Positions 1-64,000 of a stretch of DNA of 64,000 nt are shown here, piece by piece (the first letter of the stretch is position 1; each line of letters opens with the position of its first letter). The notes below the pieces were generated by a model. It saw only the letters and a list, made by a program, of their open reading frames with translations, did not search any database and was not told the origin of the DNA. The DNA is from Echinicola marina (GTDB lineage Bacteria > Bacteroidota > Bacteroidia > Cytophagales > Cyclobacteriaceae): contig NZ_CP080025.1 in the NCBI RefSeq assembly GCF_020463795.1, forward strand, positions 65,001 to 129,000, given 5' to 3'. The translations under genes were made by a program, and so were the position numbers.

Positions 1-214
1 CTCCTACTGATTTCAAATCCTGACCACTACAAAAAGCCCCTCCTCTACCAGTAATAACAATACACTTAAGCTTCTCATCATTATCTGCCTCGGTAATTGC
101 CTCTAACAGTTCTCCAAGCAGTTCTTTATTTAGTGCATTATAAACCTTTGGCCTGTTCAGAGCAATTTCTACCCATCCATTTCCTTTGGTTACTATAATG
201 AACTTATTTTCCAT
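1..214 (-). CDS. Enoyl-CoA hydratase/isomerase family protein, N-terminal part
   Basis: The first 71 codons of a crotonase-fold protein are present; the rest lies beyond the window edge. The translation has the usual opening beta strand, then NRPKVYNALN and further on GRGGAFCSGQDLK, the oxyanion-hole segment of enoyl-CoA hydratases and isomerases. The family acts on acyl-CoA thioesters in the cytoplasm, for example in beta-oxidation or phenylacetate breakdown. The fragment cannot tell which. The ATG lies 5 nt after the stop codon of the upstream membrane gene, so it is probably the last or a late gene of the rpoN transcription unit. Family membership is firm; the substrate is open. Confidence 0.85.
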   Translation of the reverse strand, partial: MENKFIIVTKGNGWVEIALNRPKVYNALNKELLGELLEAITEADNDEKLKCIVITGRGGAFCSGQDLKSVG

Positions 215-219
215 AATCG

Positions 220-843
220 CTAAATCATCAAGAAGTAAAAGAAGGCGCCAAAGCAAGTTATAAAGCCAAGGCAAAAACCAGCTAGCAATTCCAATGGACG
301 ATGGGCATTTAAATACAACCTACATGAAGCCACCACTCCACTAAGGATAATGGTGAAAATCAACGGATATAACAAATGTGATTGCGGAAATTTCCAGCTC
401 AACACAATAATAATTGCTATCAGCCCAGACAAACCAGTCAAATGAGCACTCACTTTCCAAAAAAATGTCACCAAGGTCAACAGTATAATGGACATTGTAA
501 TTGTGGCCAAACTAAATACTATGAGCTCGTCAAAATTAAGTTTTAAGTAAAAAAGGTAGGTCACCAAAATATAAAATAAGCTCACAACCGTAAAGGGGAC
601 AAATCGCTCCTTTTTCTTAGCCATATGAACACTAGGAATGGCATCGGTATATTTCATACCTAAAATGGCAAACATAGGGATCATCAAGGTAGACACGATT
701 ACCAATAAAAAAACAGAAAGCTTTAATTCATGAGGAACCTTGGTGGACTCAGGAACCCCATAAAGTATCAAAGCAAAAACCAAACTAGGCATTAATAAAG
801 GCTGAAATATCACCGAAAGGGTGAGCGCTATTTTTCTATACAC
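220..843 (-). CDS. PAP2-superfamily-like integral membrane protein
   Basis: A 207-residue polytopic membrane protein with about six hydrophobic segments. The C-terminal half has KVSAHLTG followed, about 40 residues on, by CRLYLNAHRPLELLAG. This resembles the last two phosphatase motifs of the PAP2 family (SGH and SRxxxxxHxxxD), but the SGH is SAH and the last Asp is Glu. It may be a lipid phosphatase or a non-catalytic relative. The start is GTG, sharing one base with the TAG stop of rpoN (TAGTG), so translation is probably coupled to rpoN. The KKKER stretch near residue 77 fits a cytoplasmic loop. The fold assignment is moderate and the activity unknown. Confidence 0.65.
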   Translation of the reverse strand: MYRKIALTLSVIFQPLLMPSLVFALILYGVPESTKVPHELKLSVFLLVIVSTLMIPMFAILGMKYTDAIPSVHMAKKKERFVPFTVVSLFYILVTYLFYLKLNFDELIVFSLATITMSIILLTLVTFFWKVSAHLTGLSGLIAIIIVLSWKFPQSHLLYPLIFTIILSGVVASCRLYLNAHRPLELLAGFCLGFITCFGAFFYFLMI

Positions 844-2297
844 TATAATTCTTTTCTTAGTCTCGCTACTGGAATATTAAGCTGCTCCCTATATTTTGCC
901 ACGGTCCTTCTTGCTATATTATAACCTTTATCATTAAGCAATTTCACTAACTTATCATCCGAAAGTGGCTTTCTCTTTTCTTCCTCATCCACCAACTTTT
1001 GTAAAACGCTCTTCACTTCCCGGTTACTCACATCCTCACCTCCTTCAGTAGAAATCCCCTCAGAAAAGAAATATTTCAACGGAAACACTCCGAACTCGGT
1101 CTGAATCGCTTTGCTGTTAGCCACCCTTGATACCGTTGAGATATCCATATCGATTCTTTCTGCAATATCTTTCAAAATCATGGGCTTCAATTTGGTCTCG
1201 TCTCCCTCTATAAAGAATTCCGTTTGATAATCCAGTATAGCTTGCATTGTCTTCAAGAGAGTCTGCTGCCTTTGCTTTATGGCATCAATAAACCACTTCG
1301 CTGCATCCAACTTTTGTTTCACAAAACTTACGGTATCCTTTAATTTCTTATCCTTCTTATCGCTTTTATCATAAGCCTCAAACATTTCGGAATAAGACCT
1401 GCTTACCCTTAATTCTGGTGCATTCCGGGAATTAAGACTGATCTCCATTTTCCCATTATTATTATTCAAAATAAAATCCGGAATAACATACTGGGTACGC
1501 ATTAAGCCATCAGCCCCGCCCCCTGGTTTAGGATTAAGTCGGGTAATCATATGGATCACTTCCTTTAAATCCTCCTCCGCTAGGTTACATTTTTTAAGTA
1601 TCTTATCATAATGTTTCTTGGTAAACTCCTCAAAACAATCAGATATAACAACCAAAGCTTTTTGGACGATCTCATCATCCTGATGTTCTTTTCTCTCCAA
1701 TTGAATCAAAAGGCATTCTTGAAGGCTTCTAGCAGCTATGCCTGCAGGGTCAAAGTTTTGAATCTTTCTTAAAACCTCTTCAACCTCATCCAAATCAGTC
1801 TCAATATTTTGGCTAAAAGCTAAATCATTAATAATAGCTTCCAAATCCCTTCTGATATAGCCATCACTCTCTATACTACCAATAAGCTGCCTGCCTATAG
1901 TTCGCTGATGCTCATCCAGACGTAAAAAGTTCAATTGGGAAATCAGTTGTTCAGATAAAGAAGTACCGCTAGAAAGAGGCATTTCTCTCTCTTCATCATC
2001 TGGAGAATAGTTTCCATCTCCTTGCATTTTATATCCACCATAATCATCATTTAAATAATCATCAAGGTTAAGATCCTTATCTTCTTTTTTCTCTTCTTCA
2101 TAATTGTCAGGAAGGACTTCCTCTTCATGAGATTCCCCTGTTTCCTCTCTCCCTTCTTCTAATGCTGGATTAATTTCCAACTCTTCTTCTACCCTTGCCT
2201 CCAATTCAGCCGTTGGTACCTGCAACAGTTTTATAAACTGAATCTGTTGAGGAGACAATTTTTGGGACAATACCTGATTTAAATTAAGCTTCTGCAT
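843..2297 (-). CDS. rpoN: RNA polymerase sigma-54 factor RpoN
   Basis: Alternative sigma factor that directs RNA polymerase to -24/-12 promoters and needs an AAA+ enhancer-binding activator. All regions are visible in 484 residues, the normal length. The Gln/Leu-rich activator-interacting region is residues 1-48 (LSPQQIQFIKLLQ). A very acidic region II spans about 50-105, and the core-binding domain about 110-300. An HTH (DISTVSRVANSKAIQT) lies near 385. The RpoN box ARRTVAKYRE is at 462-471, close to the C-terminus. It is the first gene of a minus-strand operon with the PAP2-like gene. No activator is encoded in this window. Confidence 0.97.
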   Translation of the reverse strand: MQKLNLNQVLSQKLSPQQIQFIKLLQVPTAELEARVEEELEINPALEEGREETGESHEEEVLPDNYEEEKKEDKDLNLDDYLNDDYGGYKMQGDGNYSPDDEEREMPLSSGTSLSEQLISQLNFLRLDEHQRTIGRQLIGSIESDGYIRRDLEAIINDLAFSQNIETDLDEVEEVLRKIQNFDPAGIAARSLQECLLIQLERKEHQDDEIVQKALVVISDCFEEFTKKHYDKILKKCNLAEEDLKEVIHMITRLNPKPGGGADGLMRTQYVIPDFILNNNNGKMEISLNSRNAPELRVSRSYSEMFEAYDKSDKKDKKLKDTVSFVKQKLDAAKWFIDAIKQRQQTLLKTMQAILDYQTEFFIEGDETKLKPMILKDIAERIDMDISTVSRVANSKAIQTEFGVFPLKYFFSEGISTEGGEDVSNREVKSVLQKLVDEEEKRKPLSDDKLVKLLNDKGYNIARRTVAKYREQLNIPVARLRKEL

Positions 2298-2378
2298 ATT
2301 CCGTACTCTAGAACTCCTTATTTCTTAAAAATTAGACACCACTTTAGGCAAGCCTAATTAAGGTAAACGATTATTATT

Positions 2379-2386
2379 CAAATTTA
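2379..2386 (-). promoter_or_regulatory. Candidate -7 box of the rpoN promoter
   Basis: On the minus strand this reads TAAATTTG, a perfect match to the Bacteroidota -7 element TAnnTTTG. It lies about 80 nt before the rpoN start in a gene-free stretch. I see no well-spaced -33 TTTG, so the call is tentative. Confidence 0.4.
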
Positions 2387-2498
2387 GGAAATTACAGCAA
2401 AATTTTGATAAAAAGCTTATTATATCGTTTTTTGCATTCCATTTTAAATCAATGATTAAAACTTACCTTTAAGGGGTAAAATCATAAATTCAATTCCT

Positions 2499-3950
2499 AT
2501 GGCATTCAACAAACGATCTAAGATTAAATTCTTGCTTGACAATGATATTATTGGTAAAAAAGCCACTGTTATGGGCTGGGTGAGAACTAAAAGAAGTAAT
2601 AAAAGCGTTTCCTTTATTGCCCTTAATGATGGCTCTGTCATCCAAAATTATCAAATTGTTGCTGACCCGAATGTCATAAGCGAAGATATTCTTAGAAGAA
2701 TTACCACAGGAGCCTGTATTAAAGTAACTGGCCAAGTAGTCGCATCACAAGGATCAGGCCAAGTTTCAGAACTTGCCGCTGAATCCATAGAAGTTTTAGG
2801 AGAAGCTGACCCGGAAAAATACCCGTTACAGCCAAAAAAACATTCCATGGAATTCCTTAGAGATATTGCGCACCTAAGAATGAGAACAAATACTTTTGGA
2901 GCGGTCTTTAGAATTAGACATGCCTTGGCCTTCGCTGTCAATCAATATTTTAACAACAAAGGTTTCTTCTATATTCATACGCCAATTATTACTGCTTCAG
3001 ATGCAGAGGGTGCAGGAGAAACTTTCAAGGTGACAACTTTGGACTTAAAAAACCCTCCATTGACAGAAAATGGTGACATCGACTTTAAGGAAGATTTCTT
3101 TGAAAGAGAAACCAATCTAACAGTTTCCGGGCAGCTTGAAGGTGAGCTGGCAGCCATGGCCCTCTCAGAAATCTACACATTTGGACCTACTTTCAGAGCC
3201 GAAAACTCAAATACTACCAGGCACTTGGCAGAGTTTTGGATGATCGAGCCTGAAATGGCCTTCTATGATGCAGAAGACAATCAGGATCTAGCAGAAGATT
3301 TTCTTAAGTATATTATCTCTTATGCCATGAAAAACTGTAAGGACGATCTAGATTTCCTGGATAAAAGGGCAGAAGAAGAGAACGCAAAGAAACCTGCTAA
3401 TGAAAGAGCTGAAATGGGACTTTTGGAGAGACTTCAATTTGTGGTAGAACATGAATTTGAAAGACTTACTTACACTGAAGCCATTGAAATCTTAAGGAAT
3501 TCAAAACCTAACAAGAAAAAGAAATTCAAATATTTGATTGAAGGCTGGGGTGCGGATCTCCAATCTGAGCATGAAAGGTTCTTGGTAGAAAAGCACTTCA
3601 AAAAACCGGTTATTCTAACTGACTATCCAAAAGAGATCAAGGCATTCTATATGAAGCAAAATGAAGATGGAAAGACCGTTGCGGCTATGGATATCCTTTT
3701 CCCTGGAATCGGAGAGATTGTCGGTGGTTCGCAAAGAGAAGAGAGCTTAGAAAAACTAACCAAGAGAATGGATGAAATGAACATTCCACAGGAAGAACTT
3801 TACTGGTATCTTGACACCCGTAGATTTGGTGCAACTCCACATTCAGGCTTTGGACTTGGTTTTGAGAGAATGGTCCAGTTTGTAACCGGAATGGGAAATA
3901 TCAGAGACGTAATTGCATTCCCAAGAACTCCTGGAAATGCAGAATTTTAA
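2499..3950 (+). CDS. asnS: Asparagine--tRNA ligase
   Basis: Class IIb aminoacyl-tRNA synthetase charging tRNA-Asn in the cytoplasm. The N-terminal OB-fold anticodon-binding domain (about 1-115) contains [20 protein letters not shown]. The catalytic domain follows, with motif 2 [21 protein letters not shown] (given here as FRAEN to MIEPE, near 228-248) and motif 3 [12 protein letters not shown] near 453. The chain ends PGNAEF at 483 residues, which is normal for bacterial AsnRS with the insertion found in this phylum. It is a monocistronic plus-strand gene, divergent from rpoN and closed by a strong hairpin. Confidence 0.97.
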
Positions 3951-3952
3951 AT

Positions 3953-3988
3953 AAAAAATGTCCCTTGAATCTTCAAGGGACATTTTTT
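3953..3988. terminator. Bidirectional intrinsic terminator between asnS and nnr
   Basis: A 17-bp perfect inverted repeat (core TGTCCCTTGAA/TTCAAGGGACA) separated by only TC, with A tracts on the left and T tracts on the right. It works in both directions and ends on the stop codon of the convergent nnr gene. Confidence 0.92.
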
Positions 3989-5495
3989 ATTTAATCCTTA
4001 ATTTAACGAAACTTTTTGGAATAGCCTTAACTACATCCGAGGCAATGGTTCCTCGCAACTTCTTGGCAGAAGCCAGCTCACCAGCAATACCATGCTGATA
4101 TACTCCACATAATGCGGCATCTTCAGCACCATATCCTTGTCCTAAAAATGAAGTAATTATACCTGTAAGTACATCACCTACACCTCCTGTAGCCATATAC
4201 TGATTCCCTGTAGAATTAAAATATTGCTTTCCATTGGGCAAGTTGATCGCTGTGTGGGCACCTTTTAAAACTAAAACACAATTATATTTCTGGGCAAATT
4301 CACTTGCCTTTTTTAATCGAACCTGATGGTTCTTGCATGCACCTACCAAACGCTCAAATTCCTTCAAATGGGGGGTAAGAATTATATTCTCTCTCAATAA
4401 CTTTAAAAGATTTTCATTCTTAGCGATGATATTGATGCCGTCTGCATCAATCACCATAGGTCCTGAATATCTATTTAATATTACCTCAACCAAATCAGCT
4501 GTAAGCGCTTCCTGTCCCATTCCAGGACCTAAACCAATAGCATCATAATTATCAAACGCCACTTCTTGAGAATCACTCAAATAAGCTTCGCTTTCTGAAG
4601 CAATCACCATCAATTCCGGTAAACTAGACTGCAACACAGCAACTCCACATTTCGGGCTAAAACAGGTCACCAGACCACTACCAGTCCGCATAGCCGCTTC
4701 AGAACTCATCCTTATGGCGCCTATTTTACCATAACTCCCCCCGACCAACAATACTTTCCCAAAATCCCCCTTATGAGCAAACCTATTAAAAGATTTATGT
4801 CGATTTTTAATATCCTTATATTGTAAAAAATATTTCTTTTCAGAAAACTGCCCAAAGAACGGCTGATCTATACCTATATTGACCACCTTAAGTTTACCAA
4901 CATATTCGGCATGCTCCGGAAACATTAGTGAATACTTAGGAAACTGAAAACTAACAGTAATATCTGCCTTAAAAGCGTCCCCCTCCAAACAACCATCCGC
5001 AGGGAGTCCTGATGGGATATCTACAGCAATTCTAGTGACATCATTAATCCTATTAAGTTTGCCGACAACGTCAAGATAAAGACCTTCCAAAGGTCTGTTT
5101 ACACCAATACCGAGCACAGCATCAATAAGGACATGAAAATCATAATCAATCAACTTAATCCTTTCATCACAGACAGTTATTGAAGGAAGTTTTTCTGGGA
5201 GCAATTCTCTATTCAGTCTACAGTCAGGACTGGCTTTACTGAAGTCACCTATATAAAAAACCATCACGTCATACCCCTTTCGCCACAGTAATCTCGCAAT
5301 CGCCAACCCATCTCCTCCATTATTTCCATGCCCACAAAAAATTCCAACTTTATCACTTCTATGAAAGTTACTTTCAAAGAAATCACAAAAGGCAGTAGCA
5401 GCGTACTCCATTAAACGATGCGATGATATTCCTTTTTCGTGGATAAAATCAGCATCCAGCTTTTTAACAGAAGCACCAGAAATAATTTCAAGCAT
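3987..5495 (-). CDS. nnr: Bifunctional NAD(P)H-hydrate epimerase and dehydratase
   Basis: Repairs NADHX and NADPHX, the hydrated damage products of NAD(P)H. The N-terminal YjeF_N epimerase domain (about 1-215) shows GIFCGHGNNGGDGLAIARLL and the catalytic-region Asp in IDAVLGIGVNRP. The C-terminal ribokinase-like ADP/ATP-dependent dehydratase domain (about 230-500) shows LLVGGSYGKIGA, GLGPGMGQ and ATGGVGDVLTGIITSFLGQG with its catalytic Asp. At 502 residues it is the usual fused bacterial form. The ATG lies 11 nt after the stop of the upstream MFS gene, so the two are probably co-transcribed. Confidence 0.95.
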   Translation of the reverse strand: MLEIISGASVKKLDADFIHEKGISSHRLMEYAATAFCDFFESNFHRSDKVGIFCGHGNNGGDGLAIARLLWRKGYDVMVFYIGDFSKASPDCRLNRELLPEKLPSITVCDERIKLIDYDFHVLIDAVLGIGVNRPLEGLYLDVVGKLNRINDVTRIAVDIPSGLPADGCLEGDAFKADITVSFQFPKYSLMFPEHAEYVGKLKVVNIGIDQPFFGQFSEKKYFLQYKDIKNRHKSFNRFAHKGDFGKVLLVGGSYGKIGAIRMSSEAAMRTGSGLVTCFSPKCGVAVLQSSLPELMVIASESEAYLSDSQEVAFDNYDAIGLGPGMGQEALTADLVEVILNRYSGPMVIDADGINIIAKNENLLKLLRENIILTPHLKEFERLVGACKNHQVRLKKASEFAQKYNCVLVLKGAHTAINLPNGKQYFNSTGNQYMATGGVGDVLTGIITSFLGQGYGAEDAALCGVYQHGIAGELASAKKLRGTIASDVVKAIPKSFVKLRIK

Positions 5496-5506
5496 TATAA
5501 TATTTA

Positions 5507-6805
5507 TTAAACTTTAAGCAATTTATTACTTGGAAACCTCATCCGCAACAAGAAGACTAGACCAATAACAAAAAACATACCTAAAACCAAAGAACTAACC
5601 CTCATACTGCCGGTAAATTGTTCTATCAAGCCATAGGAAAATGTCCCCAATACAATAGCCATCTTTTCAGTAACATCATAGAAACTAAAATAGGAAGCAT
5701 GATCAACCGTTTCCGCAGGAATAAGTTTTGAATACGAAGACCTTGAGATAGATTGAATCCCCCCCATAACCATTCCAACCATAAAAGCTAATGCATAAAA
5801 TTGGTATTCTGTATATACATAATAAGCAGCAAAGCATATCATAATCCAAATCGTGACCATACACACTAAAGCTACTTTATTACCTCTTTTCATTGATATA
5901 TAAGCAAACAAATAACTTCCAAGGATGGCCACTATTTGAATAATTAGTATAGTCAAAATCAATTTGTCTCCAGGCAACTCCAGCTCTTTATCGCCAAAAG
6001 AAGCAGCCATATACATCACTGTTTGAACTCCCATACTGTAAAACCAAAAAGAAAGCAAAAAACGCTTCAGTTGGACCTTACCTTTAAGTTCATTAATAAC
6101 TTTCCTAATTTCCTTATATCCTAACAACAAAAGAGATATATTATATATTCTACCATAAGGATTATCTTCCAATACACTAAATGGAATCAAAGAAAATCCT
6201 AGCCACCATATCCCAGTTATCAGAAATGACCATCTAGCCGCTTGTCCCCCGTCATTAATATAGAACAATTCGGGCATCTCAATCATTAATAAATTGATCA
6301 CCAAAAGTATCACACTACCTATATATCCCAACGCAAACCCTTTAGCACTCAACAGATCGTACTCGTCCACATCACTAATTTCTGGAAGGAATCCATTATA
6401 AAAAACGATACTACCCGCATAACCTATACTGGCTAAAACACTGCAAATGATACCGAACTCTAAATTACTCCCATCAAAGAAGAAAAGCCCCATACAAGAT
6501 ACTGATCCAATGGTAGCAAAGATTTTCATAAAAGTCAGCTTTTTCCCGCCTGAATCCGCCATACCAGACAATAATGGAGATAAAATAGCAATCACTAGAA
6601 AGGAAAAAGAAATGGACCAAGAGTACAGTACCGTATTGACCACCTCAACCCCAAAGAACGAAACCAAATCATTACTGGAATCCTTCTGGGTCACATTATT
6701 GTAATAGACAGGAAAAATAGTGGATGTAATAACCAAACTGTACACAGAATTGGCCCAGTCATACATTGCCCAAGCTAAATGTGTCTTTTTTTTACTCTTT
6801 GACAT
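5507..6805 (-). CDS. MFS transporter of the UMF1 (Atg22-like) family
   Basis: A 432-residue protein with about 12 hydrophobic segments. The opening LAWAMYDWANSVYSLVITST is the characteristic start of the UMF1/Atg22-like branch of the major facilitator superfamily. The loop LLSGMADSGGKKLTF matches MFS motif A between helices 2 and 3. Yeast Atg22 exports amino acids from the vacuole; substrates of the bacterial members are not established, so none is assigned. It sits in the cytoplasmic membrane and is first in a two-gene unit with nnr. Family call strong, function unknown. Confidence 0.88.
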   Translation of the reverse strand: MSKSKKKTHLAWAMYDWANSVYSLVITSTIFPVYYNNVTQKDSSNDLVSFFGVEVVNTVLYSWSISFSFLVIAILSPLLSGMADSGGKKLTFMKIFATIGSVSCMGLFFFDGSNLEFGIICSVLASIGYAGSIVFYNGFLPEISDVDEYDLLSAKGFALGYIGSVILLVINLLMIEMPELFYINDGGQAARWSFLITGIWWLGFSLIPFSVLEDNPYGRIYNISLLLLGYKEIRKVINELKGKVQLKRFLLSFWFYSMGVQTVMYMAASFGDKELELPGDKLILTILIIQIVAILGSYLFAYISMKRGNKVALVCMVTIWIMICFAAYYVYTEYQFYALAFMVGMVMGGIQSISRSSYSKLIPAETVDHASYFSFYDVTEKMAIVLGTFSYGLIEQFTGSMRVSSLVLGMFFVIGLVFLLRMRFPSNKLLKV

Positions 6806-6828
6806 TGAAATTCTCTTGCATTAAACAC

Positions 6829-6862
6829 AAAAAAAGCTACCCTAATTGCTAAGGTAGCTTTT
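6829..6862 (-). terminator. Terminator after the ExbB/ExbD operon
   Basis: The inverted repeat AAAAGCTACC/GGTAGCTTTT (10 bp) closes a loop of 11 nt, and on the minus strand is followed by a run of T. It lies 25 bp beyond the stop of the last exbD gene and before the UMF1 gene, so it ends the minus-strand energy-transduction operon. Confidence 0.85.
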
Positions 6863-6886
6863 AATTATATTGATATTATTCAATTA

Positions 6887-7345
6887 CTATTTTGTCTTTC
6901 CTACTGATGCATAAAGTACTTTTCTAGCATCAGCTTCTCTCAGCTCAAACTGAATATCTGCAATTGGTCCCATCTTAACATCCCTATCTGCTTTCAAGGA
7001 AATGGTAATTTGGTCTCTTTCAGCTTCAGATAAGTTATCTTTCTCTTGATTTACCCATAGGAGAATGTCATTCGTAGTAATAGGAACATCATTTGCCTGA
7101 ATAATGGGTTCGGTACCATAGAGACTTGTATTCTTGGGCTTTCCTACATATAGATAAGAAATCAAGGATTTTTTCTCTAATTTCTGAAGTTGAGTAGCTT
7201 GAGGAAGTTTTTGTTCTACCAATAATTCCTGCTCTCTCAATACAGTGGTCACCATAAAGAAGAAAAGAAGCATGAAGATAATATCCGGCAAGGCTGACGT
7301 AGGAATATTCTCTTCGGTCTTTGTTTTTTTCTTAAACTTTGCCAT
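6887..7345 (-). CDS. exbD: ExbD/TolR-type biopolymer transport protein (second copy)
   Basis: A 152-residue single-pass inner-membrane protein. A basic N-terminus (MAKFKKKTKTEE) is followed by NIPTSALPDIIFMLLFFFMV, the ExbD transmembrane helix carrying the conserved Asp (PDI) that takes part in proton translocation. The rest is a periplasmic domain. With ExbB and the paralogue just upstream it forms the motor that energises TonB-dependent outer-membrane receptors. The gap to the upstream exbD is 2 nt, so coupling is likely. It is shorter than the upstream copy, with which it probably forms a mixed dimer; that last point is inference. Confidence 0.9.
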   Translation of the reverse strand: MAKFKKKTKTEENIPTSALPDIIFMLLFFFMVTTVLREQELLVEQKLPQATQLQKLEKKSLISYLYVGKPKNTSLYGTEPIIQANDVPITTNDILLWVNQEKDNLSEAERDQITISLKADRDVKMGPIADIQFELREADARKVLYASVGKTK

Positions 7346-7347
7346 AA

Positions 7348-7983
7348 TTATTCTCCTCCTGTTTTATCTGGTTCTGCAATTGAAATCGCCATAGGGATAT
7401 CTTCTTTCCCTCTTTGCATAAGTTCTTTTTCTGCAGCATCTCTACTGGACAATGCCCTATATTCATCTGCTGTCAAACCTACTCTTTCGGCATAGATTTC
7501 AAAATAAGCTTTCTTCACCAAATCAAGTACTTCTAAATATAGTTCATAGCTAGTACCGCGATTGGTCTTGATTGATACTACTGCTTCATTAGGGTGATCA
7601 GAAGATTCAGGATCTTTAGCAGAAATACCCTTCAAGGAAGGAGGAAGACTGTTATAAAGATCTACATTCTCTTGGTTAGGATTTCCGAAATTCAAGACAA
7701 ACGCCTTAATATCCTGATCTAATCCTTCAGTGTTATCCCTGAAATCATCTTCAACCAGTAACTGGTCATTAGAGTTGATCAATATCTTAAAGATATTTCT
7801 CTCGTTCTTTTTAATATCAGGTGGTGGCACATTAGGGTCTTGCTTTGGAGGCAAGATGTTAGTGATACCTTTGTCAGAAGCAATTGTTGTTGTTACAAGA
7901 AAGAAGATAAGTAGCAAGAAGGCGATATCCGCCATGGAACCTGCATTTACCTCCTGACTCATTCGGTTTTTCTTTCTTGCCAT
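7348..7983 (-). CDS. exbD: ExbD/TolR-type biopolymer transport protein (first copy)
   Basis: A 211-residue ExbD paralogue. The N-terminus is basic (MARKKNRMSQEVN), then comes GSMADIAFLLLIFFLVTTTI, the membrane helix with the conserved proton-binding Asp (ADI). The periplasmic part is longer than usual. It includes an insertion of about 60 residues rich in Asn, Asp and Pro (about 80-135) before the region VVSIKTNRGTSYELYLEVL. Two tandem ExbD genes of unequal length after ExbB are typical of Bacteroidota. It starts 6 nt after the small membrane gene upstream. Confidence 0.92.
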   Translation of the reverse strand: MARKKNRMSQEVNAGSMADIAFLLLIFFLVTTTIASDKGITNILPPKQDPNVPPPDIKKNERNIFKILINSNDQLLVEDDFRDNTEGLDQDIKAFVLNFGNPNQENVDLYNSLPPSLKGISAKDPESSDHPNEAVVSIKTNRGTSYELYLEVLDLVKKAYFEIYAERVGLTADEYRALSSRDAAEKELMQRGKEDIPMAISIAEPDKTGGE

Positions 7984-7989
7984 CGTAAA

Positions 7990-8319
7990 TTACTTTATAA
8001 TTTTACTTAATTCGGTATATACAATACCCACTAATGAAAGTGCGAAAAGTATATAAGTAGTTAGCAATATTCCACCAACAGCTTTTGAAGCTCCTGGAGT
8101 CAGGTTAAACGGTTCAACTGCATATTTAGGCAATACCTCGTCACCAGAAATAGAGTAGGCAACAAAGAACAATACCGCAACACCAATTACACCGACACCT
8201 ATCTTAAGCAAACTTTTTGGGTTATCAATTGACTTGATTAGAGGCATTACTACTGCAAATAACACCCCGAATCCGATCAATGCATAACTTACATATAGCA
8301 TGATATCGTAAGAATCCAT
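7990..8319 (-). CDS. Conserved small membrane protein of the ExbB/ExbD operon
   Basis: A 109-residue protein with three predicted membrane helices (about 6-28, 39-58 and 84-107) and a short polar loop PKYAVEPFNLTPGASKAVGG before the third. I do not recognise a named domain. Its fixed place between exbB and exbD, with short gaps, suggests an accessory part of the proton-driven complex. This is inferred from position only. The translation has no catalytic-looking motif. Confidence 0.75.
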   Translation of the reverse strand: MDSYDIMLYVSYALIGFGVLFAVVMPLIKSIDNPKSLLKIGVGVIGVAVLFFVAYSISGDEVLPKYAVEPFNLTPGASKAVGGILLTTYILFALSLVGIVYTELSKIIK

Positions 8320-8377
8320 ATCGTTTAGTTCTTTGGTTGGTTAATTAATAATTTAATTGTTAAAGCTAGATTGACTA

Positions 8378-9193
8378 TTATTTAGTCAATTTGTGCTTTA
8401 CAAGGATATCAACCAAAGTGATAGAAGCATCCTCCATATCGTTCACCAATGAATCGATTTTGGCCACACAGTAGTTGTAGAACAACTGTAGGATAATCGC
8501 TACGATCAAACCAGCTACAGTAGTCAAAAGGGCGATTTTAATACCACCTGCTACCAAAGAAGGAGAGATATCACCTGCTGCTTCAATTGAGTCAAAGGCA
8601 CCAATCATACCAATTACTGTACCCATGAAACCAAGCATTGGAGCAAGAGAGATGAATAGTGAAATCCATACCAAACCTTTTTCCAAACGTCCCATCTCAA
8701 CAGAACCATAAGCGATGATTGACTTTTCAACCATTTCGATACCTTCTGAGTATCTCATCAAGCCTTGCGTAAAGATAGAGGCAACTGGACCTTTAGTGCT
8801 TTTTGTAACGTCTTTTGCCGCTTCAATTCCACCTTGATCTAGAGCATCTTCAACTTTTGCAAGAAGCTTTTTAGTGTTAGTAGTTGAAAGGTTTAGGGTA
8901 ATAATTCTTTCAAGAGCTACTGCTAAACCCAAGATCAAACAAATCAATACCGGAGTCATGAATGTAGGATCACCTTCAATGAACTTGTCTTTGATTACTT
9001 GATGGAATGGTTGATCTTCCACTACAATCTCGTCGTCAGCAACAACTGGTGCAGGTTCCTCAACTGCTTCTTCTTCCATTGCCATTTCAGTAGTGTCTTC
9101 AGCAGAAGCTTCTTCTGTGGCATCCTGTGCTTTTGTAATAACCGGAGATAGAAGTAGTCCGGTAAGCATGAACAAAGCGATTAACTTTTTCAT
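8378..9193 (-). CDS. exbB: MotA/TolQ/ExbB proton channel family protein
   Basis: A 271-residue protein, the channel subunit of a TonB-type energy-transduction complex. Residues 1-22 form a cleavable-looking signal (LIALFMLTGLLLSPVITKAQ). A strongly acidic, low-complexity segment (about 23-62, many Glu and Ala) follows, as in other Bacteroidota ExbB proteins. Three membrane helices come next. The last two carry SLAPMLGFMGTVIGMIGAF and the region GGIKIALLTTVAGLIVAI, the conserved proton-path segment of the family. It is the first gene of the four-gene minus-strand operon, which ends at the hairpin before the UMF1 gene. Confidence 0.94.
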   Translation of the reverse strand: MKKLIALFMLTGLLLSPVITKAQDATEEASAEDTTEMAMEEEAVEEPAPVVADDEIVVEDQPFHQVIKDKFIEGDPTFMTPVLICLILGLAVALERIITLNLSTTNTKKLLAKVEDALDQGGIEAAKDVTKSTKGPVASIFTQGLMRYSEGIEMVEKSIIAYGSVEMGRLEKGLVWISLFISLAPMLGFMGTVIGMIGAFDSIEAAGDISPSLVAGGIKIALLTTVAGLIVAIILQLFYNYCVAKIDSLVNDMEDASITLVDILVKHKLTK

Positions 9194-9497
9194 AATTTAG
9201 TTTTTAATAGACTTTAAATAAAGGTTAAACGGTTTCTAATTTTAATATTGAGCTTTTAAAGATATAATTTTTTCAAATCAAATGACAAGGGATGTTACTA
9301 TAATTTTTTTTTTCAGCAGTTCATCCACTACGCCCATTTCTTTTCATTCCCCTACAAGTTAGTTAACTTTTCATAAACTAAAAAAGCTTTAGTCGTATGA
9401 ACGGATGATCAAGTATACCAATTACTATAATGAGAAGGACATGAAGAAAGAAAGAACGTAGACTTGTCGGTGGCAAATTTGGCCGAATAATAAAATG
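9194..9497. other. Gene-free stretch upstream of exbB
   Basis: AT-rich, with no convincing coding frame on either strand. It should contain the exbB promoter on the minus strand, but I find no perfect TAnnTTTG box there. Its right end is the 3' flank of tRNA-Ser. Confidence 0.5.
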
Positions 9498-9585
9498 CAG
9501 AGAGGAAGGGATTCGAACCCTCGATACCCTTTAGGGGTATACACGCTTTCCAGGCGTGCTCCTTCGACCGCTCGGACACCTCTCT
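9498..9585 (-). tRNA. tRNA-Ser (anticodon GGA)
   Basis: An 88-nt class II tRNA. The 7-bp acceptor stem is AGAGAGG/CCUCUCU with discriminator G. The T arm contains GGUUCGAAUCC, and the long variable arm is built from UAUACCCC and GGGUAU. The anticodon stem CACGC/GCGUG holds the loop CUGGAAA, giving anticodon GGA (complement of 9549-9551), which reads UCC and UCU. No CCA is encoded. No other tRNA is seen in the window. Confidence 0.97.
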
Positions 9586-9639
9586 GTATATTTCGCTAAC
9601 AATCGAAGCGACAAATAAAAATATAATATTTTCCTCCTG

Positions 9640-9647
9640 CAAATATA
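9640..9647 (-). promoter_or_regulatory. Candidate -7 box for tRNA-Ser
   Basis: The minus strand reads TATATTTG, a perfect TAnnTTTG match, 54 nt before the mature tRNA 5' end. A TTTG upstream on the same strand (9664-9667) is only 16 nt away, shorter than the usual 19-21. Confidence 0.45.
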
Positions 9648-9794
9648 CTAACGCTTATTTAAGCAAAAATAAGCGTCTAAAACACATGACTCAAACTTCA
9701 CTTTAAATATAATACTGAAAATCAAGCGCTTGATGTTTCGTGATTTTTTTCTACTACTTTAATCTTATAATAGATTTTTTTGGCTAACTAAAAC

Positions 9795-10871
9795 CTAGAT
9801 ACTGGTCAAGGACATTTCACCTGCTATAGGAGTAATCAGTTTCCTTCTGATTTCATCATCATCTGTTTCGTTAGCCAACAAAAACATCATCTTACAAATA
9901 GCTGCTTCCGAAGTAATATCACCTCCACTTAAAACACCAATCCTTTTCAGCTCTTTACTGGTCTCATATCTCCCCTGAATCACTCTACCGCCATTACACT
10001 GCGACACATTCAGTATGATAATACCTTTTTTAACTGCCCTGTCCACACATTCTACAAACCAAGCTTCCGTCGGGCTGTTTCCTGAACCATAGGTCTCCAT
10101 CACGACCCCTCTTAGCCCTTTGGTATTAAAACAACTGTCCATCACCTCGGCGGTAATGCCAGGGAAAAGTTTTAGGATCATGACACTTTTGTCCAGCTTA
10201 TTGAGGTATTTTAATTGCACACCTTCTTTATACGGTTTGATGGCCGCATAATTAAAGTCTATTACTATCCCTGCCTCCGCCAATGGTGGGTAATTTTCAG
10301 ATTCAAAAGCATCAAAATGTACACTCTGCATTTTCTTGGCCCTATTCCCTCTAAGCAGCATATGATTAAAGAAAATGCAGACTTCCGGCACAATGGGCTT
10401 ACCATTGGCTTTCGAAATGGCTATTTCCAAAGAAGTCATTAAGTTTTCCCGTGCATCTGAGCGCATTGCACTGATCGGTAATTGCGCACCGGTAAATATC
10501 ACAGGCTTACTCAAGCCTTTCAACATAAAGCTCAACATAGATGCTGAATAGGCCATGGTATCAGTACCATGAAGCACTACGAAACCATCGTAAGTATCGT
10601 AGTTTTCATATATAATGTAAGCCATATCCACCCAATGCTGCATATTAACATTGGAAGAATCTATTGGTTCTGGAAAACTGATTACCGTAATGGCAATATT
10701 CATATTGGTCAAATTGGGGATTTTCTCCAATATCTGCCCAAAATTAAATGGTACCAAGGAACCATCTTCGTCATAGGCCATCCCCAAAGTTCCTCCTGTA
10801 TAGATTATCAAAACCGAAGATTTGATTTCACTCTTGGCGGCTGTATTTAATCTTACGATCTTATAATTCAT
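9795..10871 (-). CDS. ansA: Type I L-asparaginase
   Basis: Hydrolyses asparagine to aspartate and ammonia. The two catalytic Thr motifs are visible: IIYTGGTLGM near residue 23 and VVLHGTDTMAYSASMLSF near 100, with the catalytic Lys region about 80 residues further (NRAKKMQ). At 358 residues and without a signal peptide it fits the cytoplasmic type I enzyme of this phylum. The start ATG overlaps the TGA stop of tatD by 4 nt (ATGA), so it is the last gene of the long glycosyltransferase-to-asparaginase operon. Confidence 0.94.
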   Translation of the reverse strand: MNYKIVRLNTAAKSEIKSSVLIIYTGGTLGMAYDEDGSLVPFNFGQILEKIPNLTNMNIAITVISFPEPIDSSNVNMQHWVDMAYIIYENYDTYDGFVVLHGTDTMAYSASMLSFMLKGLSKPVIFTGAQLPISAMRSDARENLMTSLEIAISKANGKPIVPEVCIFFNHMLLRGNRAKKMQSVHFDAFESENYPPLAEAGIVIDFNYAAIKPYKEGVQLKYLNKLDKSVMILKLFPGITAEVMDSCFNTKGLRGVVMETYGSGNSPTEAWFVECVDRAVKKGIIILNVSQCNGGRVIQGRYETSKELKRIGVLSGGDITSEAAICKMMFLLANETDDDEIRRKLITPIAGEMSLTSI

Positions 10872-11644
10872 AGTTCAGACCGGTTAAAAACTTTATTGGC
10901 ATTTAAATTAGTGATTTCGGAAACTTTTTCCAGTGTATTCTCTGTAAGATCTCCTACTCGCTGTGCAATTAAGGGGATATATTCTGGAGAATTGCGCTTG
11001 CCTCTGTGCGGCACTGGAGCCAAATATGGCCCATCTGTTTCCAAAACCAAATTATCAAGACCTATTTCTGGCAAAACTTTGTCCAACCCTCCATTTTTAA
11101 AGGTTGAAACACCTCCTATTCCCAATAAAAAGCCCATCTCTGTAATTCTCTTGGCCTGCTCTACACTACCTGTAAAACAATGAAAAATCCCTGTTAGCTT
11201 TTCATCATTGAGCGCTCCAATGATCTCAATCGTTTCATCGATTGACTCCCTACAATGTAATACAATAGGCAATCCCTTTTCCTTTGCCCAAGTGACCTGG
11301 ATTTTTAAAGCTTCCTTTTGTTCTTCAAACAAACTTTTATCCCAGTATAAGTCTGTCCCAATCTCCCCTACAGCAACAAAAGACCGCTTATTCAACCAAT
11401 CCTCCATCACATATAATTCCTTCTCAAAGCCTTTTTTCACATCACAGGGATGCAATCCCATCATTGGAATACAAATATCTGGGTAGCGATGCTCAGCCTC
11501 CAACATGGCATCAATAGACTCTACATCCACATTGGGCATATAAATCTTTTGAACGCCATTCTCTAGGCTTCGACGAACCACCTCATCACGATCGCTATCA
11601 TACTTCTTGGAATAAATATGGGCGTGGGTATCAATAAATTGCAT
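10868..11644 (-). CDS. tatD: TatD family metal-dependent hydrolase
   Basis: A 258-residue TIM-barrel metallohydrolase of the TatD DNase family. Metal ligands are visible in FIDTHAHIY at the N-terminus, VGEIGTDLYWD, LHCRES, FHCFTGS and LETDGPYLAP. Family members show 3'-5' exonuclease or DNase activity and are linked to DNA repair and turnover. I chose the ATG at 11644 over an upstream in-frame codon because it opens MQFIDTHAHI directly and forms a TGATG overlap with the stop of the upstream glycosyltransferase, the usual sign of coupled translation. Confidence 0.93.
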   Translation of the reverse strand: MQFIDTHAHIYSKKYDSDRDEVVRRSLENGVQKIYMPNVDVESIDAMLEAEHRYPDICIPMMGLHPCDVKKGFEKELYVMEDWLNKRSFVAVGEIGTDLYWDKSLFEEQKEALKIQVTWAKEKGLPIVLHCRESIDETIEIIGALNDEKLTGIFHCFTGSVEQAKRITEMGFLLGIGGVSTFKNGGLDKVLPEIGLDNLVLETDGPYLAPVPHRGKRNSPEYIPLIAQRVGDLTENTLEKVSEITNLNANKVFNRSEL

Positions 11645-12747
11645 CAGTACTTCCTTTCTTTCCAATTAATTTTCGAAGGCCAAAAATAATACACTATTGT
11701 GGACCATGAAATTACTGGATAATAAAGTTCAAATATTATTAACTGTGACAATGGAATATTCACTCTTGCCCTTTTTGCCAAGGACCTAATGAACATGGAT
11801 TGTAATCCCCATTTAACCGCCCAAACAACCCCTGCCAAAAAAGGAAAACTGGCCAACAACACAATAATACTAGGATAAAACATTACTTGAACCAACAATA
11901 ATAGTTGCCAATGAAGGGGCAAAGTCCTCGCTCCTCGCATCCATCTTTTCCTTTGGAGCAGCAATGACGACAAATCCTTTTCACCTTTTGTCTCTATTAA
12001 ACTAGCAGCACTAAATTGGTGAACAGGTTTATAGCCTTTTGCTTTGATCGCTTCTCCCAGGGCAAAATCTTCAGTAACCGAAAAGTTCAACCCTTCAAAG
12101 CCCCCAACTTTTTCGTAGGCTTCTCGGCTAACCAGCATATTATTCCCAACAGCAGTCAATAAAAGTCCAAGATCTGAAGTCACTTTTATCATCCCCAATA
12201 TTTGCCACCACTCAAGGCCTTGAAGCTTTTCAAACACATTCCCTCCGGTCACCTGAGTCAAGCCAACCACCATTCCAAACCTGGGTTGATAAGCATTCAC
12301 CATCTCTTTCGCCCAGTATTTCCCCACCTTACAGTCTGCATCAGTTAGCAATAGTAATTCGCCTTTAGCCATTTTTATTAACTGGGCCAGGGCATTGGCC
12401 TTTCCATTGATATGACGATACAAAGGCCGAATCTCCATAAATACTCTTTGACTATCCTTTTTAGCCCAAGTGCTCAGTATTTCAGAGGTTTTATCCAAAC
12501 TTTGATCATTACCAACGATAAAACTAATTTTTTCTCTGGGATAGTCGATCTCTTCGAAGGCTTTTAAACAGGCTGCCAAGACATCAGCTTCATTTCTTGC
12601 TGTCATGACCACAGATACACTTGGCCATCCTTCCTCCTGCTGACCTGAAACAATATGGTCCCTATAATTAAACACAAAGAGAATAAGCAGCAACACATCC
12701 TGTATTAATATAAGGACCAAAAGGATAATTGCCACCCAAACGATCAT
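11644..12747 (-). CDS. Family 2 glycosyltransferase, membrane-anchored
   Basis: A 367-residue GT2 enzyme with one N-terminal membrane helix (about 2-27) and a hydrophobic C-terminal region (about 280-325). The GT-A domain shows SVVMTARNEADVL, the metal-binding LLTDADCKV, the acceptor-side VTEDFALGEA, and RKRWMRGAR, which matches the QxxRW motif of processive-type GT2 enzymes. It probably elongates a surface polysaccharide or glycolipid; the sugar is unknown. It overlaps the deacetylase gene upstream by 4 nt and tatD downstream by 1 nt. It is a paralogue of the glycosyltransferase at the head of the same operon. Confidence 0.9.
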   Translation of the reverse strand: MIVWVAIILLVLILIQDVLLLILFVFNYRDHIVSGQQEEGWPSVSVVMTARNEADVLAACLKAFEEIDYPREKISFIVGNDQSLDKTSEILSTWAKKDSQRVFMEIRPLYRHINGKANALAQLIKMAKGELLLLTDADCKVGKYWAKEMVNAYQPRFGMVVGLTQVTGGNVFEKLQGLEWWQILGMIKVTSDLGLLLTAVGNNMLVSREAYEKVGGFEGLNFSVTEDFALGEAIKAKGYKPVHQFSAASLIETKGEKDLSSLLLQRKRWMRGARTLPLHWQLLLLVQVMFYPSIIVLLASFPFLAGVVWAVKWGLQSMFIRSLAKRARVNIPLSQLIIFELYYPVISWSTIVYYFWPSKINWKERKY

Positions 12748-13370
12748 AATAAAGCAGTTTTGAAACCATTGGACTTCAAGTAATCCAAATACGGGGGTAA
12801 AACTTCGTTGATTATTTTTTCGGTTTTCTCTTGGTCATGAAAAAGAATTATAGAACCGCTTTTGGTATACTTTATTGTCTTTTGCAAACATTGTTCAGAC
12901 CTAATTCCCTGTATAAAATCTCCAGACAACACCTCCCACATTATAATCTGAAAATCTTTGGAGATGGACTTTGACAGATTGCCACTTAACCTTCCATATG
13001 GCGGTCGAAACAAACAGGTATCTATACCCAAAATCGCTTTAATGGTTTGTTGGCACTTTTGCAGGTTATTGATATAACTATCATGTCCTTCTTTTGCCCC
13101 GTTTAAGTGATTATAGGTATGATTTCCTATTTGATGACCTTCTGCTATAACCCTCCTCGCCAGATCAGGAGACTTACAGATATTATCTCCCACCATAAAA
13201 AAAGTTGCATGCATCCCCCTCTTTTTCAATTCATCCAAAACAAAAGGGGTTATACTTGGAACAGGACCATCATCAAAAGTCAAATAGACCTCCTTTTTTG
13301 CTCTTGACTTGTTCCAAACATATTTTGGGAAAAGCCATTTTACTGGCTTGGGGACAAAATGGATCATCAT
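12744..13370 (-). CDS. Polysaccharide deacetylase (NodB family)
   Basis: A 208-residue carbohydrate esterase family 4 protein. Motif 1 YLTFDDGPVP supplies the catalytic base and metal-binding Asp. Motif 2 GHQIGNHTYNH supplies two metal His. Motif 3 is RPPYGRLSGN, and SIILFHDQ matches the last motif. Such enzymes remove acetyl groups from N-acetylglucosamine polymers or peptidoglycan. No clear signal peptide is present, though the N-terminus is hydrophobic. The genes on both sides (a GT2 downstream, a PP2C phosphatase upstream) suggest a role in making or modifying a surface polysaccharide. Confidence 0.92.
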   Translation of the reverse strand: MMIHFVPKPVKWLFPKYVWNKSRAKKEVYLTFDDGPVPSITPFVLDELKKRGMHATFFMVGDNICKSPDLARRVIAEGHQIGNHTYNHLNGAKEGHDSYINNLQKCQQTIKAILGIDTCLFRPPYGRLSGNLSKSISKDFQIIMWEVLSGDFIQGIRSEQCLQKTIKYTKSGSIILFHDQEKTEKIINEVLPPYLDYLKSNGFKTALL

Positions 13371-13379
13371 GACCTTGAG

Positions 13380-14591
13380 CTAGTGAAACTTTATACTTAG
13401 CATGGTGGTATCATCCCTTCGCTCCACACCAGTAGAGAAACTATCCCAACTACTAAATAGTATTTCATGAAATTTCTCAGGATCAATATTTCCTTCTTTT
13501 TTCACGATATTCAAAAGCCTTTCTTCTCCATACTCTTCCTCAGCCTTGTTGATCGCTTCGGTAAGCCCATCTGTATACATATGAATGCTGAAATCCTTAA
13601 GCCCTTCTCTCTTTCCTTCTTCAATAAAGGGCAATTCCTTAAAAGCCCCCAAAATGGTAGTACCAGCCTCTAACAACTCACATCTATCTGCCATTCCCCC
13701 ACATAACAACGGTGCATTATGCCCTGCATTCACATATTTCAGACAATTGGCCTTATAATTATAGTAACCCAAGAAAAACGTAATAAACCGCTCCCCTTTT
13801 GTATTGTCAAAAATGGTAGTGTTCAACTGCTTGGCTATCATGGAAAGATCCGAGGAACTCAATAATAAAGTTCTTAATGCTGCTTGAAAGTTGGACATCA
13901 ACAAAGCAGCAGGCATGCCCTTTCCGGACACATCGGCAATACAGAAAAACACCTCATCATCCGATTTCTGGATAAGATCATAATAATCCCCCCCCACTGT
14001 ACTATGAGGGTAATAAGTAACCTTAGCTTTTAACTTATCCGTCACCGGAAGCTTGTCTGGGAACAACATACGCTGAACATTACTCGCAATCTCCACTTCT
14101 CTTTTCAATCTCTCCTGCTCCAACTGTCTTCTTGCAAAACGCTTATTTTCTAAGGCCACCACCAAGATATTGGTAAGGGCTTGGGTAAAATCCAAATCCA
14201 ATTCTCGGTCTACATCCTTTGTCTTCAAAAGGAGTATGGCAAGCATTTTATCCTTATGATATACCGGGACATAAATATCCAGCTCGTTAAAGGAATACTC
14301 TCTGGGCATAACCAAATTGAGTTTTCCTATCTCAGGATTGTCATCCACATCTTTATAAGGTATCAGCTTGGGGATATTTTGCTTCACGCCATGTTTTACT
14401 CTTTCCTGAAAACCATCCTGATTGGCCAGATATAACACCAAAGCCTTTATATTCAAATGAACCAAGCAGGTAAATTTGAATATATTGAGCAATACCGATT
14501 CGGTTTTATTTTCATTGATGGCCTGTGTAATCTCCAACAATGCTTTTAGCTCAAGTTCTTTTCTTTGATATTTTAAGGTTTCGGTGGTCAA
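13380..14591 (-). CDS. GAF-domain PP2C (SpoIIE/RsbU-type) serine phosphatase
   Basis: A 403-residue regulatory phosphatase. Residues about 15-155 form a GAF-like sensor domain. A helical linker (155-180, with RQLEQERLKREVEIASNVQR) leads to the PP2C domain, which has TVGGDYYDL, CIADVSGKGMPAALLMS, YVNAGHNAPLL, YTDGLTEA and the closing RRDDTTMLSIKF; these supply the metal-binding Asp residues. Such phosphatases usually dephosphorylate an anti-sigma-factor antagonist in a partner switch. No kinase or STAS partner gene lies nearby. The start is a TTG codon; no ATG is available near the N-terminus. Confidence 0.92.
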   Translation of the reverse strand: MTTETLKYQRKELELKALLEITQAINENKTESVLLNIFKFTCLVHLNIKALVLYLANQDGFQERVKHGVKQNIPKLIPYKDVDDNPEIGKLNLVMPREYSFNELDIYVPVYHKDKMLAILLLKTKDVDRELDLDFTQALTNILVVALENKRFARRQLEQERLKREVEIASNVQRMLFPDKLPVTDKLKAKVTYYPHSTVGGDYYDLIQKSDDEVFFCIADVSGKGMPAALLMSNFQAALRTLLLSSSDLSMIAKQLNTTIFDNTKGERFITFFLGYYNYKANCLKYVNAGHNAPLLCGGMADRCELLEAGTTILGAFKELPFIEEGKREGLKDFSIHMYTDGLTEAINKAEEEYGEERLLNIVKKEGNIDPEKFHEILFSSWDSFSTGVERRDDTTMLSIKFH

Positions 14592-14606
14592 TTTCCCTTC
14601 TGTTTT

Positions 14607-14858
14607 TTACAATGTATTGTGTTCCATCAGTCCTTTTTTGGTAGCCAGGAAATAATAGTTTTTTCCCTGCCCCACTATGTCGACTCCCTCAAATAGTTCC
14701 TCATCAGGCCCTATCATACACTTGATAAGTTCTCGGGAATACAACTCTTGCAAGGTAGCCAAAAGCGCTTCATCTTCCCAGTTTAAAGTTTCTTTTAAAT
14801 AGCCATATGGCTGAACAAAGTAAAGTTCATCTAGCAATTCGTATTCTTCTTCTGACAT
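14607..14858 (-). CDS. Conserved hypothetical protein, 83 residues
   Basis: A small acidic soluble protein beginning MSEEEYELLDELYFVQPYG. It has no signal, no membrane segment and no cysteine cluster. The predicted helix-rich N-terminal half (WEDEALLATLQELYSRELI) followed by GKNYYFLATKKGLMEH resembles a small winged-helix-like layout, but this is a guess. It lies 15 nt before the PP2C phosphatase and 39 nt after a glycosyltransferase in the same operon, so a regulatory link to the phosphatase is possible. I do not recognise the family. Confidence 0.7.
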   Translation of the reverse strand: MSEEEYELLDELYFVQPYGYLKETLNWEDEALLATLQELYSRELIKCMIGPDEELFEGVDIVGQGKNYYFLATKKGLMEHNTL

Positions 14859-14897
14859 TATATTCCTCTTCTACCAGTTAAATTTAAATATTGGGCA

Positions 14898-16019
14898 TTA
14901 TCTCCCCTTCCAAGTCAAGTTTCCAAACAAAGCCAAAAACACGACAGCAACCACAAATAATGGATGAATGAAACTGGTGTACATAAAACTTAAAAAGGGC
15001 AATTTCATTTCGTATTCCTTTAATACTTTATTCAAGGACCAATACTCCACCAAAACCTTTATTGACCAGTAAAGCAAAAACAGCAAGGGCATCCAGGCTC
15101 CTCCAAATAATAAAAATACACTTAACAAACTGAAGATGGTAAACAAAGCACTTATGATAGCTCCTGCTGCATTTTCCCATTTTTGGTGTTTATTCCATTT
15201 TTTGGCCCATCTGGCACGTTGAAACAATAGTTTCTTCCAGTTTTGCTGGGCCTTGGTGCGCACCAAAATCTCTTTTCCAGAAAGATACTTGATAGCATCA
15301 GTACCAAAGCGCTTGCTCATTTTTTCAAGCAAAAAGGAATCATCTCCTGAAGCACAATCATGATTACCCTGATATCCCCTCAAATGTAGAAAAGCTGCTT
15401 TTCTATAGCCCATATTGGCACCACTGCACATCACTGGCCGGCCCATTTGAAAAAAGAATTTGGTCATCAATAAAACACTTCCCCATTCTATCTGTTGAAA
15501 ATCCTCAAACATTTTCTTTCCACCCTTTGATATCACTGGCCCAGCTACCATTTGCACCTTTGGATCATCAAAGGGCTTCACCATATACTTCACCCATTGG
15601 GCAGGCAACTTACAATCTGCATCTGAGGTTAGCACAATCAGCCCATTGGAGACTGCCACTCCACTTTCAAGGGCGGCCTTCTTTCCTTGTCCTTGGCTTT
15701 GGATCAACAGAAAATTGTCTTGGGCTTTGCTCTTAAGCCACTCTTTCACATATTCTCCTCCTCCATCTTCACTATGATCATCCACCAAAACAACCTGCAA
15801 ACTAGCGTATTCCTGCTTTGCCAAATTTGACAATAGTTTTGGTAGATTATTGACCTCATTTCTAAAAGGTATGATCAAAGAAACTGGATATTCAAAGGCC
15901 TGCTCAATCCCAGTGTCTGATGATTTGTCTTTCCCCCAGTAATGGACCAAAAGCAAAAGAACAGCTGAATAAACTGCCAAAACTCCAAAAAAGAAAAATA
16001 CCAAAAGATTCATGTCCAT
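14898..16019 (-). CDS. Family 2 glycosyltransferase, membrane-anchored (operon head)
   Basis: A 373-residue GT2 enzyme with an N-terminal membrane helix (about 4-25) and two or three C-terminal helices (about 290-370). The GT-A domain shows SLIPFRNEVNNLPKL, LTSDADCKLPAQW, CASGDDSFLL and LFQRARWAKKW, the last matching QxxRW. The layout and spacing match the second GT2 of this operon, so the pair arose by duplication. It heads the operon and is divergent from ruvC, with 26 bp between the starts. The polysaccharide product is not known. Confidence 0.9.
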   Translation of the reverse strand: MDMNLLVFFFFGVLAVYSAVLLLLVHYWGKDKSSDTGIEQAFEYPVSLIIPFRNEVNNLPKLLSNLAKQEYASLQVVLVDDHSEDGGGEYVKEWLKSKAQDNFLLIQSQGQGKKAALESGVAVSNGLIVLTSDADCKLPAQWVKYMVKPFDDPKVQMVAGPVISKGGKKMFEDFQQIEWGSVLLMTKFFFQMGRPVMCSGANMGYRKAAFLHLRGYQGNHDCASGDDSFLLEKMSKRFGTDAIKYLSGKEILVRTKAQQNWKKLLFQRARWAKKWNKHQKWENAAGAIISALFTIFSLLSVFLLFGGAWMPLLFLLYWSIKVLVEYWSLNKVLKEYEMKLPFLSFMYTSFIHPLFVVAVVFLALFGNLTWKGR

Positions 16020-16045
16020 GGGAGGATTTCTAGTAAATTGCGCTA

Positions 16046-16618
16046 ATGGGCAAAATAGCGAAAAAGGAGCTTAAAGAACAAATCATTTTGGGAATTGATC
16101 CAGGCACCAATATTATGGGATATGGCCTGATCTTGGTAAGAGGCAACAAATACGAAACCCTTCAATATGGCGTGATACACCTGAAGAAATACGGTTCCCA
16201 TGAACTTAAACTCAAAAAGATTTTTGAGCGCATCACAGGGATCATTGATGAATTTCTCCCGGACAAAGTAGCCCTTGAAGCTCCCTTTTATGGTCAAAAT
16301 GTCCAATCCATGCTCAAGCTAGGCAGGGCCCAAGGAGTAGCAATGGCAGCAGCACTAGCCAGAGATATACCCATAGCCGAATATTCTCCCAAGAAAGTCA
16401 AGCAATCTGTAACTGGCAATGGCAATGCCTCCAAGGAACAGGTCGCTGAAATGCTCAAAACCCTCCTAAAAATAGAATCCATCCCCAAACTACTGGATGC
16501 CACCGATGCTTTGGCGGTAGCCCTTTGTCACCATTTTCATGATGGTAGACTACAAAGTCGTGGCCGATCAGCAGGTTGGAAATCATTCCTTGAAGAAAAC
16601 CCCGACAGGATTAAATAG
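16046..16618 (+). CDS. ruvC: Crossover junction endodeoxyribonuclease RuvC
   Basis: Holliday-junction resolvase that works with RuvAB in recombination repair. All four acidic catalytic residues are in place: [12 protein letters not shown] near residue 18, [10 protein letters not shown] near 75, and [14 protein letters not shown] near 150. At 190 residues it is slightly longer than the E. coli enzyme, with a polar tail. It is a single gene between divergent and convergent neighbours, and is ended by a hairpin shared with thiL. Confidence 0.97.
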
Positions 16619-16632
16619 AAATTATAAGAAAC

Positions 16633-16681
16633 AAAAAGGCCGCAAAGCAGTTTGTTTTCAAGCTTACTTTGTGGCCTTTTT
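16633..16681. terminator. Bidirectional terminator between ruvC and thiL
   Basis: The inverted repeat AAAAAGGCCGCAAAG/CTTTGTGGCCTTTTT is 15 bp with one G-T pair around a 19-nt loop. T tracts on the right strand and A tracts on the left serve the two convergent genes. Confidence 0.88.
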
Positions 16682-16711
16682 ATTTTTCCCTCTCTGGGAA
16701 TTAATTCGCTT

Positions 16712-17740
16712 TTAAAAATGCACCCAGCCCTGAGCCTTTAACTGAACAGCGGTTTCACTCTTGGTGACCATAAACTTACCTTCTTCTTCCTTCGTTACAT
16801 GACCGATAAAATGAATATCCGGATGCTTCTCCAATTTATAAAAATCATCCTGGTTGATGGTAAATACCAATTCATAATCCTCACCACCATTCAACACACA
16901 AGTAATTGGATCTAAATTAAACTCCACTGCAGTATCATAAGTCTGCTTATCTATTGGTAGTTTATCTTCATAGATCATCACCCCCACCTTGGACTGCTTA
17001 CAAATATGGAATAGCTCAGATGCCAAGCCATCAGAAACATCCATCATGGAAGTAGGTACCACGCCCAATTCCTTTAACTCGTGGATAATATCCATTCTTG
17101 CATCTGGCTTCAACTGCCTTCCTGTGATATAGGCATATTTGTCTAATTGAGGTTTCATGTTTGGGTCAGCCATAAAAACCTCCTTTTCCCTCTCCAATAC
17201 TTGCAAGCCTATCAAAGCCCCTCCAAGATCACCTGTCACACAAATGATATCATTAACTTTGGCTCCAGACCTATAAACTTCCTTTCCTTTTTCCACCTCG
17301 CCAATGGCTGTCACAGAAATCACCAGACCAGACCTGGAAGAAGTGGTGTCCCCACCAATCACATCCACATTATAATGTTCTGCAGCTGCATTTATTCCTG
17401 CATACAAAGCCTCTACTGCCTCTACTGAAAACCTATTGCTGAGGGCAATACTTACAGTTATCTGCTTGGGGATGGCGTTCATGGCTGCAATATCAGAAAT
17501 ATTTACCGCCACAGCTTTAAATCCTAAATGATGCAAGGGAGCATAAGAAAGATCAAAATGCACTCCTTCCAATAACAGGTCGGTGGTCACCACCTTTACC
17601 TTATCTTCAGCATCCAATACTGCAGCATCATCACCAATTCCCTTCAAAGTATCCTGATGCCTTATTTGTATTTTACTATTCAATTGATCTATCAGGCCAA
17701 ATTCCCCGATTTCTCCTATTTCTGTTCTCTTTTCACTCAT
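16712..17740 (-). CDS. thiL: Thiamine-monophosphate kinase
   Basis: Phosphorylates thiamine monophosphate to thiamine diphosphate, the last step of the pathway. The AIRS-type fold is shown by GIGDDAAVLDAEDK near residue 35, the metal-binding TTDLLLEGVHFD, DVIGGDTTSS near 125, TGDLGGALIG, MDVSDGLASEL and LNGGEDYELVF. The length of 342 is normal. No other thiamine gene is nearby and no TPP riboswitch is seen upstream. Confidence 0.96.
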   Translation of the reverse strand: MSEKRTEIGEIGEFGLIDQLNSKIQIRHQDTLKGIGDDAAVLDAEDKVKVVTTDLLLEGVHFDLSYAPLHHLGFKAVAVNISDIAAMNAIPKQITVSIALSNRFSVEAVEALYAGINAAAEHYNVDVIGGDTTSSRSGLVISVTAIGEVEKGKEVYRSGAKVNDIICVTGDLGGALIGLQVLEREKEVFMADPNMKPQLDKYAYITGRQLKPDARMDIIHELKELGVVPTSMMDVSDGLASELFHICKQSKVGVMIYEDKLPIDKQTYDTAVEFNLDPITCVLNGGEDYELVFTINQDDFYKLEKHPDIHFIGHVTKEEEGKFMVTKSETAVQLKAQGWVHF

Positions 17741-17800
17741 AATTATATTTCATTAAAAGTTTGTCCTGACTCCGGAAAACTATATTTATAATCCGCCCAC

Positions 17801-17858
17801 AGTCAACAGTCCACTGACCACCGCTACTTCGTACCTCCTACTTTGTACTTTGTACTTC
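17801..17858. repeat. Low-complexity wordlike repeat (CAGTC.. and GTACTTTGTACTT)
   Basis: The stretch has a CAGTCAACAGTCCACTGACC segment followed by iterated GTACTTCGTACC and CTTTGTACTTTGTACTTC. It lies in the space after methylmalonyl-CoA epimerase and runs into that gene's last codons. Such short iterated words unlike the flanking DNA look like an intergenic repeat family rather than coding sequence. Confidence 0.65.
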
Positions 17859-18255
17859 CAACATCTTGACAAAGCTCTACCAATACACCATTGGTAGAAC
17901 GCGGATGCAAAAATACAACTAATTTATGATCTGCCCCTCTTTTTGGCTCTTCATTGAGTACTTCGAAGCCCACAGCCTTTAAACGTTTGATTTCTGCATA
18001 AATATCATCTACTGCAAAAGCCACATGATGAATTCCCTCTGCCCTTTTTTCAATAAACTTTGAAATGGCACTTTCTTGCTCATTGGCTTGAAGTAATTCA
18101 ATTTTGGTATCACCTACTTTAAAAAAAGAAGTGATCACTCCCTCACTTTCCACAGACTCTTCTTTATATGCTTCCTTTCCTAGGAGCTTTTCAAACAATT
18201 CATTGGATTTTTTAAGGTCTTTTACAGCTATTCCCAAGTGCTCAATTTTTCTCAT
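17824..18255 (-). CDS. mce: Methylmalonyl-CoA epimerase
   Basis: Interconverts the 2R and 2S epimers of methylmalonyl-CoA on the propionyl-CoA to succinyl-CoA route. A two-module vicinal-oxygen-chelate fold is visible. The metal ligands are His in IEHLGIAVKDL (residue 5), Glu in KIELLQ, His in GIHHVAFAVDD and Glu in VLVELCQ. After ELCQ, where family members end, come about 11 extra residues (DVGSTKYKVGGTK) encoded by an intergenic repeat, which also supplies the stop codon. An acyl-CoA carboxylase beta subunit further along this window may belong to the same pathway. Confidence 0.93.
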   Translation of the reverse strand: MRKIEHLGIAVKDLKKSNELFEKLLGKEAYKEESVESEGVITSFFKVGDTKIELLQANEQESAISKFIEKRAEGIHHVAFAVDDIYAEIKRLKAVGFEVLNEEPKRGADHKLVVFLHPRSTNGVLVELCQDVGSTKYKVGGTK

Positions 18256-18267
18256 GCGCTAATTTTG

Positions 18268-18275
18268 TATATTTG
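18268..18275 (+). promoter_or_regulatory. Candidate -7 box for the A-type Fe-S carrier gene
   Basis: TATATTTG is a perfect TAnnTTTG match, 75 nt before the start codon. The predicted leader contains a small perfect hairpin AAGCAT/ATGCTT (18298-18314). No good -33 element is seen. Confidence 0.4.
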
Positions 18276-18350
18276 TAGTAGGAATTATTTCTAAGGTAAG
18301 CATGTTTTATGCTTAATCGAAAAACATAAGAACATTAATAAACAGAAAAT

Positions 18351-18677
18351 ATGATCATAGTTTCGGACAACGCTAAGGAGCAGATTCTAAAATTAAAGCA
18401 GGATGAAGGCAGAAAGGAAAATGAAAACATTCGAGTTTCTGTTAAAGGTGGGGGATGCTCTGGCCTGATGTATGATTTAGGTTTTGATGAAAACATCTCA
18501 GACAGCGATCAAGTTTTCGAGGACAAAGGAGTTAAAATCATTGTAGATAAGAAAAGCTTGCTATATCTCGCTGGTACTACCCTAGAGTTTACAGATGGCC
18601 TTAATGGCAAAGGATTCCAATTTGTCAATCCTAATGCTTCCAGGACCTGTGGTTGTGGAGAAAGCTTCTCTATATAA
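18351..18677 (+). CDS. A-type iron-sulfur carrier (IscA/SufA/HesB family)
   Basis: A 108-residue Fe-S cluster assembly scaffold or carrier. The three conserved cysteines are present: one in VKGGGCSGLMYDLGF (near residue 36) and the C-terminal pair in ASRTCGCGESF. FVNPNA precedes the pair as in typical members. It transfers [2Fe-2S] or [4Fe-4S] clusters to apoproteins. No suf or isc genes adjoin it. Compare the second copy in this window, which has lost the C-terminal pair. Confidence 0.95.
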   Translation: MIIVSDNAKEQILKLKQDEGRKENENIRVSVKGGGCSGLMYDLGFDENISDSDQVFEDKGVKIIVDKKSLLYLAGTTLEFTDGLNGKGFQFVNPNASRTCGCGESFSI

Positions 18678-18703
18678 GAATTACCTTATTAAGTTAAATC
18701 ATA

Positions 18704-18733
18704 AAGGCCGACCAATTCAGTCGGTCTTTTTTG
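18704..18733 (+). terminator. Terminator after the A-type Fe-S carrier gene
   Basis: A 9-bp stem AAGGCCGAC/GTCGGTCTT with one G-T pair and a 7-nt loop, followed by a T run. It lies 27 nt after the stop codon. Confidence 0.85.
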
Positions 18734-18764
18734 TATGTCCACTCGTTTTTTAGGCCTCATTTAT

Positions 18765-18772
18765 TACCTTTG
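18765..18772 (+). promoter_or_regulatory. Candidate -7 box for gcvT
   Basis: TACCTTTG is a perfect match to TAnnTTTG, 28 nt before the gcvT start and just after the preceding terminator, where a promoter is expected. No clear -33 TTTG at 19-21 nt. Confidence 0.5.
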
Positions 18773-18800
18773 CCGAAACCGAAATAAGACCCAAGTATAA

Positions 18801-19895
18801 ATGGAAAACACAATCAAAAAAGTTGCGCTTAATGATAAGCACATTGAACTAGGAGGAAAGATGGTTCCCTTTGCAGGGTATAATATGCCTGTGAGGTACA
18901 CTTCTGACAAGCAGGAACATAATACGGTAAGAGATGGGGTAGGTGTTTTTGATGTATCCCATATGGGAGAATTCATGGTTACCGGACCACATGCTTTGGA
19001 ATTAATCCAAAAGGTGACTTCCAATGATGCTTCCAAATTAGTAATTGGACAAGCTCAATATTCATGTTTTCCAAACGAAAAAGGCGGTATTGTAGATGAT
19101 TTGCTCGTCTACAAAATGGCTGAAGAAGAATATTTATTGGTGGTGAATGCCTCTAATATTGATAAAGACTGGGCTTGGGTAAACCAACACAATGAAATGG
19201 GAGCGGAATTAAAGAACATTTCTGATGAAATGTCTCTTTTTGCAGTGCAAGGCCCAAAAGCTACTGCAGCTCTTCAAAAAATCACTCCTGTAAACTTGGA
19301 TGACATCAAATTCTATCATTTTGCAGTTGGAGAATTTGCAGGTATTCAGGATGTAATCATTTCTGGTACAGGATATACTGGAGCAGGTGGGTTTGAAATC
19401 TATGTAAGAAATGAGGACGCCCTTGCCGTTTGGGATGCCATATTTGAAGCTGGAGCTGAATTTGATATCCAACCTATCGGCTTAGGTGCGCGCGATACAC
19501 TCAGACTGGAAATGGGATACTGCCTATACGGAAATGATATTGATGATAGCACTTCTCCACTCGAAGCAGGATTAGGCTGGATCACCAAATTCACCAAGGA
19601 TTTCATCAACAGTGATAATCTTAAAAAACAAAAAGAAGAAGGGGTAAGCAAAAAGCTTGTTGGTTTCAAATTCAAGGACAAAGGGATTCCAAGGGCCCAT
19701 TACCCGATTGTCAATGAGGCTGGAGCTCAAATCGGCGAAGTTACTTCCGGAACTATGTCCCCTAGCATGAATATTGGAATCGGGCTTGGCTATGTAGATA
19801 TTGCATATGCAAAGCCGGGTACAGAAATAGCAGTAAGTGTAAGGAACAAAAACTTATCAGCAGTAGTTGAAAAGTTACCCTTATTGAAGAAATAA
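18801..19895 (+). CDS. gcvT: Aminomethyltransferase, glycine cleavage T protein
   Basis: Tetrahydrofolate-dependent component of the glycine cleavage system, releasing ammonia from the aminomethyl-lipoyl H protein. Typical segments are [20 protein letters not shown] near residue 50, [32 protein letters not shown] with the folate-contacting Glu, and [18 protein letters not shown]. The length of 364 is normal. The gcvP and gcvH genes are not adjacent, as is common in Bacteroidota. Confidence 0.96.
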
Positions 19896-19916
19896 TATTC
19901 TAATTAAAAATAAATC

Positions 19917-19949
19917 GGGCTCTTGAACTGTTCAGGAGCCTGTTTCTTT
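19917..19949 (+). terminator. Terminator after gcvT
   Basis: The inverted repeat GGCTCTTGAA/TTCAGGAGCC (10 bp, one G-T) has a 3-nt loop and is followed by TGTTTCTTT. It lies only 3 nt before the comB start codon, so comB translation would begin just past a terminator; read-through or a promoter within gcvT must serve it. Confidence 0.8.
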
Positions 19950-19952
19950 CCC

Positions 19953-20678
19953 ATGAGTAAAATTGAAGTTTGCCTTAGCCCAGAACTGATTCATCTGCAT
20001 GATTTGACTGATAAAATCGTAGTTGTAGTGGACATATTCCGCGCCACCTCCACTATGGTCACTGGATTGGCCAATAATGTAGCTTCCATCACACCAGTAG
20101 CAGGATTAGAGACTTGCAGGTCCATGAAGGAACAAGGCTACATTATCGCCGGTGAAAGGAACGGAAAGACAGCTGAAGGCTTTCAATTGGGAAACTCACC
20201 TCTGAGCTATTTGAACAATGCCTTTGCTGGCGAAAAAATTGCCGTGACAACCACTAATGGAACACTGACAATTGAGAAATCCAAAAAGGGTTCTGCAGAG
20301 GTTCTGATTGGTGCTTTTTTAAACCTACAAGCCACCGCTGATTATCTGGCCAATAAGGGAAAGGATATATTGATACATTGCGCAGGCTGGAAAGGAATGT
20401 TTAATTTAGAAGACTCTCTTTATGCGGGCGCATTGATTAGCTCATTGGCGGAAAAATTCAATTTTGATTGTGATGGGGCCATTGCCATGAAGGCCCTTTA
20501 CGAAAGTAATAAAGCCGACCTAAAGGGATTTTTAGGCCAAGCCTCCCATGCAAAAAGGCTACAAAACCACAATATCGAAGCTGATATAGACTTCTGCCTG
20601 ACTTTGGACAAATACAACTTCGTAGGAAAACTTGAAGGTGAAGAGCTAGTAAGAGTAGTACACAATAAGGTGGTTTAA
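19953..20678 (+). CDS. comB: Probable 2-phosphosulfolactate phosphatase (ComB family)
   Basis: A 241-residue ComB-fold protein. Recognisable segments are VVVVDIFRATSTMVTGLAN near residue 26, IIAGERNGKTAEGFQLGNSP near 67, KIAVTTTNGT and HCAGWKGMFNLEDSLYAGAL. In methanogens ComB removes phosphate from phosphosulfolactate on the coenzyme M route; many bacteria without coenzyme M have homologues whose role is unsettled. I start at the ATG after the gcvT terminator, because a TTG further upstream would place the first ten codons inside the hairpin. No comA or comC lies nearby. Confidence 0.85.
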   Translation: MSKIEVCLSPELIHLHDLTDKIVVVVDIFRATSTMVTGLANNVASITPVAGLETCRSMKEQGYIIAGERNGKTAEGFQLGNSPLSYLNNAFAGEKIAVTTTNGTLTIEKSKKGSAEVLIGAFLNLQATADYLANKGKDILIHCAGWKGMFNLEDSLYAGALISSLAEKFNFDCDGAIAMKALYESNKADLKGFLGQASHAKRLQNHNIEADIDFCLTLDKYNFVGKLEGEELVRVVHNKVV

Positions 20679-20722
20679 CCACAGAGAACACCAAGGATTC
20701 GCAGAGATCACAAAGTTTTTAT
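20679..20722. repeat. CACAGAG-type intergenic repeat, left copy
   Basis: Starts straight after the comB stop with ACCACAGAGAACACCAAGG, then CGCAGAGATCACAAAG. It matches in word content the reverse complement of the array beyond the GxxExxY remnant, so the remnant is flanked by related repeats in opposite orientation. Confidence 0.7.
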
Positions 20723-20766
20723 TTTCAAATATCCACTTTAAAGGCTTAACCTTTAGCTTGGGCAAA

Positions 20767-21219
20767 TTATAAATCACCATTAATCACCCTCCTGATTCCG
20801 TTCTTTAAAAGTAACACATTAAAATTCATCAAAAGTCCCAATTTATAATGCCCCAATTTAAGGTAGGTTAATGTTTGGGCTAAATGAATATCATTTAGGG
20901 TTTCTACACTTTTTAATTCTATAACAACCTTATTTTCAACCAGCAAATCCAATCTATAACCGCACTCAATCTTTACCTCTTCAAAAACCACAGGCAAGCC
21001 CACCTCTTTTTCCACTAGCATTCCTGTACTTTTTAACTTATAAAAAAGACACTCCTGATAGACATGCTCTAAATATGTATATCCGCAATTGCAGCAGTAG
21101 CTTTTAGTATGATAATCTTTCAAAAAGCATACGAAAGCCCCGAGAAACGAGATTTTATTCCGTGCAAATCTGTGGAATCCGTGAGAAACAAGTTTACTGG
21201 AGTGATAACGGATAATCAT
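20767..21219 (-). pseudogene. GxxExxY-family gene with a decayed N-terminal part
   Basis: The C-terminal 100 residues match the GxxExxY family, whose core resembles a PD-(D/E)XK nuclease: YLEHVYQECLFYKLKSTG, then ECGYRLDLLVENKVVIELK, then LNDIHLAQTLTYLKLGHYKLG. The N-terminal part does not fit. The name-giving Gly is Thr (TYLEHVY). The expected A-A-I-x-V-H segment is found only in another frame just upstream (AAIADIH), and the usual KELGPG stretch is missing. The first 35 residues are read from repeat-like DNA. A small deletion with frame loss explains this. The open frame of 150 codons may still be translated, but I read it as a remnant. Confidence 0.65.
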
Positions 21220-21290
21220 ATAATAATTAAAACACCCGTTATCAAAATCTTACAAAACTAAACTCTTTCCTTCATCCTTCTTCAACTAAA

Positions 21291-21400
21291 CCTCTGAGCC
21301 CTTTGTGACCTCTCTGTGTTCATCGTGGTTCCCTCTACTGCGCTCTCTGAGTCCTCCGCGGTTAATATCCTTTGTTCTCCTTGTCCTTTGTGGTTTATCC
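21291..21400. repeat. CACAGAG-type intergenic repeat array, right copy
   Basis: On the minus strand the stretch reads as a chain of related words: ACCACAAAGGACAAGGAG, AACAAAGG, AACCGCGGAGGACTCAGAG, AACCACGATGAACACAGAG, GTCACAAAGG, CTCAGAG. It lies between the GxxExxY remnant and the bioF promoter. Short open frames on the plus strand here are repeat artefacts. Confidence 0.75.
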
Positions 21401-21431
21401 TTTGCAATTCGGTCAATAGGATTTACCTTTG
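21401..21431 (+). promoter_or_regulatory. Promoter of the bioF-bioD-ketosynthase operon
   Basis: TTTG (21401-21404), a 19-nt spacer and TACCTTTG (21424-21431) match the Bacteroidota -33/-7 consensus in both boxes and spacing. The bioF ATG follows the last base of the -7 box after only 6 nt, so the transcript is likely leaderless. The -33 box abuts the CACAGAG repeat. Confidence 0.75.
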
Positions 21432-21437
21432 TGCTCC

Positions 21438-22559
21438 ATGGAAAAGCACTACCAATTTATCCAGTCCAAATTGGATCAAGCGGCCTCTTCCAATAAACTG
21501 AGGACGCTTAAAACAACTTCCCCTGAAAAAGTGGATTTCTTTTCCAACGATTACCTTGGCTACTCCACAAAAGGACTGCTTAACCATGCAATTCCCCAAA
21601 CTTCAATTCCTCAATGGACTGGCGCCACTGGCTCTAGGCTAATCAGTGGAAATCATCCTGAAATAGAGCTTTTGGAGCAGGATTTTGCTGATTTTATGGG
21701 CAGCCCTGCAGCGCTACTTTACAATTCCGGCTATATGGCCAATGTAGGTCTACTTTCTGCATTGGGAGACAAGGAAAGCTGTTTTGTTTTTGATGAGCAT
21801 GTCCACGCAAGTATTAAAGAAGGAATGCGTCTGGGCTTTGGACAAAAAACATCCTTTAAACATAATGACCTTGATGATTTAGAGAAAAAACTCAAGCAGC
21901 AATCTGACAATAACAAAAGGCTATTGGTGCTATCAGAAGGTTTATTTTCTATGCATGGGGATATCCCAGATGTAGAAGAAATGCTCATACTTTGTCAAAA
22001 GTACCAAGCAGCCTTGATCATTGACGAAGCCCATTCTCTTGGAACTTTGGGACAGGATAAAAAAGGAATTTCAGCTTCATTCCACAATCACCCTAATCTT
22101 TTTGCCAGGGTCATTACCTTTGGCAAAGCTGCCGGAGGACATGGAGCAATGGTATTGGGTTCTAACAAGCTCAGGGATTTCCTGATTAACTTTAGCAGGG
22201 CCTTTATTTATACCACAGCTCCATCTATAGACCAGGTAAACAGCATTAAGGCTGCTTTAGCCCTATTTAAAAAGAAAAGCAATTTCGACCAACTGGATCA
22301 GGCCATCGAAACCTATTTGGACATGGTCAAAGAATTACCTGATAACTTTTCCCGAAACCCAAGTCCAATCCAATATTGGCAATGTGCTGATATCCCCAGA
22401 TTAAAGGGAAAAGTGAAATTATTAGAACAATCAGGCGTCAATTGCTATGCAATTCTTTCACCTACAGTAAAAGCTGGAGAAGAAAGAATTCGACTGGTGC
22501 TACACGCATTTAACACTAAAAAAGAAATACAAGAGCTTATCAGCTTGTTGAATAAATAA
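21438..22559 (+). CDS. bioF: 8-amino-7-oxononanoate synthase-like enzyme
   Basis: A 373-residue PLP enzyme of the alpha-oxoamine synthase family, condensing pimeloyl-thioester with alanine in biotin synthesis. Segments seen: FFSNDYLGYS, GSRLISGNHPEIELLEQDFA, YNSGYMANVG, IIDEAHSLGTLG (cofactor Asp and His), then FGKAAGGHGAMVLG with the PLP Lys, and YTTAPS. The family often has TFSKA before the Lys; here it is TFGKA. bioD follows after 1 nt, which supports the biotin role. ATG at 21438 is preferred to a TTG upstream that lies inside the promoter box. Confidence 0.92.
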   Translation: MEKHYQFIQSKLDQAASSNKLRTLKTTSPEKVDFFSNDYLGYSTKGLLNHAIPQTSIPQWTGATGSRLISGNHPEIELLEQDFADFMGSPAALLYNSGYMANVGLLSALGDKESCFVFDEHVHASIKEGMRLGFGQKTSFKHNDLDDLEKKLKQQSDNNKRLLVLSEGLFSMHGDIPDVEEMLILCQKYQAALIIDEAHSLGTLGQDKKGISASFHNHPNLFARVITFGKAAGGHGAMVLGSNKLRDFLINFSRAFIYTTAPSIDQVNSIKAALALFKKKSNFDQLDQAIETYLDMVKELPDNFSRNPSPIQYWQCADIPRLKGKVKLLEQSGVNCYAILSPTVKAGEERIRLVLHAFNTKKEIQELISLLNK

Positions 22560-22560
22560 A

Positions 22561-23157
22561 ATGAACAATAAGGTATTTGTTACGGGAATAGGAACAGGAA
22601 TAGGCAAAACAGTTTGTTCAGCGGCCCTATGCAAGACATTTGGCCATGCTTACTGGAAACCAGTACAATGTGGTGATCTAGACCAATCTGACACTATTTT
22701 TATTTCTAAACATTCCCTAGGAACCCATATTCACCAGGAAGCTTACAGGCTAAAAACTCCACAATCACCTCACTTGGCTGCAAAGCTGGAGAATGTTGAA
22801 ATTTCCCTTCCTGAATCACTTATCCCAAGGGATTCAAAAAAACTCTGTGTAGAAGGCGCTGGAGGCTTAATGGTTCCTTTCAATGAGCGCCAAACCTATC
22901 TTGATTTTCTATTGGATTCAAAACTACATCCTGTAATTGTCATTAGACATTATTTGGGCAGCATCAATCATAGTTTACTAACGCTGCAAGCATTGGCTTC
23001 GGCAGGAATTAAGGATTTCACCATTATCTGGAACGGTGAAGAAAATGCTTCTTCTGAAAGCGCTATTTTGAAGCGCTTCGCACCTATCGAACAATATAGG
23101 ATGGAGGAATGGGACATGGAGAAAAATGAATTGCCGCATCTTAAACAAATCGGCTGA
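22561..23157 (+). CDS. bioD: ATP-dependent dethiobiotin synthetase
   Basis: Closes the ureido ring of dethiobiotin from 7,8-diaminononanoate, CO2 and ATP. The P-loop VTGIGTGIGKTVCSAALC is at the N-terminus, and WKPVQCGD, the SPHLAA segment and EGAGGLMVPFNE follow in family order. At 198 residues it is a little shorter than the E. coli enzyme. It starts one base after bioF and ends one base before the ketosynthase gene, so the three are one translational unit. bioA and bioB are not in the window. Confidence 0.95.
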   Translation: MNNKVFVTGIGTGIGKTVCSAALCKTFGHAYWKPVQCGDLDQSDTIFISKHSLGTHIHQEAYRLKTPQSPHLAAKLENVEISLPESLIPRDSKKLCVEGAGGLMVPFNERQTYLDFLLDSKLHPVIVIRHYLGSINHSLLTLQALASAGIKDFTIIWNGEENASSESAILKRFAPIEQYRMEEWDMEKNELPHLKQIG

Positions 23158-23158
23158 G

Positions 23159-24319
23159 ATGAATTATAGTGAAGAGATGAGATCGGAGAAGAATAAAATT
23201 GGCATCACTAAAGCCATGGCTATAAACTCTTTGGGGCTATATGAATCCACAGAAGACCAAAGATATACTACGAAGGAACATTCTTTTGACCTAAATACCA
23301 ATGGAGACTGGAAAGCAAGTGTTTCTACCAGCTTGTGGAATGAAATAAACGGATATATCCAAAACCTAGGTCACAAACCAGAACGTTTTCCAGAGGAAGC
23401 CAAATTGCTTTCCTACCTGATTCACAAAATGGATTTACAGCCTTCAGAAGGTCAAATGATCAATGCGGCCACTTCAAGAGGAAGCATTGATTTTCTATCC
23501 AGAATGCAGCAGGAAAACCCAAACCTGCCGGTTTGGACCTCCCCACATTCTACCTTGGGCTTTGCCAGTAGTTGGCCCAGCTTACTGCATGAATCGGATA
23601 GTTCCCTTTTCTTTCAATCCTCCACTTGCAGTAGCTTTGGACTGACTTTACAAAATGCCTTTGCTTGGCTGAATAGTGGTATGGCGGATAGTTTTATCGC
23701 CGCAGCAGTGGAATGCCCCACAGGTCAATTGACCATAGACCAGATGAAGGCCATCCGGATTTATGCCAATGGTGCAAACAACAACTACCCTTGCAGGTCC
23801 ATGGACTTTGAAAAGGAACAAAACACCATGGTGCTAGGTGAAGGGGCTTATGTTTTCGAACTAAAGAAAACCAACAACAATATACTTGCCTACTTGGATG
23901 GCGTGGGATCTGCTGTAGAAAAAATCCACCATTCCACAGAATTATCCTCCCAAGGAAATTGCATAGTAACTGCAGCAAAAAGGGCCTTTAACGCTGAATC
24001 TGATCCAAATATTGATTTAATAATCGGACACTTCCCCGGTACCAAACTGGGAGATATAGCTGAAAAAAATGCTTACCAAACTGTCTTTGGTAATAAGATT
24101 CCTTATACTATTTCCAACAAGTGGAAGATTGGGCACTCACTAGGCTCCAGCTTAGCGGCCAATTTGGATCTAGCCATTTCCATCTTGCAAAATCAGGAAC
24201 TTCCACCATTACCAGATTACATCAAGAATGAAGCTGCCCCGCCTAAAACGATCAATAGGATTTTGATCACAGCATTGGGCTTTGGCGGACAGGCTATCTG
24301 TGCGGTAATTGAAAAATAG
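23159..24319 (+). CDS. Beta-ketoacyl-ACP synthase family protein in the biotin operon
   Basis: A 386-residue thiolase-fold ketosynthase. The catalytic triad is present: Cys in QSSTCSSFGL, His in IIGHFPGTKLGD, and Lys/His in NKWKIGHSLGSS. MVLGEGAYVFEL matches the family GEGA segment. The sequence diverges from housekeeping FabF, and the N-terminus lacks the usual VVVTGxG opening. The ATG lies one base past the bioD stop (TGAGATG), so it belongs to the biotin operon, where it could help to build or supply the pimeloyl chain. That role is inferred from context. An inverted repeat follows the gene. Confidence 0.85.
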   Translation: MNYSEEMRSEKNKIGITKAMAINSLGLYESTEDQRYTTKEHSFDLNTNGDWKASVSTSLWNEINGYIQNLGHKPERFPEEAKLLSYLIHKMDLQPSEGQMINAATSRGSIDFLSRMQQENPNLPVWTSPHSTLGFASSWPSLLHESDSSLFFQSSTCSSFGLTLQNAFAWLNSGMADSFIAAAVECPTGQLTIDQMKAIRIYANGANNNYPCRSMDFEKEQNTMVLGEGAYVFELKKTNNNILAYLDGVGSAVEKIHHSTELSSQGNCIVTAAKRAFNAESDPNIDLIIGHFPGTKLGDIAEKNAYQTVFGNKIPYTISNKWKIGHSLGSSLAANLDLAISILQNQELPPLPDYIKNEAAPPKTINRILITALGFGGQAICAVIEK

Positions 24320-24321
24320 AA

Positions 24322-24381
24322 TTGAGACATTAGACGCCAGATTTTAGAAAAAAACTCTACTTCCAGCATCTAATGTCTCAA
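24322..24381. repeat. Inverted repeat after the ketosynthase gene
   Basis: Arms TTGAGACATTAGACGC and GCATCTAATGTCTCAA are complementary over 16 bp with one G-T pair, around 28 nt. No T run follows, so it is either a weak terminator or a copy of an intergenic palindromic repeat. It lies between convergent genes. Confidence 0.75.
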
Positions 24382-24410
24382 GACTCCATACTAAAGACTA
24401 AGTACTATTT

Positions 24411-24737
24411 TCACTTCAACTTATCGTTGTTTTTGTGCCGATCGATATCCCGGATATTTTTCTTTTCAAAATTTTTCTCCAAGGCCTTGGTAAGGTCAAC
24501 ACCTGTTTGATTGGCCAAGCAGATCAACACCCATAGCACATCTGCCATTTCATCCCCTAGGTCCTTTCCCTTGTCGCTTTCCTTAAAGGACTGTTCACCA
24601 TATTTCCTGGCCATGATCCGCGCCAACTCTCCCACTTCTTCCGTCAAGATAGTCATATTGGTCAGTTCATTAAAATACCTTACCCCAACCGTTTTGATCC
24701 AATGATCTACCTTTTCTTGTGCTTCTTCTATTGTCAT
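24411..24737 (-). CDS. MazG-like nucleotide pyrophosphohydrolase
   Basis: A 108-residue all-alpha NTP pyrophosphohydrolase of the MazG-like/RS21-C6 type. The metal-binding pattern is visible as NMTILTEEVGELARIMARKYG followed by KGKDLGDEMADVLWVLICLAN, that is ExxE then ExxD. Such enzymes cleave non-canonical or damaged (d)NTPs to monophosphates. It lies 9 nt after the twin-ABC gene on the same strand and probably belongs to the dtd-ABC-MazG unit, which would group quality-control functions. Confidence 0.92.
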   Translation of the reverse strand: MTIEEAQEKVDHWIKTVGVRYFNELTNMTILTEEVGELARIMARKYGEQSFKESDKGKDLGDEMADVLWVLICLANQTGVDLTKALEKNFEKKNIRDIDRHKNNDKLK

Positions 24738-24746
24738 TTTATTTCA

Positions 24747-26252
24747 TTAAATACTTCTTATAACCTTCCCATCTTCCAATACTAATTCTCTATCAACTAC
24801 TTTTGGAATATCTTCTTCATAATGGCTTACATAGATCATCGAAACATCAGGATGCCTTCCGATATGGTCAATCGTCTCACGGAACAAAATCCTTTGCTCA
24901 TCATCCATACCCTGAGCAGCCTCATCAAGGATCAGTAAGGCTGGCGATTTTATCAAAGCCCTGGCCAAAAGACAAAAACGTTGATTCTCCAAAGGGATCT
25001 GGTGCAAAAGCATTTGGGCCACATGTTCTATCCTAAACAGCTTCAACCATTCCATGGCAACTTGTTCTTGCTCCTCACTAACTTTTTTGAACAAGCCAAT
25101 GGAATCGAATAATCCCGAAAGTACCACCTTCAAACAGGTCTGGTTTCTGGGAAAATACCTGGCCAATTCTGGTGACACAAAACCAATGGGGCGCTTGATA
25201 TCCCAAATCGTTTCACCAGTTCCCCTCTTTCTCCCAAAAAGCACAATATCATTGGCATAAGCCTGAGGGTTCTCTCCATTGATCAAACTAAGCAAAGTAG
25301 ATTTCCCAGCGCCATTATGTCCTCTCAACACCCAGCATTCTCCCTGTTTTATCTCCCAGTTGACCTGGTCCAAAATAACCTTGCCATTATACTGGATATG
25401 GATTTGGTTCATCTTGACCATGGTATCAAATCGCTTAACAGGTTTATTCTGAATCAATTCATCCAACTTTTTATGATCAAATTGTGAAAGCGCTGCATGG
25501 TTAACCAGATCTCTTTCGTGAAAATCCTCCCTCTTCTCGACTTGCACAATTTTCCCTCCATCTACTATGGCAACATGGGTAATTGCATCAGGGATTTCGT
25601 CTGGAGACGTTGTCATGATCACCTGAATACCAGATGCCACCATGGCCTCCAATGCTTCTCCAAAATGCTTTCTGGTTTCTACATCCAAACCGGTCATGGG
25701 TTGGTCCATAAGGAAAAGCCTTGGATTGCGTAAGAGCGCTCCTGCAATGGCCAACCTCCTGCTTTCTCCATTGGACAGCTTGATCAGAGATTTATCCTTT
25801 AGCACCTCCAAATCCAGTAATTCCATTGCCTTTTCAACTGTCCAAGGGCCTTCCTGCTTGGCTTCTACTTCACATAAGTGCTCTATTACCGTAGCTGCCT
25901 CTTCTGATTCGGATGAATTGAAGCGTTGCTGATAATAGAAGTTTTGAAGGTTGGACTTATTGGTAAAAGTGTATTTCTGAGAAATTACGGCAATCAAATC
26001 CCTAAAGCTATTGATCTTACCCTGTGAAGTCATTTCCTTTTGGTAATCCACTGCAAAATCCCGGGTAACCCTACCCGCTGAAAGTACAGTCTTACCCAAA
26101 ATGGTATCCAAAAATGCAGTTTTCTCAGAACCTGAAGCACTCAGTATCGCCCAGTTCTCCCCTGTTTTCATTTGGAAATTAATATCCTGAAAAATATTCC
26201 GGTCCAAATACCTGACATGAGCATTTTCGATTGATAGAAACAATGAACCCAT
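24747..26252 (-). CDS. Twin-domain ABC ATPase (ModF/YlmA-like) with one degenerate site
   Basis: A 501-residue protein with two ABC nucleotide-binding domains and no membrane segment. Domain 1 has a degenerate Walker A (SASGSEKT, residues 38-45), a normal-looking signature (LSNGESRRLAIAG), and Gln in place of the Walker B catalytic Glu (LFLMDQPMTGLD). Domain 2 has a canonical Walker A (GHNGAGKST) and Walker B with Glu (LLILDEAAQGMD), but its signature is LENQ. In the head-to-tail dimer all defects fall in one composite site. I start at the ATG 4 nt after the dtd stop. Role unknown: ModF-type cytosolic ATPase or ribosome-linked factor. Confidence 0.88.
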   Translation of the reverse strand: MGSLFLSIENAHVRYLDRNIFQDINFQMKTGENWAILSASGSEKTAFLDTILGKTVLSAGRVTRDFAVDYQKEMTSQGKINSFRDLIAVISQKYTFTNKSNLQNFYYQQRFNSSESEEAATVIEHLCEVEAKQEGPWTVEKAMELLDLEVLKDKSLIKLSNGESRRLAIAGALLRNPRLFLMDQPMTGLDVETRKHFGEALEAMVASGIQVIMTTSPDEIPDAITHVAIVDGGKIVQVEKREDFHERDLVNHAALSQFDHKKLDELIQNKPVKRFDTMVKMNQIHIQYNGKVILDQVNWEIKQGECWVLRGHNGAGKSTLLSLINGENPQAYANDIVLFGRKRGTGETIWDIKRPIGFVSPELARYFPRNQTCLKVVLSGLFDSIGLFKKVSEEQEQVAMEWLKLFRIEHVAQMLLHQIPLENQRFCLLARALIKSPALLILDEAAQGMDDEQRILFRETIDHIGRHPDVSMIYVSHYEEDIPKVVDRELVLEDGKVIRSI

Positions 26253-26256
26253 CCTT

Positions 26257-26709
26257 TTATATTTTATTTTTTGAATCAATACAGATGGTTACAGGTCCAT
26301 CGTTCACCAAAGCCACTTTCATATCTGCTCCAAACTCTCCTGTTTCAATGGTTTTGCCCAAGTCATTTTCCACTTGTTGGATAAATGATTCATATAATGG
26401 AATCGCAATATCCGGTTTGGCTGCCTTAATATATGATGGCCTGTTTCCCTTCTTGGTACTGGCATGCAAGGTGAACTGACTGATCAAAAGCAGCTCTCCA
26501 TCCACATCAAACAAGCTTTTGTTCATCACACCATTCTCATCACCAAAAATCCTCAAATTGACAATTTTCTTACTTAGCCATGTGATATCCTCAGCATTGT
26601 CTGCCTCCTCAATCCCCAACAAAACCATTAAGCCTTGTCCTATTTTTCCTTTAATTTCTCCATCAATTTTCACTGAAGATTCCGAAACCCGCTGAATAAC
26701 TGCTATCAT
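26257..26709 (-). CDS. dtd: D-aminoacyl-tRNA deacylase
   Basis: Hydrolyses D-aminoacyl-tRNA and glycyl-tRNA-Ala to free the tRNA. The active-site motifs SQFTLHAST and NDGPVTICID (GPVTI form of the cross-subunit Gly-cisPro motif) are present, and the protein opens MIAVIQRVSESSV as usual. The length of 150 is normal. It is first of a three-gene minus-strand unit and divergent from a membrane protein gene. Confidence 0.96.
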   Translation of the reverse strand: MIAVIQRVSESSVKIDGEIKGKIGQGLMVLLGIEEADNAEDITWLSKKIVNLRIFGDENGVMNKSLFDVDGELLLISQFTLHASTKKGNRPSYIKAAKPDIAIPLYESFIQQVENDLGKTIETGEFGADMKVALVNDGPVTICIDSKNKI

Positions 26710-26745
26710 TGTAATACTATTTTTAAAATAAAACCTTGAAGTTAA

Positions 26746-27945
26746 TTGAAATCAGCTAAGATTTACAGTTTTCCGGATGTCATTTTGGCCATTTTCATCA
26801 GCTTGATGGGCTTTATCGTTTTCAATTGGTTTCAGCAACCTCTACAGCACGAATTGAACGGACTGTTTGATGCCAACCAATATCAAAAGGTCTATGAATT
26901 CTTTAGGGGGAAATTGGAAACCTATAGGGTCAATTACCCCTTTAGTGTAAGGATTTTGGTTCCTTGGCTCGCAGCCCAGTTGCCATTCGACAACATGTTC
27001 ACCAATTTTAAAATCGTAAACCTCTTTTTTGGAATCGCTTGGATTCCCTTCTGGTTTTATCTTGGAAAAAAACTGAGTCTAGGAAGATTCAAAACATGGA
27101 TCGGTTGGTTCTGGATCAGTTTTCACTGGGTAGGCATTTGGAAAGCCAACCTTTCTGATCCTATCACGGTTGACCTACCCCTTTATTTGCTCCAATTACT
27201 TTTACTATTGGCTTTAATTGAAAATAAATGGTGGCTACTATGCCTAGTGGCAGCAATCTCCATCATTCAAAAGGAATCTATCTTACCGATTCTTCTAGCC
27301 CTATGCATTTATCCAGGAATCCCCCTATATCGAAAGCATGATAAAAAGGCTTTCGGAAGCCTTTTACTGGCACTTCTAATAAGCTATATCAGCCTAAAAA
27401 TCACCAGCATGTATTTCCCAAGTGCCAATACTGGGAAAAACGCATTAGTCAATTTATTTAATAACACCCTTGGTCTATTGGGACATCCTGATCTTTTCCT
27501 AAGATGGGTATTCTCCCTCACTATAGCCTATGCGGCCTTCCTGTGGGTATTTATCTGGTACCCTAAACCGTTTTTGACCAAGCCTGATAATAAGCAAAAG
27601 TTTCTTGTGCCGCTTATCTTGGTCTATGGCTTTTTCAGTCTTTTCGCCGGAGGAGATTTTACGAGGATCGCATTTTTAGGTGCTCCATTTGTCCTATTGT
27701 TTTTACTACGGAACCTTCAACTTTCTTACCTTCAGTGGATCATACTATTGGCCGTAAGTCTTCCAGCAATGAGATTGTTTGAATTTATTCCTGATGGAGG
27801 AGCGGACTTTGGCAATTGGAAAAAATGGTATCCTGAATACGCCCCAGCGAATTGGCTTATCATTTATGGAGCATATACGCTATTGGTAGCAGTGATAAGT
27901 AAAATATGGCTAAAGCCTGAGCATATGAATCCTGATCTAACTTGA
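26746..27945 (+). CDS. Polytopic membrane protein of unknown function
   Basis: A 399-residue protein with about ten hydrophobic segments and few polar stretches. An early loop (ETYRVNYPFSVRILVPWLAA) with the RxLxPW pattern recalls GT-C-like membrane glycosyltransferases and related Bacteroidota membrane proteins, and FAGGDFTRIAF forms a second polar loop. I cannot assign a family. The start is TTG; the next Met is inside the first helix (LMGFIVF), so the TTG is preferred. It is a single gene, divergent from dtd. Confidence 0.72.
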   Translation: MKSAKIYSFPDVILAIFISLMGFIVFNWFQQPLQHELNGLFDANQYQKVYEFFRGKLETYRVNYPFSVRILVPWLAAQLPFDNMFTNFKIVNLFFGIAWIPFWFYLGKKLSLGRFKTWIGWFWISFHWVGIWKANLSDPITVDLPLYLLQLLLLLALIENKWWLLCLVAAISIIQKESILPILLALCIYPGIPLYRKHDKKAFGSLLLALLISYISLKITSMYFPSANTGKNALVNLFNNTLGLLGHPDLFLRWVFSLTIAYAAFLWVFIWYPKPFLTKPDNKQKFLVPLILVYGFFSLFAGGDFTRIAFLGAPFVLLFLLRNLQLSYLQWIILLAVSLPAMRLFEFIPDGGADFGNWKKWYPEYAPANWLIIYGAYTLLVAVISKIWLKPEHMNPDLT

Positions 27946-27980
27946 TTGGCCCTAATTGATTTGACAGCAGGGGAAAACAA

Positions 27981-28009
27981 AAATGAGGTAATCTCATTTA
28001 CCATTTTTT
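27981..28009 (+). terminator. Probable terminator after the membrane protein gene
   Basis: Two alternative small stems share these bases: AAATGAG/CTCATTT with loop GTAAT, and GGTAA/TTACC followed at once by ATTTTTT. The second has the form of an intrinsic terminator. It is 36 nt past the stop codon. The rest of the interval to 28122 shows nothing further. Confidence 0.45.
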
Positions 28010-28122
28010 GTATCATTCTGACGCAAGGAAGAATCTCATACAACTGATTTTCAACAACAAGAAAATACAGAGATTTCTCCTAAAGTCGCAATAATGTGGA
28101 TTTTTGAGGCCGCCAGTGTAAA

Positions 28123-28842
28123 TTATTCAAAGATTTGCATCTGTTTTGACTCTATCACCTTCACCATTTCCAACTCATCATTGAGTGCTTGGTGCACCAT
28201 GGCCTTAGCCACCTGATGATCGTAAATAGGCTTATATTTTTTGAACAGGCCCACCGAGGTAACGGCTTTCATCACTGCCTTCCCGATAGACTCTCCGATT
28301 CGGGTTTCCTTCCTGTGCCCCAGAAGAATGGATGGCCTGAAAATCCCCAAATACTCAAAAGGAATCACTTTTAAATCTTCTTCTACCTCTCCTTTTACCT
28401 TATTATAAAATATAGAGGAAAGCTGGTCCGCCCCAAGTGCACTTACATAAAGGAACTTACTTGCTCCCCAACGATGCGCCCATTTAGCAAAATCAATCAC
28501 ATAGTTATGATCAATTCTATAAAAATTTTCTTTTGTCTTTGCCTTTTTGATAGTAGTACCCAAGGCACAAAAGGCGTGCATCTTCACTTCCTTAGCTTCC
28601 AAAACAGCTATCAACCCATGATTTCCGCCTCCAAAATCATCCTCTCTCAATTTATCAAGTAAACTAGTTTGTTCGATCTTGTCAAAATCCACTTGCAACT
28701 GCACCAGTTTGGGATGCTTAAAAGCCAATTCCCTACGGGCAATAGTGAGCACATAATCGTATTCTTTCGCTTTAAACAACTGGTGTAACAGCTGAACACC
28801 AATCAGGCCAGAGGCTCCAGAAACTAAGGCTATGGATTTCAT
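28123..28842 (-). CDS. NAD(P)-binding Rossmann protein of the TIP30/FMP52-like group
   Basis: A 239-residue atypical short-chain dehydrogenase. The dinucleotide site VSGASGLIGVQLLHQLF is at residues 7-23. HAFCALGTTIKKAKTKENF and YVSALGADQLSSIFYNKVKG (Tyr and Lys of the catalytic region) follow, then FEYLGIFRPSILLG. This order is typical of the HTATIP2/FMP52 oxidoreductase-like group. No substrate is known for the bacterial members. It starts 10 nt before the thioredoxin-like gene ends and is probably co-transcribed with it. Confidence 0.85.
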   Translation of the reverse strand: MKSIALVSGASGLIGVQLLHQLFKAKEYDYVLTIARRELAFKHPKLVQLQVDFDKIEQTSLLDKLREDDFGGGNHGLIAVLEAKEVKMHAFCALGTTIKKAKTKENFYRIDHNYVIDFAKWAHRWGASKFLYVSALGADQLSSIFYNKVKGEVEEDLKVIPFEYLGIFRPSILLGHRKETRIGESIGKAVMKAVTSVGLFKKYKPIYDHQVAKAMVHQALNDELEMVKVIESKQMQIFE

Positions 28843-28852
28843 ATGGATCGTA

Positions 28853-29461
28853 TTAGCTTATTAGCGCTATCAACTCCTCCTCAAGCGCTTTGTTTTTATT
28901 TTTGGCATACCAAAGATGGATTTTCTTCTTAAATTCTTCTGGAGAAACTCCTTTTGGATCCTTTTTATATTCTGACATCATTTCCTGTAATTCCCTTGGA
29001 CGCGGTCCCCACTCAAACTGCTCTTCTAAATCCCCTGCATCCAAAGCTATCAACTTTGGAATGGATCTTCCTCCATTGGTCAAATATTGGTCCATGACTG
29101 CAAGATGCCGATCACGCAAAATATATCGTACTTCAATTTTATCAGTATTCGCTGCCAGCTTTTCAAAATAAGGCACAATTTGGGCGGCATCTCCGCACCA
29201 ACCTTCCGTGATGACCAACCAAATTTGTTTTCTATTAATCGACTTTACCAGATTGGCAGCTTCTTCGCTCACCTTCGCCGTTTTATCCCACCTTTTCATT
29301 CTCTGCAAATTCAGTAGGGTAAAGTCCAACATCCCTTCAGAATGATTCTCCCCAGTAGTTTTATTTTCTGATAATAGTTGGTCAATCAATTCCCTGTACT
29401 GGGAGTAATTCATAGCATTTGAAATTACTTCAGGAGTAATTACGGAAGTTGAAATACTCAT
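28853..29461 (-). CDS. Thioredoxin-family protein with a WCGD motif
   Basis: A 202-residue cytoplasmic protein of the single-cysteine thioredoxin-like group. The key stretch VITEGWCGDAAQIVPYF (near residue 85) has Cys at the first position of CxxC but Ala/Gln instead of a second Cys, so it cannot make the usual disulfide. RSIPKLIALD near 133 is the cis-Pro loop. Homologues are widespread in Bacteroidota and Bacillota without an established role. It heads a two-gene unit with the Rossmann protein. Confidence 0.87.
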   Translation of the reverse strand: MSISTSVITPEVISNAMNYSQYRELIDQLLSENKTTGENHSEGMLDFTLLNLQRMKRWDKTAKVSEEAANLVKSINRKQIWLVITEGWCGDAAQIVPYFEKLAANTDKIEVRYILRDRHLAVMDQYLTNGGRSIPKLIALDAGDLEEQFEWGPRPRELQEMMSEYKKDPKGVSPEEFKKKIHLWYAKNKNKALEEELIALIS

Positions 29462-29497
29462 ATCGTCCTATTTATTTTCAGGACTTAACGATAATTA

Positions 29498-29914
29498 TTA
29501 AATCTTGGTTCTTTCCCAATCCAAAAAGTTTTGGATATCATGCTGTATGCTTTTAGTGATCGCCAGCAAAACAGAAAGATCATCCAAATAGCCTAGTCCC
29601 AGAATAAAATCCGGAATTAAATCCAAAGGCATAATAAAATACAGCAAGCCCAAAACCAATAAGGTCAAAGTCTTTGGGGAAAAACTTCTGTATTCATTAT
29701 TACAGTAAGCTTTTACCATTCTGACTAATACTGATATATAGAGTTTAGCTTCTTGGACCGTCGGGTTGTCTGCAACTACTTGCAGTTTGTCACTGACCTT
29801 ATGGACAAGGTTTTCCAGTTTTTCCTTGCTTCTGGCGATCCTGTCCGCTTTGGACTGGTACAATCCTTTGGCCTTATCTAACAGCTTACTTGGTTCCAGG
29901 TTTCTGTATCGCAT
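29498..29914 (-). CDS. YkvA/DUF1232 family small membrane protein
   Basis: A 138-residue protein. The C-terminal half carries the DUF1232 signature: a hydrophobic helix (LTLLVLGLLYFIMPLDLIPD) and GLGYLDDLSVLLAITKSI. The N-terminal half is a charged helix (LDKAKGLYQSKADRIARSKE). The family is conserved in bacteria and plants, and no function is assigned. It lies 11 nt downstream of the next membrane gene on the same strand. Confidence 0.85.
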   Translation of the reverse strand: MRYRNLEPSKLLDKAKGLYQSKADRIARSKEKLENLVHKVSDKLQVVADNPTVQEAKLYISVLVRMVKAYCNNEYRSFSPKTLTLLVLGLLYFIMPLDLIPDFILGLGYLDDLSVLLAITKSIQHDIQNFLDWERTKI

Positions 29915-29925
29915 TATATTATAAT

Positions 29926-30447
29926 TTAGAAATATACCCTGATTTCAGATTTCACTTGTTTAAGTGCAAAAGAAATGCCATCATTTTTTTGCTCTAAAGA
30001 ATGCTGAAACACTCTTTTAGCCAATTCAACGCCCTTTTCATCAGGATTAACCTCCTGCATGGAACGATTGACCAAGGTTACCACTTCTTCCACGGCCGTT
30101 TTTACACTATCCCATGTTTCATCAGAAAAATAAATCTGCTGGGCCATATTATGGTTAAACTCTTCTCTGATCTCACTCAACAGCAATCCATGAAGTTCTC
30201 GGGCAGAATAAGGCTGATTATTCACCCTTCTCACCAGATTATTAGGAGTCAACCGTTCTAACAACAAACAAAGCCGCTCACTTGCCTGCAAGCGCAAAGG
30301 AAGTATAATATCTGTGTTTTTGGTTTTTAAAGTAATTAATCTTGCCTCTCTCTCCTTGGATAAAAAAGACACCACTACCAAATACATGCCATAAATCACC
30401 AATCCAGCAGGAATGATGATCTTCATTAGTTCAACAAAATACTCCAT
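29926..30447 (-). CDS. Conserved Bacteroidota protein with one membrane anchor
   Basis: A 173-residue protein with an N-terminal membrane helix (about 8-30, LMKIIIPAGLVIYGMYLVVV) and a mostly helical cytoplasmic domain. Notable segments are RLQASERLCLLLERLTPNNL and ELHGLLLSEIREEFNHNMAQQIYFSD. No catalytic motif is seen and I cannot name the family with certainty. It precedes the YkvA-like gene by 11 nt, so both probably act at the membrane together. Confidence 0.75.
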   Translation of the reverse strand: MEYFVELMKIIIPAGLVIYGMYLVVVSFLSKEREARLITLKTKNTDIILPLRLQASERLCLLLERLTPNNLVRRVNNQPYSARELHGLLLSEIREEFNHNMAQQIYFSDETWDSVKTAVEEVVTLVNRSMQEVNPDEKGVELAKRVFQHSLEQKNDGISFALKQVKSEIRVYF

Positions 30448-30511
30448 TTACTTAATTTGATTTATACTCGAATATCTAAAATATTTCAAAGAGAAGTTGA
30501 TTATTTGTGAT

Positions 30512-30519
30512 TATTTTTG
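30512..30519 (+). promoter_or_regulatory. Candidate -7 box for the second IscA-like gene
   Basis: TATTTTTG matches TAnnTTTG perfectly, 32 nt before the start codon in the short intergenic space. A TTG upstream is only 12 nt away, so the -33 box is not convincing. Confidence 0.4.
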
Positions 30520-30551
30520 AACTAAAGAATCATCTAGAACATTAATCAGGC

Positions 30552-30872
30552 ATGCTAATACCGATTACCATTACAGATAAAGCCCAATTAGAGATCAAAA
30601 ATATCATCAATAACAAAAACATCCCCGGAGATTACGCGCTGAGGGTCGGTGTAAAAGGTGGTGGCTGCGGTGGAATGTCCTACGCCTTGGGATTTGACAA
30701 AGCTAAGGAAGACGACCAACAGTTTGAACTTCACGGCATCCAAGTGCTCATTGAAAAGAGGCATATCATGTTCCTAATGGGCATGGAAATTGATTTTTAC
30801 GAAGGCAGTGAAGCTAGGGGCTTTACTTTCGTTAATCCTGATATCCCCAAAAGACATGATGTGGAAGATTAA
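30552..30872 (+). CDS. IscA/HesB-fold protein lacking the C-terminal CxC pair
   Basis: A 106-residue protein clearly related to A-type Fe-S carriers: ALRVGVKGGGCGGMSYALGF with the first Cys near residue 37, MFLMGMEIDFYEG, then RGFTFVNPDIPKRHDVED at the end. Where members carry CGCGxSF, this one ends in a charged tail without Cys. With only one of the three cluster ligands it cannot bind a cluster in the normal way, although an adjacent paralogue or dimer could help. The gene is intact and lies 9 nt before the next gene. The fold call is strong. Confidence 0.88.
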   Translation: MLIPITITDKAQLEIKNIINNKNIPGDYALRVGVKGGGCGGMSYALGFDKAKEDDQQFELHGIQVLIEKRHIMFLMGMEIDFYEGSEARGFTFVNPDIPKRHDVED

Positions 30873-30881
30873 ACGATTATC

Positions 30882-31382
30882 ATGATGAAAAACATCCTGT
30901 TTTCACTACTGTTCTTAGCCCTGGTCCATTACAATTCCTCGGCCCAAGAAATTATTCAACAAGATGATGTTGGGTTCTCCAAGGGTAAAATGACAGATTT
31001 AGCTTGGATGGTTGGTTTCTGGAAAGGTCCTGGACTCAATGGAGAATGTGAAGAACTGTGGATGCCACAACAGGACAATACCATGATGGGAGTATTCCGC
31101 TATATCGAAGAGGGTAAGCTGATCTTCACAGAATATATGGCTATTGCTGAAGAAGCAGGAAAGATAAACCTAAAAGTCAAACACTTTAGTGCTAATTTCT
31201 CTCCTTGGGAAGAAAAAGACGAATGGATTAATTTTCCGCTGATAAAAACTGAAGGACAAACTGCTTACTTTAATGGCTTGACCATTCAAAGAGTTGGTGA
31301 TCAAATGACCATAAAACTGTCCATGAAGCATGATGGAAAATCTTCCATTACCACTTTTGAGTATAAAAAGGTTAATTTATGA
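30882..31382 (+). CDS. DUF6265-like exported protein
   Basis: A 166-residue protein with a Sec signal (MMKNILFSLLFLALVHYNSSAQ, cut after SSAQ or nearby). The mature part has LAWMVGFWKGPGLNG, CEELWMPQQDNTMMGVFRY and YMAIAEEAGKINLKVKHFS, a lipocalin-like arrangement seen in exported Bacteroidota proteins of the DUF6265 type. Function unknown. It follows the IscA-like gene by 9 nt and overlaps the tail of the convergent gene by 6 nt. Confidence 0.82.
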   Translation: MMKNILFSLLFLALVHYNSSAQEIIQQDDVGFSKGKMTDLAWMVGFWKGPGLNGECEELWMPQQDNTMMGVFRYIEEGKLIFTEYMAIAEEAGKINLKVKHFSANFSPWEEKDEWINFPLIKTEGQTAYFNGLTIQRVGDQMTIKLSMKHDGKSSITTFEYKKVNL

Positions 31383-31838
31383 TAAACCTTCAAAAGCCGG
31401 TTTGACATTGGACCAAAATTCATCCAAGGCAATAATACGGGGTTTTAAGAAGGAGATAATATCAGACCAGCGATCCTTATCCATCACATTGACCCCATCC
31501 AGTCTTTTTTCAATTTTTGAGGTAACCTTTCCATAGTCATCCACTGAATGAAGCTGCCAATCCCATTCTTCTTCAAGGGTAGCATGTAGTATTTTCTTAA
31601 AAGACTCAAATTGTTCAAACACCAATTCCTGCAATTCGGTATCATTATGGTTGATCTCGATTCCAATGGAGCAAAAGTCTCTTTCTGCTTTCATCCTGAA
31701 AAACACCTGACTGACATGGGTTTTGTAATTTTGCCAGTTGACACGAATTCCATCAGCTGAGGGGACGGGTTTCATATATTGCCCAAAAGTGGTCCAAAAA
31801 TCCTTTTTGGTTTTTGTAATCTCTGCTCGCTTGTACAC
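31377..31838 (-). CDS. DUF4268 domain protein
   Basis: A 153-residue protein. FWTTFGQYMKPVPSADGIRV, NWQNYKTHVSQVFFRM and EEEWDWQLHSVDDYGKV fit the DUF4268 domain, which is often found attached to or near nuclease-fold proteins; here it stands alone. It starts with GTG, directly after the folB stop (no spacer). An ATG is not available nearby. The function is unknown. Confidence 0.85.
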   Translation of the reverse strand: MYKRAEITKTKKDFWTTFGQYMKPVPSADGIRVNWQNYKTHVSQVFFRMKAERDFCSIGIEINHNDTELQELVFEQFESFKKILHATLEEEWDWQLHSVDDYGKVTSKIEKRLDGVNVMDKDRWSDIISFLKPRIIALDEFWSNVKPAFEGLS

Positions 31839-32204
31839 TTATTGATAATCTTCTGGATAAGAAACTTTTACTACAGAGTAATTGACCACTCCGCCAAGTG
31901 CCGGATTATGCTTTTTAATAATTATATCCACTCCTTTCAAAGCGGGATATTCTTTCAAGATATCCTGCAACATCAAATGGCCTAGATGTTCCAAAAGCTT
32001 CACGGGCTCTTCCATATGTGATTTGGCTATCTGATACAGCTTGGCATAATCCACCGTTTCACTCAAGTCATCCTCCAACATGGCCTTTCTAAAATTGGTA
32101 TCAACATGGATATCAACCGTAAACCTATTTCCAAGCTTCTTCTCCTCAGTAAAAACACCATGGAAAGCATGGAACTCAATCCCTTCTAATGATACTTTTC
32201 CCAT
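31839..32204 (-). CDS. folB: Dihydroneopterin aldolase
   Basis: Converts dihydroneopterin to hydroxymethyl-dihydropterin and glycolaldehyde in folate synthesis. The short chain (121 residues) has the family signature: GIEFHAFHGVFTEEKKLGNRF with the active-site region, VDYAKLY near 50, PVKLLEHLGHLM with the catalytic Glu/Lys area, and DIIIKKHNPALGG. Its ATG shares one base with the stop of the DivIVA-domain gene (TAATG), so translation is coupled. Confidence 0.94.
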   Translation of the reverse strand: MGKVSLEGIEFHAFHGVFTEEKKLGNRFTVDIHVDTNFRKAMLEDDLSETVDYAKLYQIAKSHMEEPVKLLEHLGHLMLQDILKEYPALKGVDIIIKKHNPALGGVVNYSVVKVSYPEDYQ

Positions 32205-33127
32205 TAATCAAATTGGTCAAAAAATGATCCGCTAGTCTTTTTATTCTCTGTGATTTCTGGTTTTTCTTCCTTCTTTTCTGGCAGTATGCTCTCTTTGTAT
32301 TTCGAGGTCTCATCCGCCTCATTAGGAACTTCATCTTTCACCTGTACTTCATTGGAAGATGTATCCTGCTCTTCTTCGTTGGTTGGTTCCTGGCTTTCTG
32401 TTACAGGTTCATTTTCTACCGCATTTACCTCTTCATGCTGCTCTAGAGCTTCAATTGGCGCTGGAGACTCCTCTTTTTTGGTTTCAATGACAAAAGTATG
32501 TGATTTCTCTCTAGGCATTGAAACAGCCTTCTCCTCCTCGGATTTAAAATTTGGCATCTGTCTACTCAATTCCTTCACAGCCTTGGTATGCACCTCCAAG
32601 TTGATCCGCTTAATATCCTCTTGAGATTGTTTTACATTTTCAAGACTATCTGTAGCCAAGTTTTTCAAATTTCGCACAACAATTTCCCTCTGGGCCAATA
32701 AATCTTCATAACTTTCCACAAGAGAATTGACCTCTGCTTTCAAGTCTTCTACGATATTTTTAGCCCTGCCGTCTGCCTCATCTATAATATTCCTTGCCTT
32801 GGATTTCGCTTCAGAGATCATGGCATCAGCATTCATCTGCGCCTCTTTGAGAATGAGTTCTGCCGTTTTATTGGCCTGCTCGATCATGCTGGCACCAGTA
32901 TCTTCCGCGGCCTTTAAGGTTTTAAAAAGCGAATCCTCTACTTCCCTGAGTTTGGCAGATTCCTTTTCTACCTGATCAAGCTTGATTTTCAACTCCCTTT
33001 TCTCATCCATTTCTTTTTCCCATTCCTGAGAAAGAGAAACCAAAAAAGAGCTTACTTCATCTTTATCGTATCCACGAAAATTTTTCTCAAAGGATTTTTG
33101 GCGAATTTCTAATGGTGTTATTTTCAT
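32204..33127 (-). CDS. DivIVA-domain coiled-coil protein
   Basis: A 307-residue protein. Residues 1-35 (MKITPLEIRQKSFEKNFRGY, then DEVSSFLVSL) form a DivIVA/GpsB-type N-terminal domain with the conserved FxxxxRGYDxxEV pattern. A long coiled coil follows (about 35-185). The last 110 residues are acidic and low-complexity, with many Glu, Pro and Ser. DivIVA-type proteins bind curved membranes and organise septal or polar growth; the role in Bacteroidota is less clear. I start at the ATG that opens MKITPLEI. It lies 8 nt after a WD40 gene and is coupled to folB. Confidence 0.87.
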   Translation of the reverse strand: MKITPLEIRQKSFEKNFRGYDKDEVSSFLVSLSQEWEKEMDEKRELKIKLDQVEKESAKLREVEDSLFKTLKAAEDTGASMIEQANKTAELILKEAQMNADAMISEAKSKARNIIDEADGRAKNIVEDLKAEVNSLVESYEDLLAQREIVVRNLKNLATDSLENVKQSQEDIKRINLEVHTKAVKELSRQMPNFKSEEEKAVSMPREKSHTFVIETKKEESPAPIEALEQHEEVNAVENEPVTESQEPTNEEEQDTSSNEVQVKDEVPNEADETSKYKESILPEKKEEKPEITENKKTSGSFFDQFD

Positions 33128-33135
33128 ATACATGA

Positions 33136-34044
33136 TTAAAGTTCTACTTCCCAAATGGAAATGGTACGGTCATCACTAATAGCGATAATTTGCTGACTGT
33201 ACCTACTCCATAGTACCTTGTTTACGGATGTCCCATGCCCAGCATGCCGTGATTTATCTATCACCTTTTTCAGCTGAAAAGTAGCACTTTCCCAGAGCTT
33301 GATGGACTTGTCCATACTACAAGTTACAAAATATTTGCCATCTTCTCGAAAGTCCAAATAGTTGATCGCATACATATGCGCCACAATACTTTCCAGCTCT
33401 TGGTATAGTCCGGCATTCCAGATTTTAAGTTGCGCATCTCGCCCCCCACTTATCAAAAATTCACCATTGGGAGAATAGGACAAAGCAAAAACCGAATTTG
33501 TGTGACCATCCAATTTGACAATGGGTGAAAAATCTTTCAGATCAAAAACCTTAACCGTATTATCGCTTGCTCCCACGGCTAAATGGCCTTTTCCTTGATC
33601 AATATCCATTACACGGATATTTTTTTCTCCCAATTTAATATGCTTTATAACGGACCGTTCATTGACATCCAAGACAGTAATAATACCATCACCTGTACCA
33701 ACGAATGCCTTATCATTATAAACTTTAATATCGAATATAGATTGATCGGTGATTTTCAATGACCAAATTTCCTGATTTGTATTTAAATCAATTACATGGA
33801 CCCCTTCAAAATTATGACCAATAAAAAGCAGGTTCCGCTCCTGATCCACTTCCAAAGCATACACAGAATGGGGAAGTTTGGCGATGAGTTTCCCATCTTT
33901 GGGAGCATCAAGATCCCACTGCACGACCATCCCATCTCCAGCTCCTGTATAAAAATATCGTGGATTTTTCCCCTCGGCCAAGGCATAAATACTATCGTTG
34001 TGCCCAGTTAGGGTATATAGTTTACTTACTTGAATTTTTGACAT
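33136..34044 (-). CDS. WD40-repeat beta-propeller protein
   Basis: A 302-residue protein made up of about seven WD40 blades with no signal peptide. Repeat units end in WD-like dipeptides: GDGMVVQWD, DNTVKVFD, RDAQLKIWN, MDKSIKLWE and DRTISIWE. GH-type starts are seen in LTGHNDSIYALA and LDGHTNSVFALSY. Such propellers are protein-interaction platforms. It heads the operon WD40-DivIVA-folB-DUF4268. I start at MSKIQV because an upstream in-frame codon would only add a short non-conserved piece near the divergent gene. Confidence 0.9.
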   Translation of the reverse strand: MSKIQVSKLYTLTGHNDSIYALAEGKNPRYFYTGAGDGMVVQWDLDAPKDGKLIAKLPHSVYALEVDQERNLLFIGHNFEGVHVIDLNTNQEIWSLKITDQSIFDIKVYNDKAFVGTGDGIITVLDVNERSVIKHIKLGEKNIRVMDIDQGKGHLAVGASDNTVKVFDLKDFSPIVKLDGHTNSVFALSYSPNGEFLISGGRDAQLKIWNAGLYQELESIVAHMYAINYLDFREDGKYFVTCSMDKSIKLWESATFQLKKVIDKSRHAGHGTSVNKVLWSRYSQQIIAISDDRTISIWEVEL

Positions 34045-34083
34045 ATATTGCACTTTCAACATCTTATTCACCACACCAACTCA

Positions 34084-34713
34084 ATGCAAGCAAAAATAGA
34101 AAAAATTAACCCTTTATCGGCCTTGGCTGTCAAGAATATTGATGAACAGGAGAACAAACCTGTAGACTTCCTAAGCTTCAGGGAAAAGCTTTCTTTTGCC
34201 AATATAAGTCATCCTGAAAAAAAGAAAGAATGGAAAGGGGCAAGACTGGCCATCAAAACGGCTTTGGACACCATCAATATGAGCTACCCTGGCTTCTATA
34301 AGGATGAACACGGAAAATCCTACCCTATGGATGGATATGGAAATGTTTCCCTTACCCATACACAAGGCTTGGCCGCCGCCATATTTCATAAAGAAATGCC
34401 GGTTGGTATAGACTTGGATTATGTCAAGGAAAAAGTGGTAAGGTTAGGACCTAAATTCCTCGACCCTTCGGAAATTGAATTCCTTAATAATGACCCTGTA
34501 TTGTATACCATCGCATGGTCTGCGAAAGAATCTATTTTTAAATGTCAAGGAAGAAAAGGCATCAGCTTAAGACAACATATTCTTCTCAATCCATTCAATA
34601 TAGACGACAATATCATAAAAGGAAAAATTCACGGAACAGACTTTGCAGACCATTTCTATACGGTAAAAGTGGAAAGACAAAACGATCTGGTATTAACTTA
34701 TACTATCTGGTAA
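34084..34713 (+). CDS. 4'-phosphopantetheinyl transferase superfamily protein
   Basis: Transfers phosphopantetheine from CoA to a Ser of acyl or peptidyl carrier proteins. In this 209-residue Sfp/HetI-like protein, the metal-binding pair is in MPVGIDLDYVKEKV (GxDxE-type, here with Asp) and WSAKESIFKCQGRKG (WxxKEA-type). SLTHTQGLAAAIF supplies the usual SHS-like loop. I start at the ATG that gives MQAKIEKINPL; an upstream TTG frame would add 12 residues. It is divergent from the WD40 gene, with only 39 bp between the starts. Confidence 0.9.
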   Translation: MQAKIEKINPLSALAVKNIDEQENKPVDFLSFREKLSFANISHPEKKKEWKGARLAIKTALDTINMSYPGFYKDEHGKSYPMDGYGNVSLTHTQGLAAAIFHKEMPVGIDLDYVKEKVVRLGPKFLDPSEIEFLNNDPVLYTIAWSAKESIFKCQGRKGISLRQHILLNPFNIDDNIIKGKIHGTDFADHFYTVKVERQNDLVLTYTIW

Positions 34714-34762
34714 ATTGGTTAATTTATCCCAACTTTTTAGTAGATTAAGAAAAAGTAAGGGT

Positions 34763-35347
34763 ATGAAAAGCGTCTTAATACTGATCATTGCATTTATAGC
34801 TGCATTTTCTCCCATTCAGGCCCAACAATTAGAAATGCTTGAATTGGAAGACCTTGCATTGTCCACAATTTTCAAAATGAAAGACCACCAAAAGGACAAG
34901 GCCCTGGTATTGATATTCACCTCTAATGCCTGTCCCTATGCCAAACTTTATGAAGATCGGATCATCCAACTCCAAAAACAATTTAATGATAAGGGCATCA
35001 CCTTTGCCATGGTCAATCCCCATGCTGGTCAGTCCGAAGAGGAAAATTTTGATCAAATCCATACAAAAATCAATCAAAAAAACATCACATTCAGCTATTT
35101 ATCAGACCCAAACCAATCCCTGAACAAAGCGCTGGACGCTACAAAAATACCCGAAGTATTTGTACTTATCCCTAGCCCGACTGGTTTTGGAGTAGCCTAC
35201 CATGGCGCTATCGACAACAACCCACAAGCACCTAATAGTGTCACAAAAAAGCATCTTGAAAATGCCCTCAACCAAATACTTAAAAAAGAAAATCCTGTCC
35301 CCAACTTTGTCAGGGCCATTGGCTGCAATATCAAAATCCAAAATTAA
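34763..35347 (+). CDS. Exported thioredoxin-like (TlpA/AhpC-type) protein
   Basis: A 194-residue protein with a signal peptide (MKSVLILIIAFIAAFSPIQAQ). The mature domain is of thioredoxin fold with VLIFTSNACPYAKLYEDRI, where a single Cys stands in the place of CxxC, and ITFSYLSDPNQSLNKALDAT followed by the cis-Pro loop KIPEVFVL. This resembles periplasmic thiol-disulfide or peroxiredoxin-like proteins, although the resolving Cys is missing from the motif. I start at the ATG before the signal peptide. It follows the transferase gene by 49 nt. Confidence 0.84.
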   Translation: MKSVLILIIAFIAAFSPIQAQQLEMLELEDLALSTIFKMKDHQKDKALVLIFTSNACPYAKLYEDRIIQLQKQFNDKGITFAMVNPHAGQSEEENFDQIHTKINQKNITFSYLSDPNQSLNKALDATKIPEVFVLIPSPTGFGVAYHGAIDNNPQAPNSVTKKHLENALNQILKKENPVPNFVRAIGCNIKIQN

Positions 35348-36189
35348 TGCTCCTCAAGAATAGCCAATAACTGCCTGACCTCTTCCACCTTTTCAGGCTC
35401 ACTCAATTTTTCAAATGAGACAATTAGGTTTCTTAGGCTTCGTTTGACAATATCTACATGCCCACAAGGTTCAAAAAACTCTTCCTTGGGTTCTATTTTC
35501 AAATGCTCCAAATAATTATTGATATCTTGACGACTAAATATCAAGCCTTTATTAAAGGCATTGATATAAAAAGTAGCCTCATTAGACTTATACGTCAAGA
35601 CAAATAAATTGGGCAAATTCACGCCATAAACAGGTAAACCCAGCTTTTTGGCAACCAAATAATAGATAGAGCATAAACTGATTGGATTGCCCCTTCTGGC
35701 ATCTATTACATTGCTGATCATGCTGTTGGCAGGGGAATGGAAGTTCTTAGTGTTAGCAGAAAACTTCAATTGATTAAAAAGCACATTATTGATCAGTCGG
35801 ACCTGGTCATAGGGAGAAATATCACTTTTAAAGGAAGTCCATACTTCAAAATAAATCTGATGCATCTCTGAATTCAGTGACTCAAAATCAAGATCAGGGT
35901 ATTGATAGGTATTAATGATCCAAAGGCCCTTTAATAAATCCTTATCCTCCGAATCTCTCCAGTATTGCAATCTTTCTTTTAACAATGAAAACTGAAGTTC
36001 ATGAACCAATTCCTCGATTTCTTTCTGCAAGTCTGGATTAAAGCTACTCTCCCACTTTTCCTCCAAAAACGGAATCAAATCATTGCCCAAAGAGATGATT
36101 TTGTCCTTCACATGTTCTTTTACCTCTCTGTCTGTATCATCCAATAAGGAAACCAATGCATGCAATTCTTTTTTACTAAGCTTCTCCAT
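35344..36189 (-). CDS. SirB1-like transglutaminase-fold protein
   Basis: A 281-residue protein. The N-terminal helical region (1-85) resembles HEAT-like repeats (ELHALVSLLDDTDREVKEHV). The middle carries the SirB1/transglutaminase-like core: NMISNVIDARRGNPISLCSI, in which a Cys is near the expected site, and KKLGLPVYGVNLPNLFVLTY. In most relatives His precedes the second Phe (GHF or NHF), but here it is Leu, so the catalytic dyad appears incomplete. The C-terminus is a TPR-like helical tail. I start at the ATG rather than a GTG 6 nt upstream. The function is unknown. Confidence 0.83.
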   Translation of the reverse strand: MEKLSKKELHALVSLLDDTDREVKEHVKDKIISLGNDLIPFLEEKWESSFNPDLQKEIEELVHELQFSLLKERLQYWRDSEDKDLLKGLWIINTYQYPDLDFESLNSEMHQIYFEVWTSFKSDISPYDQVRLINNVLFNQLKFSANTKNFHSPANSMISNVIDARRGNPISLCSIYYLVAKKLGLPVYGVNLPNLFVLTYKSNEATFYINAFNKGLIFSRQDINNYLEHLKIEPKEEFFEPCGHVDIVKRSLRNLIVSFEKLSEPEKVEEVRQLLAILEEH

Positions 36190-36256
36190 AGCCACTCAAT
36201 CGTAGGAACTTATATTTCCGGGTTTCTTATACTTTTATTTACGCCCAAATTTACGA

Positions 36257-37882
36257 TCAAGTTTGAATAACTCCTACATTAAATCGCTCCGTGATGGGAG
36301 CATGATTGGCTGCATCAATCCCCCTGGATATGATCGATCTGGTATCTTCAGGATGAATCACGCCATCTACCCATAATCTAGCGGCAGCATAATAAGGACT
36401 TAATTCTTTATTATACTTATCTGTAATATCTTTTAGTAATTTAGCTTCGTCTTCGTTGGTAATTTCCTTTCCTGCCTTTTTTAAAGAGGCTACTTTAATT
36501 TGCAATAATGTCTTTGCTGCTGATACCCCACTCATCACCGCCATCTGGGCGGTAGGCCAACTAAAAATCAACCTAGGATCATAAGCTTTCCCACACATGG
36601 CGTAATTTCCCGCACCATAGGAATTTCCAATGATCAAAGTAAATTTAGGAACAACCGAATTAGCCATAGCATTGACCATCTTGGCACCATCCTTAATAAT
36701 TCCGCCATGCTCAGCCCTGCTGCCCACCATAAAACCACTCACATCCTGAATGAATAATAAAGGGATTTTTCGCTGGTTACAGTTCATGATAAATCTCGCT
36801 GCTTTATCGGCAGAATCTGAATAGATCACTCCACCCATTTGCATTTCTCCCTTTTTGGTCTTGACCATTTTTCGCTGATTTGCAATGATACCGACAGCCC
36901 AACCTTCAATTCTCGCAGTACCACAAACCAAGGTTTGCCCAAAGCCTGGTTTGTACTCCTCAAAACTTTCTGCATCTATCAGACAATCCAAAACCTCATG
37001 CATATCATAAGGTTTTACCCGATCTGTTGGAAAAAGCTGGAAAAGTTCTTCAATGGTCCTTTTAGGAGCCCTAGCAGCTATTTTATCAAAGCCTGCTTTA
37101 TCACTGGCTCCTAGCGTATTGAATATTCCCTTAATCGCATCCAGACAATCTTCATCATTTTCATATTTATTATCAGTCACTCCTGATATCTCACAATGGG
37201 TAGTGGCTCCACCTAAGGTTTCATTGTCCACGGTCTCTCCTATAGCCGCTTTCACCAAATAGGAGCCCGCTAAAAATATAGAGCCCGTTTTATCAACAAT
37301 CATCGCCTCATCAGACATAATAGGCAAATAAGCTCCTCCTGCCACACAACTTCCCATAATGGCGGCAATTTGAACAATGCCCATGGAAGACATCATGGCA
37401 TTATTTCTAAACTGTCTTCCAAAATGCTCTTTATCTGGAAAAATTTCGTTTTGCTTGGGCAAAAACACCCCCGCACTATCCACTAGATATATTATGGGCA
37501 ATCTATTCTCCATGGCTATTTCCTGAGCCCGAAGGTTCTTTTTAGCCGTCATTGGAAACCAAGCACCGGCTTTGACAGTAGCATCATTGGCCACTACCAC
37601 ACACATTCTCCCACTCACCTGCCCTATACCCGTAATGACACCAGCAGAAGGACAGCCCCCTTCTTCTTCATACATTCCATCAGCTGCCAATGTACCCACT
37701 TCCAAAAATTGGACTCCACCATCCATAAGATATGCAATTCGTTCCCTCGCCGTCATTTTTCCCTTGGCATGTTCCTTCGCTATCCGCTGCTCACCTCCCC
37801 CCTGCTTTACCTGGTTTATCTTTTCCTGCAACTCCTTCACAAAGGACATATGCATTTCCTGATTGCTATTGGTTTTATTCAT
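36257..37882 (-). CDS. Acyl-CoA carboxylase beta (carboxyltransferase) subunit
   Basis: The carboxyltransferase half of a biotin-dependent acyl-CoA carboxylase, moving CO2 from biotin to an acyl-CoA. It has 541 residues. The N-terminal half has KGKMTARERIAYLMDGG and VVANDATVKAGAWFPMTAKK, then IIYLVDSAGVFLPKQNEIFP, MGSCVAGGAYLPIMSDEA and GGATTHCEISGV. The C-terminal half has VSGFMVGSRAEHGGIIKDGA and YGAGNYAMCGKAYDPRLIFS. This pattern is closest to methylcrotonyl-CoA carboxylase beta; propionyl-CoA is the alternative. No alpha (biotin) subunit adjoins it. Confidence 0.93.
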   Translation of the reverse strand: MNKTNSNQEMHMSFVKELQEKINQVKQGGGEQRIAKEHAKGKMTARERIAYLMDGGVQFLEVGTLAADGMYEEEGGCPSAGVITGIGQVSGRMCVVVANDATVKAGAWFPMTAKKNLRAQEIAMENRLPIIYLVDSAGVFLPKQNEIFPDKEHFGRQFRNNAMMSSMGIVQIAAIMGSCVAGGAYLPIMSDEAMIVDKTGSIFLAGSYLVKAAIGETVDNETLGGATTHCEISGVTDNKYENDEDCLDAIKGIFNTLGASDKAGFDKIAARAPKRTIEELFQLFPTDRVKPYDMHEVLDCLIDAESFEEYKPGFGQTLVCGTARIEGWAVGIIANQRKMVKTKKGEMQMGGVIYSDSADKAARFIMNCNQRKIPLLFIQDVSGFMVGSRAEHGGIIKDGAKMVNAMANSVVPKFTLIIGNSYGAGNYAMCGKAYDPRLIFSWPTAQMAVMSGVSAAKTLLQIKVASLKKAGKEITNEDEAKLLKDITDKYNKELSPYYAAARLWVDGVIHPEDTRSIISRGIDAANHAPITERFNVGVIQT

Positions 37883-38006
37883 GGGTTATTATTCTGATTC
37901 AAACATTCTATATAGCGTAAAATCATCGACTGGATTTCTCAAAAGTCCCTATCTCAATATAAAAAAAAATCAAATACTTTTACGTATTCAACATCTTTGC
38001 AAAATA

Positions 38007-38031
38007 GAAAAACCGGCCATTATTGACCGGT
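38007..38031 (-). terminator. Terminator after the cell-wall amidase gene
   Basis: On the minus strand the stem ACCGGTC/GGCCGGT (7 bp, one G-T) with loop AATAAT is followed by TTTTTC, 33 nt past the amidase stop. Confidence 0.75.
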
Positions 38032-38063
38032 CTGAAAGAATTACAATAGATCGGGCATGATGA

Positions 38064-38864
38064 TCATATCGCTTCAATTTCTTGTTTATATGCTTTTATA
38101 GACCTGTAAATGGCTGAAGCCAGGTAAACCTGTCCATTTTTACTATTCAAGTACCTTTCCTCATTGGAATTGGACAAAAAGCCTGTCTCTATCAAAACAC
38201 TTGGCATGCTGGTAGTCCATAATACGTATAGTGGCAATTGTTTTACCCCTCTACTATGGCGATTGAGACGTGTTTTAAAATCACGTTCGACCTTCTGTGC
38301 CAAAGAAAGGCTATTGGCAAAATAGGCTTTTTGCATGAGGTTAAACATCATGTAGGATTCTGGGGAATTGGGTTCAAAACCTTCATAGTTTTCCTTATAG
38401 CCATCCTCCATTAAGATCACCGCATTTTCTCTCTTCACCACATCAAAATTGCGTTCAAAGTGGTTGGCGCCCATCACATAAGTTTCCGTCCCATAAGCAT
38501 TTGAGCCACTCACCGCATTGCAGTGAATAGAAACAAAAAGATCGGCTTTATTTCTATTGGCAATATTGGCCCGTTCTTTTAGCTCAATAAAAACATCTGA
38601 TTTACGGGTATAAATCACTTCTACATCTGGTAAATTCTCCTCTATATACCCCCCTACTTTAAGGGCTATGGCCAATGCAACATCTTTTTCCCTTGAGGTC
38701 CTCCCACTAGTACCAGGATCTTTTCCACCATGCCCCGCATCAATCACCACCCTTCTCAGCCTAAACTCCCGTTCCCGTTCACCTGCTGGAGAAAAGGCTG
38801 ATAGAAATGACAATAAGGTCAAGAAAGAAATTATTACAACATTTTTAGCAGTCCTTGGTTTCAT
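38064..38864 (-). CDS. N-acetylmuramoyl-L-alanine amidase
   Basis: Zinc amidase (Amidase_3 family) cutting the bond between MurNAc and L-Ala of peptidoglycan. Signal peptide: a basic start and hydrophobic stretch ending near SAFSPAGERE. The mature domain shows VVIDAGHGGKDPGTSGRTS (first Zn His), KDVALAIALKVGG (Glu), FVSIHCNAVSGS (second His) and VLIETGFLSNSNE with the catalytic Glu. At 266 residues it is an AmiA/C-type enzyme without an AMIN or SPOR domain. It acts in the periplasm. It is divergent from lptD. Confidence 0.95.
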   Translation of the reverse strand: MKPRTAKNVVIISFLTLLSFLSAFSPAGEREREFRLRRVVIDAGHGGKDPGTSGRTSREKDVALAIALKVGGYIEENLPDVEVIYTRKSDVFIELKERANIANRNKADLFVSIHCNAVSGSNAYGTETYVMGANHFERNFDVVKRENAVILMEDGYKENYEGFEPNSPESYMMFNLMQKAYFANSLSLAQKVERDFKTRLNRHSRGVKQLPLYVLWTTSMPSVLIETGFLSNSNEERYLNSKNGQVYLASAIYRSIKAYKQEIEAI

Positions 38865-38928
38865 AAAGATTAATAACGTTAACTTTACGCAAAATTTATA
38901 AATTTTTGAAGTAAATAGAAGTAAATCG

Positions 38929-41685
38929 GTGCAGAATATTAAGGTAGCTTATCTTTCCTTCATCTTAATTATAATTTCTCTACACTGCTCTTTGGCCCAA
39001 AGGACGCAAAAGAGACCTAAGGAAATAGAAATTATAGCTCCAGATCTTACGCCTATTTCTGATACCATCCCCCCCGTTTTACTGGATAGTCTCACTTTGA
39101 ATGATACTATACCTTCAGCTGACACCACAAAGGTTGTGCCCAAAGGAGATATAGAAACTACCATTAAATATGCCGCTCAAGACAGCATACTTTCGGACTT
39201 TAAAGAAAAAAAGGTTTACCTCTATAACCAAGCTTGGTTCGAATATGGCAATATCCGACTAGATGCAGATTATATAGAAATCAACTGGGAGACCAACGAA
39301 CTGTATGCCTCGGGTGTGGAAGACTCCACGGGAGCAGTACAAGGAAGTCCTTTGTTCAAAGAGGGGAATAGTACCTACGAAATCCGGAAGGATATGCGCT
39401 ACAATTTCAAAACACGGAAAGCTATCATTTCGGATGTAGTAACAGAGCAGCAGGATGGACTATTAAGGGGAGAAAAAGTCAAAAAGGACGAAGAGGGCAA
39501 TGTCTACCTTAGCCATGGTTACTATACCACTTGTAATTTAGCAGAACCTCATTGGCACATATCCTCCAATAAAATCAAATCAGTAAGCGGTAAGCAAACC
39601 ATATCAGGGCCGTTCAATTTTTACTTTAATGGAATCCCTACCCCTGCAGGCCTACCCTTTGGCTTTATTCCTAATCAAAAGGAAGAACAGGTTTCAGGGA
39701 TTATCATTCCCTCTTACGGGGAAGAAAAAAGAAGAGGTTTCTTCCTCAGGGATTTTGGCTATTATTTTGCCTTTAATGATTATATCCACTCTAGACTTAC
39801 TGGAGAAATATTTTCCAAAGGAGGTTATGGGGTAAAAGCTGCCACAGTCTATAAGAAAAGGTATCGCTTCAACGGGGGATTCAATGTGGACTTCCAACAG
39901 TTCAGAAGTCCTGAAACGGATGAAACGCCTTTGGATTACACCACATTATGGGTCAATTGGAGTCATAGTCCTGAATCTAGGGGAAATTCCAGGTTCTCTG
40001 CTTCAGTAAATGCAGGATCCACTAACTATAATAACCTGGTGGTTAATCCCAATAACTATATGAGAAATACCAACTCTGAATTCACTTCAAATATCTCCTA
40101 CAGTAAAACCTTTACGGGCACTCCTTTTAGTATGTCTGCCAATTTGAGACATTCCCAAAATGTCCGAACGGAAGAAGTGCGATTGATCCTTCCCGATATT
40201 TCGGTGAATATGAACCGTCAAACCCCATTCAGAAATTCTAGCTTTGAACCACTGAAAACGCTGAATTTTGCATGGAATTTCAATGCCCAAAACTCCATCA
40301 ACAATAAGGTAGTCCAGCAACTTGGTGTAGAACAGGAATCTTTACAAGGCGAGGTTTTGGATGAAGACACCAACCCAGACATTATCCCCTTTAATTGGGC
40401 CAATTTGCCAGAATTATTGAAACAAGCTGAAAATGGCTTCAGGCATACAGTGCCAGTATCTTCTAATTTTACCCTATTTAAATATTTCACAGGTACTGCC
40501 AGTTTCAATTATAATGAACTCTGGTATTTTGACAGGATCAATTATTTCTATAATGCTCCTGAGGAAAGAGTTGATAGGATTTTGGAAAAAGGTTTTAGTC
40601 GTGTCGGACATTATAGCACCTCCTTCAATTTGGCTACAAATATTTATGGGTTTTATACATTTGGAAATAAATCAAACCTAGAAGCCATCAGGCATCATGT
40701 GCAGCCTACCATAGGCATGTCCTTTACGCCAGATTTTTCCGATCCTAGATACGGTTACTATCAAAGTGTTCAAGTAGACGAAGAGGGAAATGAGCAATTG
40801 TACAGTCGTTTTCAAGGCTTCCTATACGGTGGAGCTCCACGGGGCGAATCAAGATCATTAAACATATCGATCAGAAACACCTTGGAAGGGAAGAAAAAGG
40901 TGGAAAATGACAGTACGGAAGCAAAAAGTGAAAAATTCCCGCTTTTGCAATCATTAAACCTTTCTACAAGCTATAACTTTGTAGCTGACTCCTTCCAGCT
41001 TGCTCCTATCAATATGAGCACGAGAACCTCTTTCTTCGACAATAAAATTTCGGTAGCACTTTCAGCCACCCTTAACCCTTATGCCACTAAAGCATATACA
41101 GACAGTGACGGCAATACCTATTTCCGTAAAATCAATGAATATGCATGGAATAATGGCCAAGGAATCGGATCTATCAGTAGGGCTAACTTAAACCTTAACG
41201 GTAGTTATAATCCAAGAGGGGCAGAAAAAACCCCAGCAGATACTAGGGAAGAGTTGACCAATGATTTTCTTGAACAAGGGGGACAGCTGAATGACTTTGT
41301 TGAGAACGAAATTAACAGGATCGCCAATGACCCCAGCCAGTATATTGATTGGAGTATTCCATGGAACATTAATTACAGCTATAACCTTAGCTATAGCAAA
41401 AGCGACAGAACTGGAAAAACCAACATCACCCAAGCCATCAACTTGTCTGGCGATGTCAGCTTTTCTGAAAAATGGAAAGTAAATTTCAATACAGGCTATG
41501 ATATTTCCACCAGCAAAATCACGCAATCCATGATTGGAATCGCAAGGGATCTTCACTGCTGGCAGATGAATGTAAGCTGGATTCCTTTTGGTACATTTAC
41601 CAGCTATAGCATAGATATCAGGGTCAAAGCTAGCATTCTCCAAGACTTGAAAGTCTCAAGAAGGAGGTCCTTCTTTGACAGATAA
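38929..41685 (+). CDS. lptD: LptD-like LPS assembly outer-membrane protein
   Basis: A 918-residue protein that inserts lipopolysaccharide into the outer leaflet of the outer membrane. The signal peptide is AYLSFILIIISLHCSLAQ. The N-terminal periplasmic OstA/beta-jellyroll region (about 75-230) contains YLYNQAWFEYGNIRLDADYI and LYASGVEDSTG. The rest is a long beta barrel with alternating aromatic strands, such as FNGGFNVDFQQF, ending SILQDLKVSRRRSFFDR. Bacteroidota LptD is of this size and lacks strong similarity to E. coli. The start is GTG, with a downstream signal sequence supporting it. Confidence 0.88.
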   Translation: MQNIKVAYLSFILIIISLHCSLAQRTQKRPKEIEIIAPDLTPISDTIPPVLLDSLTLNDTIPSADTTKVVPKGDIETTIKYAAQDSILSDFKEKKVYLYNQAWFEYGNIRLDADYIEINWETNELYASGVEDSTGAVQGSPLFKEGNSTYEIRKDMRYNFKTRKAIISDVVTEQQDGLLRGEKVKKDEEGNVYLSHGYYTTCNLAEPHWHISSNKIKSVSGKQTISGPFNFYFNGIPTPAGLPFGFIPNQKEEQVSGIIIPSYGEEKRRGFFLRDFGYYFAFNDYIHSRLTGEIFSKGGYGVKAATVYKKRYRFNGGFNVDFQQFRSPETDETPLDYTTLWVNWSHSPESRGNSRFSASVNAGSTNYNNLVVNPNNYMRNTNSEFTSNISYSKTFTGTPFSMSANLRHSQNVRTEEVRLILPDISVNMNRQTPFRNSSFEPLKTLNFAWNFNAQNSINNKVVQQLGVEQESLQGEVLDEDTNPDIIPFNWANLPELLKQAENGFRHTVPVSSNFTLFKYFTGTASFNYNELWYFDRINYFYNAPEERVDRILEKGFSRVGHYSTSFNLATNIYGFYTFGNKSNLEAIRHHVQPTIGMSFTPDFSDPRYGYYQSVQVDEEGNEQLYSRFQGFLYGGAPRGESRSLNISIRNTLEGKKKVENDSTEAKSEKFPLLQSLNLSTSYNFVADSFQLAPINMSTRTSFFDNKISVALSATLNPYATKAYTDSDGNTYFRKINEYAWNNGQGIGSISRANLNLNGSYNPRGAEKTPADTREELTNDFLEQGGQLNDFVENEINRIANDPSQYIDWSIPWNINYSYNLSYSKSDRTGKTNITQAINLSGDVSFSEKWKVNFNTGYDISTSKITQSMIGIARDLHCWQMNVSWIPFGTFTSYSIDIRVKASILQDLKVSRRRSFFDR

Positions 41686-41701
41686 ACAATTAAATATTAG
41701 C

Positions 41702-42919
41702 TTAAATCTTTGCCCTACTGAGTGGCATGGTCATACATCTTGGACCACCTAGACCTCTTGAAAGTTCTGAAGAGGGAATATCCAATACTTCCACCCCTGC
41801 ATCCCTCAAAGCCCTATTGGTATGCTTATTCCGTCTGTAGGAAATCACTTTTCTAGGCCCAATAGCAAAGACATTGGCCCCATCATACCACTGTTCGCGC
41901 AAAGCATAATCCTTATTGCCATTGCCCATATGGATGATCTCCAAATAAGGGATTTCTTTCTCCAAAACTGTCAGTAAAGATTCTTTTAAAACGGTTCGCT
42001 TTATATGTACCTGATCCCCATCATTACTTTTCAATGTATACAAGGAAGTCTTAAGAACTGCTTCCAACGCATCTGGATAAGTAAGCACCAGGTTTTCATC
42101 CAAAACTGTAAACACAGTGTCCAAATGCATAAAATTTCTCTGTTTAGGGAGATGCACCTCATAGACTCTTTCCACTGTTCCTTCTGCCAAAAGAGACTTC
42201 GCAACATGGTAAATGGCTTTCTCATCCGTTCGTTCAGAGTTACCTATGGCCACCGCTTTTTTGGACAAAACAATCACGTCCCCCCCCTCAATACAAGCCG
42301 GGGTATTATGTCCATCAATAGGATAAACCTTATTGACTTTATCTTTAAACTCGGGGTGATTTTCAAAAATCGCCCTAATGACATTGGCCTCCCTCTGCCT
42401 GCCTTCCATTTTCATACTTGAAAAAATCATTCCTCCGGGTGTCAAAGCGGCAGGGTCACGCTGGAAATATAGATTTGGACATGGTGGAATAATAAAGGCA
42501 AAATCCATCAAGTCCTCTAAAGGTAATTTGGTAATTTTTCTTTTGAGCTCATGAACTTTGATCCCTGCTATGAGGGCCGTGGCACATTCAGACGTAGAAA
42601 GCCTACCTAAAATACTTTCCGTATACTGCGAGAGTCTGGAAAAACCCAAAGCTTCCTCCATCATATTAAACAGGACCTTTTCATCAGCCATGGTCTCCAT
42701 CAAAAGCTCATGAAGTCCTAAAACCTTTGCCCCGGTAGTTTGCTTAATTACATTGGTAAAATAATCATGCTCTAATTGCATGGCCTCTAAATAGGGCACA
42801 TCCTCAAATAATAACAATTCCTTATTATAGGGGGTCAACCTATCTATTTCCTTGCCTGGCCTGTGCATCAAGACAGCCTTCAAAGTACCAAATTCTGAAT
42901 TTATTCTTAAATCAATCAT
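41702..42919 (-). CDS. arcA: Arginine deiminase
   Basis: Hydrolyses arginine to citrulline and ammonia. The 405-residue chain has the guanidino-group-modifying fold: MHRPGKEIDRLTPYN near the start, YFQRDPAALTPGGMIF near 150 (Asp and catalytic neighbours), ACIEGGDVIVLSKKAVAIG with the Glu/Asp pair, HLDTVFTVL with the His, and GLGGPRCMTMPLSR with the nucleophilic Cys near the C-terminus. The other pathway genes (arcB, arcC) are not adjacent, so this may serve nitrogen release rather than fermentation. Confidence 0.93.
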   Translation of the reverse strand: MIDLRINSEFGTLKAVLMHRPGKEIDRLTPYNKELLLFEDVPYLEAMQLEHDYFTNVIKQTTGAKVLGLHELLMETMADEKVLFNMMEEALGFSRLSQYTESILGRLSTSECATALIAGIKVHELKRKITKLPLEDLMDFAFIIPPCPNLYFQRDPAALTPGGMIFSSMKMEGRQREANVIRAIFENHPEFKDKVNKVYPIDGHNTPACIEGGDVIVLSKKAVAIGNSERTDEKAIYHVAKSLLAEGTVERVYEVHLPKQRNFMHLDTVFTVLDENLVLTYPDALEAVLKTSLYTLKSNDGDQVHIKRTVLKESLLTVLEKEIPYLEIIHMGNGNKDYALREQWYDGANVFAIGPRKVISYRRNKHTNRALRDAGVEVLDIPSSELSRGLGGPRCMTMPLSRAKI

Positions 42920-43080
42920 TTCAAAACGCGCTTATTATAAATCAATTAATAATATAACACACGTTTTAATATAATCGAAACAATAAACACTTATTCTTAG
43001 TGATACTGCAACCAAAGTCTGTGAAAAAACCGGATAACTAAAAACAATACAAGCAACATTCCAAATTAAATAAACATAAA

Positions 43081-43109
43081 AAAAACCGAGCAACTTTTGC
43101 TCGGTTTTT
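43081..43109. terminator. Terminator after lysS
   Basis: A 13-bp perfect stem AAAAACCGAGCAA/TTGCTCGGTTTTT with a 3-nt loop, 24 nt beyond the lysS stop codon. On the minus strand it ends in a T run, and it could also act on the plus strand. The remaining interval to the arcA start shows nothing else. Confidence 0.93.
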
Positions 43110-43133
43110 AGTTATTCTGAATAACTTAAATCA

Positions 43134-44852
43134 TTATACCAACCAACTGGCTACATCTTCCTTACTAGGATTATTGGCTTTTAACTTCAACTTTTTCCTT
43201 CTTCCACATACATCGTTGAACAATTTATTGACATCCTGCTCTTTCAGTTGATCAATGGTATGAATGTTCAAATCACGAATCGCTGGAATCAATTCTGGAT
43301 CTATTCCAAGTGCCACGAAATCCTCATCTGTGGCAATCTTCACCTTCTTCTCAGGTCTCATTTGTGGAAAGAACAATACCTCTTGAATAGTAGACTTATC
43401 CGTAAGCATCATCGTCAGCCGATCAATACCAATCCCCAAACCTGATGTAGGAGGCATACCATACTCCAATGACCTCAAAAAATCTTCATCCATGGCCATG
43501 GCCTCATCATCTCCTCTTTCAGCTAACTTCAACTGATCCTCAAACCGCTCTCTTTGATCAATAGGATCATTAAGCTCTGTATAGGCATTGGCAATTTCCT
43601 TTCCGTTAACAAACAGTTCAAATCGCTCCACCAAGCCTTCTTCTGTTCTGTGCTTTTTGGCCAAAGGGGTCATTTCTATAGGGTAATCGGTAATATATGT
43701 AGGCTGGATCAGATGTGCTTCCACCTTCTCACCAAATATCTCATCAATCAACTTACCCTTGCCCATGGTGTCATCCACCTCAATCCCCATTCCAGCACAA
43801 ACCTCACGCAATTCTGTCTCATTCATCTTGCTCACATCCACACCTGCATACTCCTTGATGGAATCAAACATGGACAACCTTCTATATGGGCCAGCAAAAT
43901 CTATTTCATTCTCTCCTACCTTCACTTTAGTACGCTCATGAACGGAAAGAGTCACTTTCTCCAAAAGGTCTTCTACCATTTCCATCATCCATATATAATC
44001 CTTATAGGCTACATAGATCTCCATGGAAGTAAACTCTGGATTATGGGTTCTGTCCATCCCTTCATTTCGGAACATTTTTCCGAACTCATAAACTCCATCA
44101 AATCCTCCCACGATCAAACGCTTCAAATAAAGCTCATTGGCAATTCTCAGATATAAAGGCATATCCAAAGAATTATGATGAGTTGCAAATGGCCTCGCAG
44201 CAGCTCCCCCATGCACCGCTTGCAATATCGGTGTCTCTACCTCTAACCAGCCGTGATCATCAAAATACCTCCTCATATTGGAGATGATCTTTGTTCTGGT
44301 TATAAAAGTATTTTTTACTTCTGGATTAACTGTCAAATCGACATAGCGTTGACGATACCTCAATTCAGGGTCAGTAAAACCATCAAACACATTTCCTTGC
44401 TCATCTCTCTTCACCACAGGTAGAGGTTTAATAGACTTAGAAAGCAAAGTAAGCTCAGTCACATGAAGAGAAATTTCCCCTGTCTGAGTGGTGAAAATAT
44501 ATCCTTTTACACCTATAAAGTCACCAATTCCCAAGAGCTTTTTGAAGACTGTATTATAAAAGGTTTTGTCTTCACCGGGACAAATATCATCCCTTCTGAC
44601 ATAAATCTGCAACCTTCCTGAAGCATCTTGAATTTCAGCAAATGATGCTGAGCCCATAATCCTTCTGCTCATCAAACGACCAGCTATAGAAACATCCTTA
44701 TAGTCATTTTTATTATTTTCATAATTTTTGTGGATGTCCTTAGAAGTGACATTTACAGGAAACTTAATTGCAGGATATGGATCTATCCCCATTTTTATCA
44801 AGGCTTCCCTGTCTTTTCTTCTTTCTATCTCTTGTTCGCTCAGTAATTGCAT
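43134..44852 (-). CDS. lysS: Lysine--tRNA ligase (class II)
   Basis: Class IIb synthetase for tRNA-Lys. The N-terminal OB domain (about 55-155) has [20 protein letters not shown]. The catalytic domain has [40 protein letters not shown] (motif 2), and [19 protein letters not shown] (motif 3). The 572-residue length exceeds the usual about 500: a C-terminal tail of about 70 residues (from [19 protein letters not shown]) is typical of Bacteroidota LysRS. It follows proline dehydrogenase by 20 nt on the same strand. Confidence 0.97.
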
Positions 44853-44872
44853 AGACTTGGATATATTAATTT

Positions 44873-46063
44873 TTATTTTTTAATGGCCGCTCTTCGTGCC
44901 ATTTCTTTCTTTATCAATTCAAACTCTCGACTACTCTGCCCGGAAACACTGGTGTTTTCTGCAGCTCTTCTATATAAATAAGGCATCACCTTTTCCACTG
45001 GACCATAAGGCACATATTTGGCCACATTGTATCCTGCAAAAGCCAGATTATAAGAAATATTATCGCTCATACCGTAAAGCTGAGCGAAAAACACCCTATC
45101 ATCAGAAGGCTTGACCCCATATAAATTCATGAGCTCTGTCAAAATGATATTGCTCAATTCATTATGAGAACCGCTCACTAAATAAATACCCTGCTTATTC
45201 TCCATACAGAATTTCAATGCATCATTATAAGCATTGTCTGAATCCTCCTTGGTTTCATGAATAGGGCTTGGATATTTATTATCCTCTGCTCTCTCCCTTT
45301 CTTTCTCCATATAGGCTCCCCTTACAAGTTTAGCACCTATATAATACCCCTTCTCCTCTGACTCTGCATAAGCCTGCTTTAATAGTCCCAACATATCCTT
45401 TCGATACATCTGGTAAGTGTTATAGACTATGGCTTTTTCACGATTGTACTTTTCCATCGCCTCATAGGTCATATCATCTATCACATCCTGGAACCAACTT
45501 TCCTCCCCATCTATCATGATCTTTACATCATGTTCATGGGCTGCCTTACATAAACTGTCTACCCTGGCCCTTGTTTTTTCAAATGCCATAGCTTCTCTCT
45601 CAGAAAGTTGCTTTCCTTCCTGAACCTTAGTCATAATCTTGGAGGACCCTAAACCTGTTACCTTAAACACCGTGAAAGGTATTTCCTTAGCTCCTGCAGA
45701 CCTTTCTATGGTACTGAGGATTTCATCACGTGTAAAGTCATAACTTTTTTCTGTCCCTTTCCCCTCTACTGAGTAATCCAGAATAGTCCCTATTCCATAT
45801 CGCTCTAACTCCTTGATAGACTTTTTACAATCTTCAATGCTCTCTCCCCCACAAAAGTGGCCAAACATTGTTTTTTTCATGATCCCTTTTACCGGCAGTC
45901 TCAGTTTAAATGCTACATCTGCTAGGCTTGTCCCCAGCTTCACAGCCATATTACTGTCCATGACGGCAAATATCAGGTACATTTTTCTGAGCTCCACATC
46001 CGTCCTGGATGAAAAGGCTATTTCAGTATTTTCAAAAGAAATATTGGGCTTAGTATTCATCAT
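44873..46063 (-). CDS. Proline dehydrogenase
   Basis: FAD enzyme oxidising L-proline to pyrroline-5-carboxylate. The 396-residue chain is the single-domain form, without the P5C dehydrogenase part. Segments: [78 protein letters not shown], and [20 protein letters not shown] with [20 protein letters not shown] (FAD and substrate-binding Arg pair). It precedes lysS by 20 nt, so the two may share a transcript. Confidence 0.94.
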
Positions 46064-46077
46064 TTTGAATCAAGGTG

Positions 46078-46085
46078 CAAATATA
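46078..46085 (-). promoter_or_regulatory. Candidate -7 box for proline dehydrogenase
   Basis: Reads TATATTTG on the minus strand, a perfect TAnnTTTG, with the ATG 14 nt downstream. The -33 box is unclear. Confidence 0.45.
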
Positions 46086-46404
46086 TTAAAAAAACGTCTA
46101 TTGACTTTAATTTTATTCCCTATATATAAGATGCAAGAAACTTGCCATTCTAAGCTATAAATAATCTCATACAATAGCCTCATACATACCTTACACCTTA
46201 ACTGCCAATACTTTTAGAATTCCAATAAAGAAAATCCAAAAAACTCAAAACAGGATTTCAAAAAACACAATACCTAACCTTTAAACACAATAGATAATAC
46301 TGAAATAAACCAATGCAATTACCTTAAAATAATTGGCTTTTTTTAAAGTATTCACAATGCTAAGGAGGAAAAGTAGAATATTATAAAAAATTAATTCATG
46401 TTTT

Positions 46405-46436
46405 ATTGGTTATTTAAAATCAAGCCCTTACTTTTG
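46405..46436 (+). promoter_or_regulatory. Promoter of the aromatic amino acid operon
   Basis: ATTG (46405-46408), a 20-nt spacer and TACTTTTG (46429-46436) fit the Bacteroidota -33/-7 promoter, with a perfect -7 box. The leader-peptide ATG starts 5 nt after the box, so the transcript would begin at or next to that codon. Confidence 0.72.
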
Positions 46437-46441
46437 GGCCA

Positions 46442-46537
46442 ATGATTAAACAAGCAGCTACATATTTTATTTTCTTTTTCTTTTACTTTCGACCTCAAGG
46501 CCGAATCGGAGCTGCTTATTGTCTGGATAAAAAATAA
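46442..46537 (+). CDS. Phe/Tyr-rich attenuator leader peptide of the aromatic operon
   Basis: A 31-codon frame starting MIKQAATYFIFFFFYFRPQG and ending AAYCLDKK. Residues 8-16 contain six Phe and two Tyr in nine positions, the usual sign of a leader peptide that senses charged tRNA-Phe and tRNA-Tyr. It lies between the promoter and a terminator in front of DAHP synthase/chorismate mutase. No in-frame ATG, GTG or TTG follows the first codon, and there is no A-rich or Shine-Dalgarno site before it; with the promoter box 5 nt away it may be a leaderless start. The peptide itself probably has no function beyond being translated. Confidence 0.8.
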   Translation: MIKQAATYFIFFFFYFRPQGRIGAAYCLDKK

Positions 46538-46590
46538 AATTCATACATAAACCAAAAAGCCCGATTCGAAAGAGTCGGGCTTTTTTATTT
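46452..46590 (+). promoter_or_regulatory. Ribosome-mediated transcription attenuator
   Basis: Four segments form alternative pairs. Segment 1 AAGCAGCT (46452-46459) pairs with AGCTGCTT (46510-46517). CGAATCGG (46502-46509), next to it, is the exact complement of CCGATTCG (46561-46568), which is the left arm of the terminator. A ribosome halted on the Phe/Tyr codons (46463-46489) hides segment 1, frees 46502-46517 and lets the antiterminator form. A ribosome that reaches the stop codon (46535-46537) covers that segment and lets the terminator form. The logic matches enterobacterial trp and pheA attenuators; the mechanism here is inferred. Confidence 0.78.
46554..46590 (+). terminator. Attenuator terminator upstream of DAHP synthase
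   Basis: The stem AAAAAGCCCGATTC/GAGTCGGGCTTTTT (14 bp, one G-T) closes a GAAA tetraloop and runs into a T tract. It ends 11 nt before the DAHP synthase start codon, where a normal terminator would silence the operon, so it must be conditional. Confidence 0.93.
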
Positions 46591-46601
46591 CAATCAAACA
46601 A

Positions 46602-47705
46602 ATGAAAGATCACTTAAAAACGTCAGAATGGGGCTTAGGACTTAACGGTCATGTAATTATCGCGGGGCCTTGTAGTGCAGAAACTCCTGAGCAAGTTGAA
46701 AAAGTTTGCCTGGAAATGAAAAAAGAGAACATCATTCCTTCAATGTTCCGTGCTGGAATATGGAAGCCAAGAACCAGACCAGGAAGCTTCGAGGGAATCG
46801 GTGAAGATGGCCTTAAGTGGATGGAGATTGTTAGAAATCACCTTAACATCCCTATCACTACTGAAGTTGGTAACACTGCTCACGTTGAGTTAGCCCTTAA
46901 GCACAAAGTAGATGTACTTTGGATCGGTGCAAGAACTACCGTTAACCCTTTTGCTGTACAGGAAATTGCTGAAGCACTAAGAGGCACAGATATTCCAGTG
47001 ATGGTTAAAAACCCAATGAATCCGGACCTTCAGCTTTGGATCGGTGCTTTGGAAAGACTTCACGCAGTAGGCATCAACAAACTAGCTGCTATCCACAGAG
47101 GATTCAGCGATGCTTACGACAAGCGTTTCAGAAATAAGCCAAACTGGTCAATGCCAATCCACTTGAAAAGAGAATGGAAAGGCATGGAAGTGATCAATGA
47201 CCCTAGCCATATCGTAGGTAAAAGAGATGGTATCTTGGAAGTTTCCCAAAGAGCTATCAACTTCGGCCTGGACGGTTTGATGATCGAAACTCACCATGAT
47301 CCAGACAACGCATGGAGTGATGCCAAACAACAAGTTACTCCTGCCCAGTTGAAAGAAATCCTCTCTAAAATTGATTTCAAGAACACCTTGGATACACAGA
47401 ATCCAGATGAACAGCTTAACGACCTAAGAACTGCCGTTGACCACCTTGACGATCAATTATTGGATCTATTTGCAGAAAGATTCTCCGTAATCGATCAAAT
47501 CGGCGCACACAAAAGAGAACACAAGCTCACCGTATTTCAGTCTGACAGATGGAAAAACGTAATGGAGTCCAGAACTGAAAAAGGTGTTAAAAAAGGCATG
47601 AGTGAAAAATTCATGAAGGAATTGCTTTTTACTATTCATGAGGAATCTGTGAAAAGACAAGAAAAACAACTTAGAGAAGGTGACGCTGTAAAAAAAGAAG
47701 CGTAA
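46602..47705 (+). CDS. Bifunctional DAHP synthase / chorismate mutase (type II)
   Basis: First enzyme of the shikimate pathway fused to the branch-point enzyme. The N-terminal class I-beta DAHP synthase domain (1 to about 265) shows HVIIAGPCSAETPEQ, RAGIWKPRTRPGSFEG, VKNPMNPDLQLWIGALE and DPSHIVGKRDG. The C-terminal AroQ-type chorismate mutase (about 270-355) shows LRTAVDHLDDQLLDLFAERF, with QIGAHKREH bearing catalytic Lys/Arg residues. This order is common in Bacteroidota and usually implies feedback control by prephenate through the mutase domain. It is the first gene under the leader-peptide attenuator. Confidence 0.95.
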   Translation: MKDHLKTSEWGLGLNGHVIIAGPCSAETPEQVEKVCLEMKKENIIPSMFRAGIWKPRTRPGSFEGIGEDGLKWMEIVRNHLNIPITTEVGNTAHVELALKHKVDVLWIGARTTVNPFAVQEIAEALRGTDIPVMVKNPMNPDLQLWIGALERLHAVGINKLAAIHRGFSDAYDKRFRNKPNWSMPIHLKREWKGMEVINDPSHIVGKRDGILEVSQRAINFGLDGLMIETHHDPDNAWSDAKQQVTPAQLKEILSKIDFKNTLDTQNPDEQLNDLRTAVDHLDDQLLDLFAERFSVIDQIGAHKREHKLTVFQSDRWKNVMESRTEKGVKKGMSEKFMKELLFTIHEESVKRQEKQLREGDAVKKEA

Positions 47706-47735
47706 AAAATTATTTATATATAAAGTATCAATCCC

Positions 47736-48773
47736 TTGGAATCAATAATTTTCTCGACTCAAATTGCTGCAGACCTAGAGCGGTACCTAAAAACAAAGAG
47801 CTTTTCCAAACTAGGCCTAATAGCTGATAGCAATACCTATCAAGCTTGTTATCCACTGATCCAGGAAATCCTCCCTGAGCATGAGCATTTCCAGTTCAAA
47901 GCAGGAGAAGTCAACAAGACTTTGACCACCTGCACTGAAATATGGCAATGGATGACTGATTGTGGGTTTGACAGAAAATCACTGATCATCAATTTAGGAG
48001 GTGGAGTAACTGGAGATATGGGTGGATTTTGTGCCAGCACCTATAAGCGTGGCGTAAAATTCATCAATATCCCCACCTCCCTTCTTTCTCAGGTGGATGC
48101 CAGTGTAGGCGGAAAACTTGGAGTGGACTTTAATGGTTTCAAAAACCATATCGGTGTATTCAATGAACCTGAAACTGTTATCATTTCAGACGTATTTCTG
48201 AAAACACTACCCGTACCTGAATTAAGGTCTGGTTATGCAGAAGTCATCAAGCACGGTTTGATCCAAAACGCCAATTATTTCAATAGCTTGAAGATTGACA
48301 ACTGGGAGAACCAAAGCTGGAAGGACATCATAGAAAAGTCCGTACAAATTAAGAAAGAAGTAGTCACCAAGGACCCAAAGGAAGAAGGCTTAAGAAAAAT
48401 CCTCAATTTCGGACATACCGTGGGACATGCAGTAGAGTCATTCTATCTGGATACAGAAAGACACCTTTTGCACGGAGAAGCCATTGCCATCGGTATGATT
48501 GCCGAAGCATATCTTTCCCATAAACACATCAGATTACCTAAGGAAGACTTGGACACCATTACCGAAACATTGCTTAAGGTTTTTGGCAAAGTGGAAATCC
48601 CCAATAAAGACCTTGACGCCATTGCGCAACTTTGCTTCCAGGACAAAAAGAATGATGGAAAAACCATCAACTGTTCCTTGCTAAATAAAATAGGTGAATG
48701 TGATTATAATATTGCAGTGAGCCTTGAGGACATCATCTCTTCCTTGAATTTTTACAATTCACAACACCCATGA
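47736..48773 (+). CDS. aroB: 3-dehydroquinate synthase
   Basis: NAD-dependent cyclisation of DAHP to 3-dehydroquinate. Typical segments are NLGGGVTGDMGGFCASTYKR (NAD site), PTSLLSQVDASVGGKLGVD, SGYAEVIKHGLI with a Zn ligand Glu, and ILNFGHTVGHAVE with Zn His; a second His region is LLHGEAIAIGM. The length of 345 is normal. The start is TTG; the next Met is near residue 70, inside the fold, so no better start exists. It follows the DAHP synthase gene by 30 nt and overlaps aroA by 4 nt. Confidence 0.95.
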   Translation: MESIIFSTQIAADLERYLKTKSFSKLGLIADSNTYQACYPLIQEILPEHEHFQFKAGEVNKTLTTCTEIWQWMTDCGFDRKSLIINLGGGVTGDMGGFCASTYKRGVKFINIPTSLLSQVDASVGGKLGVDFNGFKNHIGVFNEPETVIISDVFLKTLPVPELRSGYAEVIKHGLIQNANYFNSLKIDNWENQSWKDIIEKSVQIKKEVVTKDPKEEGLRKILNFGHTVGHAVESFYLDTERHLLHGEAIAIGMIAEAYLSHKHIRLPKEDLDTITETLLKVFGKVEIPNKDLDAIAQLCFQDKKNDGKTINCSLLNKIGECDYNIAVSLEDIISSLNFYNSQHP

Positions 48774-49987
48774 ACAAAATCACACTAAGCACCAAAGCCA
48801 GCTTTGGAGAAGTAAACATCCCTTTGCCATCTTCAAAAAGCGAAAGCAACCGGGTTCTGATTATTGACGCCTTGACTAAGGGAGGCAATCATATTTCCAA
48901 CCTAGCTGAAGCCAGAGACACTCAAACAATGATCCGATTATTGGAAGAGGATCCGGATATTCTGGATGTCTTGGATGCGGGGACTACCATGAGGTTCTTG
49001 ACGGCTTATGCTGCTCTTACGAATAGAAACAAAACTTTGACCGGTACTCCTAGGATGTGCGAGCGCCCCATAGGCATTTTGGTGGATGCATTGAGAAGCC
49101 TTGGAGCTGAAATAGAATACAAAGGCAAAGAGGGCTACCCTCCAATGGAAACCAAAGGCTTCTCCAAACAGTTGACTAATCACATCAAAATCAGAGGAGA
49201 TGTAAGTAGCCAATACATATCTGCACTGGTCATGAACGCTCCGCTACTGCCTGATGGTTTAACTTTAGAGTTAACAGGGAAAATAGGGTCCAGGACATAT
49301 ATAGAAATGACCCTGAAATTGATGGAGCAATTTGGCATCCAATATAGTTTTGAAGAAAACATTATAAAAGTCGCTCATCAAGATTACCACAACACTAATT
49401 TTGCTGTAGAAAGCGATTGGTCAGGAGCAAGTTATTGGTTCAGTCTCTTGGCTTGTGCAGATGAGGGGCAGTTCTTCCTTAAAGGGCTTAAAAAAGACAG
49501 TTTACAAGGAGACTCAAAGATAGTGGAGATCATGGATCACTTAGGGATAAACAGTGAATTTAACGAAGAGGGCATACAATTGACCAAGAAAGCAGTATGC
49601 GGCTTGGAAAGTTTTGATTTCACCCATTGTCCTGACTTAGCTCAAACTGTGGCTGTAACCTGCGCATTAATTGGACAGACAAGTAAATTCACCGGCTTGG
49701 AAAGCCTAAGAATCAAGGAAACAGACCGTATTTTCGCTCTACAACAGGAATTGGCTAAATTCAACGCCAAATTGGTAGAAGGAGAAAATGAGGTATTCAC
49801 ACTTATACCTTCCACTGGCATTCCTGCTGAAGTCAACATCAGCACCTACGATGACCATCGCATGGCCATGGCCTTTATGCCTTTGGCTACTAAAACCAAG
49901 GTCTCCTTCGATGACATGGAAGTAGTCAACAAATCCTACCCGAGCTTTTGGAAACATTGCCAATTGGCCGGACTGGAAACCATATAA
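48770..49987 (+). CDS. aroA: 3-phosphoshikimate 1-carboxyvinyltransferase (EPSP synthase)
   Basis: Transfers enolpyruvyl from PEP to shikimate-3-phosphate. Family motifs: PLPSSKSESNRVLIIDALTK near the start, LDAGTTMRFLTAYAAL near 66, GTPRMCERPIG, GDVSSQYISALVM, LRIKETDRIFALQQEL and TYDDHRMAMAFMPLA. The 405-residue length is slightly below the E. coli enzyme, as in other Bacteroidota. Ala or Gly positions that govern glyphosate response are not judged here. The ATGA overlap with aroB shows translational coupling. Confidence 0.95.
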   Translation: MNKITLSTKASFGEVNIPLPSSKSESNRVLIIDALTKGGNHISNLAEARDTQTMIRLLEEDPDILDVLDAGTTMRFLTAYAALTNRNKTLTGTPRMCERPIGILVDALRSLGAEIEYKGKEGYPPMETKGFSKQLTNHIKIRGDVSSQYISALVMNAPLLPDGLTLELTGKIGSRTYIEMTLKLMEQFGIQYSFEENIIKVAHQDYHNTNFAVESDWSGASYWFSLLACADEGQFFLKGLKKDSLQGDSKIVEIMDHLGINSEFNEEGIQLTKKAVCGLESFDFTHCPDLAQTVAVTCALIGQTSKFTGLESLRIKETDRIFALQQELAKFNAKLVEGENEVFTLIPSTGIPAEVNISTYDDHRMAMAFMPLATKTKVSFDDMEVVNKSYPSFWKHCQLAGLETI

Positions 49988-49996
49988 AATTGATTG

Positions 49997-50030
49997 CTGC
50001 CTGACCTTAAAAAGTCAGGCAGTTTTCTTT
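49997..50030 (+). terminator. Terminator after aroA
   Basis: A perfect 9-bp stem CTGCCTGAC/GTCAGGCAG with an 8-nt loop, followed by TTTTCTTT. It splits the aromatic cluster into two transcription units. Confidence 0.9.
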
Positions 50031-50066
50031 CATGTCATTTTTTATGGAATAAAGGCATCGATTGTT

Positions 50067-50098
50067 TTTGACTTTCTGGCATCCTTCATCTAATTTCA
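50067..50098 (+). promoter_or_regulatory. Promoter of the pheA-aminotransferase-tyrA unit
   Basis: TTTG (50067-50070), a 20-nt spacer and TAATTTCA (50091-50098; six of eight consensus positions) lie after the aroA terminator and 48 nt before pheA. The spacing is ideal, the -7 box only partial. No Phe/Tyr-rich leader frame or second terminator is seen here. Confidence 0.5.
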
Positions 50099-50146
50099 CA
50101 ACAAAAAAATCAGCGGTTCACCGCCCAATCCTCAACAACTACTAAA

Positions 50147-50986
50147 TTGAAAGCAACCCAAGAAAAAGTAGCCATACAAGGTATCAAAGGTTCATACCAT
50201 TATCAGGTGGCCCGTACTACTTTTGGACCAGAGGCAGAAATACTGGAATGCCTGACCTTCACGGAACTGGTCAGGAAAATCACCACTGAGGAAGCCACCA
50301 TCGGTGTATTAGCATTGGAAAACTCCATCGCAGGAGCCATCTTGCCGAATTATGACCTTATGGATAGAAATAACCTCAGAATAACTGGTGAATTCTATCT
50401 TCCCATCTCCCATCAACTTATGGCATGGCCGGGACAGAGCATCCAAGAAATCCAAGAGGTTCGCTCCCATCCAATGGCCCTATTACAGTGTAAAGCTTTT
50501 TTTGAAGAGTACCCTCATATCCGTTTGGTAGAAGATTTGGATACTGCATCAGTAGCGAAGACCATCCATGAAGAACAGCTAAAAGGAGTAGCGGCTATTG
50601 CCGGTAAATCAGCTGCTGAATTTTATAAGTTGGACATTTTGGCCTCTGACATTCAAACCATCAAAAACAATATTACCCGTTTTTGCATAGTCACCAAGGA
50701 AAAGGAACAAGTTCCAGCAGAAGGATTTGACAAAGTTTCTCTTAAATTAGTCATTCAAAATGAAAAGGGGAGCTTGGCCAAAGTACTCAACATCATGAGT
50801 AAAAACAATCTTGACCTTTCAAAAATCCAATCCCTGCCAGTTATTGATAAACCATGGCATTATGCCTTCTTCATAGATTTAATTTTTGAGAAACTTTCCG
50901 ATTATCAAACGGCCATGCAGCAAATCCAAGATGCAGGCCATCAGATCAAAATCATGGGAGAGTACAAAAACACCAAAATTGCCTAA
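50147..50986 (+). CDS. pheA: Prephenate dehydratase
   Basis: Converts prephenate to phenylpyruvate in phenylalanine synthesis. The 279-residue chain has the PDT domain (1 to about 185) with AIQGIKGSYHYQVAR, IGVLALENSIAGAI (the ENS motif) and IQTIKNNITRFCIV (the TRF motif, catalytic Thr). A C-terminal ACT domain (about 200-275, KLVIQNEKGSLAKVLNIMS) binds Phe as feedback inhibitor. The start is TTG, with KATQEKVAIQG directly after; there is no nearer ATG. No chorismate mutase domain is fused, because that activity is on the DAHP synthase. Confidence 0.95.
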   Translation: MKATQEKVAIQGIKGSYHYQVARTTFGPEAEILECLTFTELVRKITTEEATIGVLALENSIAGAILPNYDLMDRNNLRITGEFYLPISHQLMAWPGQSIQEIQEVRSHPMALLQCKAFFEEYPHIRLVEDLDTASVAKTIHEEQLKGVAAIAGKSAAEFYKLDILASDIQTIKNNITRFCIVTKEKEQVPAEGFDKVSLKLVIQNEKGSLAKVLNIMSKNNLDLSKIQSLPVIDKPWHYAFFIDLIFEKLSDYQTAMQQIQDAGHQIKIMGEYKNTKIA

Positions 50987-50988
50987 AC

Positions 50989-52149
50989 ATGATCCAAGCA
51001 GCCAATCGCCTGAACAAGGTCAAGGAATACTATTTTTCCAAAAAATTAAGAGAAGTGGCCAGGTTAAAATCAGAAGGTCATGACATTATCAATATGGGAA
51101 TAGGAAGTCCTGACCTTCCTCCACATCCTTCAGTAATAGAAGCATTAAATAACACCAGTAAGCTGGACAACTCCCATGGCTACCAAAGCTATCAGGGGAT
51201 TCCGGCACTAAGGGAAGCCATTGCTTCATTCTATGAAAAACATTATGGTGTCAATCTGGACCCGGCTCATGAAATTCTACCCATGATGGGATCCAAGGAA
51301 GCCATCATGCACATTTCCATGGCTTACTTGAATCCCGGTGACAAGGTGCTTATCCCAAACCCAGGCTACCCTACCTATACTTCTGTAACAGAATTGGTGG
51401 GAGCTGAAGCTATCTATTATGATCTTAAGGGAGAACACCAATGGCTGCCAGATATGGATCAGCTAGAGGAATTCGCTAGCCAAGGAATTAAATTGATGTG
51501 GATCAATTACCCCCATATGCCTACTGGTGCAAACGCCAATAAAACTACACTAAAACAGTTGGTGGATTTTGCTATAAAACACCAAATCCTATTGGTTAAC
51601 GACAATCCATACAGCTTTATATTAACGGAGGAACACCTCAGTATTTTAAGCATTGAGGGAGCAAAGGAAATCGCTTTGGAATTAAACTCATTGAGCAAAA
51701 CGTATAATATGCCGGGTTGGAGAGTAGGAATGCTCTGTGGAGACAGCCATTTTGTAAAAGAAGTCTTAAAGGTGAAAAGCAATATGGACTCAGGTATGTT
51801 CCTGGGCATCCAACAAGGGGCCATTGCCGCATTAAGCCTAGACAACTCCTGGTTTGAACAGATGAACAACATCTACCAAAAAAGAAGGGAATTGATATGG
51901 AAACTAGCAGAAAGAATTGGTGCTGTATGTGACAAAAAAAGCTCTGGTATGTTTGTATGGGCAAAGCTTGCAGATAGAACAGACCCACACTCCTTGGTTG
52001 ACAAACTATTGTATGAAAACCAAATATTCATTACACCCGGAGATATCTTTGGCAGCAATGGCAATGGATATATCAGGTTTTCACTTTGCGTGCCGGAAGA
52101 TATTATTCAAAAAGCATTCGAGAGAATAAATAGCGCTTGGACCAAATAA
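50989..52149 (+). CDS. Class I/II aminotransferase (probable aromatic or aspartate type)
   Basis: A 386-residue PLP enzyme. INMGIGSPDLPPHPSVI and HGYQSYQGIPALREAIASFY open the fold. MMGSKEAIMHI supplies the phosphate contacts, NDNPYSFI the cofactor Asp-Tyr pair, and LNSLSKTYNMPGWRVGML the Schiff-base Lys. YIRFSLCVPE gives the substrate Arg. Its place between pheA and tyrA, with a 2-nt gap to pheA, points to transamination of phenylpyruvate and hydroxyphenylpyruvate, the last step to Phe and Tyr. LL-diaminopimelate or other substrates cannot be excluded from sequence alone. Confidence 0.9.
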   Translation: MIQAANRLNKVKEYYFSKKLREVARLKSEGHDIINMGIGSPDLPPHPSVIEALNNTSKLDNSHGYQSYQGIPALREAIASFYEKHYGVNLDPAHEILPMMGSKEAIMHISMAYLNPGDKVLIPNPGYPTYTSVTELVGAEAIYYDLKGEHQWLPDMDQLEEFASQGIKLMWINYPHMPTGANANKTTLKQLVDFAIKHQILLVNDNPYSFILTEEHLSILSIEGAKEIALELNSLSKTYNMPGWRVGMLCGDSHFVKEVLKVKSNMDSGMFLGIQQGAIAALSLDNSWFEQMNNIYQKRRELIWKLAERIGAVCDKKSSGMFVWAKLADRTDPHSLVDKLLYENQIFITPGDIFGSNGNGYIRFSLCVPEDIIQKAFERINSAWTK

Positions 52150-52159
52150 ACTAATCATC

Positions 52160-53008
52160 ATGAGGAAAATACACATAATAGGCCTTGGCCTTTTGGGCGG
52201 CTCCTTTTCATTGGGATTAAGAGCAGCGCTACCTAACCTGACTATTACGGGTATGGACCATAATCAAACTCACCTAGATCAAGCCCTTAGTTTAGGGATT
52301 ATTGATGAAGCAAAAGCAACTCCTGACCGGGACACTGATATTGTGGTAGTGGCCATACCGGTACATACAATCATTCCTGTTCTAGAAGATTTATTGGACA
52401 AGGTCAGTGAACAAACCCTCATCATGGACTTTGGATCCACAAAGGAAAATATCTGTGCCAGTCTCGAGGATCACCCTAAAAGGAAAAACTTTCTTGCAGC
52501 TCACCCAATAGCAGGTACAGAATACTCAGGCCCAAGCGCTGCTTTTCCAGGCTTGCTACAAGACAAAATCATGATCCTTTGCGAACTGGAGAAAACAGAC
52601 CTGCACCTTAAGTCCAAAGCCTATACAGCATTTGAAGCCCTCAACATGAAGATTAGGTTCATGGAACCACATGAACATGACAATCAACTGGCATTTGTTT
52701 CCCACCTTTCCCATATCAGCTCTTTTATGCTCGGCAAAACCGTGCTTGATAAAATGCAAGATGATAAAAACATCCTTGATATGGCTGGAAGTGGCTTTGC
52801 CTCCACGGTAAGGCTAGCAAAAAGCTCTCCTGACATGTGGGCCCCCATACTTCAGGAAAATAAAGACAATGTGCTAGAAGCTCTCAATGGCTATATCAGA
52901 AACCTAACAGAATTCAGGGATCATTTGGCTTATGAACAATTTGAAGACCTGCGTAAAATAATGAAAAAGACCAATCAGATTGGGGAAATTTTAGATCTGA
53001 AAAGTTAG
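52160..53008 (+). CDS. tyrA: Prephenate dehydrogenase
   Basis: NAD-dependent oxidative decarboxylation of prephenate to hydroxyphenylpyruvate. The 282-residue chain opens with the Rossmann site IHIIGLGLLGGSFSLGLRA. It then shows IMDFGSTKENIC, FLAAHPIAGTEYSGPSAAFP with the catalytic His, and LAFVSHLSHISSFML. No ACT domain is fused, so tyrosine feedback is probably weak or elsewhere. It is last in the pheA unit and its final 4 nt overlap the end of the convergent binding-protein gene. Confidence 0.95.
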   Translation: MRKIHIIGLGLLGGSFSLGLRAALPNLTITGMDHNQTHLDQALSLGIIDEAKATPDRDTDIVVVAIPVHTIIPVLEDLLDKVSEQTLIMDFGSTKENICASLEDHPKRKNFLAAHPIAGTEYSGPSAAFPGLLQDKIMILCELEKTDLHLKSKAYTAFEALNMKIRFMEPHEHDNQLAFVSHLSHISSFMLGKTVLDKMQDDKNILDMAGSGFASTVRLAKSSPDMWAPILQENKDNVLEALNGYIRNLTEFRDHLAYEQFEDLRKIMKKTNQIGEILDLKS

Positions 53009-53787
53009 ACCAATCGCTTTGACAGTGATTTGAAATAAGCAGGCGCATATTGCAGCCGGCTACCATACCAAGAAAACATTTCACCATCCACCAAAACCAC
53101 TTTACTATGCGGAAACAGCTTCTGGAAGACATCCAAATGTGTTTCTTTAAACGGAAATGGTTCAGAGCTTAGAAAAATGAAATCTGGATTGAGGTCTTCG
53201 ATTTCTTCTATTTTTAAACTAGGGTATCTTTCACTTTCCAATACATTCTCAAGCCCGTTCCATTTAAGCATCTCATCTATAAAAGTCTTTTTTCCTACGC
53301 CGATAATCGGTTCCTGCCAGATCAGGTACAGCACTGTACCTATTCGCGCCACTCTTTTCAACCAGTCTTGCTGTATTTTACCAATTAACTTCTGAGCTTC
53401 TCCCTCTTTACCTGTCAGTGCTCCAATATCGGATATCATTTTAAAAGCATCCGACAAATTATAAATATCACTCATCCATACAGGAAACCTCTGCTCCAAT
53501 ATTTCAATACCCTCTCTGTAGTTTTCTTCCTTATTACCGATAATCAAATCAGGTTCTAGAGCCTTAATCACCTCAAACTTGAATTGCTTAGTCCCACCTA
53601 TAATGGTTTTTTTCTCTTTTAAGCCCTTGGGACGAACACAAAATTTGGTAAGACCGACCAGTTGATCTTCCAAACCTAAATCCACCAACAATTCCGTCTG
53701 GGAAGGCACCAAGGAAACAATTCGCTTTGGCATTTTTGCAAGCGTTACCTCCCTCCCCATTTGATCTTTATAAAGCTCTTTCACCAT
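53005..53787 (-). CDS. Helical-backbone metal receptor / BtuF-like binding protein
   Basis: A 260-residue class III periplasmic-binding-fold protein of the cobalamin/siderophore receptor type: RIVSLVPSQTELLVDLGLED, ALEPDLIIGNKEENYREGI, and NPDFIFLSSEPFPFKETHLD. It has no signal peptide or lipobox, which is unusual for a transport receptor but common in this Bacteroidota group, where such proteins are annotated as helical-backbone metal receptors. YLIWQEPIIGVGKKTFIDEM matches the typical second-lobe strand. No permease or ATPase is nearby. Ligand unknown. Confidence 0.87.
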   Translation of the reverse strand: MVKELYKDQMGREVTLAKMPKRIVSLVPSQTELLVDLGLEDQLVGLTKFCVRPKGLKEKKTIIGGTKQFKFEVIKALEPDLIIGNKEENYREGIEILEQRFPVWMSDIYNLSDAFKMISDIGALTGKEGEAQKLIGKIQQDWLKRVARIGTVLYLIWQEPIIGVGKKTFIDEMLKWNGLENVLESERYPSLKIEEIEDLNPDFIFLSSEPFPFKETHLDVFQKLFPHSKVVLVDGEMFSWYGSRLQYAPAYFKSLSKRLV

Positions 53788-53836
53788 TTTTCATCCAATT
53801 TAATACTAAAAAACATTCCTACTCAAGTCCACCCCA

Positions 53837-53844
53837 CAAATATA
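53837..53844 (-). promoter_or_regulatory. Candidate -7 box for the BtuF-like gene
   Basis: Reads TATATTTG on the minus strand, a perfect TAnnTTTG, 49 nt before the ATG. The nearest upstream TTG leaves a 14-nt spacer. Confidence 0.42.
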
Positions 53845-53960
53845 AACACGTCAGCTAGCAAGAATCGCGCCCCCTGCTAAATAACATAGTTGAACTAAAA
53901 AAGACCAAAATCACCCTTATCGAAATTTATTGCTGCATAACACAGAAAACAGCAGTACAC

Positions 53961-53993
53961 AAAAAAATCCCTGAAAAATTCAGGGATTTTTTT
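53961..53993. terminator. Orphan intrinsic terminator
   Basis: A 15-bp perfect inverted repeat AAAAAAATCCCTGAA/TTCAGGGATTTTTTT with an AAA loop. It is more than 170 bp from the gene on its left and 340 bp from the end of the gene on its right, so it does not clearly belong to either. Confidence 0.88.
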
Positions 53994-54333
53994 AATACCA
54001 ATTAACCGCATAAAGAAATTTGTTCGCTACTTTTTCTCTGAAAATCCTATTTGGAAACCCCAAGAATCCGCTTGCAACATTTAACGCTTTCAAAAAACAA
54101 ATTTATCGAAAGGAGTTATGGCACAATTTATAATAAAAAGGAATATAATAAAAATTACCTTTCAATTTATTTAAAACCAATTTTCGTTTTATTGTTTTTC
54201 ATATAAAAATAAGATCGAATCATCTCACAAATGGCACACCTTCTCTATTTATTCAGGACAATGAGGCACTGCCTCTCCGCCCTGCTGAGCTGAAATTTCA
54301 CATTAAAGCCGATAATTAGGATCAACGATTTAT

Positions 54334-54804
54334 TTAAACAAAAACAGGAAATTCTTGTAGCTGTTTGTAAGCCCCTGATTTTTGATCATACTGTAAGCAG
54401 ATATGTTCTAACCCATTACTGATCGCCATAAATTCAGCCCCGATCGTCTTATTGTATACACATACTTGCTCCACCACCTTTTGGTTTAATTTTACTTCAG
54501 GAGCTTTGCATTCAACCAAGAAAAAAGGCTTCCCCTCCCGATTAAGCACCAAAATATCGAAACGTTTGTTCAGCTTATTATACTTCAGTCCCCTCTCTAA
54601 TGAAAATAAGCTTTTGGGGTATTTCTTATAGCTGACTAAATAAAAAATGATATGCTGTCTCACCCATTCTTCAGGAGTCAAAACCAAATATTTCTTTCTT
54701 AATGAATCAAAAACACATAACTTCCCATTCTCAGAAGAAAACTGAAAGTTCGTAGTTGGCAAATTAAGAGGCTTATTCAAAAAAGGGTAATCGGCTGCTG
54801 TCAT
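54334..54804 (-). CDS. Stand-alone HsdR_N-type (PD-(D/E)XK-like) protein
   Basis: A 156-residue protein resembling the N-terminal nuclease domain of type I restriction subunit R. The core pattern is visible: LFSLERGLKYNKLNKRFDIL with the catalytic Asp, then PFFLVECKAPEVKLNQK with the E-x-K pair (ECK), and a Gln helix (VVEQVCVYN). No helicase, methylase or specificity gene adjoins it, so it is not a restriction system. Single-domain copies of this kind are conserved in Bacteroidota without a known role. A -7 box ends only 4 nt before its start codon. Confidence 0.87.
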   Translation of the reverse strand: MTAADYPFLNKPLNLPTTNFQFSSENGKLCVFDSLRKKYLVLTPEEWVRQHIIFYLVSYKKYPKSLFSLERGLKYNKLNKRFDILVLNREGKPFFLVECKAPEVKLNQKVVEQVCVYNKTIGAEFMAISNGLEHICLQYDQKSGAYKQLQEFPVFV

Positions 54805-54808
54805 GCTG

Positions 54809-54816
54809 CAAATATC
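54809..54816 (-). promoter_or_regulatory. Candidate -7 box for the HsdR_N-type gene
   Basis: Reads GATATTTG on the minus strand, seven of eight matches to TAnnTTTG, and ends 4 nt before the start codon. If real, the mRNA is leaderless. It also overlaps the leader of the divergent amidohydrolase gene. Confidence 0.4.
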
Positions 54817-54854
54817 ACTGCTTCAAAATGGAAATAAAACTAACCTTAAAAAAA

Positions 54855-56492
54855 ATGAAACCATCTGCTTCAAAATTTTTGTTATCAGGTCTTACTTTTT
54901 TGATTTTTGCTTGCCAAGAGAAACAAGCTGTTGACCTTATCATCCATAATGCGGTCATTTACACTGTTGATAAGGATTTTTCAAAAATCGAGGCTATGGC
55001 TATTTCAGAGGGAAAATTTCTGGACTTAGGTAGCAATAATGAAATATTGGAGCAATACGAAGCCCCCAACACCTATGACCTCAACGGCCAGTTTATTTAT
55101 CCAGGATTTATAGATTCCCATGCCCATTTCTACAGGTATGGAACGAGTCTAAAAATCGTCAACTTAGTCGACTCGAAATCTCCAGAGGAAATGCTGGAAA
55201 GGGTAAAAGCACATAGAAAAAATCACCCTAACCAAGCTTGGATTTTAGGAAGAGGATGGGATCAAAATCAATGGGAAGAAAAAATCTTTCCCAACAAATC
55301 CGCACTTGACCAAGCCTTTCCTAATACCCCGGTCCTACTGACCAGGATAGACGGTCATGCCGCACTAGCCAATCAAAAAGCGTTGGATATGGGAGGTGTC
55401 CATGAAAACACAGAAATCCTAGGAGGTAAAGTCATTACTAGTAACGGAAAGACCACAGGACTTCTAGTAGATAATGCTATTGAGATGGTCAGCGCTAAAA
55501 TCCCTGACATTAGCGAAGCAGAATCACGACAAGCATTAATGGACGCTCAAAAAAATTGCTTTGAAGTAGGCCTGACTTCCGTCGTCGACGCAGGAATAGA
55601 CAAGGAAACCATTGAACTAATGGAAACCATGCAAAGTGAGGGACTACTTAAAATGAGAATTTATGCTATGGTCAACCCCACGGCAGAAAACAAAGCTTAT
55701 TATTTTGAGAGGGGTCCCTACCAAGACGAGTCCATAACCGTAAGAAGCTTTAAGATATACGGAGATGGCGCTCTAGGATCGCGAGGGGCTTCCCTATTGG
55801 CTCCATACCATGACAGACCTGGCGAAATTGGTTTTCTACTCAACACCTATGAAAACTTCTTGAGTACTGCTGAGGAAATCCATGACCATGGATTCCAAAT
55901 GAATACTCATTGCATAGGAGATTCGGCCAACAGGACTTTGCTAGACATATATGCCAAAGTTTTAAAAGGGAAAAATGACATGAGATGGAGAATAGAACAT
56001 GCTCAGGTTGTCAGCCCTAAAGACCTCAGTAAATTTGCTAAATACAATATTATTCCTTCTGTACAGCCCACACATGCGACCTCTGACATGTACTGGGCGG
56101 AAGACAGACTAGGCCCGGAAAGGATAAAGACCGCCTATATTTTTAAAGAATTGTTAGATCAAAACGGAAAAATAGCACTGGGCAGTGATTTTCCTGTAGA
56201 AAGCATTAATCCCTTATACGGTTTCCATGCAGCAGTATCCAGACAAGATGCAAACAACTGGCCAGAAAAAGGTTTTCAGCCCGAAAATGAGCTGAGTAGG
56301 GAAGAAGCATTGAAAGGAATGACTCTCTGGGCGGCTTTCGCAAATTTTGAAGAGCAGTTAAAAGGAAGTATTGAAAAAGGTAAGCTAGCAGACTTTGTTA
56401 TCCTTAAAAGGGACCTGATGACAGCACCTGAAACCACTCTGAGAAACCTAAATATACAGGCCACTTACCTCGGTGGTGAAAAAGTTTATTAA
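54855..56492 (+). CDS. Amidohydrolase lipoprotein (YtcJ-like)
   Basis: A 545-residue metal-dependent hydrolase of the amidohydrolase 3 family. A lipoprotein signal MKPSASKFLLSGLTFLIFAC (Cys near 20) suggests anchoring to a membrane. The barrel shows PGFIDSHAHFYRYG with the HxH metal site, WILGRGWDQNQW, RIDGHAALANQKAL, MNTHCIGDSANRTLLDIY, RIEHAQVVSPKDL and ALGSDFPVESINPL with the catalytic Asp. Substrates of this group are amides, imines or cyclic ureas; none can be named here. An in-frame ATG 27 nt upstream is possible; I prefer the one that gives a normal lipoprotein signal and follows an A-rich stretch. Confidence 0.9.
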   Translation: MKPSASKFLLSGLTFLIFACQEKQAVDLIIHNAVIYTVDKDFSKIEAMAISEGKFLDLGSNNEILEQYEAPNTYDLNGQFIYPGFIDSHAHFYRYGTSLKIVNLVDSKSPEEMLERVKAHRKNHPNQAWILGRGWDQNQWEEKIFPNKSALDQAFPNTPVLLTRIDGHAALANQKALDMGGVHENTEILGGKVITSNGKTTGLLVDNAIEMVSAKIPDISEAESRQALMDAQKNCFEVGLTSVVDAGIDKETIELMETMQSEGLLKMRIYAMVNPTAENKAYYFERGPYQDESITVRSFKIYGDGALGSRGASLLAPYHDRPGEIGFLLNTYENFLSTAEEIHDHGFQMNTHCIGDSANRTLLDIYAKVLKGKNDMRWRIEHAQVVSPKDLSKFAKYNIIPSVQPTHATSDMYWAEDRLGPERIKTAYIFKELLDQNGKIALGSDFPVESINPLYGFHAAVSRQDANNWPEKGFQPENELSREEALKGMTLWAAFANFEEQLKGSIEKGKLADFVILKRDLMTAPETTLRNLNIQATYLGGEKVY

Positions 56493-56507
56493 TCAAGTCA
56501 AATTTTT

Positions 56508-57206
56508 CTAAATGCTCAAATAGGGTAACAATCTATCCAACCAGTCCTTGGTGAAAATTTTGATATTCAATAAATCATCCAAGGACTGGTAATCACCGTG
56601 CTGCTTCCTATAGGCAATAATCACCTTAGCCTCACCATATTTGACATATGGATGAGCAGCCAAGTCTTTTACTGAAACTTGATTGATATCAATCTTACTT
56701 TTTACAGCTGGCTTAAAAATAAAGTACTCAAAAATCCCTTTGGCCACCTCTTCTTTCAGACCATAAACCTCTAGAAGTTGGGATTTTGCATACATCCCCC
56801 CTAGCTGCTCCCTGTATTTTACAATCCTGGCTGCCAAAACACTTCCTATACCAGGAACTATCTGAAGTAAAGAAGAATCTGCTTCTGAAAAATCAAGCTT
56901 ATTGATCAACTCCCTTTCCTGCTTAGGCCTTTCCCACCTTCCAGTATCAGGCGCAGAACTAACACTTGTTTTTACCTTAGAAGCTTGCTCAAAATTATCT
57001 TGATTATCAAAGTCATGGATTCTAGCTTCCACCATTTCCAGGTACTTCTCATATTCCCGCTCAGCCGCTCTATCCGAATACCAATCCAATACTTTTGGTA
57101 TCCATACAAGAACAAACAATATGGGGACAACCAATAAAAATCCCCTAGATTCTCTTTTTGTAAAACCTAAATAGGCCTTCAAAAAATAAAAAATTCTCTT
57201 CTTCAT
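56508..57206 (-). CDS. Helix-hairpin-helix (ComEA-like) membrane-anchored protein
   Basis: A 232-residue protein with one N-terminal membrane helix (about 20-40, GFLLVVPILFVLVW) and two helix-hairpin-helix modules. The first is ADSSLLQIVPGIGSVLAARI (near 120), followed by KSQLLEVYGL; the second is INQVSVKDLAAHPYVKYGEA (near 175), ending with KDWLDRLLPYLSI. Single-membrane HhH proteins of this type are called ComEA-like and may bind DNA at the envelope, but no uptake genes lie nearby. I start at MKKRIFYF, since the upstream frame adds residues with no support. Confidence 0.87.
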   Translation of the reverse strand: MKKRIFYFLKAYLGFTKRESRGFLLVVPILFVLVWIPKVLDWYSDRAAEREYEKYLEMVEARIHDFDNQDNFEQASKVKTSVSSAPDTGRWERPKQERELINKLDFSEADSSLLQIVPGIGSVLAARIVKYREQLGGMYAKSQLLEVYGLKEEVAKGIFEYFIFKPAVKSKIDINQVSVKDLAAHPYVKYGEAKVIIAYRKQHGDYQSLDDLLNIKIFTKDWLDRLLPYLSI

Positions 57207-57428
57207 AAAAATGACGTTTAAATGAACAGCTATCCTCCTAAAAAACAATAAATTGGAGTAGTGATAGATTTTGACTATCTCCCATAATATAATTGTATTG
57301 GAATTATTTTCAAAGATTTAGCATTATTGCATTGAATTAGGAATTCAAAAAAGACCTACATGCTATTTAGACAGATTTTAAATTACACTTAGAAGGTCGA
57401 AATAATTCATTTGATCCCTATTCTGTAA

Positions 57429-57436
57429 TAAATTTG
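57429..57436 (+). promoter_or_regulatory. Candidate -7 box for hemA
   Basis: TAAATTTG is a perfect TAnnTTTG, with a TTTG upstream at 57410-57413 but only 15 nt between them. The hemA ATG follows after 21 nt. Confidence 0.5.
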
Positions 57437-57457
57437 CAGTTGAATAACACTTATATA

Positions 57458-58726
57458 ATGCAGCATAAGTTTAGAGCCATAAGTCTATCATACAAGAATG
57501 CACCTGTAGAAATCAGGGAAATCATTGCATTAGACAATAAGGCCATACAATCGCTTCTGATAAAGTTAAAGGAATTTTTCAATGTGAAAGACACCCTTAT
57601 TTTATCTACCTGTAACAGGACAGAAGTGTATTATGCGCATGAATTGGACTTGAGTGTAGAGATCATCAAACTGATCGGTTCTGAAAAGTGTGTGCATGAC
57701 ATCGTCTCCTATCTTGAATTCTTCAATATCATCAATGATGATAAAAAGGCCATCCAGCATCTTTTTAAAGTATCCATGGGCCTAGAAGCTCAGGTTGTGG
57801 GTGATATGCAGATTTCCAACCAGGTAAAGCGAGCTTACCAAGCAGCTGCAGATGAAGAAATGGCAGGTCCATTTTTACACCGATTGATGCACACGATCTT
57901 TTTCACCAACAAAAGGGTGGTTCAGGAAACTGCTTTCCGTGACGGTGCTGCATCAGTATCTTATGCTGCCGTAGAACTGATAGAAGAACTCACTTCTAAC
58001 ACTAGAAATCCAAGGATCCTATTGATGGGATTAGGTGAAATCGGTGAAGATGTAGCAAAAAATATGGTGTACCTACCCGAGGCAGAAGTCACCTTAACTA
58101 ACCGTACCTTCGAAAAGGCCCAGAATATGGGAGCTGAATTAGGATATAAGGTTATTCCTTTTGAGGATGTTTATGAAGCGATAGAATCTGCGGATGTGAT
58201 CGTATCATCCATTTCCGCTAAAGAGCCTTTTATCACCAAGGAACTGGCAAAAAAACTTGATATCAAAAGCTATAAGCTTTTTGTGGACCTTTCAGTACCT
58301 AGGAGCATTGAGACCACCATTGAAGACGTACCTGGGGTATTGCTTTATAATGTGGACAATATCCAAAGCAAGGCCACAGCAACCCTTGAAAAAAGATTGG
58401 CCTCTGTCCCTCAGGTAGAAAACATCATAGAACAAAGCATTGAAGAGTTTTACGATTGGAAAAAGGAAATGATGGTTTCTCCAACCATTAATAAACTTAA
58501 AAATGCACTAGAGCAAATCAGAAAAGAAGAACTTGAGCGCTACCTTAAAAATGCCAGCGAAAAAGAATATGCTATCATTGACAAGATCACCAAAAGCATG
58601 ATGCAAAAGGTCATTAAAGTACCCGTGGTACAATTAAGGGCTGCCTGCAAAAAAGATCAAGCAGAAGAAATGATCGACATTATCTCTGATTTATTTGACC
58701 TGGAAAAAGTAAATATCAAGCATTAA
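57458..58726 (+). CDS. hemA: Glutamyl-tRNA reductase
   Basis: NADPH-dependent reduction of glutamyl-tRNA to glutamate-1-semialdehyde, first step of C5 tetrapyrrole synthesis. The 422-residue chain shows FRAISLSYKNAPVEIRE at the start, LILSTCNRTEVYYA with the catalytic Cys, GLEAQVVGDMQISNQVK (the usual GExQILGQ region, here GDMQI), SVSYAAVELIEELT and the Rossmann site ILLMGLGEIGEDVAKNM. The C-terminal dimerisation helices run from about 310. I start at the ATG rather than a TTG 24 nt upstream, because the latter lies in the promoter box. Confidence 0.95.
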   Translation: MQHKFRAISLSYKNAPVEIREIIALDNKAIQSLLIKLKEFFNVKDTLILSTCNRTEVYYAHELDLSVEIIKLIGSEKCVHDIVSYLEFFNIINDDKKAIQHLFKVSMGLEAQVVGDMQISNQVKRAYQAAADEEMAGPFLHRLMHTIFFTNKRVVQETAFRDGAASVSYAAVELIEELTSNTRNPRILLMGLGEIGEDVAKNMVYLPEAEVTLTNRTFEKAQNMGAELGYKVIPFEDVYEAIESADVIVSSISAKEPFITKELAKKLDIKSYKLFVDLSVPRSIETTIEDVPGVLLYNVDNIQSKATATLEKRLASVPQVENIIEQSIEEFYDWKKEMMVSPTINKLKNALEQIRKEELERYLKNASEKEYAIIDKITKSMMQKVIKVPVVQLRAACKKDQAEEMIDIISDLFDLEKVNIKH

Positions 58727-58759
58727 CAAGGTTCCAACATCTTCGATTTGTACGGGTGA

Positions 58760-58808
58760 ACAGGCTAAAAAAAGCCTGTAGCCGATTCTCCTATTTCAGG
58801 TTTTTTTT
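58760..58808 (+). terminator. Possible terminator after hemA
   Basis: A 7-bp stem ACAGGCT/AGCCTGT with an A6 loop, 34 nt past the hemA stop. The T run (58801-58808) lies 21 nt further, behind a second possible pairing CCTG/CAGG, so this is weaker than the other terminators here. Confidence 0.45.
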
Positions 58809-58827
58809 GCCACACAAATAAACATTT

Positions 58828-58863
58828 TTTGAAAATACATACATTCCTAATACTTTTAGGAAT
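58828..58863 (+). promoter_or_regulatory. Promoter of the WG-repeat gene with an overlapping inverted repeat
   Basis: TTTG (58828-58831), a 19-nt spacer and TACTTTTA (58851-58858; seven of eight) match the -33/-7 consensus. The -7 box lies inside the perfect inverted repeat ATTCCTAA/TTAGGAAT (58843-58850 and 58856-58863, 5-nt spacer), which could be an operator or a transcript hairpin. Confidence 0.5.
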
Positions 58864-58886
58864 TCTACATTAATAAGTAAGTACCT

Positions 58887-60449
58887 ATGAACATTTACGG
58901 GAAATGGGCTTTGGCCATTTCAATGTTTTTAACGAGTATCAATCTTTGTCAATCCCAGATTTACGAAGTTTATGATCAGCAGTATAATTTAGTCCAAAAG
59001 ATCAACAATGACCATATCTTCCTTTTGAGCGAGTCCATCAGGGTGAGCGACAAGGATAAAAAGTTAAAACTCCTCAACCATAGTTACGAGCCTTTTATTG
59101 AACTGGAAGGCGCTGAAATCTATCAGTATCTCGCGCCTTGGATCATAGTGACCAATGAAGGGAAATTTGGTGCTTACCATGAGTATGGTGAACAAATCCT
59201 CAAAGCAGAATATGACCATATAGATACGCACTATAATCAACTATTGGCCAACAAAGGCAATGTCTATTTCCATTATGACATTGGCAACCAAACATTTCAG
59301 ACCTTAGGCACCTTTCAAGATGCATTTATTGCACAAAATGGACAAGTCATCGCCAAAATCCCGTCGGGCTATTTACTACCTCTATCCTCTAATCCCAAAC
59401 AGAAATACCAAGACTTATCTTCCGTTTCCGATGGAACAATCGTATCCCATGAACCAAGTGGTTTTGGTATGATAAACCGAAAAGGGGAATACATACTTGA
59501 TCCTATTTTGGATAGCTTAAGTCATATTGAAGGAGAATATTTCTATGGCTATAATGAAAACCAATACATGCTCATTAAGGCCTTGGAAGATGATGCAGAT
59601 ATCCGATACAGCAGTTATCATAAAATCAGCTTAGAAGATGACGATGTGATTTTGGAGTATATCCACGGAAAGCTGAGAAGGGTTATGAAAAAAGACGGCA
59701 TCCTACTGGACATAGTGGGCATGCAGGAAGTTGTCCGCAAAGACCCTGAGCACTATAACGTCTATTTCAAAAATGGAAAAGTAGGTTTATTGGATCAAAA
59801 AGGCGTTTGGAGAGTCATTCCAATGGAGGGAGTTACTGCGATCTACCCCGGCAATGAAGACCTATTTGGGGCTGTTAAGGACCATCAGTTTGGTTTTGTA
59901 AACAGAAGTGGAAACCTGGTCATCCCATTCCAATTTAATGCAGTCAACAAATTCTCAGAAGGCCTTGCTGGTGTTAAAACCGACAACCAATGGGGCTATA
60001 TAGACCGCAATGGAGACTTGGTCATCAATTATCAATTTGATGAAGTAGGCGAATTCAATAGAGGCTTAGCCATCGTAAAGAAAAATGGAAAATCCAATCT
60101 CATTGACACGAAAGGGAACCTCCTCCTAAAGGATTATTATAATGCCATTTCGCTTTCTGATGACCAGTACTATATCACTGAAGAAAATGACTTGTATGGG
60201 ATTGTAGACCCACTAGGCAAGGAAATCACCGCCCCTATCTTCCAATCTATCAGGAGAGATGGCTACGATAGAATTATCGTACAAAGGAACAACAAATTTG
60301 GAATTTTGAAAGATGATGGTGAACTGGCCCTACCAATTTACTATCAGGCAATTTTGGTAGATAATGCTACTAACAAAATTTTGGCTGAAGACATTTATAC
60401 CCCACCCTTACTTGAAGATCCCAAGGATAAAAAGAAGAAAAACAAGTAA
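58887..60449 (+). CDS. WG-repeat exported protein
   Basis: A 520-residue protein with a signal peptide (IYGKWALAISMFLTSINLCQ, cut before SQIYEVY). The second half carries about five WG-type repeats: VGLLDQKGVWRVIP, FGFVNRSGNLVIPFQFNAVN, then WGYIDRNGDLVINYQFDEVG, GIVDPLGKEI and FGILKDDGELALPIYYQ. The repeats build a beta-propeller-like or solenoid fold thought to bind proteins or glycans. The C-terminus is basic (KDKKKKNK). No enzymatic motif. A perfect terminator follows the stop codon. Confidence 0.88.
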   Translation: MNIYGKWALAISMFLTSINLCQSQIYEVYDQQYNLVQKINNDHIFLLSESIRVSDKDKKLKLLNHSYEPFIELEGAEIYQYLAPWIIVTNEGKFGAYHEYGEQILKAEYDHIDTHYNQLLANKGNVYFHYDIGNQTFQTLGTFQDAFIAQNGQVIAKIPSGYLLPLSSNPKQKYQDLSSVSDGTIVSHEPSGFGMINRKGEYILDPILDSLSHIEGEYFYGYNENQYMLIKALEDDADIRYSSYHKISLEDDDVILEYIHGKLRRVMKKDGILLDIVGMQEVVRKDPEHYNVYFKNGKVGLLDQKGVWRVIPMEGVTAIYPGNEDLFGAVKDHQFGFVNRSGNLVIPFQFNAVNKFSEGLAGVKTDNQWGYIDRNGDLVINYQFDEVGEFNRGLAIVKKNGKSNLIDTKGNLLLKDYYNAISLSDDQYYITEENDLYGIVDPLGKEITAPIFQSIRRDGYDRIIVQRNNKFGILKDDGELALPIYYQAILVDNATNKILAEDIYTPPLLEDPKDKKKKNK

Positions 60450-60505
60450 CACAAATAGAAAAGGCGCTAAATTTGATTTTAGCGCCTTTTCTATTTGTGT
60501 GTTAC
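60446..60505. terminator. Bidirectional terminator between the WG-repeat gene and floA
   Basis: A 23-bp perfect inverted repeat (60449-60471 and 60478-60500; core AAAAGGCGCTAAA/TTTAGCGCCTTTT) with a 6-nt loop, extended by partly paired GTAAC/GTTAC at the ends. It overlaps the WG-gene stop codon and has T or A tracts for both convergent genes. Confidence 0.93.
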
Positions 60506-60522
60506 AAAATCAATGATAGAAA

Positions 60523-61530
60523 TTATTTTTCACCTTTGGATTTACCATCTCCTTTCTTACCCTCATCAGGTTTGGCAATAGCATCTCTCATTTCAGTATC
60601 CGACTTAATATTCTCCATTTTGTAATAATCCATTATCCCAAGATTCCCACTTCGAAAAGCTTCTGAGATAGCTTTTGGAACTTCCGCTTCAGCCTCAACG
60701 ACTTTAGCTCTCATCTCTACATTACGCGCTTTCATTTCTTGCTCCAAGGCCACGGCCATAGCTCTTCTTTCTTCTGCTTTGGCTTCCGCTACTTTAAGGT
60801 CAGCAGAAGCTTGATCAATCTGCAACTTGGCCCCAATATTTGTCCCCACATCAATATCTGCTATATCAATGGACAAAATCTCAAATGCAGTCCCCGCATC
60901 CAAGCCCCTTTCCAACACCAACTTGGATATCTTATCAGGGTTTTCCAATACACTTTTATGGGTCTTGGCAGAACCAATAGAAGTAACAATACCTTCCCCT
61001 ACCCTTGCCAAAATGGTATCCTCACCTGAACCACCCACAAGTTGAGCGATATTTGCCCTTACAGTTACTCTTGCCTTGGCAATCAGCTGAATACCATCAG
61101 CGGCCACAGCAGCAACACTTGGGGTATTGATTACTTTTGGATTTACCGAAATCTGAACTGCCTCAAATACATCCCTCCCAGCCAAGTCAATGGCCGTAGC
61201 CTGCTTAAAGGAAAGGTTGATATTAGCCTTATCTGCAGAAATCAAAGCTCGGATTACATTAGGAACATTTCCTCCTGCCAGATAGTGCGTCTCCAGTTCG
61301 TTGGTCGTCAACGCAAGCCCTGCCTTTGTAGCTGTAATAAGCGAATTTACAATAATGCTCGGCGGTACTTTACGGATCCTCATACCAATCAATTCCCCAA
61401 TACCCACCTTTACATTGGCAAAAATGGCTGTAATCCAAAGATTGACAGGGACAAAATAAAGAAAAATAAATAGCAATATCAGCCCTCCAAAGGCTGCTAC
61501 TAGAATAAGTGCTGAATTAGAAAATTCCAT
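60523..61530 (-). CDS. floA: Flotillin-like protein FloA
   Basis: A 335-residue membrane-associated scaffold protein of the UPF0365/FloA group, which forms lipid-raft-like membrane domains. One N-terminal hydrophobic hairpin (about 8-28) is followed by the SPFH-like domain: [40 protein letters not shown] and [21 protein letters not shown] coiled coil ([19 protein letters not shown]) comes next, and then a charged low-complexity tail ([15 protein letters not shown]). It follows an NfeD gene by 3 nt, the standard partner. Confidence 0.95.
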
Positions 61531-61533
61531 AGT

Positions 61534-61995
61534 CTATTGTTTTATGATAATTCTGTTGTTTTCAAGTTGATGAATCTCTACTTCTACCCCCGCCGAGATA
61601 AATCCTGAATTTGATTTGACTTCATATATTTTATCACCAAATTCCGCTTTTCCATAAGGTTTGATATCAGAAAGGGTTTTACCCCGCTGCCCCACCTGCA
61701 ATCCTACCAAACGATCATCATAAGTTCTATTTGAAATAGTATCCTTTAAAGAAAATCGCTTCCAAACACCGGATTTGAAACCATAGAATATGACCACTAC
61801 ATTGGCCAACACAGTCGCCCCCAAGACAATCAAAGCTGTCTGTGAGGCATAATTCTGGAAGGCAAAGAATATCCCCAATCCACTAAACAAGAACCCCAAA
61901 ACGCCAACCAAAGTGGTTCCAGGAACAAAAATCACTTCCAATAAGACCAATGCCAGCCCTATCAAAAGAAGGCCTATTATAATTACCCAAGTCAT
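61534..61995 (-). CDS. NfeD family membrane protein
   Basis: A 153-residue protein of the short NfeD type. Two or three N-terminal membrane helices (WVIIIGLLLIGLALVLLEV, GVLGFLFSGLGIFFAF and a third near 60-80) are followed by an OB-fold domain (about 95-153) with LVGLQVGQRGKTLSDIKPYG and GVEVEIHQLENNRIIIKQ. NfeD proteins work with flotillins or stomatins in membrane organisation; here floA is next, 3 nt downstream. I start at MTWVIII; the upstream 32-residue extension begins in a poor context. Confidence 0.9.
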   Translation of the reverse strand: MTWVIIIGLLLIGLALVLLEVIFVPGTTLVGVLGFLFSGLGIFFAFQNYASQTALIVLGATVLANVVVIFYGFKSGVWKRFSLKDTISNRTYDDRLVGLQVGQRGKTLSDIKPYGKAEFGDKIYEVKSNSGFISAGVEVEIHQLENNRIIIKQ

Positions 61996-62104
61996 AAAAA
62001 TTAAAATTGATTTGCTGAAAATAGAGAGATTTTTCGGGATTATAAAATGAAAATAAAAGTTTGACAATAGCCAAAAATCACTTTTGTACATCCCTTAAAC
62101 AAAA

Positions 62105-62159
62105 CTGCCTCAAACGGCCTTTCAGTCAAAATCAAGACCTGAAGAACCTTCTGAGGCAG
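62105..62159 (-). terminator. Probable terminator after proS
   Basis: On the minus strand CTGCCTCA/TGAGGCAG (8 bp) closes a 39-nt interval with an inner TTCAG/CTGAA stem, and is followed by TTTTG. The large loop makes it less certain than the other hairpins. Confidence 0.5.
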
Positions 62160-62182
62160 CCAGTTTATAAACATAAGATTAC

Positions 62183-63664
62183 TTAGTAGGCCTTGGCAAA
62201 TAAAACCCTTCCTTTTGATGGCTTGCCCGTCAACACGCACTCACCTGCTTCTGCTATTTGATCCAATGGAATACATCTAATTGTAGCCTTTGTCAATTCC
62301 TTGATCTTTTCTTCCGTCTCAGAAGTACCATCCCAATGCGCAGAAACAAAACCTCCTTTCTCTTCCAAAACAGATTGGAATTCCTCCCAAGTATCCACTT
62401 CAGTGGTTTTCTCATTACGGAAATCTAAGGCCTTTTGATAAATATTAGCTTGGATTTCATCTAATAAATCTACCAAAAGCTTTTCTATCTCTACTTCCCC
62501 CAGATTGACCATTTCTTTGGTCAAGGTATCTCTCCTTGCCACTTCAATGGTGTTATTAGCCAAATCCCTTGGCCCCATTGCTATTCTTACCGGCACACCT
62601 TTCAATTCATACTCTGCAAATTTCCAGCCTGGCTTGTGGGTATCTCTATGATCAAACTTCACCGATATTCCCAATGGCTTCAATTTATTCATGATTTCAT
62701 GTGCCTTTTCTTCGATAGCCAGCAATTCCTCCTCACTCCTAAATATAGGAATGATCACTACCTGAATGGGTGCCAATTTAGGAGGCAAAACCAGTCCTTT
62801 ATCATCTGAATGAGCCATGATCAAAGCCCCCATTAGGCGGGTACTCACCCCCCAAGAAGTCCCCCAAACATATTCTAGTCCCCCCTCCTTAGTTGCAAAT
62901 TTCACATCAAAAGCTTTGGCAAAATTCTGCCCAAGAAAATGAGAGGTTCCAGCTTGCAGGGCCTTGCCATCCTGCATCATCGCCTCTATACAGTAAGTCT
63001 CCTCCGCGCCTGCAAAACGTTCATTTTCTGTTTTTAGCCCTTTCACGACAGGCACCCCCATATATTCCTCCGCAAACTGGGCATATACATTCATCATTTG
63101 CTCAGTTTCTTCTATGGCTTCTTCACGTGAAGAATGCGCAGTGTGTCCTTCTTGCCATAAAAATTCCGCTGTTCTGAGAAACAATCTGGTTCTCATCTCC
63201 CATCTCACCACATTGGCCCATTGGTTCACCTTCAAAGGTAAATCCCTATAAGACTGTATCCAATTCTTATAAGTACTCCAAATCACCGTCTCAGAAGTAG
63301 GACGGACTATTAGCTCTTCCTCCAACTTGGCCTCAGGATCTACCACTACACTTTTATTGTCCTCCGAATTCTTTAGTCTGTAATGAGTAACCACAGCACA
63401 TTCTTTGGCAAAACCTTCCACATGACTTGCCTCTTTGGACAAATACGACTTAGGGATAAAAAGCGGAAAATAAGCATTACTATGTCCTGTATCCTTAAAC
63501 ATCTGGTCCAGTTGCTGTTGCATCTTTTCCCAGATCGAATAACCATAGGGCTTAATGACCATACACCCTCTCACAGCGGAATTCTCCGCCAAATCAGCTC
63601 TTTTCACTAGTTCATTGTACCACAGGGAGTAATCCTCACTTCTTTTTGGCAGACCTTTGCTCAT
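62183..63664 (-). CDS. proS: Proline--tRNA ligase (short, eukaryote/archaeal-like type)
   Basis: Class II synthetase for tRNA-Pro. The 493-residue chain is the type 3 form, lacking the editing insertion of E. coli ProRS. Segments: [60 protein letters not shown] (motif 2 side), [20 protein letters not shown] (motif 2), [18 protein letters not shown] and [20 protein letters not shown] (motif 3). A C-terminal anticodon-binding and zinc-like region follows. It is a single minus-strand gene. Confidence 0.96.
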
Positions 63665-63720
63665 TTGTATTATTTGTTGTTTTGAAAAAACTATTTAACT
63701 TTAGTTTCTATTTTGGGAAG

Positions 63721-63728
63721 CAAATATA
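63721..63728 (-). promoter_or_regulatory. Candidate -7 box for proS
   Basis: Reads TATATTTG on the minus strand, a perfect TAnnTTTG, 56 nt before the proS ATG. The -33 side has no matching TTTG. Confidence 0.42.
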
Positions 63729-63796
63729 AATTAAAAAATTATAACCATCTTCCGAAGAGCACGTATATAGTGTTGAGTGTTGTAAACTAAACTATT

Positions 63797-64000
63797 ATGA
63801 ATAAAATTTTCGCATATCGATACCTTGGTTTCCTTGCCGCCCTGGGAATGGTTGGATGTAGCAGTAGTTATAGTGCTATGAATGGAGAATCAGACGACAT
63901 GTATTTCATGGCTTCGGATGATGCAGTAGTAACAGCAAATGCAGTTTCCAATAATACACCAAACAACTTCAGCAGATATGCTGAAGTCGAGGATACAGAG
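63797..64000 (+). CDS. Lipoprotein of unknown function, N-terminal part
   Basis: The first 68 codons run to the window edge. The opening MNKIFAYRYLGFLAALGMVG, followed by CSSSYS, is a lipoprotein signal with lipobox (GMVGC), so the protein is probably anchored in a membrane. The mature part so far is acidic and Asn/Ser-rich (NGESDDMYFMASDD, NNTPNNFSRYAEVED), a flexible linker rather than a domain. Nothing identifies a family. It is divergent from proS. Confidence 0.75.
   Translation, partial: MNKIFAYRYLGFLAALGMVGCSSSYSAMNGESDDMYFMASDDAVVTANAVSNNTPNNFSRYAEVEDTE

Follow-up and report, generated by a model that had tools for sequence, protein, structure and literature searches.

How transcription of the aromatic amino acid operon of Echinicola marina might be adjusted to the supply of phenylalanine and tyrosine is the question raised by the intergenic region that precedes it (46064–46601 of the 64-kb stretch of DNA analysed here, hereafter the window). 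The source genome (Echinicola, Cyclobacteriaceae, Bacteroidota) is a single contig of 5.69 Mb, and a record search gave Echinicola shivajiensis and E. salinicaeni, both at 99%, as the best named matches of its DAHP synthase (DAHPS). The region lies between the plus-strand operon and a divergent proline dehydrogenase gene (44873–46063, minus strand), which shares 46064–46441 with it and stands opposite in 62 of 80 relatives. Among the 80 named relatives, aroB follows DAHPS on the same strand in 80, aroA in 79, pheA and an aminotransferase gene in 73 each and tyrA in 47, the counts of the later genes being limited by the extent of the sequences (at least 4500 nt downstream in 74 loci). This gene content matches a sensing of Phe and Tyr. 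A sequence-only reading had placed a Phe/Tyr leader-peptide attenuator at 46405–46601, and the conserved leader frame, the covarying helices, the conserved terminator and the aromatic operon downstream support that reading. We therefore regard a ribosome-mediated transcription attenuator, sensing charged tRNA-Phe and tRNA-Tyr before the operon, as highly probable. The proposed interval stands for the leader and the terminator, while 46405–46441 corresponds to the promoter. The features are collected in Table 1.

Table 1. Features of the leader region and operon of Echinicola marina, in positions of the window
Feature	Position	Strand	Observation
−33 box, ATTG (TTTG in most relatives)	46405–46408	+	conservation at −35 to −32 relative to the leader ATG; one mismatch here
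−7 box, TACTTTTG (TAnnTTTG)	46429–46436	+	box present in 84 of 84 distinct loci
Predicted transcription start, 1-nt 5′UTR	46441	+	from the position of the box, −12 to −5
Leader peptide frame, MIKQAATYFIFFFFYFRPQGRIGAAYCLDKK, 31 codons	46442–46537	+	ATG 46442–46444, stop 46535–46537; conserved in relatives
P1, 5′ strand, AAGCAGCT	46452–46459	+	covariation, helix-swap test
Sensing codons 8–16, YFIFFFFYF	46463–46489	+	F/Y retained through synonymous and F–Y exchange in relatives
P2 hairpin, TTCG/CGAA core	46488–46505	+	picked unaided by RNAalifold; core near-invariant, one compensatory row
Antiterminator, 5′ strand (segment 2), CGAATCGG	46502–46509	+	pairs in 99.7% of cells; re-lettered together with its partner in genus g6
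P1, 3′ strand, AGCTGCTT	46510–46517	+	covariation, helix-swap test
Intrinsic terminator with a 14-bp stem, a GAAA loop and a T-rich tail	46554–46590	+	pairing in 95.3% of cells; both sides changed at 4 of the 14 pairs
Antiterminator, 3′ strand, within left arm and loop of the terminator, CCGATTCG	46561–46568	+	99.7% pairing; g6 re-lettering
DAHP synthase/chorismate mutase, first gene	46602–47705	+	PF00793 and PF01817
Remainder of operon: aroB, aroA, pheA, aminotransferase, tyrA	47736–53008	+	gene order kept in relatives

The short frame, with six Phe and two Tyr in residues 8–16, is present as the sequence-only reading described it, and it is the sole ATG frame of 10–50 codons with seven F/Y in nine residues on either strand of the window; 2000 shuffles of the intergenic region reached seven F/Y in 6 cases and eight in none. 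Orthologous DAHPS genes were found in 11 same-genus genomes and 80 named records. Out of these 91 loci 87 were examined, since L003, L004, L007 and L009 are minus-strand copies with the same contig coordinates as L032–L035, which were used. Removal of three duplicates left 84 distinct sequences (alignment A1), and codon counts cover 81 frames, leaving aside L008 and L093 for their indels and L102 for its shifted frame. Conservation is the deciding evidence. An F/Y-rich frame (at least five F/Y per ten residues) precedes DAHPS in all 87 loci, as do segment 2 and, after it, a T run; the distance from the leader ATG to segment 2 is 61 nt in 85 of them, 60 in L008 and 58 in L093. Codons 9, 14, 15 and 16 read F, F, Y and F in 81 of 81 frames, and either F or Y stands at codons 12 and 13 throughout. 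Phe occupies codon 11 in 79 frames, the other two having Y and S there, and 79 frames have Y or F at codon 8. Synonymous variation occurs at codons 11, 12, 13 and 15; codons 9 and 14 are TTT throughout and codon 16 is TTT in 80 frames. What characterizes attenuators of the trp/phe/his type, a short frame with a run of operon-product codons under coding selection, was found at 87 of 87 loci. The segment-2 codons CGA, ATC and GGA are identical to the letter in 79, 81 and 77 of the 81 frames, behaving as an RNA element would be expected to. Codons 26–28 (Tyr Cys Leu, TATTGYCT, 46517–46525), just 3′ of P1, are likewise conserved and used by none of the helices; a polymerase pause site or a role of the peptide are guesses. 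In Nitritalea (L102, 4831–4980) an intact YFFYF is followed by LLLLS, and the Phe/Tyr-coding letters TTTTACTTTTACTTTCG are retained out of frame. A contig labelled as a Spirosoma fluviale MAG (L106) carries an Algoriphagus-like leader, and its label or binning is possibly wrong.

The promoter elements indicate where this leader RNA might begin. A T stands at −35 from the leader ATG in 82 of 82 ungapped alignment rows, and the 3′ end of the TAnnTTT(G/A) box lies 4 nt upstream of the ATG in 73 of the 84 distinct loci and 5 nt upstream in the other 11. In mapped promoters of Flavobacterium psychrophilum the TAnnTTTG box spans −12 to −5, and leaderless mRNAs make up 5.5% of those mapped, according to the excerpted text of that study (PMC9723704). 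A box at the same position would set +1 at the A of the leader ATG, or one base earlier in Echinicola marina, so that a 5′UTR of 0–1 nt is predicted in 84 of 84 distinct DAHPS loci. Since the boxes put the predicted start at the leader ATG, the DAHPS leader transcripts of Echinicola and its relatives are probably leaderless.

Both 8-bp helices of the sequence-only reading, the one across the Phe/Tyr codons (AAGCAGCT/AGCTGCTT, here P1) and the competing one (CGAATCGG/CCGATTCG), are exact in the sequence. P1 by itself leaves CGAATCGG inside its loop; half of segment 2 is hidden by a further hairpin that had been overlooked, P2, in which TTCG (46488–46491) pairs with CGAA (46502–46505). The terminator had also been correctly described, with a GAAA loop (46568–46571) and a T tract that reaches 46590 and leaves 11 nt to the DAHPS ATG at 46602; its stem (46554–46567 with 46572–46585) comprises 14 pairs, one of them G-U. 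A simple terminator scan of 46064–46650 listed no plus-strand terminator, probably because the stem absorbs five of the T's as A-U pairs. Alignment of the region upstream of DAHPS in relatives, which had been suggested as a check, showed a conserved F/Y run together with covariation of the outer helix and the terminator.

For P1 (in its majority register), P2 and the terminator taken as one structure, 87.8% of cells are paired against 84.5% in shuffles, 10 of 27 pairs are changed on both sides against 5.5, and 66 cells are changed on both sides against 35.3 (0 of 500 shuffles in each case), while the number of further pair types was reached by 7 of 500. Such a shuffle test may be inflated by the relatedness of the sequences; every slid version of the structure scored below the real one, and strand swaps between sequences agree with it. 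Duplexes formed by a sequence's own strands were more stable than swapped ones for P1 (−9.68 versus −8.84) and for the terminator (−19.18 versus −18.41; 0 of 500 in both cases). For P2 the outcome was mixed, as the duplex energy was better than in swapped pairs (0 of 500), unlike the helix score (339 of 500); its four-pair core is near-invariant, with a single compensatory row, and its inner three pairs occur in roughly half of the rows. RNAalifold picked the P2 core and the terminator unaided and did not predict P1. In the register of Echinicola marina itself the changed pairs of P1 were no more numerous than expected from shuffles (464 of 500 reached their number), because P1 slides by a codon between genera. 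An intrinsic terminator between leader and first gene is indicated by the sequence, by covariation, by RNAalifold and by folding.

Among close relatives, as aligned in A1, the antiterminator hardly varies and shows no covariation. A covariance model (R1) searched over 390 genomes of the order gave 101 matches at E ≤ 0.001, a figure that does not equal 101 attenuators; only 46, all Cyclobacteriaceae, exceeded 140 bits, and the next best scored 77.7. Inspection of 20 places below 80 bits, with gene homologies confirmed, revealed nine F/Y leaders before DAHPS, two before pheA and two Tyr/His leaders before phenylalanine hydroxylase; L149, L150, L155, L156, L157, L158 and L161 were rejected as leaders, as they look like unrelated terminators. 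In nine diverged DAHPS leaders (genera g20 and g6, same family) the 8 pairs are kept in eight, G-U allowed, and 6 pairs in L151. In L146, L148 and L152 CGAATCGG/CCGATTCG is replaced by GTGAACCG/CGGTTCAC (in L147 by GTGAGCCG), with both strands changed. As judged from these sequences, the complementarity of the antiterminator outlasts its re-lettering through compensatory change in the more distant genus g6, whose leader frames end before the antiterminator segment. Its mutual exclusion with the terminator is indicated by the pairing, by folding simulation and by this compensatory change.

The predicted fold of the leader RNA (46442–46590) has −37.3 kcal/mol, shuffled sequences averaging −22.7 (z −4.23, 0 of 200 shuffles), and the full-length RNA folds to the terminator in 84 of 84 sequences. 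A ribosome whose footprint was taken to be −13 to +15 relative to the P site was modelled on RNA grown to 46572. With the A site at codons 2–17 the antiterminator probability in the Echinicola marina RNA was near 1, at codons 21–28 the helix did not form, and at codons 29–32 it formed again; over the 84 sequences, a block at codon 9, 12 or 15 gave the antiterminator in 84 and a block at codon 22 or 25 in none. A stall at 46463–46489 thus frees the antiterminator in simulation, as the sequence-only reading supposed, but this effect is not specific, as any codon from 2 to 17 suffices, and P2 shares in the hiding. It is the codon content, and not the model, that singles out codons 8–16. The claim that completed translation to 46537 covers segment 2 failed, since with this footprint the segment is covered with the A site at codons 21–28 and is free again at the stop codon. 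The minimum-energy fold of the free RNA contains P1 and P2 at 3′ ends from 46520 to 46566, the antiterminator from 46568 to 46576, and P1, P2 and the terminator at 46580 and 46584. At equilibrium with the 3′ end at 46572, the antiterminator reached 0.99 without a ribosome and 0.95 with a ribosome at the stop codon, and at the equivalent position it was preferred in 81 of 84 free RNAs, though P1 and P2 exist. As equilibrium favours the antiterminator, termination in the fed state would need P1 and P2 to form first, or a ribosome that hinders pairing around it; in the model, this reliance on the order of folding is the least secure step.

These elements suggest the following course of events. 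RNA polymerase would start at the leader AUG or one base earlier, and a ribosome would initiate on this near-terminal AUG. Under a shortage of Phe or Tyr, the ribosome would stall within codons 8–16 and block P1 and/or P2; CGAATCGG could then pair with 46561–46568, as comparison and folding suggest, so that the left arm of the terminator would be occupied and the polymerase would enter the operon. P1 adjoins the antiterminator, and the two could stack as a pseudoknot. When Phe and Tyr are plentiful, the ribosome would pass on and cover CGAATCGG as the left arm of the terminator emerges, P1 and P2 would re-form behind it, and the terminator would form and end transcription near 46590. In that state the order of folding and a ribosome between the two strands would have to block the antiterminator.

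Conservation of the peptide itself invites another explanation. A nascent chain can arrest its own ribosome, as in TnaC, and the leader peptide might sense free Phe or Tyr in this manner instead of stalling for want of charged tRNA. Residues F9, F14, Y15 and F16 as well as R21, I22 and G23 are invariant, and Tyr26-Cys27-Leu28 is conserved with no helix assigned to these codons, all of which would suit an arrest peptide. F and Y interchange, however, and the flanking residues differ widely between genera; R-I-G is fixed in its letters, like the antiterminator, the g6 leaders stop before R-I-G, and the pheA leaders of relatives have only the F/Y run in common, so that we consider arrest by the nascent chain very unlikely.

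The terminator might instead be a fixed, unregulated damper, or serve antisense or upstream transcripts, with the short frame being incidental. Terminators sit near many genes, and attenuator regulation is a prediction here; but in all 87 loci the frame has been conserved along with its spacing, the promoter and three helices, and the antiterminator tracks the changes of the terminator in g6, which leaves this explanation with hardly any credit. A different matter is a possible additional role in trans of the terminated RNA or of the leader peptide, by analogy with rnTrpL and peTrpL of Sinorhizobium meliloti, for which trans action is described in the part of the source consulted (PMC7298713). 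A leaderless RNA of roughly 150 nt with a conserved peptide end is predicted here and would lend itself to such a role, although the signs of action in cis are enough to explain the conservation, and we hold the additional function to be improbable. The tRNA-sensing attenuator in cis remains our preferred reading.

Leaders of a similar kind appeared well beyond the DAHPS operons of Cyclobacteriaceae. In a search of the phylum 79 of 296 genomes matched at 1e-60, and 39 regions upstream of DAHPS-type genes were chosen. A pheA homologue begins within 24 of them, L211 being a truncated 25th case. A short F/Y-rich frame and a terminator precede pheA in 20 of these 24 regions (within L193–L230), from eight Bacteroidota families; in L201, L223, L228 and L231 no F/Y leader with a terminator was found. 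As 18 of the 20 lack a −7 box directly before the ATG, the pheA leaders are not evidently leaderless. Shuffle tests, which assess pairing alone since the loci had been picked for leader and terminator, supported, for the 20 pheA leaders as a set, the antiterminator, in which the leader end is complementary to the left arm of the terminator (Fisher p 8e-15, with 14 leaders individually at p ≤ 0.05), and P1 (Fisher p 4e-6, with 5 individually at p ≤ 0.05); in nine phenylalanine hydroxylase leaders they were not significant (p 0.21 and 0.25, respectively).

Phenylalanine hydroxylase converts Phe to Tyr, and Tyr-rich leaders precede its gene in 8 of 30 Cyclobacteriaceae loci, in Echinicola marina and in 1 of 10 further regions (G006, same genus). 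The eight (L163, L168, L170, L176, L182, L183, L187 and L190) have several Tyr codons each, YYYYYYY at most, in a short frame and are followed by a terminator. The Echinicola marina leader MFENQAVKYYSHYYHFFSSWD, rich in Tyr, His and Phe and the same in G006, begins at L192:3515 (G000:C1 near 3027014), between a second DAHP synthase gene and phenylalanine hydroxylase, is accompanied by a terminator of 11 bp and, 6 nt upstream, by a −7 box, and is a probable second attenuator of this genome. The g6 hydroxylase leaders L159 and L160 mix His and Tyr (HSYHYHYYY in L159). A Trp-leader pattern run over the Echinicola marina genome was uninformative (109 matches against 32 in the reversed control). 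Overall, we incline slightly towards the view that aromatic leader-peptide attenuators are widespread in Bacteroidota, F/Y leaders serving pheA- and DAHPS-first operons and Tyr(/His) leaders phenylalanine hydroxylase, with the DAHPS leaders of Cyclobacteriaceae being leaderless.

Leader-peptide attenuation in enterobacteria is textbook knowledge, and the Phe and trp attenuators (RF01859, RF00513) likewise combine a short product-rich frame, competing helices and a terminator before the first gene. The Echinicola leader differs in having both Phe and Tyr codons, in carrying segment 2 inside the frame and in being predicted leaderless. It scored 25.5 bits with RF01859 (Phe_leader; gathering 55) and 16.5 with RF00513 (gathering 41), far below both thresholds. 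At gathering score Rfam matched nothing in the leader, T-box and other cis-regulators included, the sole match in the whole window being a tRNA (9498–9585). In e-value mode 46300–46700 gave 43 matches, several of them AT-rich small RNAs on both strands (RsaJ, BTnc231, Thr_leader); none reached gathering score and they were taken as chance.

Within the phylum, the excerpted text of a transcriptome study on Flavobacteriaceae reports strong clues to leader-peptide attenuation upstream of amino acid operons, a mechanism proposed there for these operons, and describes the 5′ elements of pheA and of hisG as conserved (PMC9723704). The structured pheA element of F. psychrophilum and other Flavobacteriaceae has phylum and pathway in common with the Echinicola leader; compared by description only, it sits before pheA, whereas that of Cyclobacteriaceae sits before DAHP synthase (PMC9723704). 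Leader-peptide-like frames are also mentioned in Bacteroides, in the portion of that source consulted (PMC7366714). Among leaderless examples, as far as the consulted portions go, the trpL attenuator RNA of S. meliloti likewise begins at the ATG of its leader frame, but it is from an alphaproteobacterium, concerns Trp and is leaderless from data, whereas the Echinicola leader is so by promoter-box prediction (PMC7298713); mycobacterial Cys-rich upstream frames are likewise small, leaderless and proposed attenuators, but concern cysteine in Actinobacteria and a mechanism that their authors call speculative (PMC4633059). Our literature search, whose coverage excludes most subscription journals, returned no title or abstract on this DAHPS leader or a phenylalanine hydroxylase leader peptide. 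The earlier remark that no description was known should be softened, given the flavobacterial attenuation clues and pheA element (PMC9723704). Attenuation being long known and related Bacteroidota clues being published, the variant appears new and the kind known.

The leader offers a strongly conserved case of attenuation in a phylum with different promoters and a different initiation of translation. It proposes a mode of control for the DAHPS operon of Cyclobacteriaceae and points to small frames that are easily missed in annotation. To our knowledge, Bacteroidota do not use Shine-Dalgarno signals. If the wider view is true, in the DAHPS leaders of Cyclobacteriaceae the ribosome would load onto a 5′-terminal AUG as it leaves the polymerase, and attenuation would proceed without a ribosome-binding site. 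If leaderless, this leader would show how transcription and translation are timed without a 5′UTR, and might serve as a clean reporter for their coupling in Bacteroidota.
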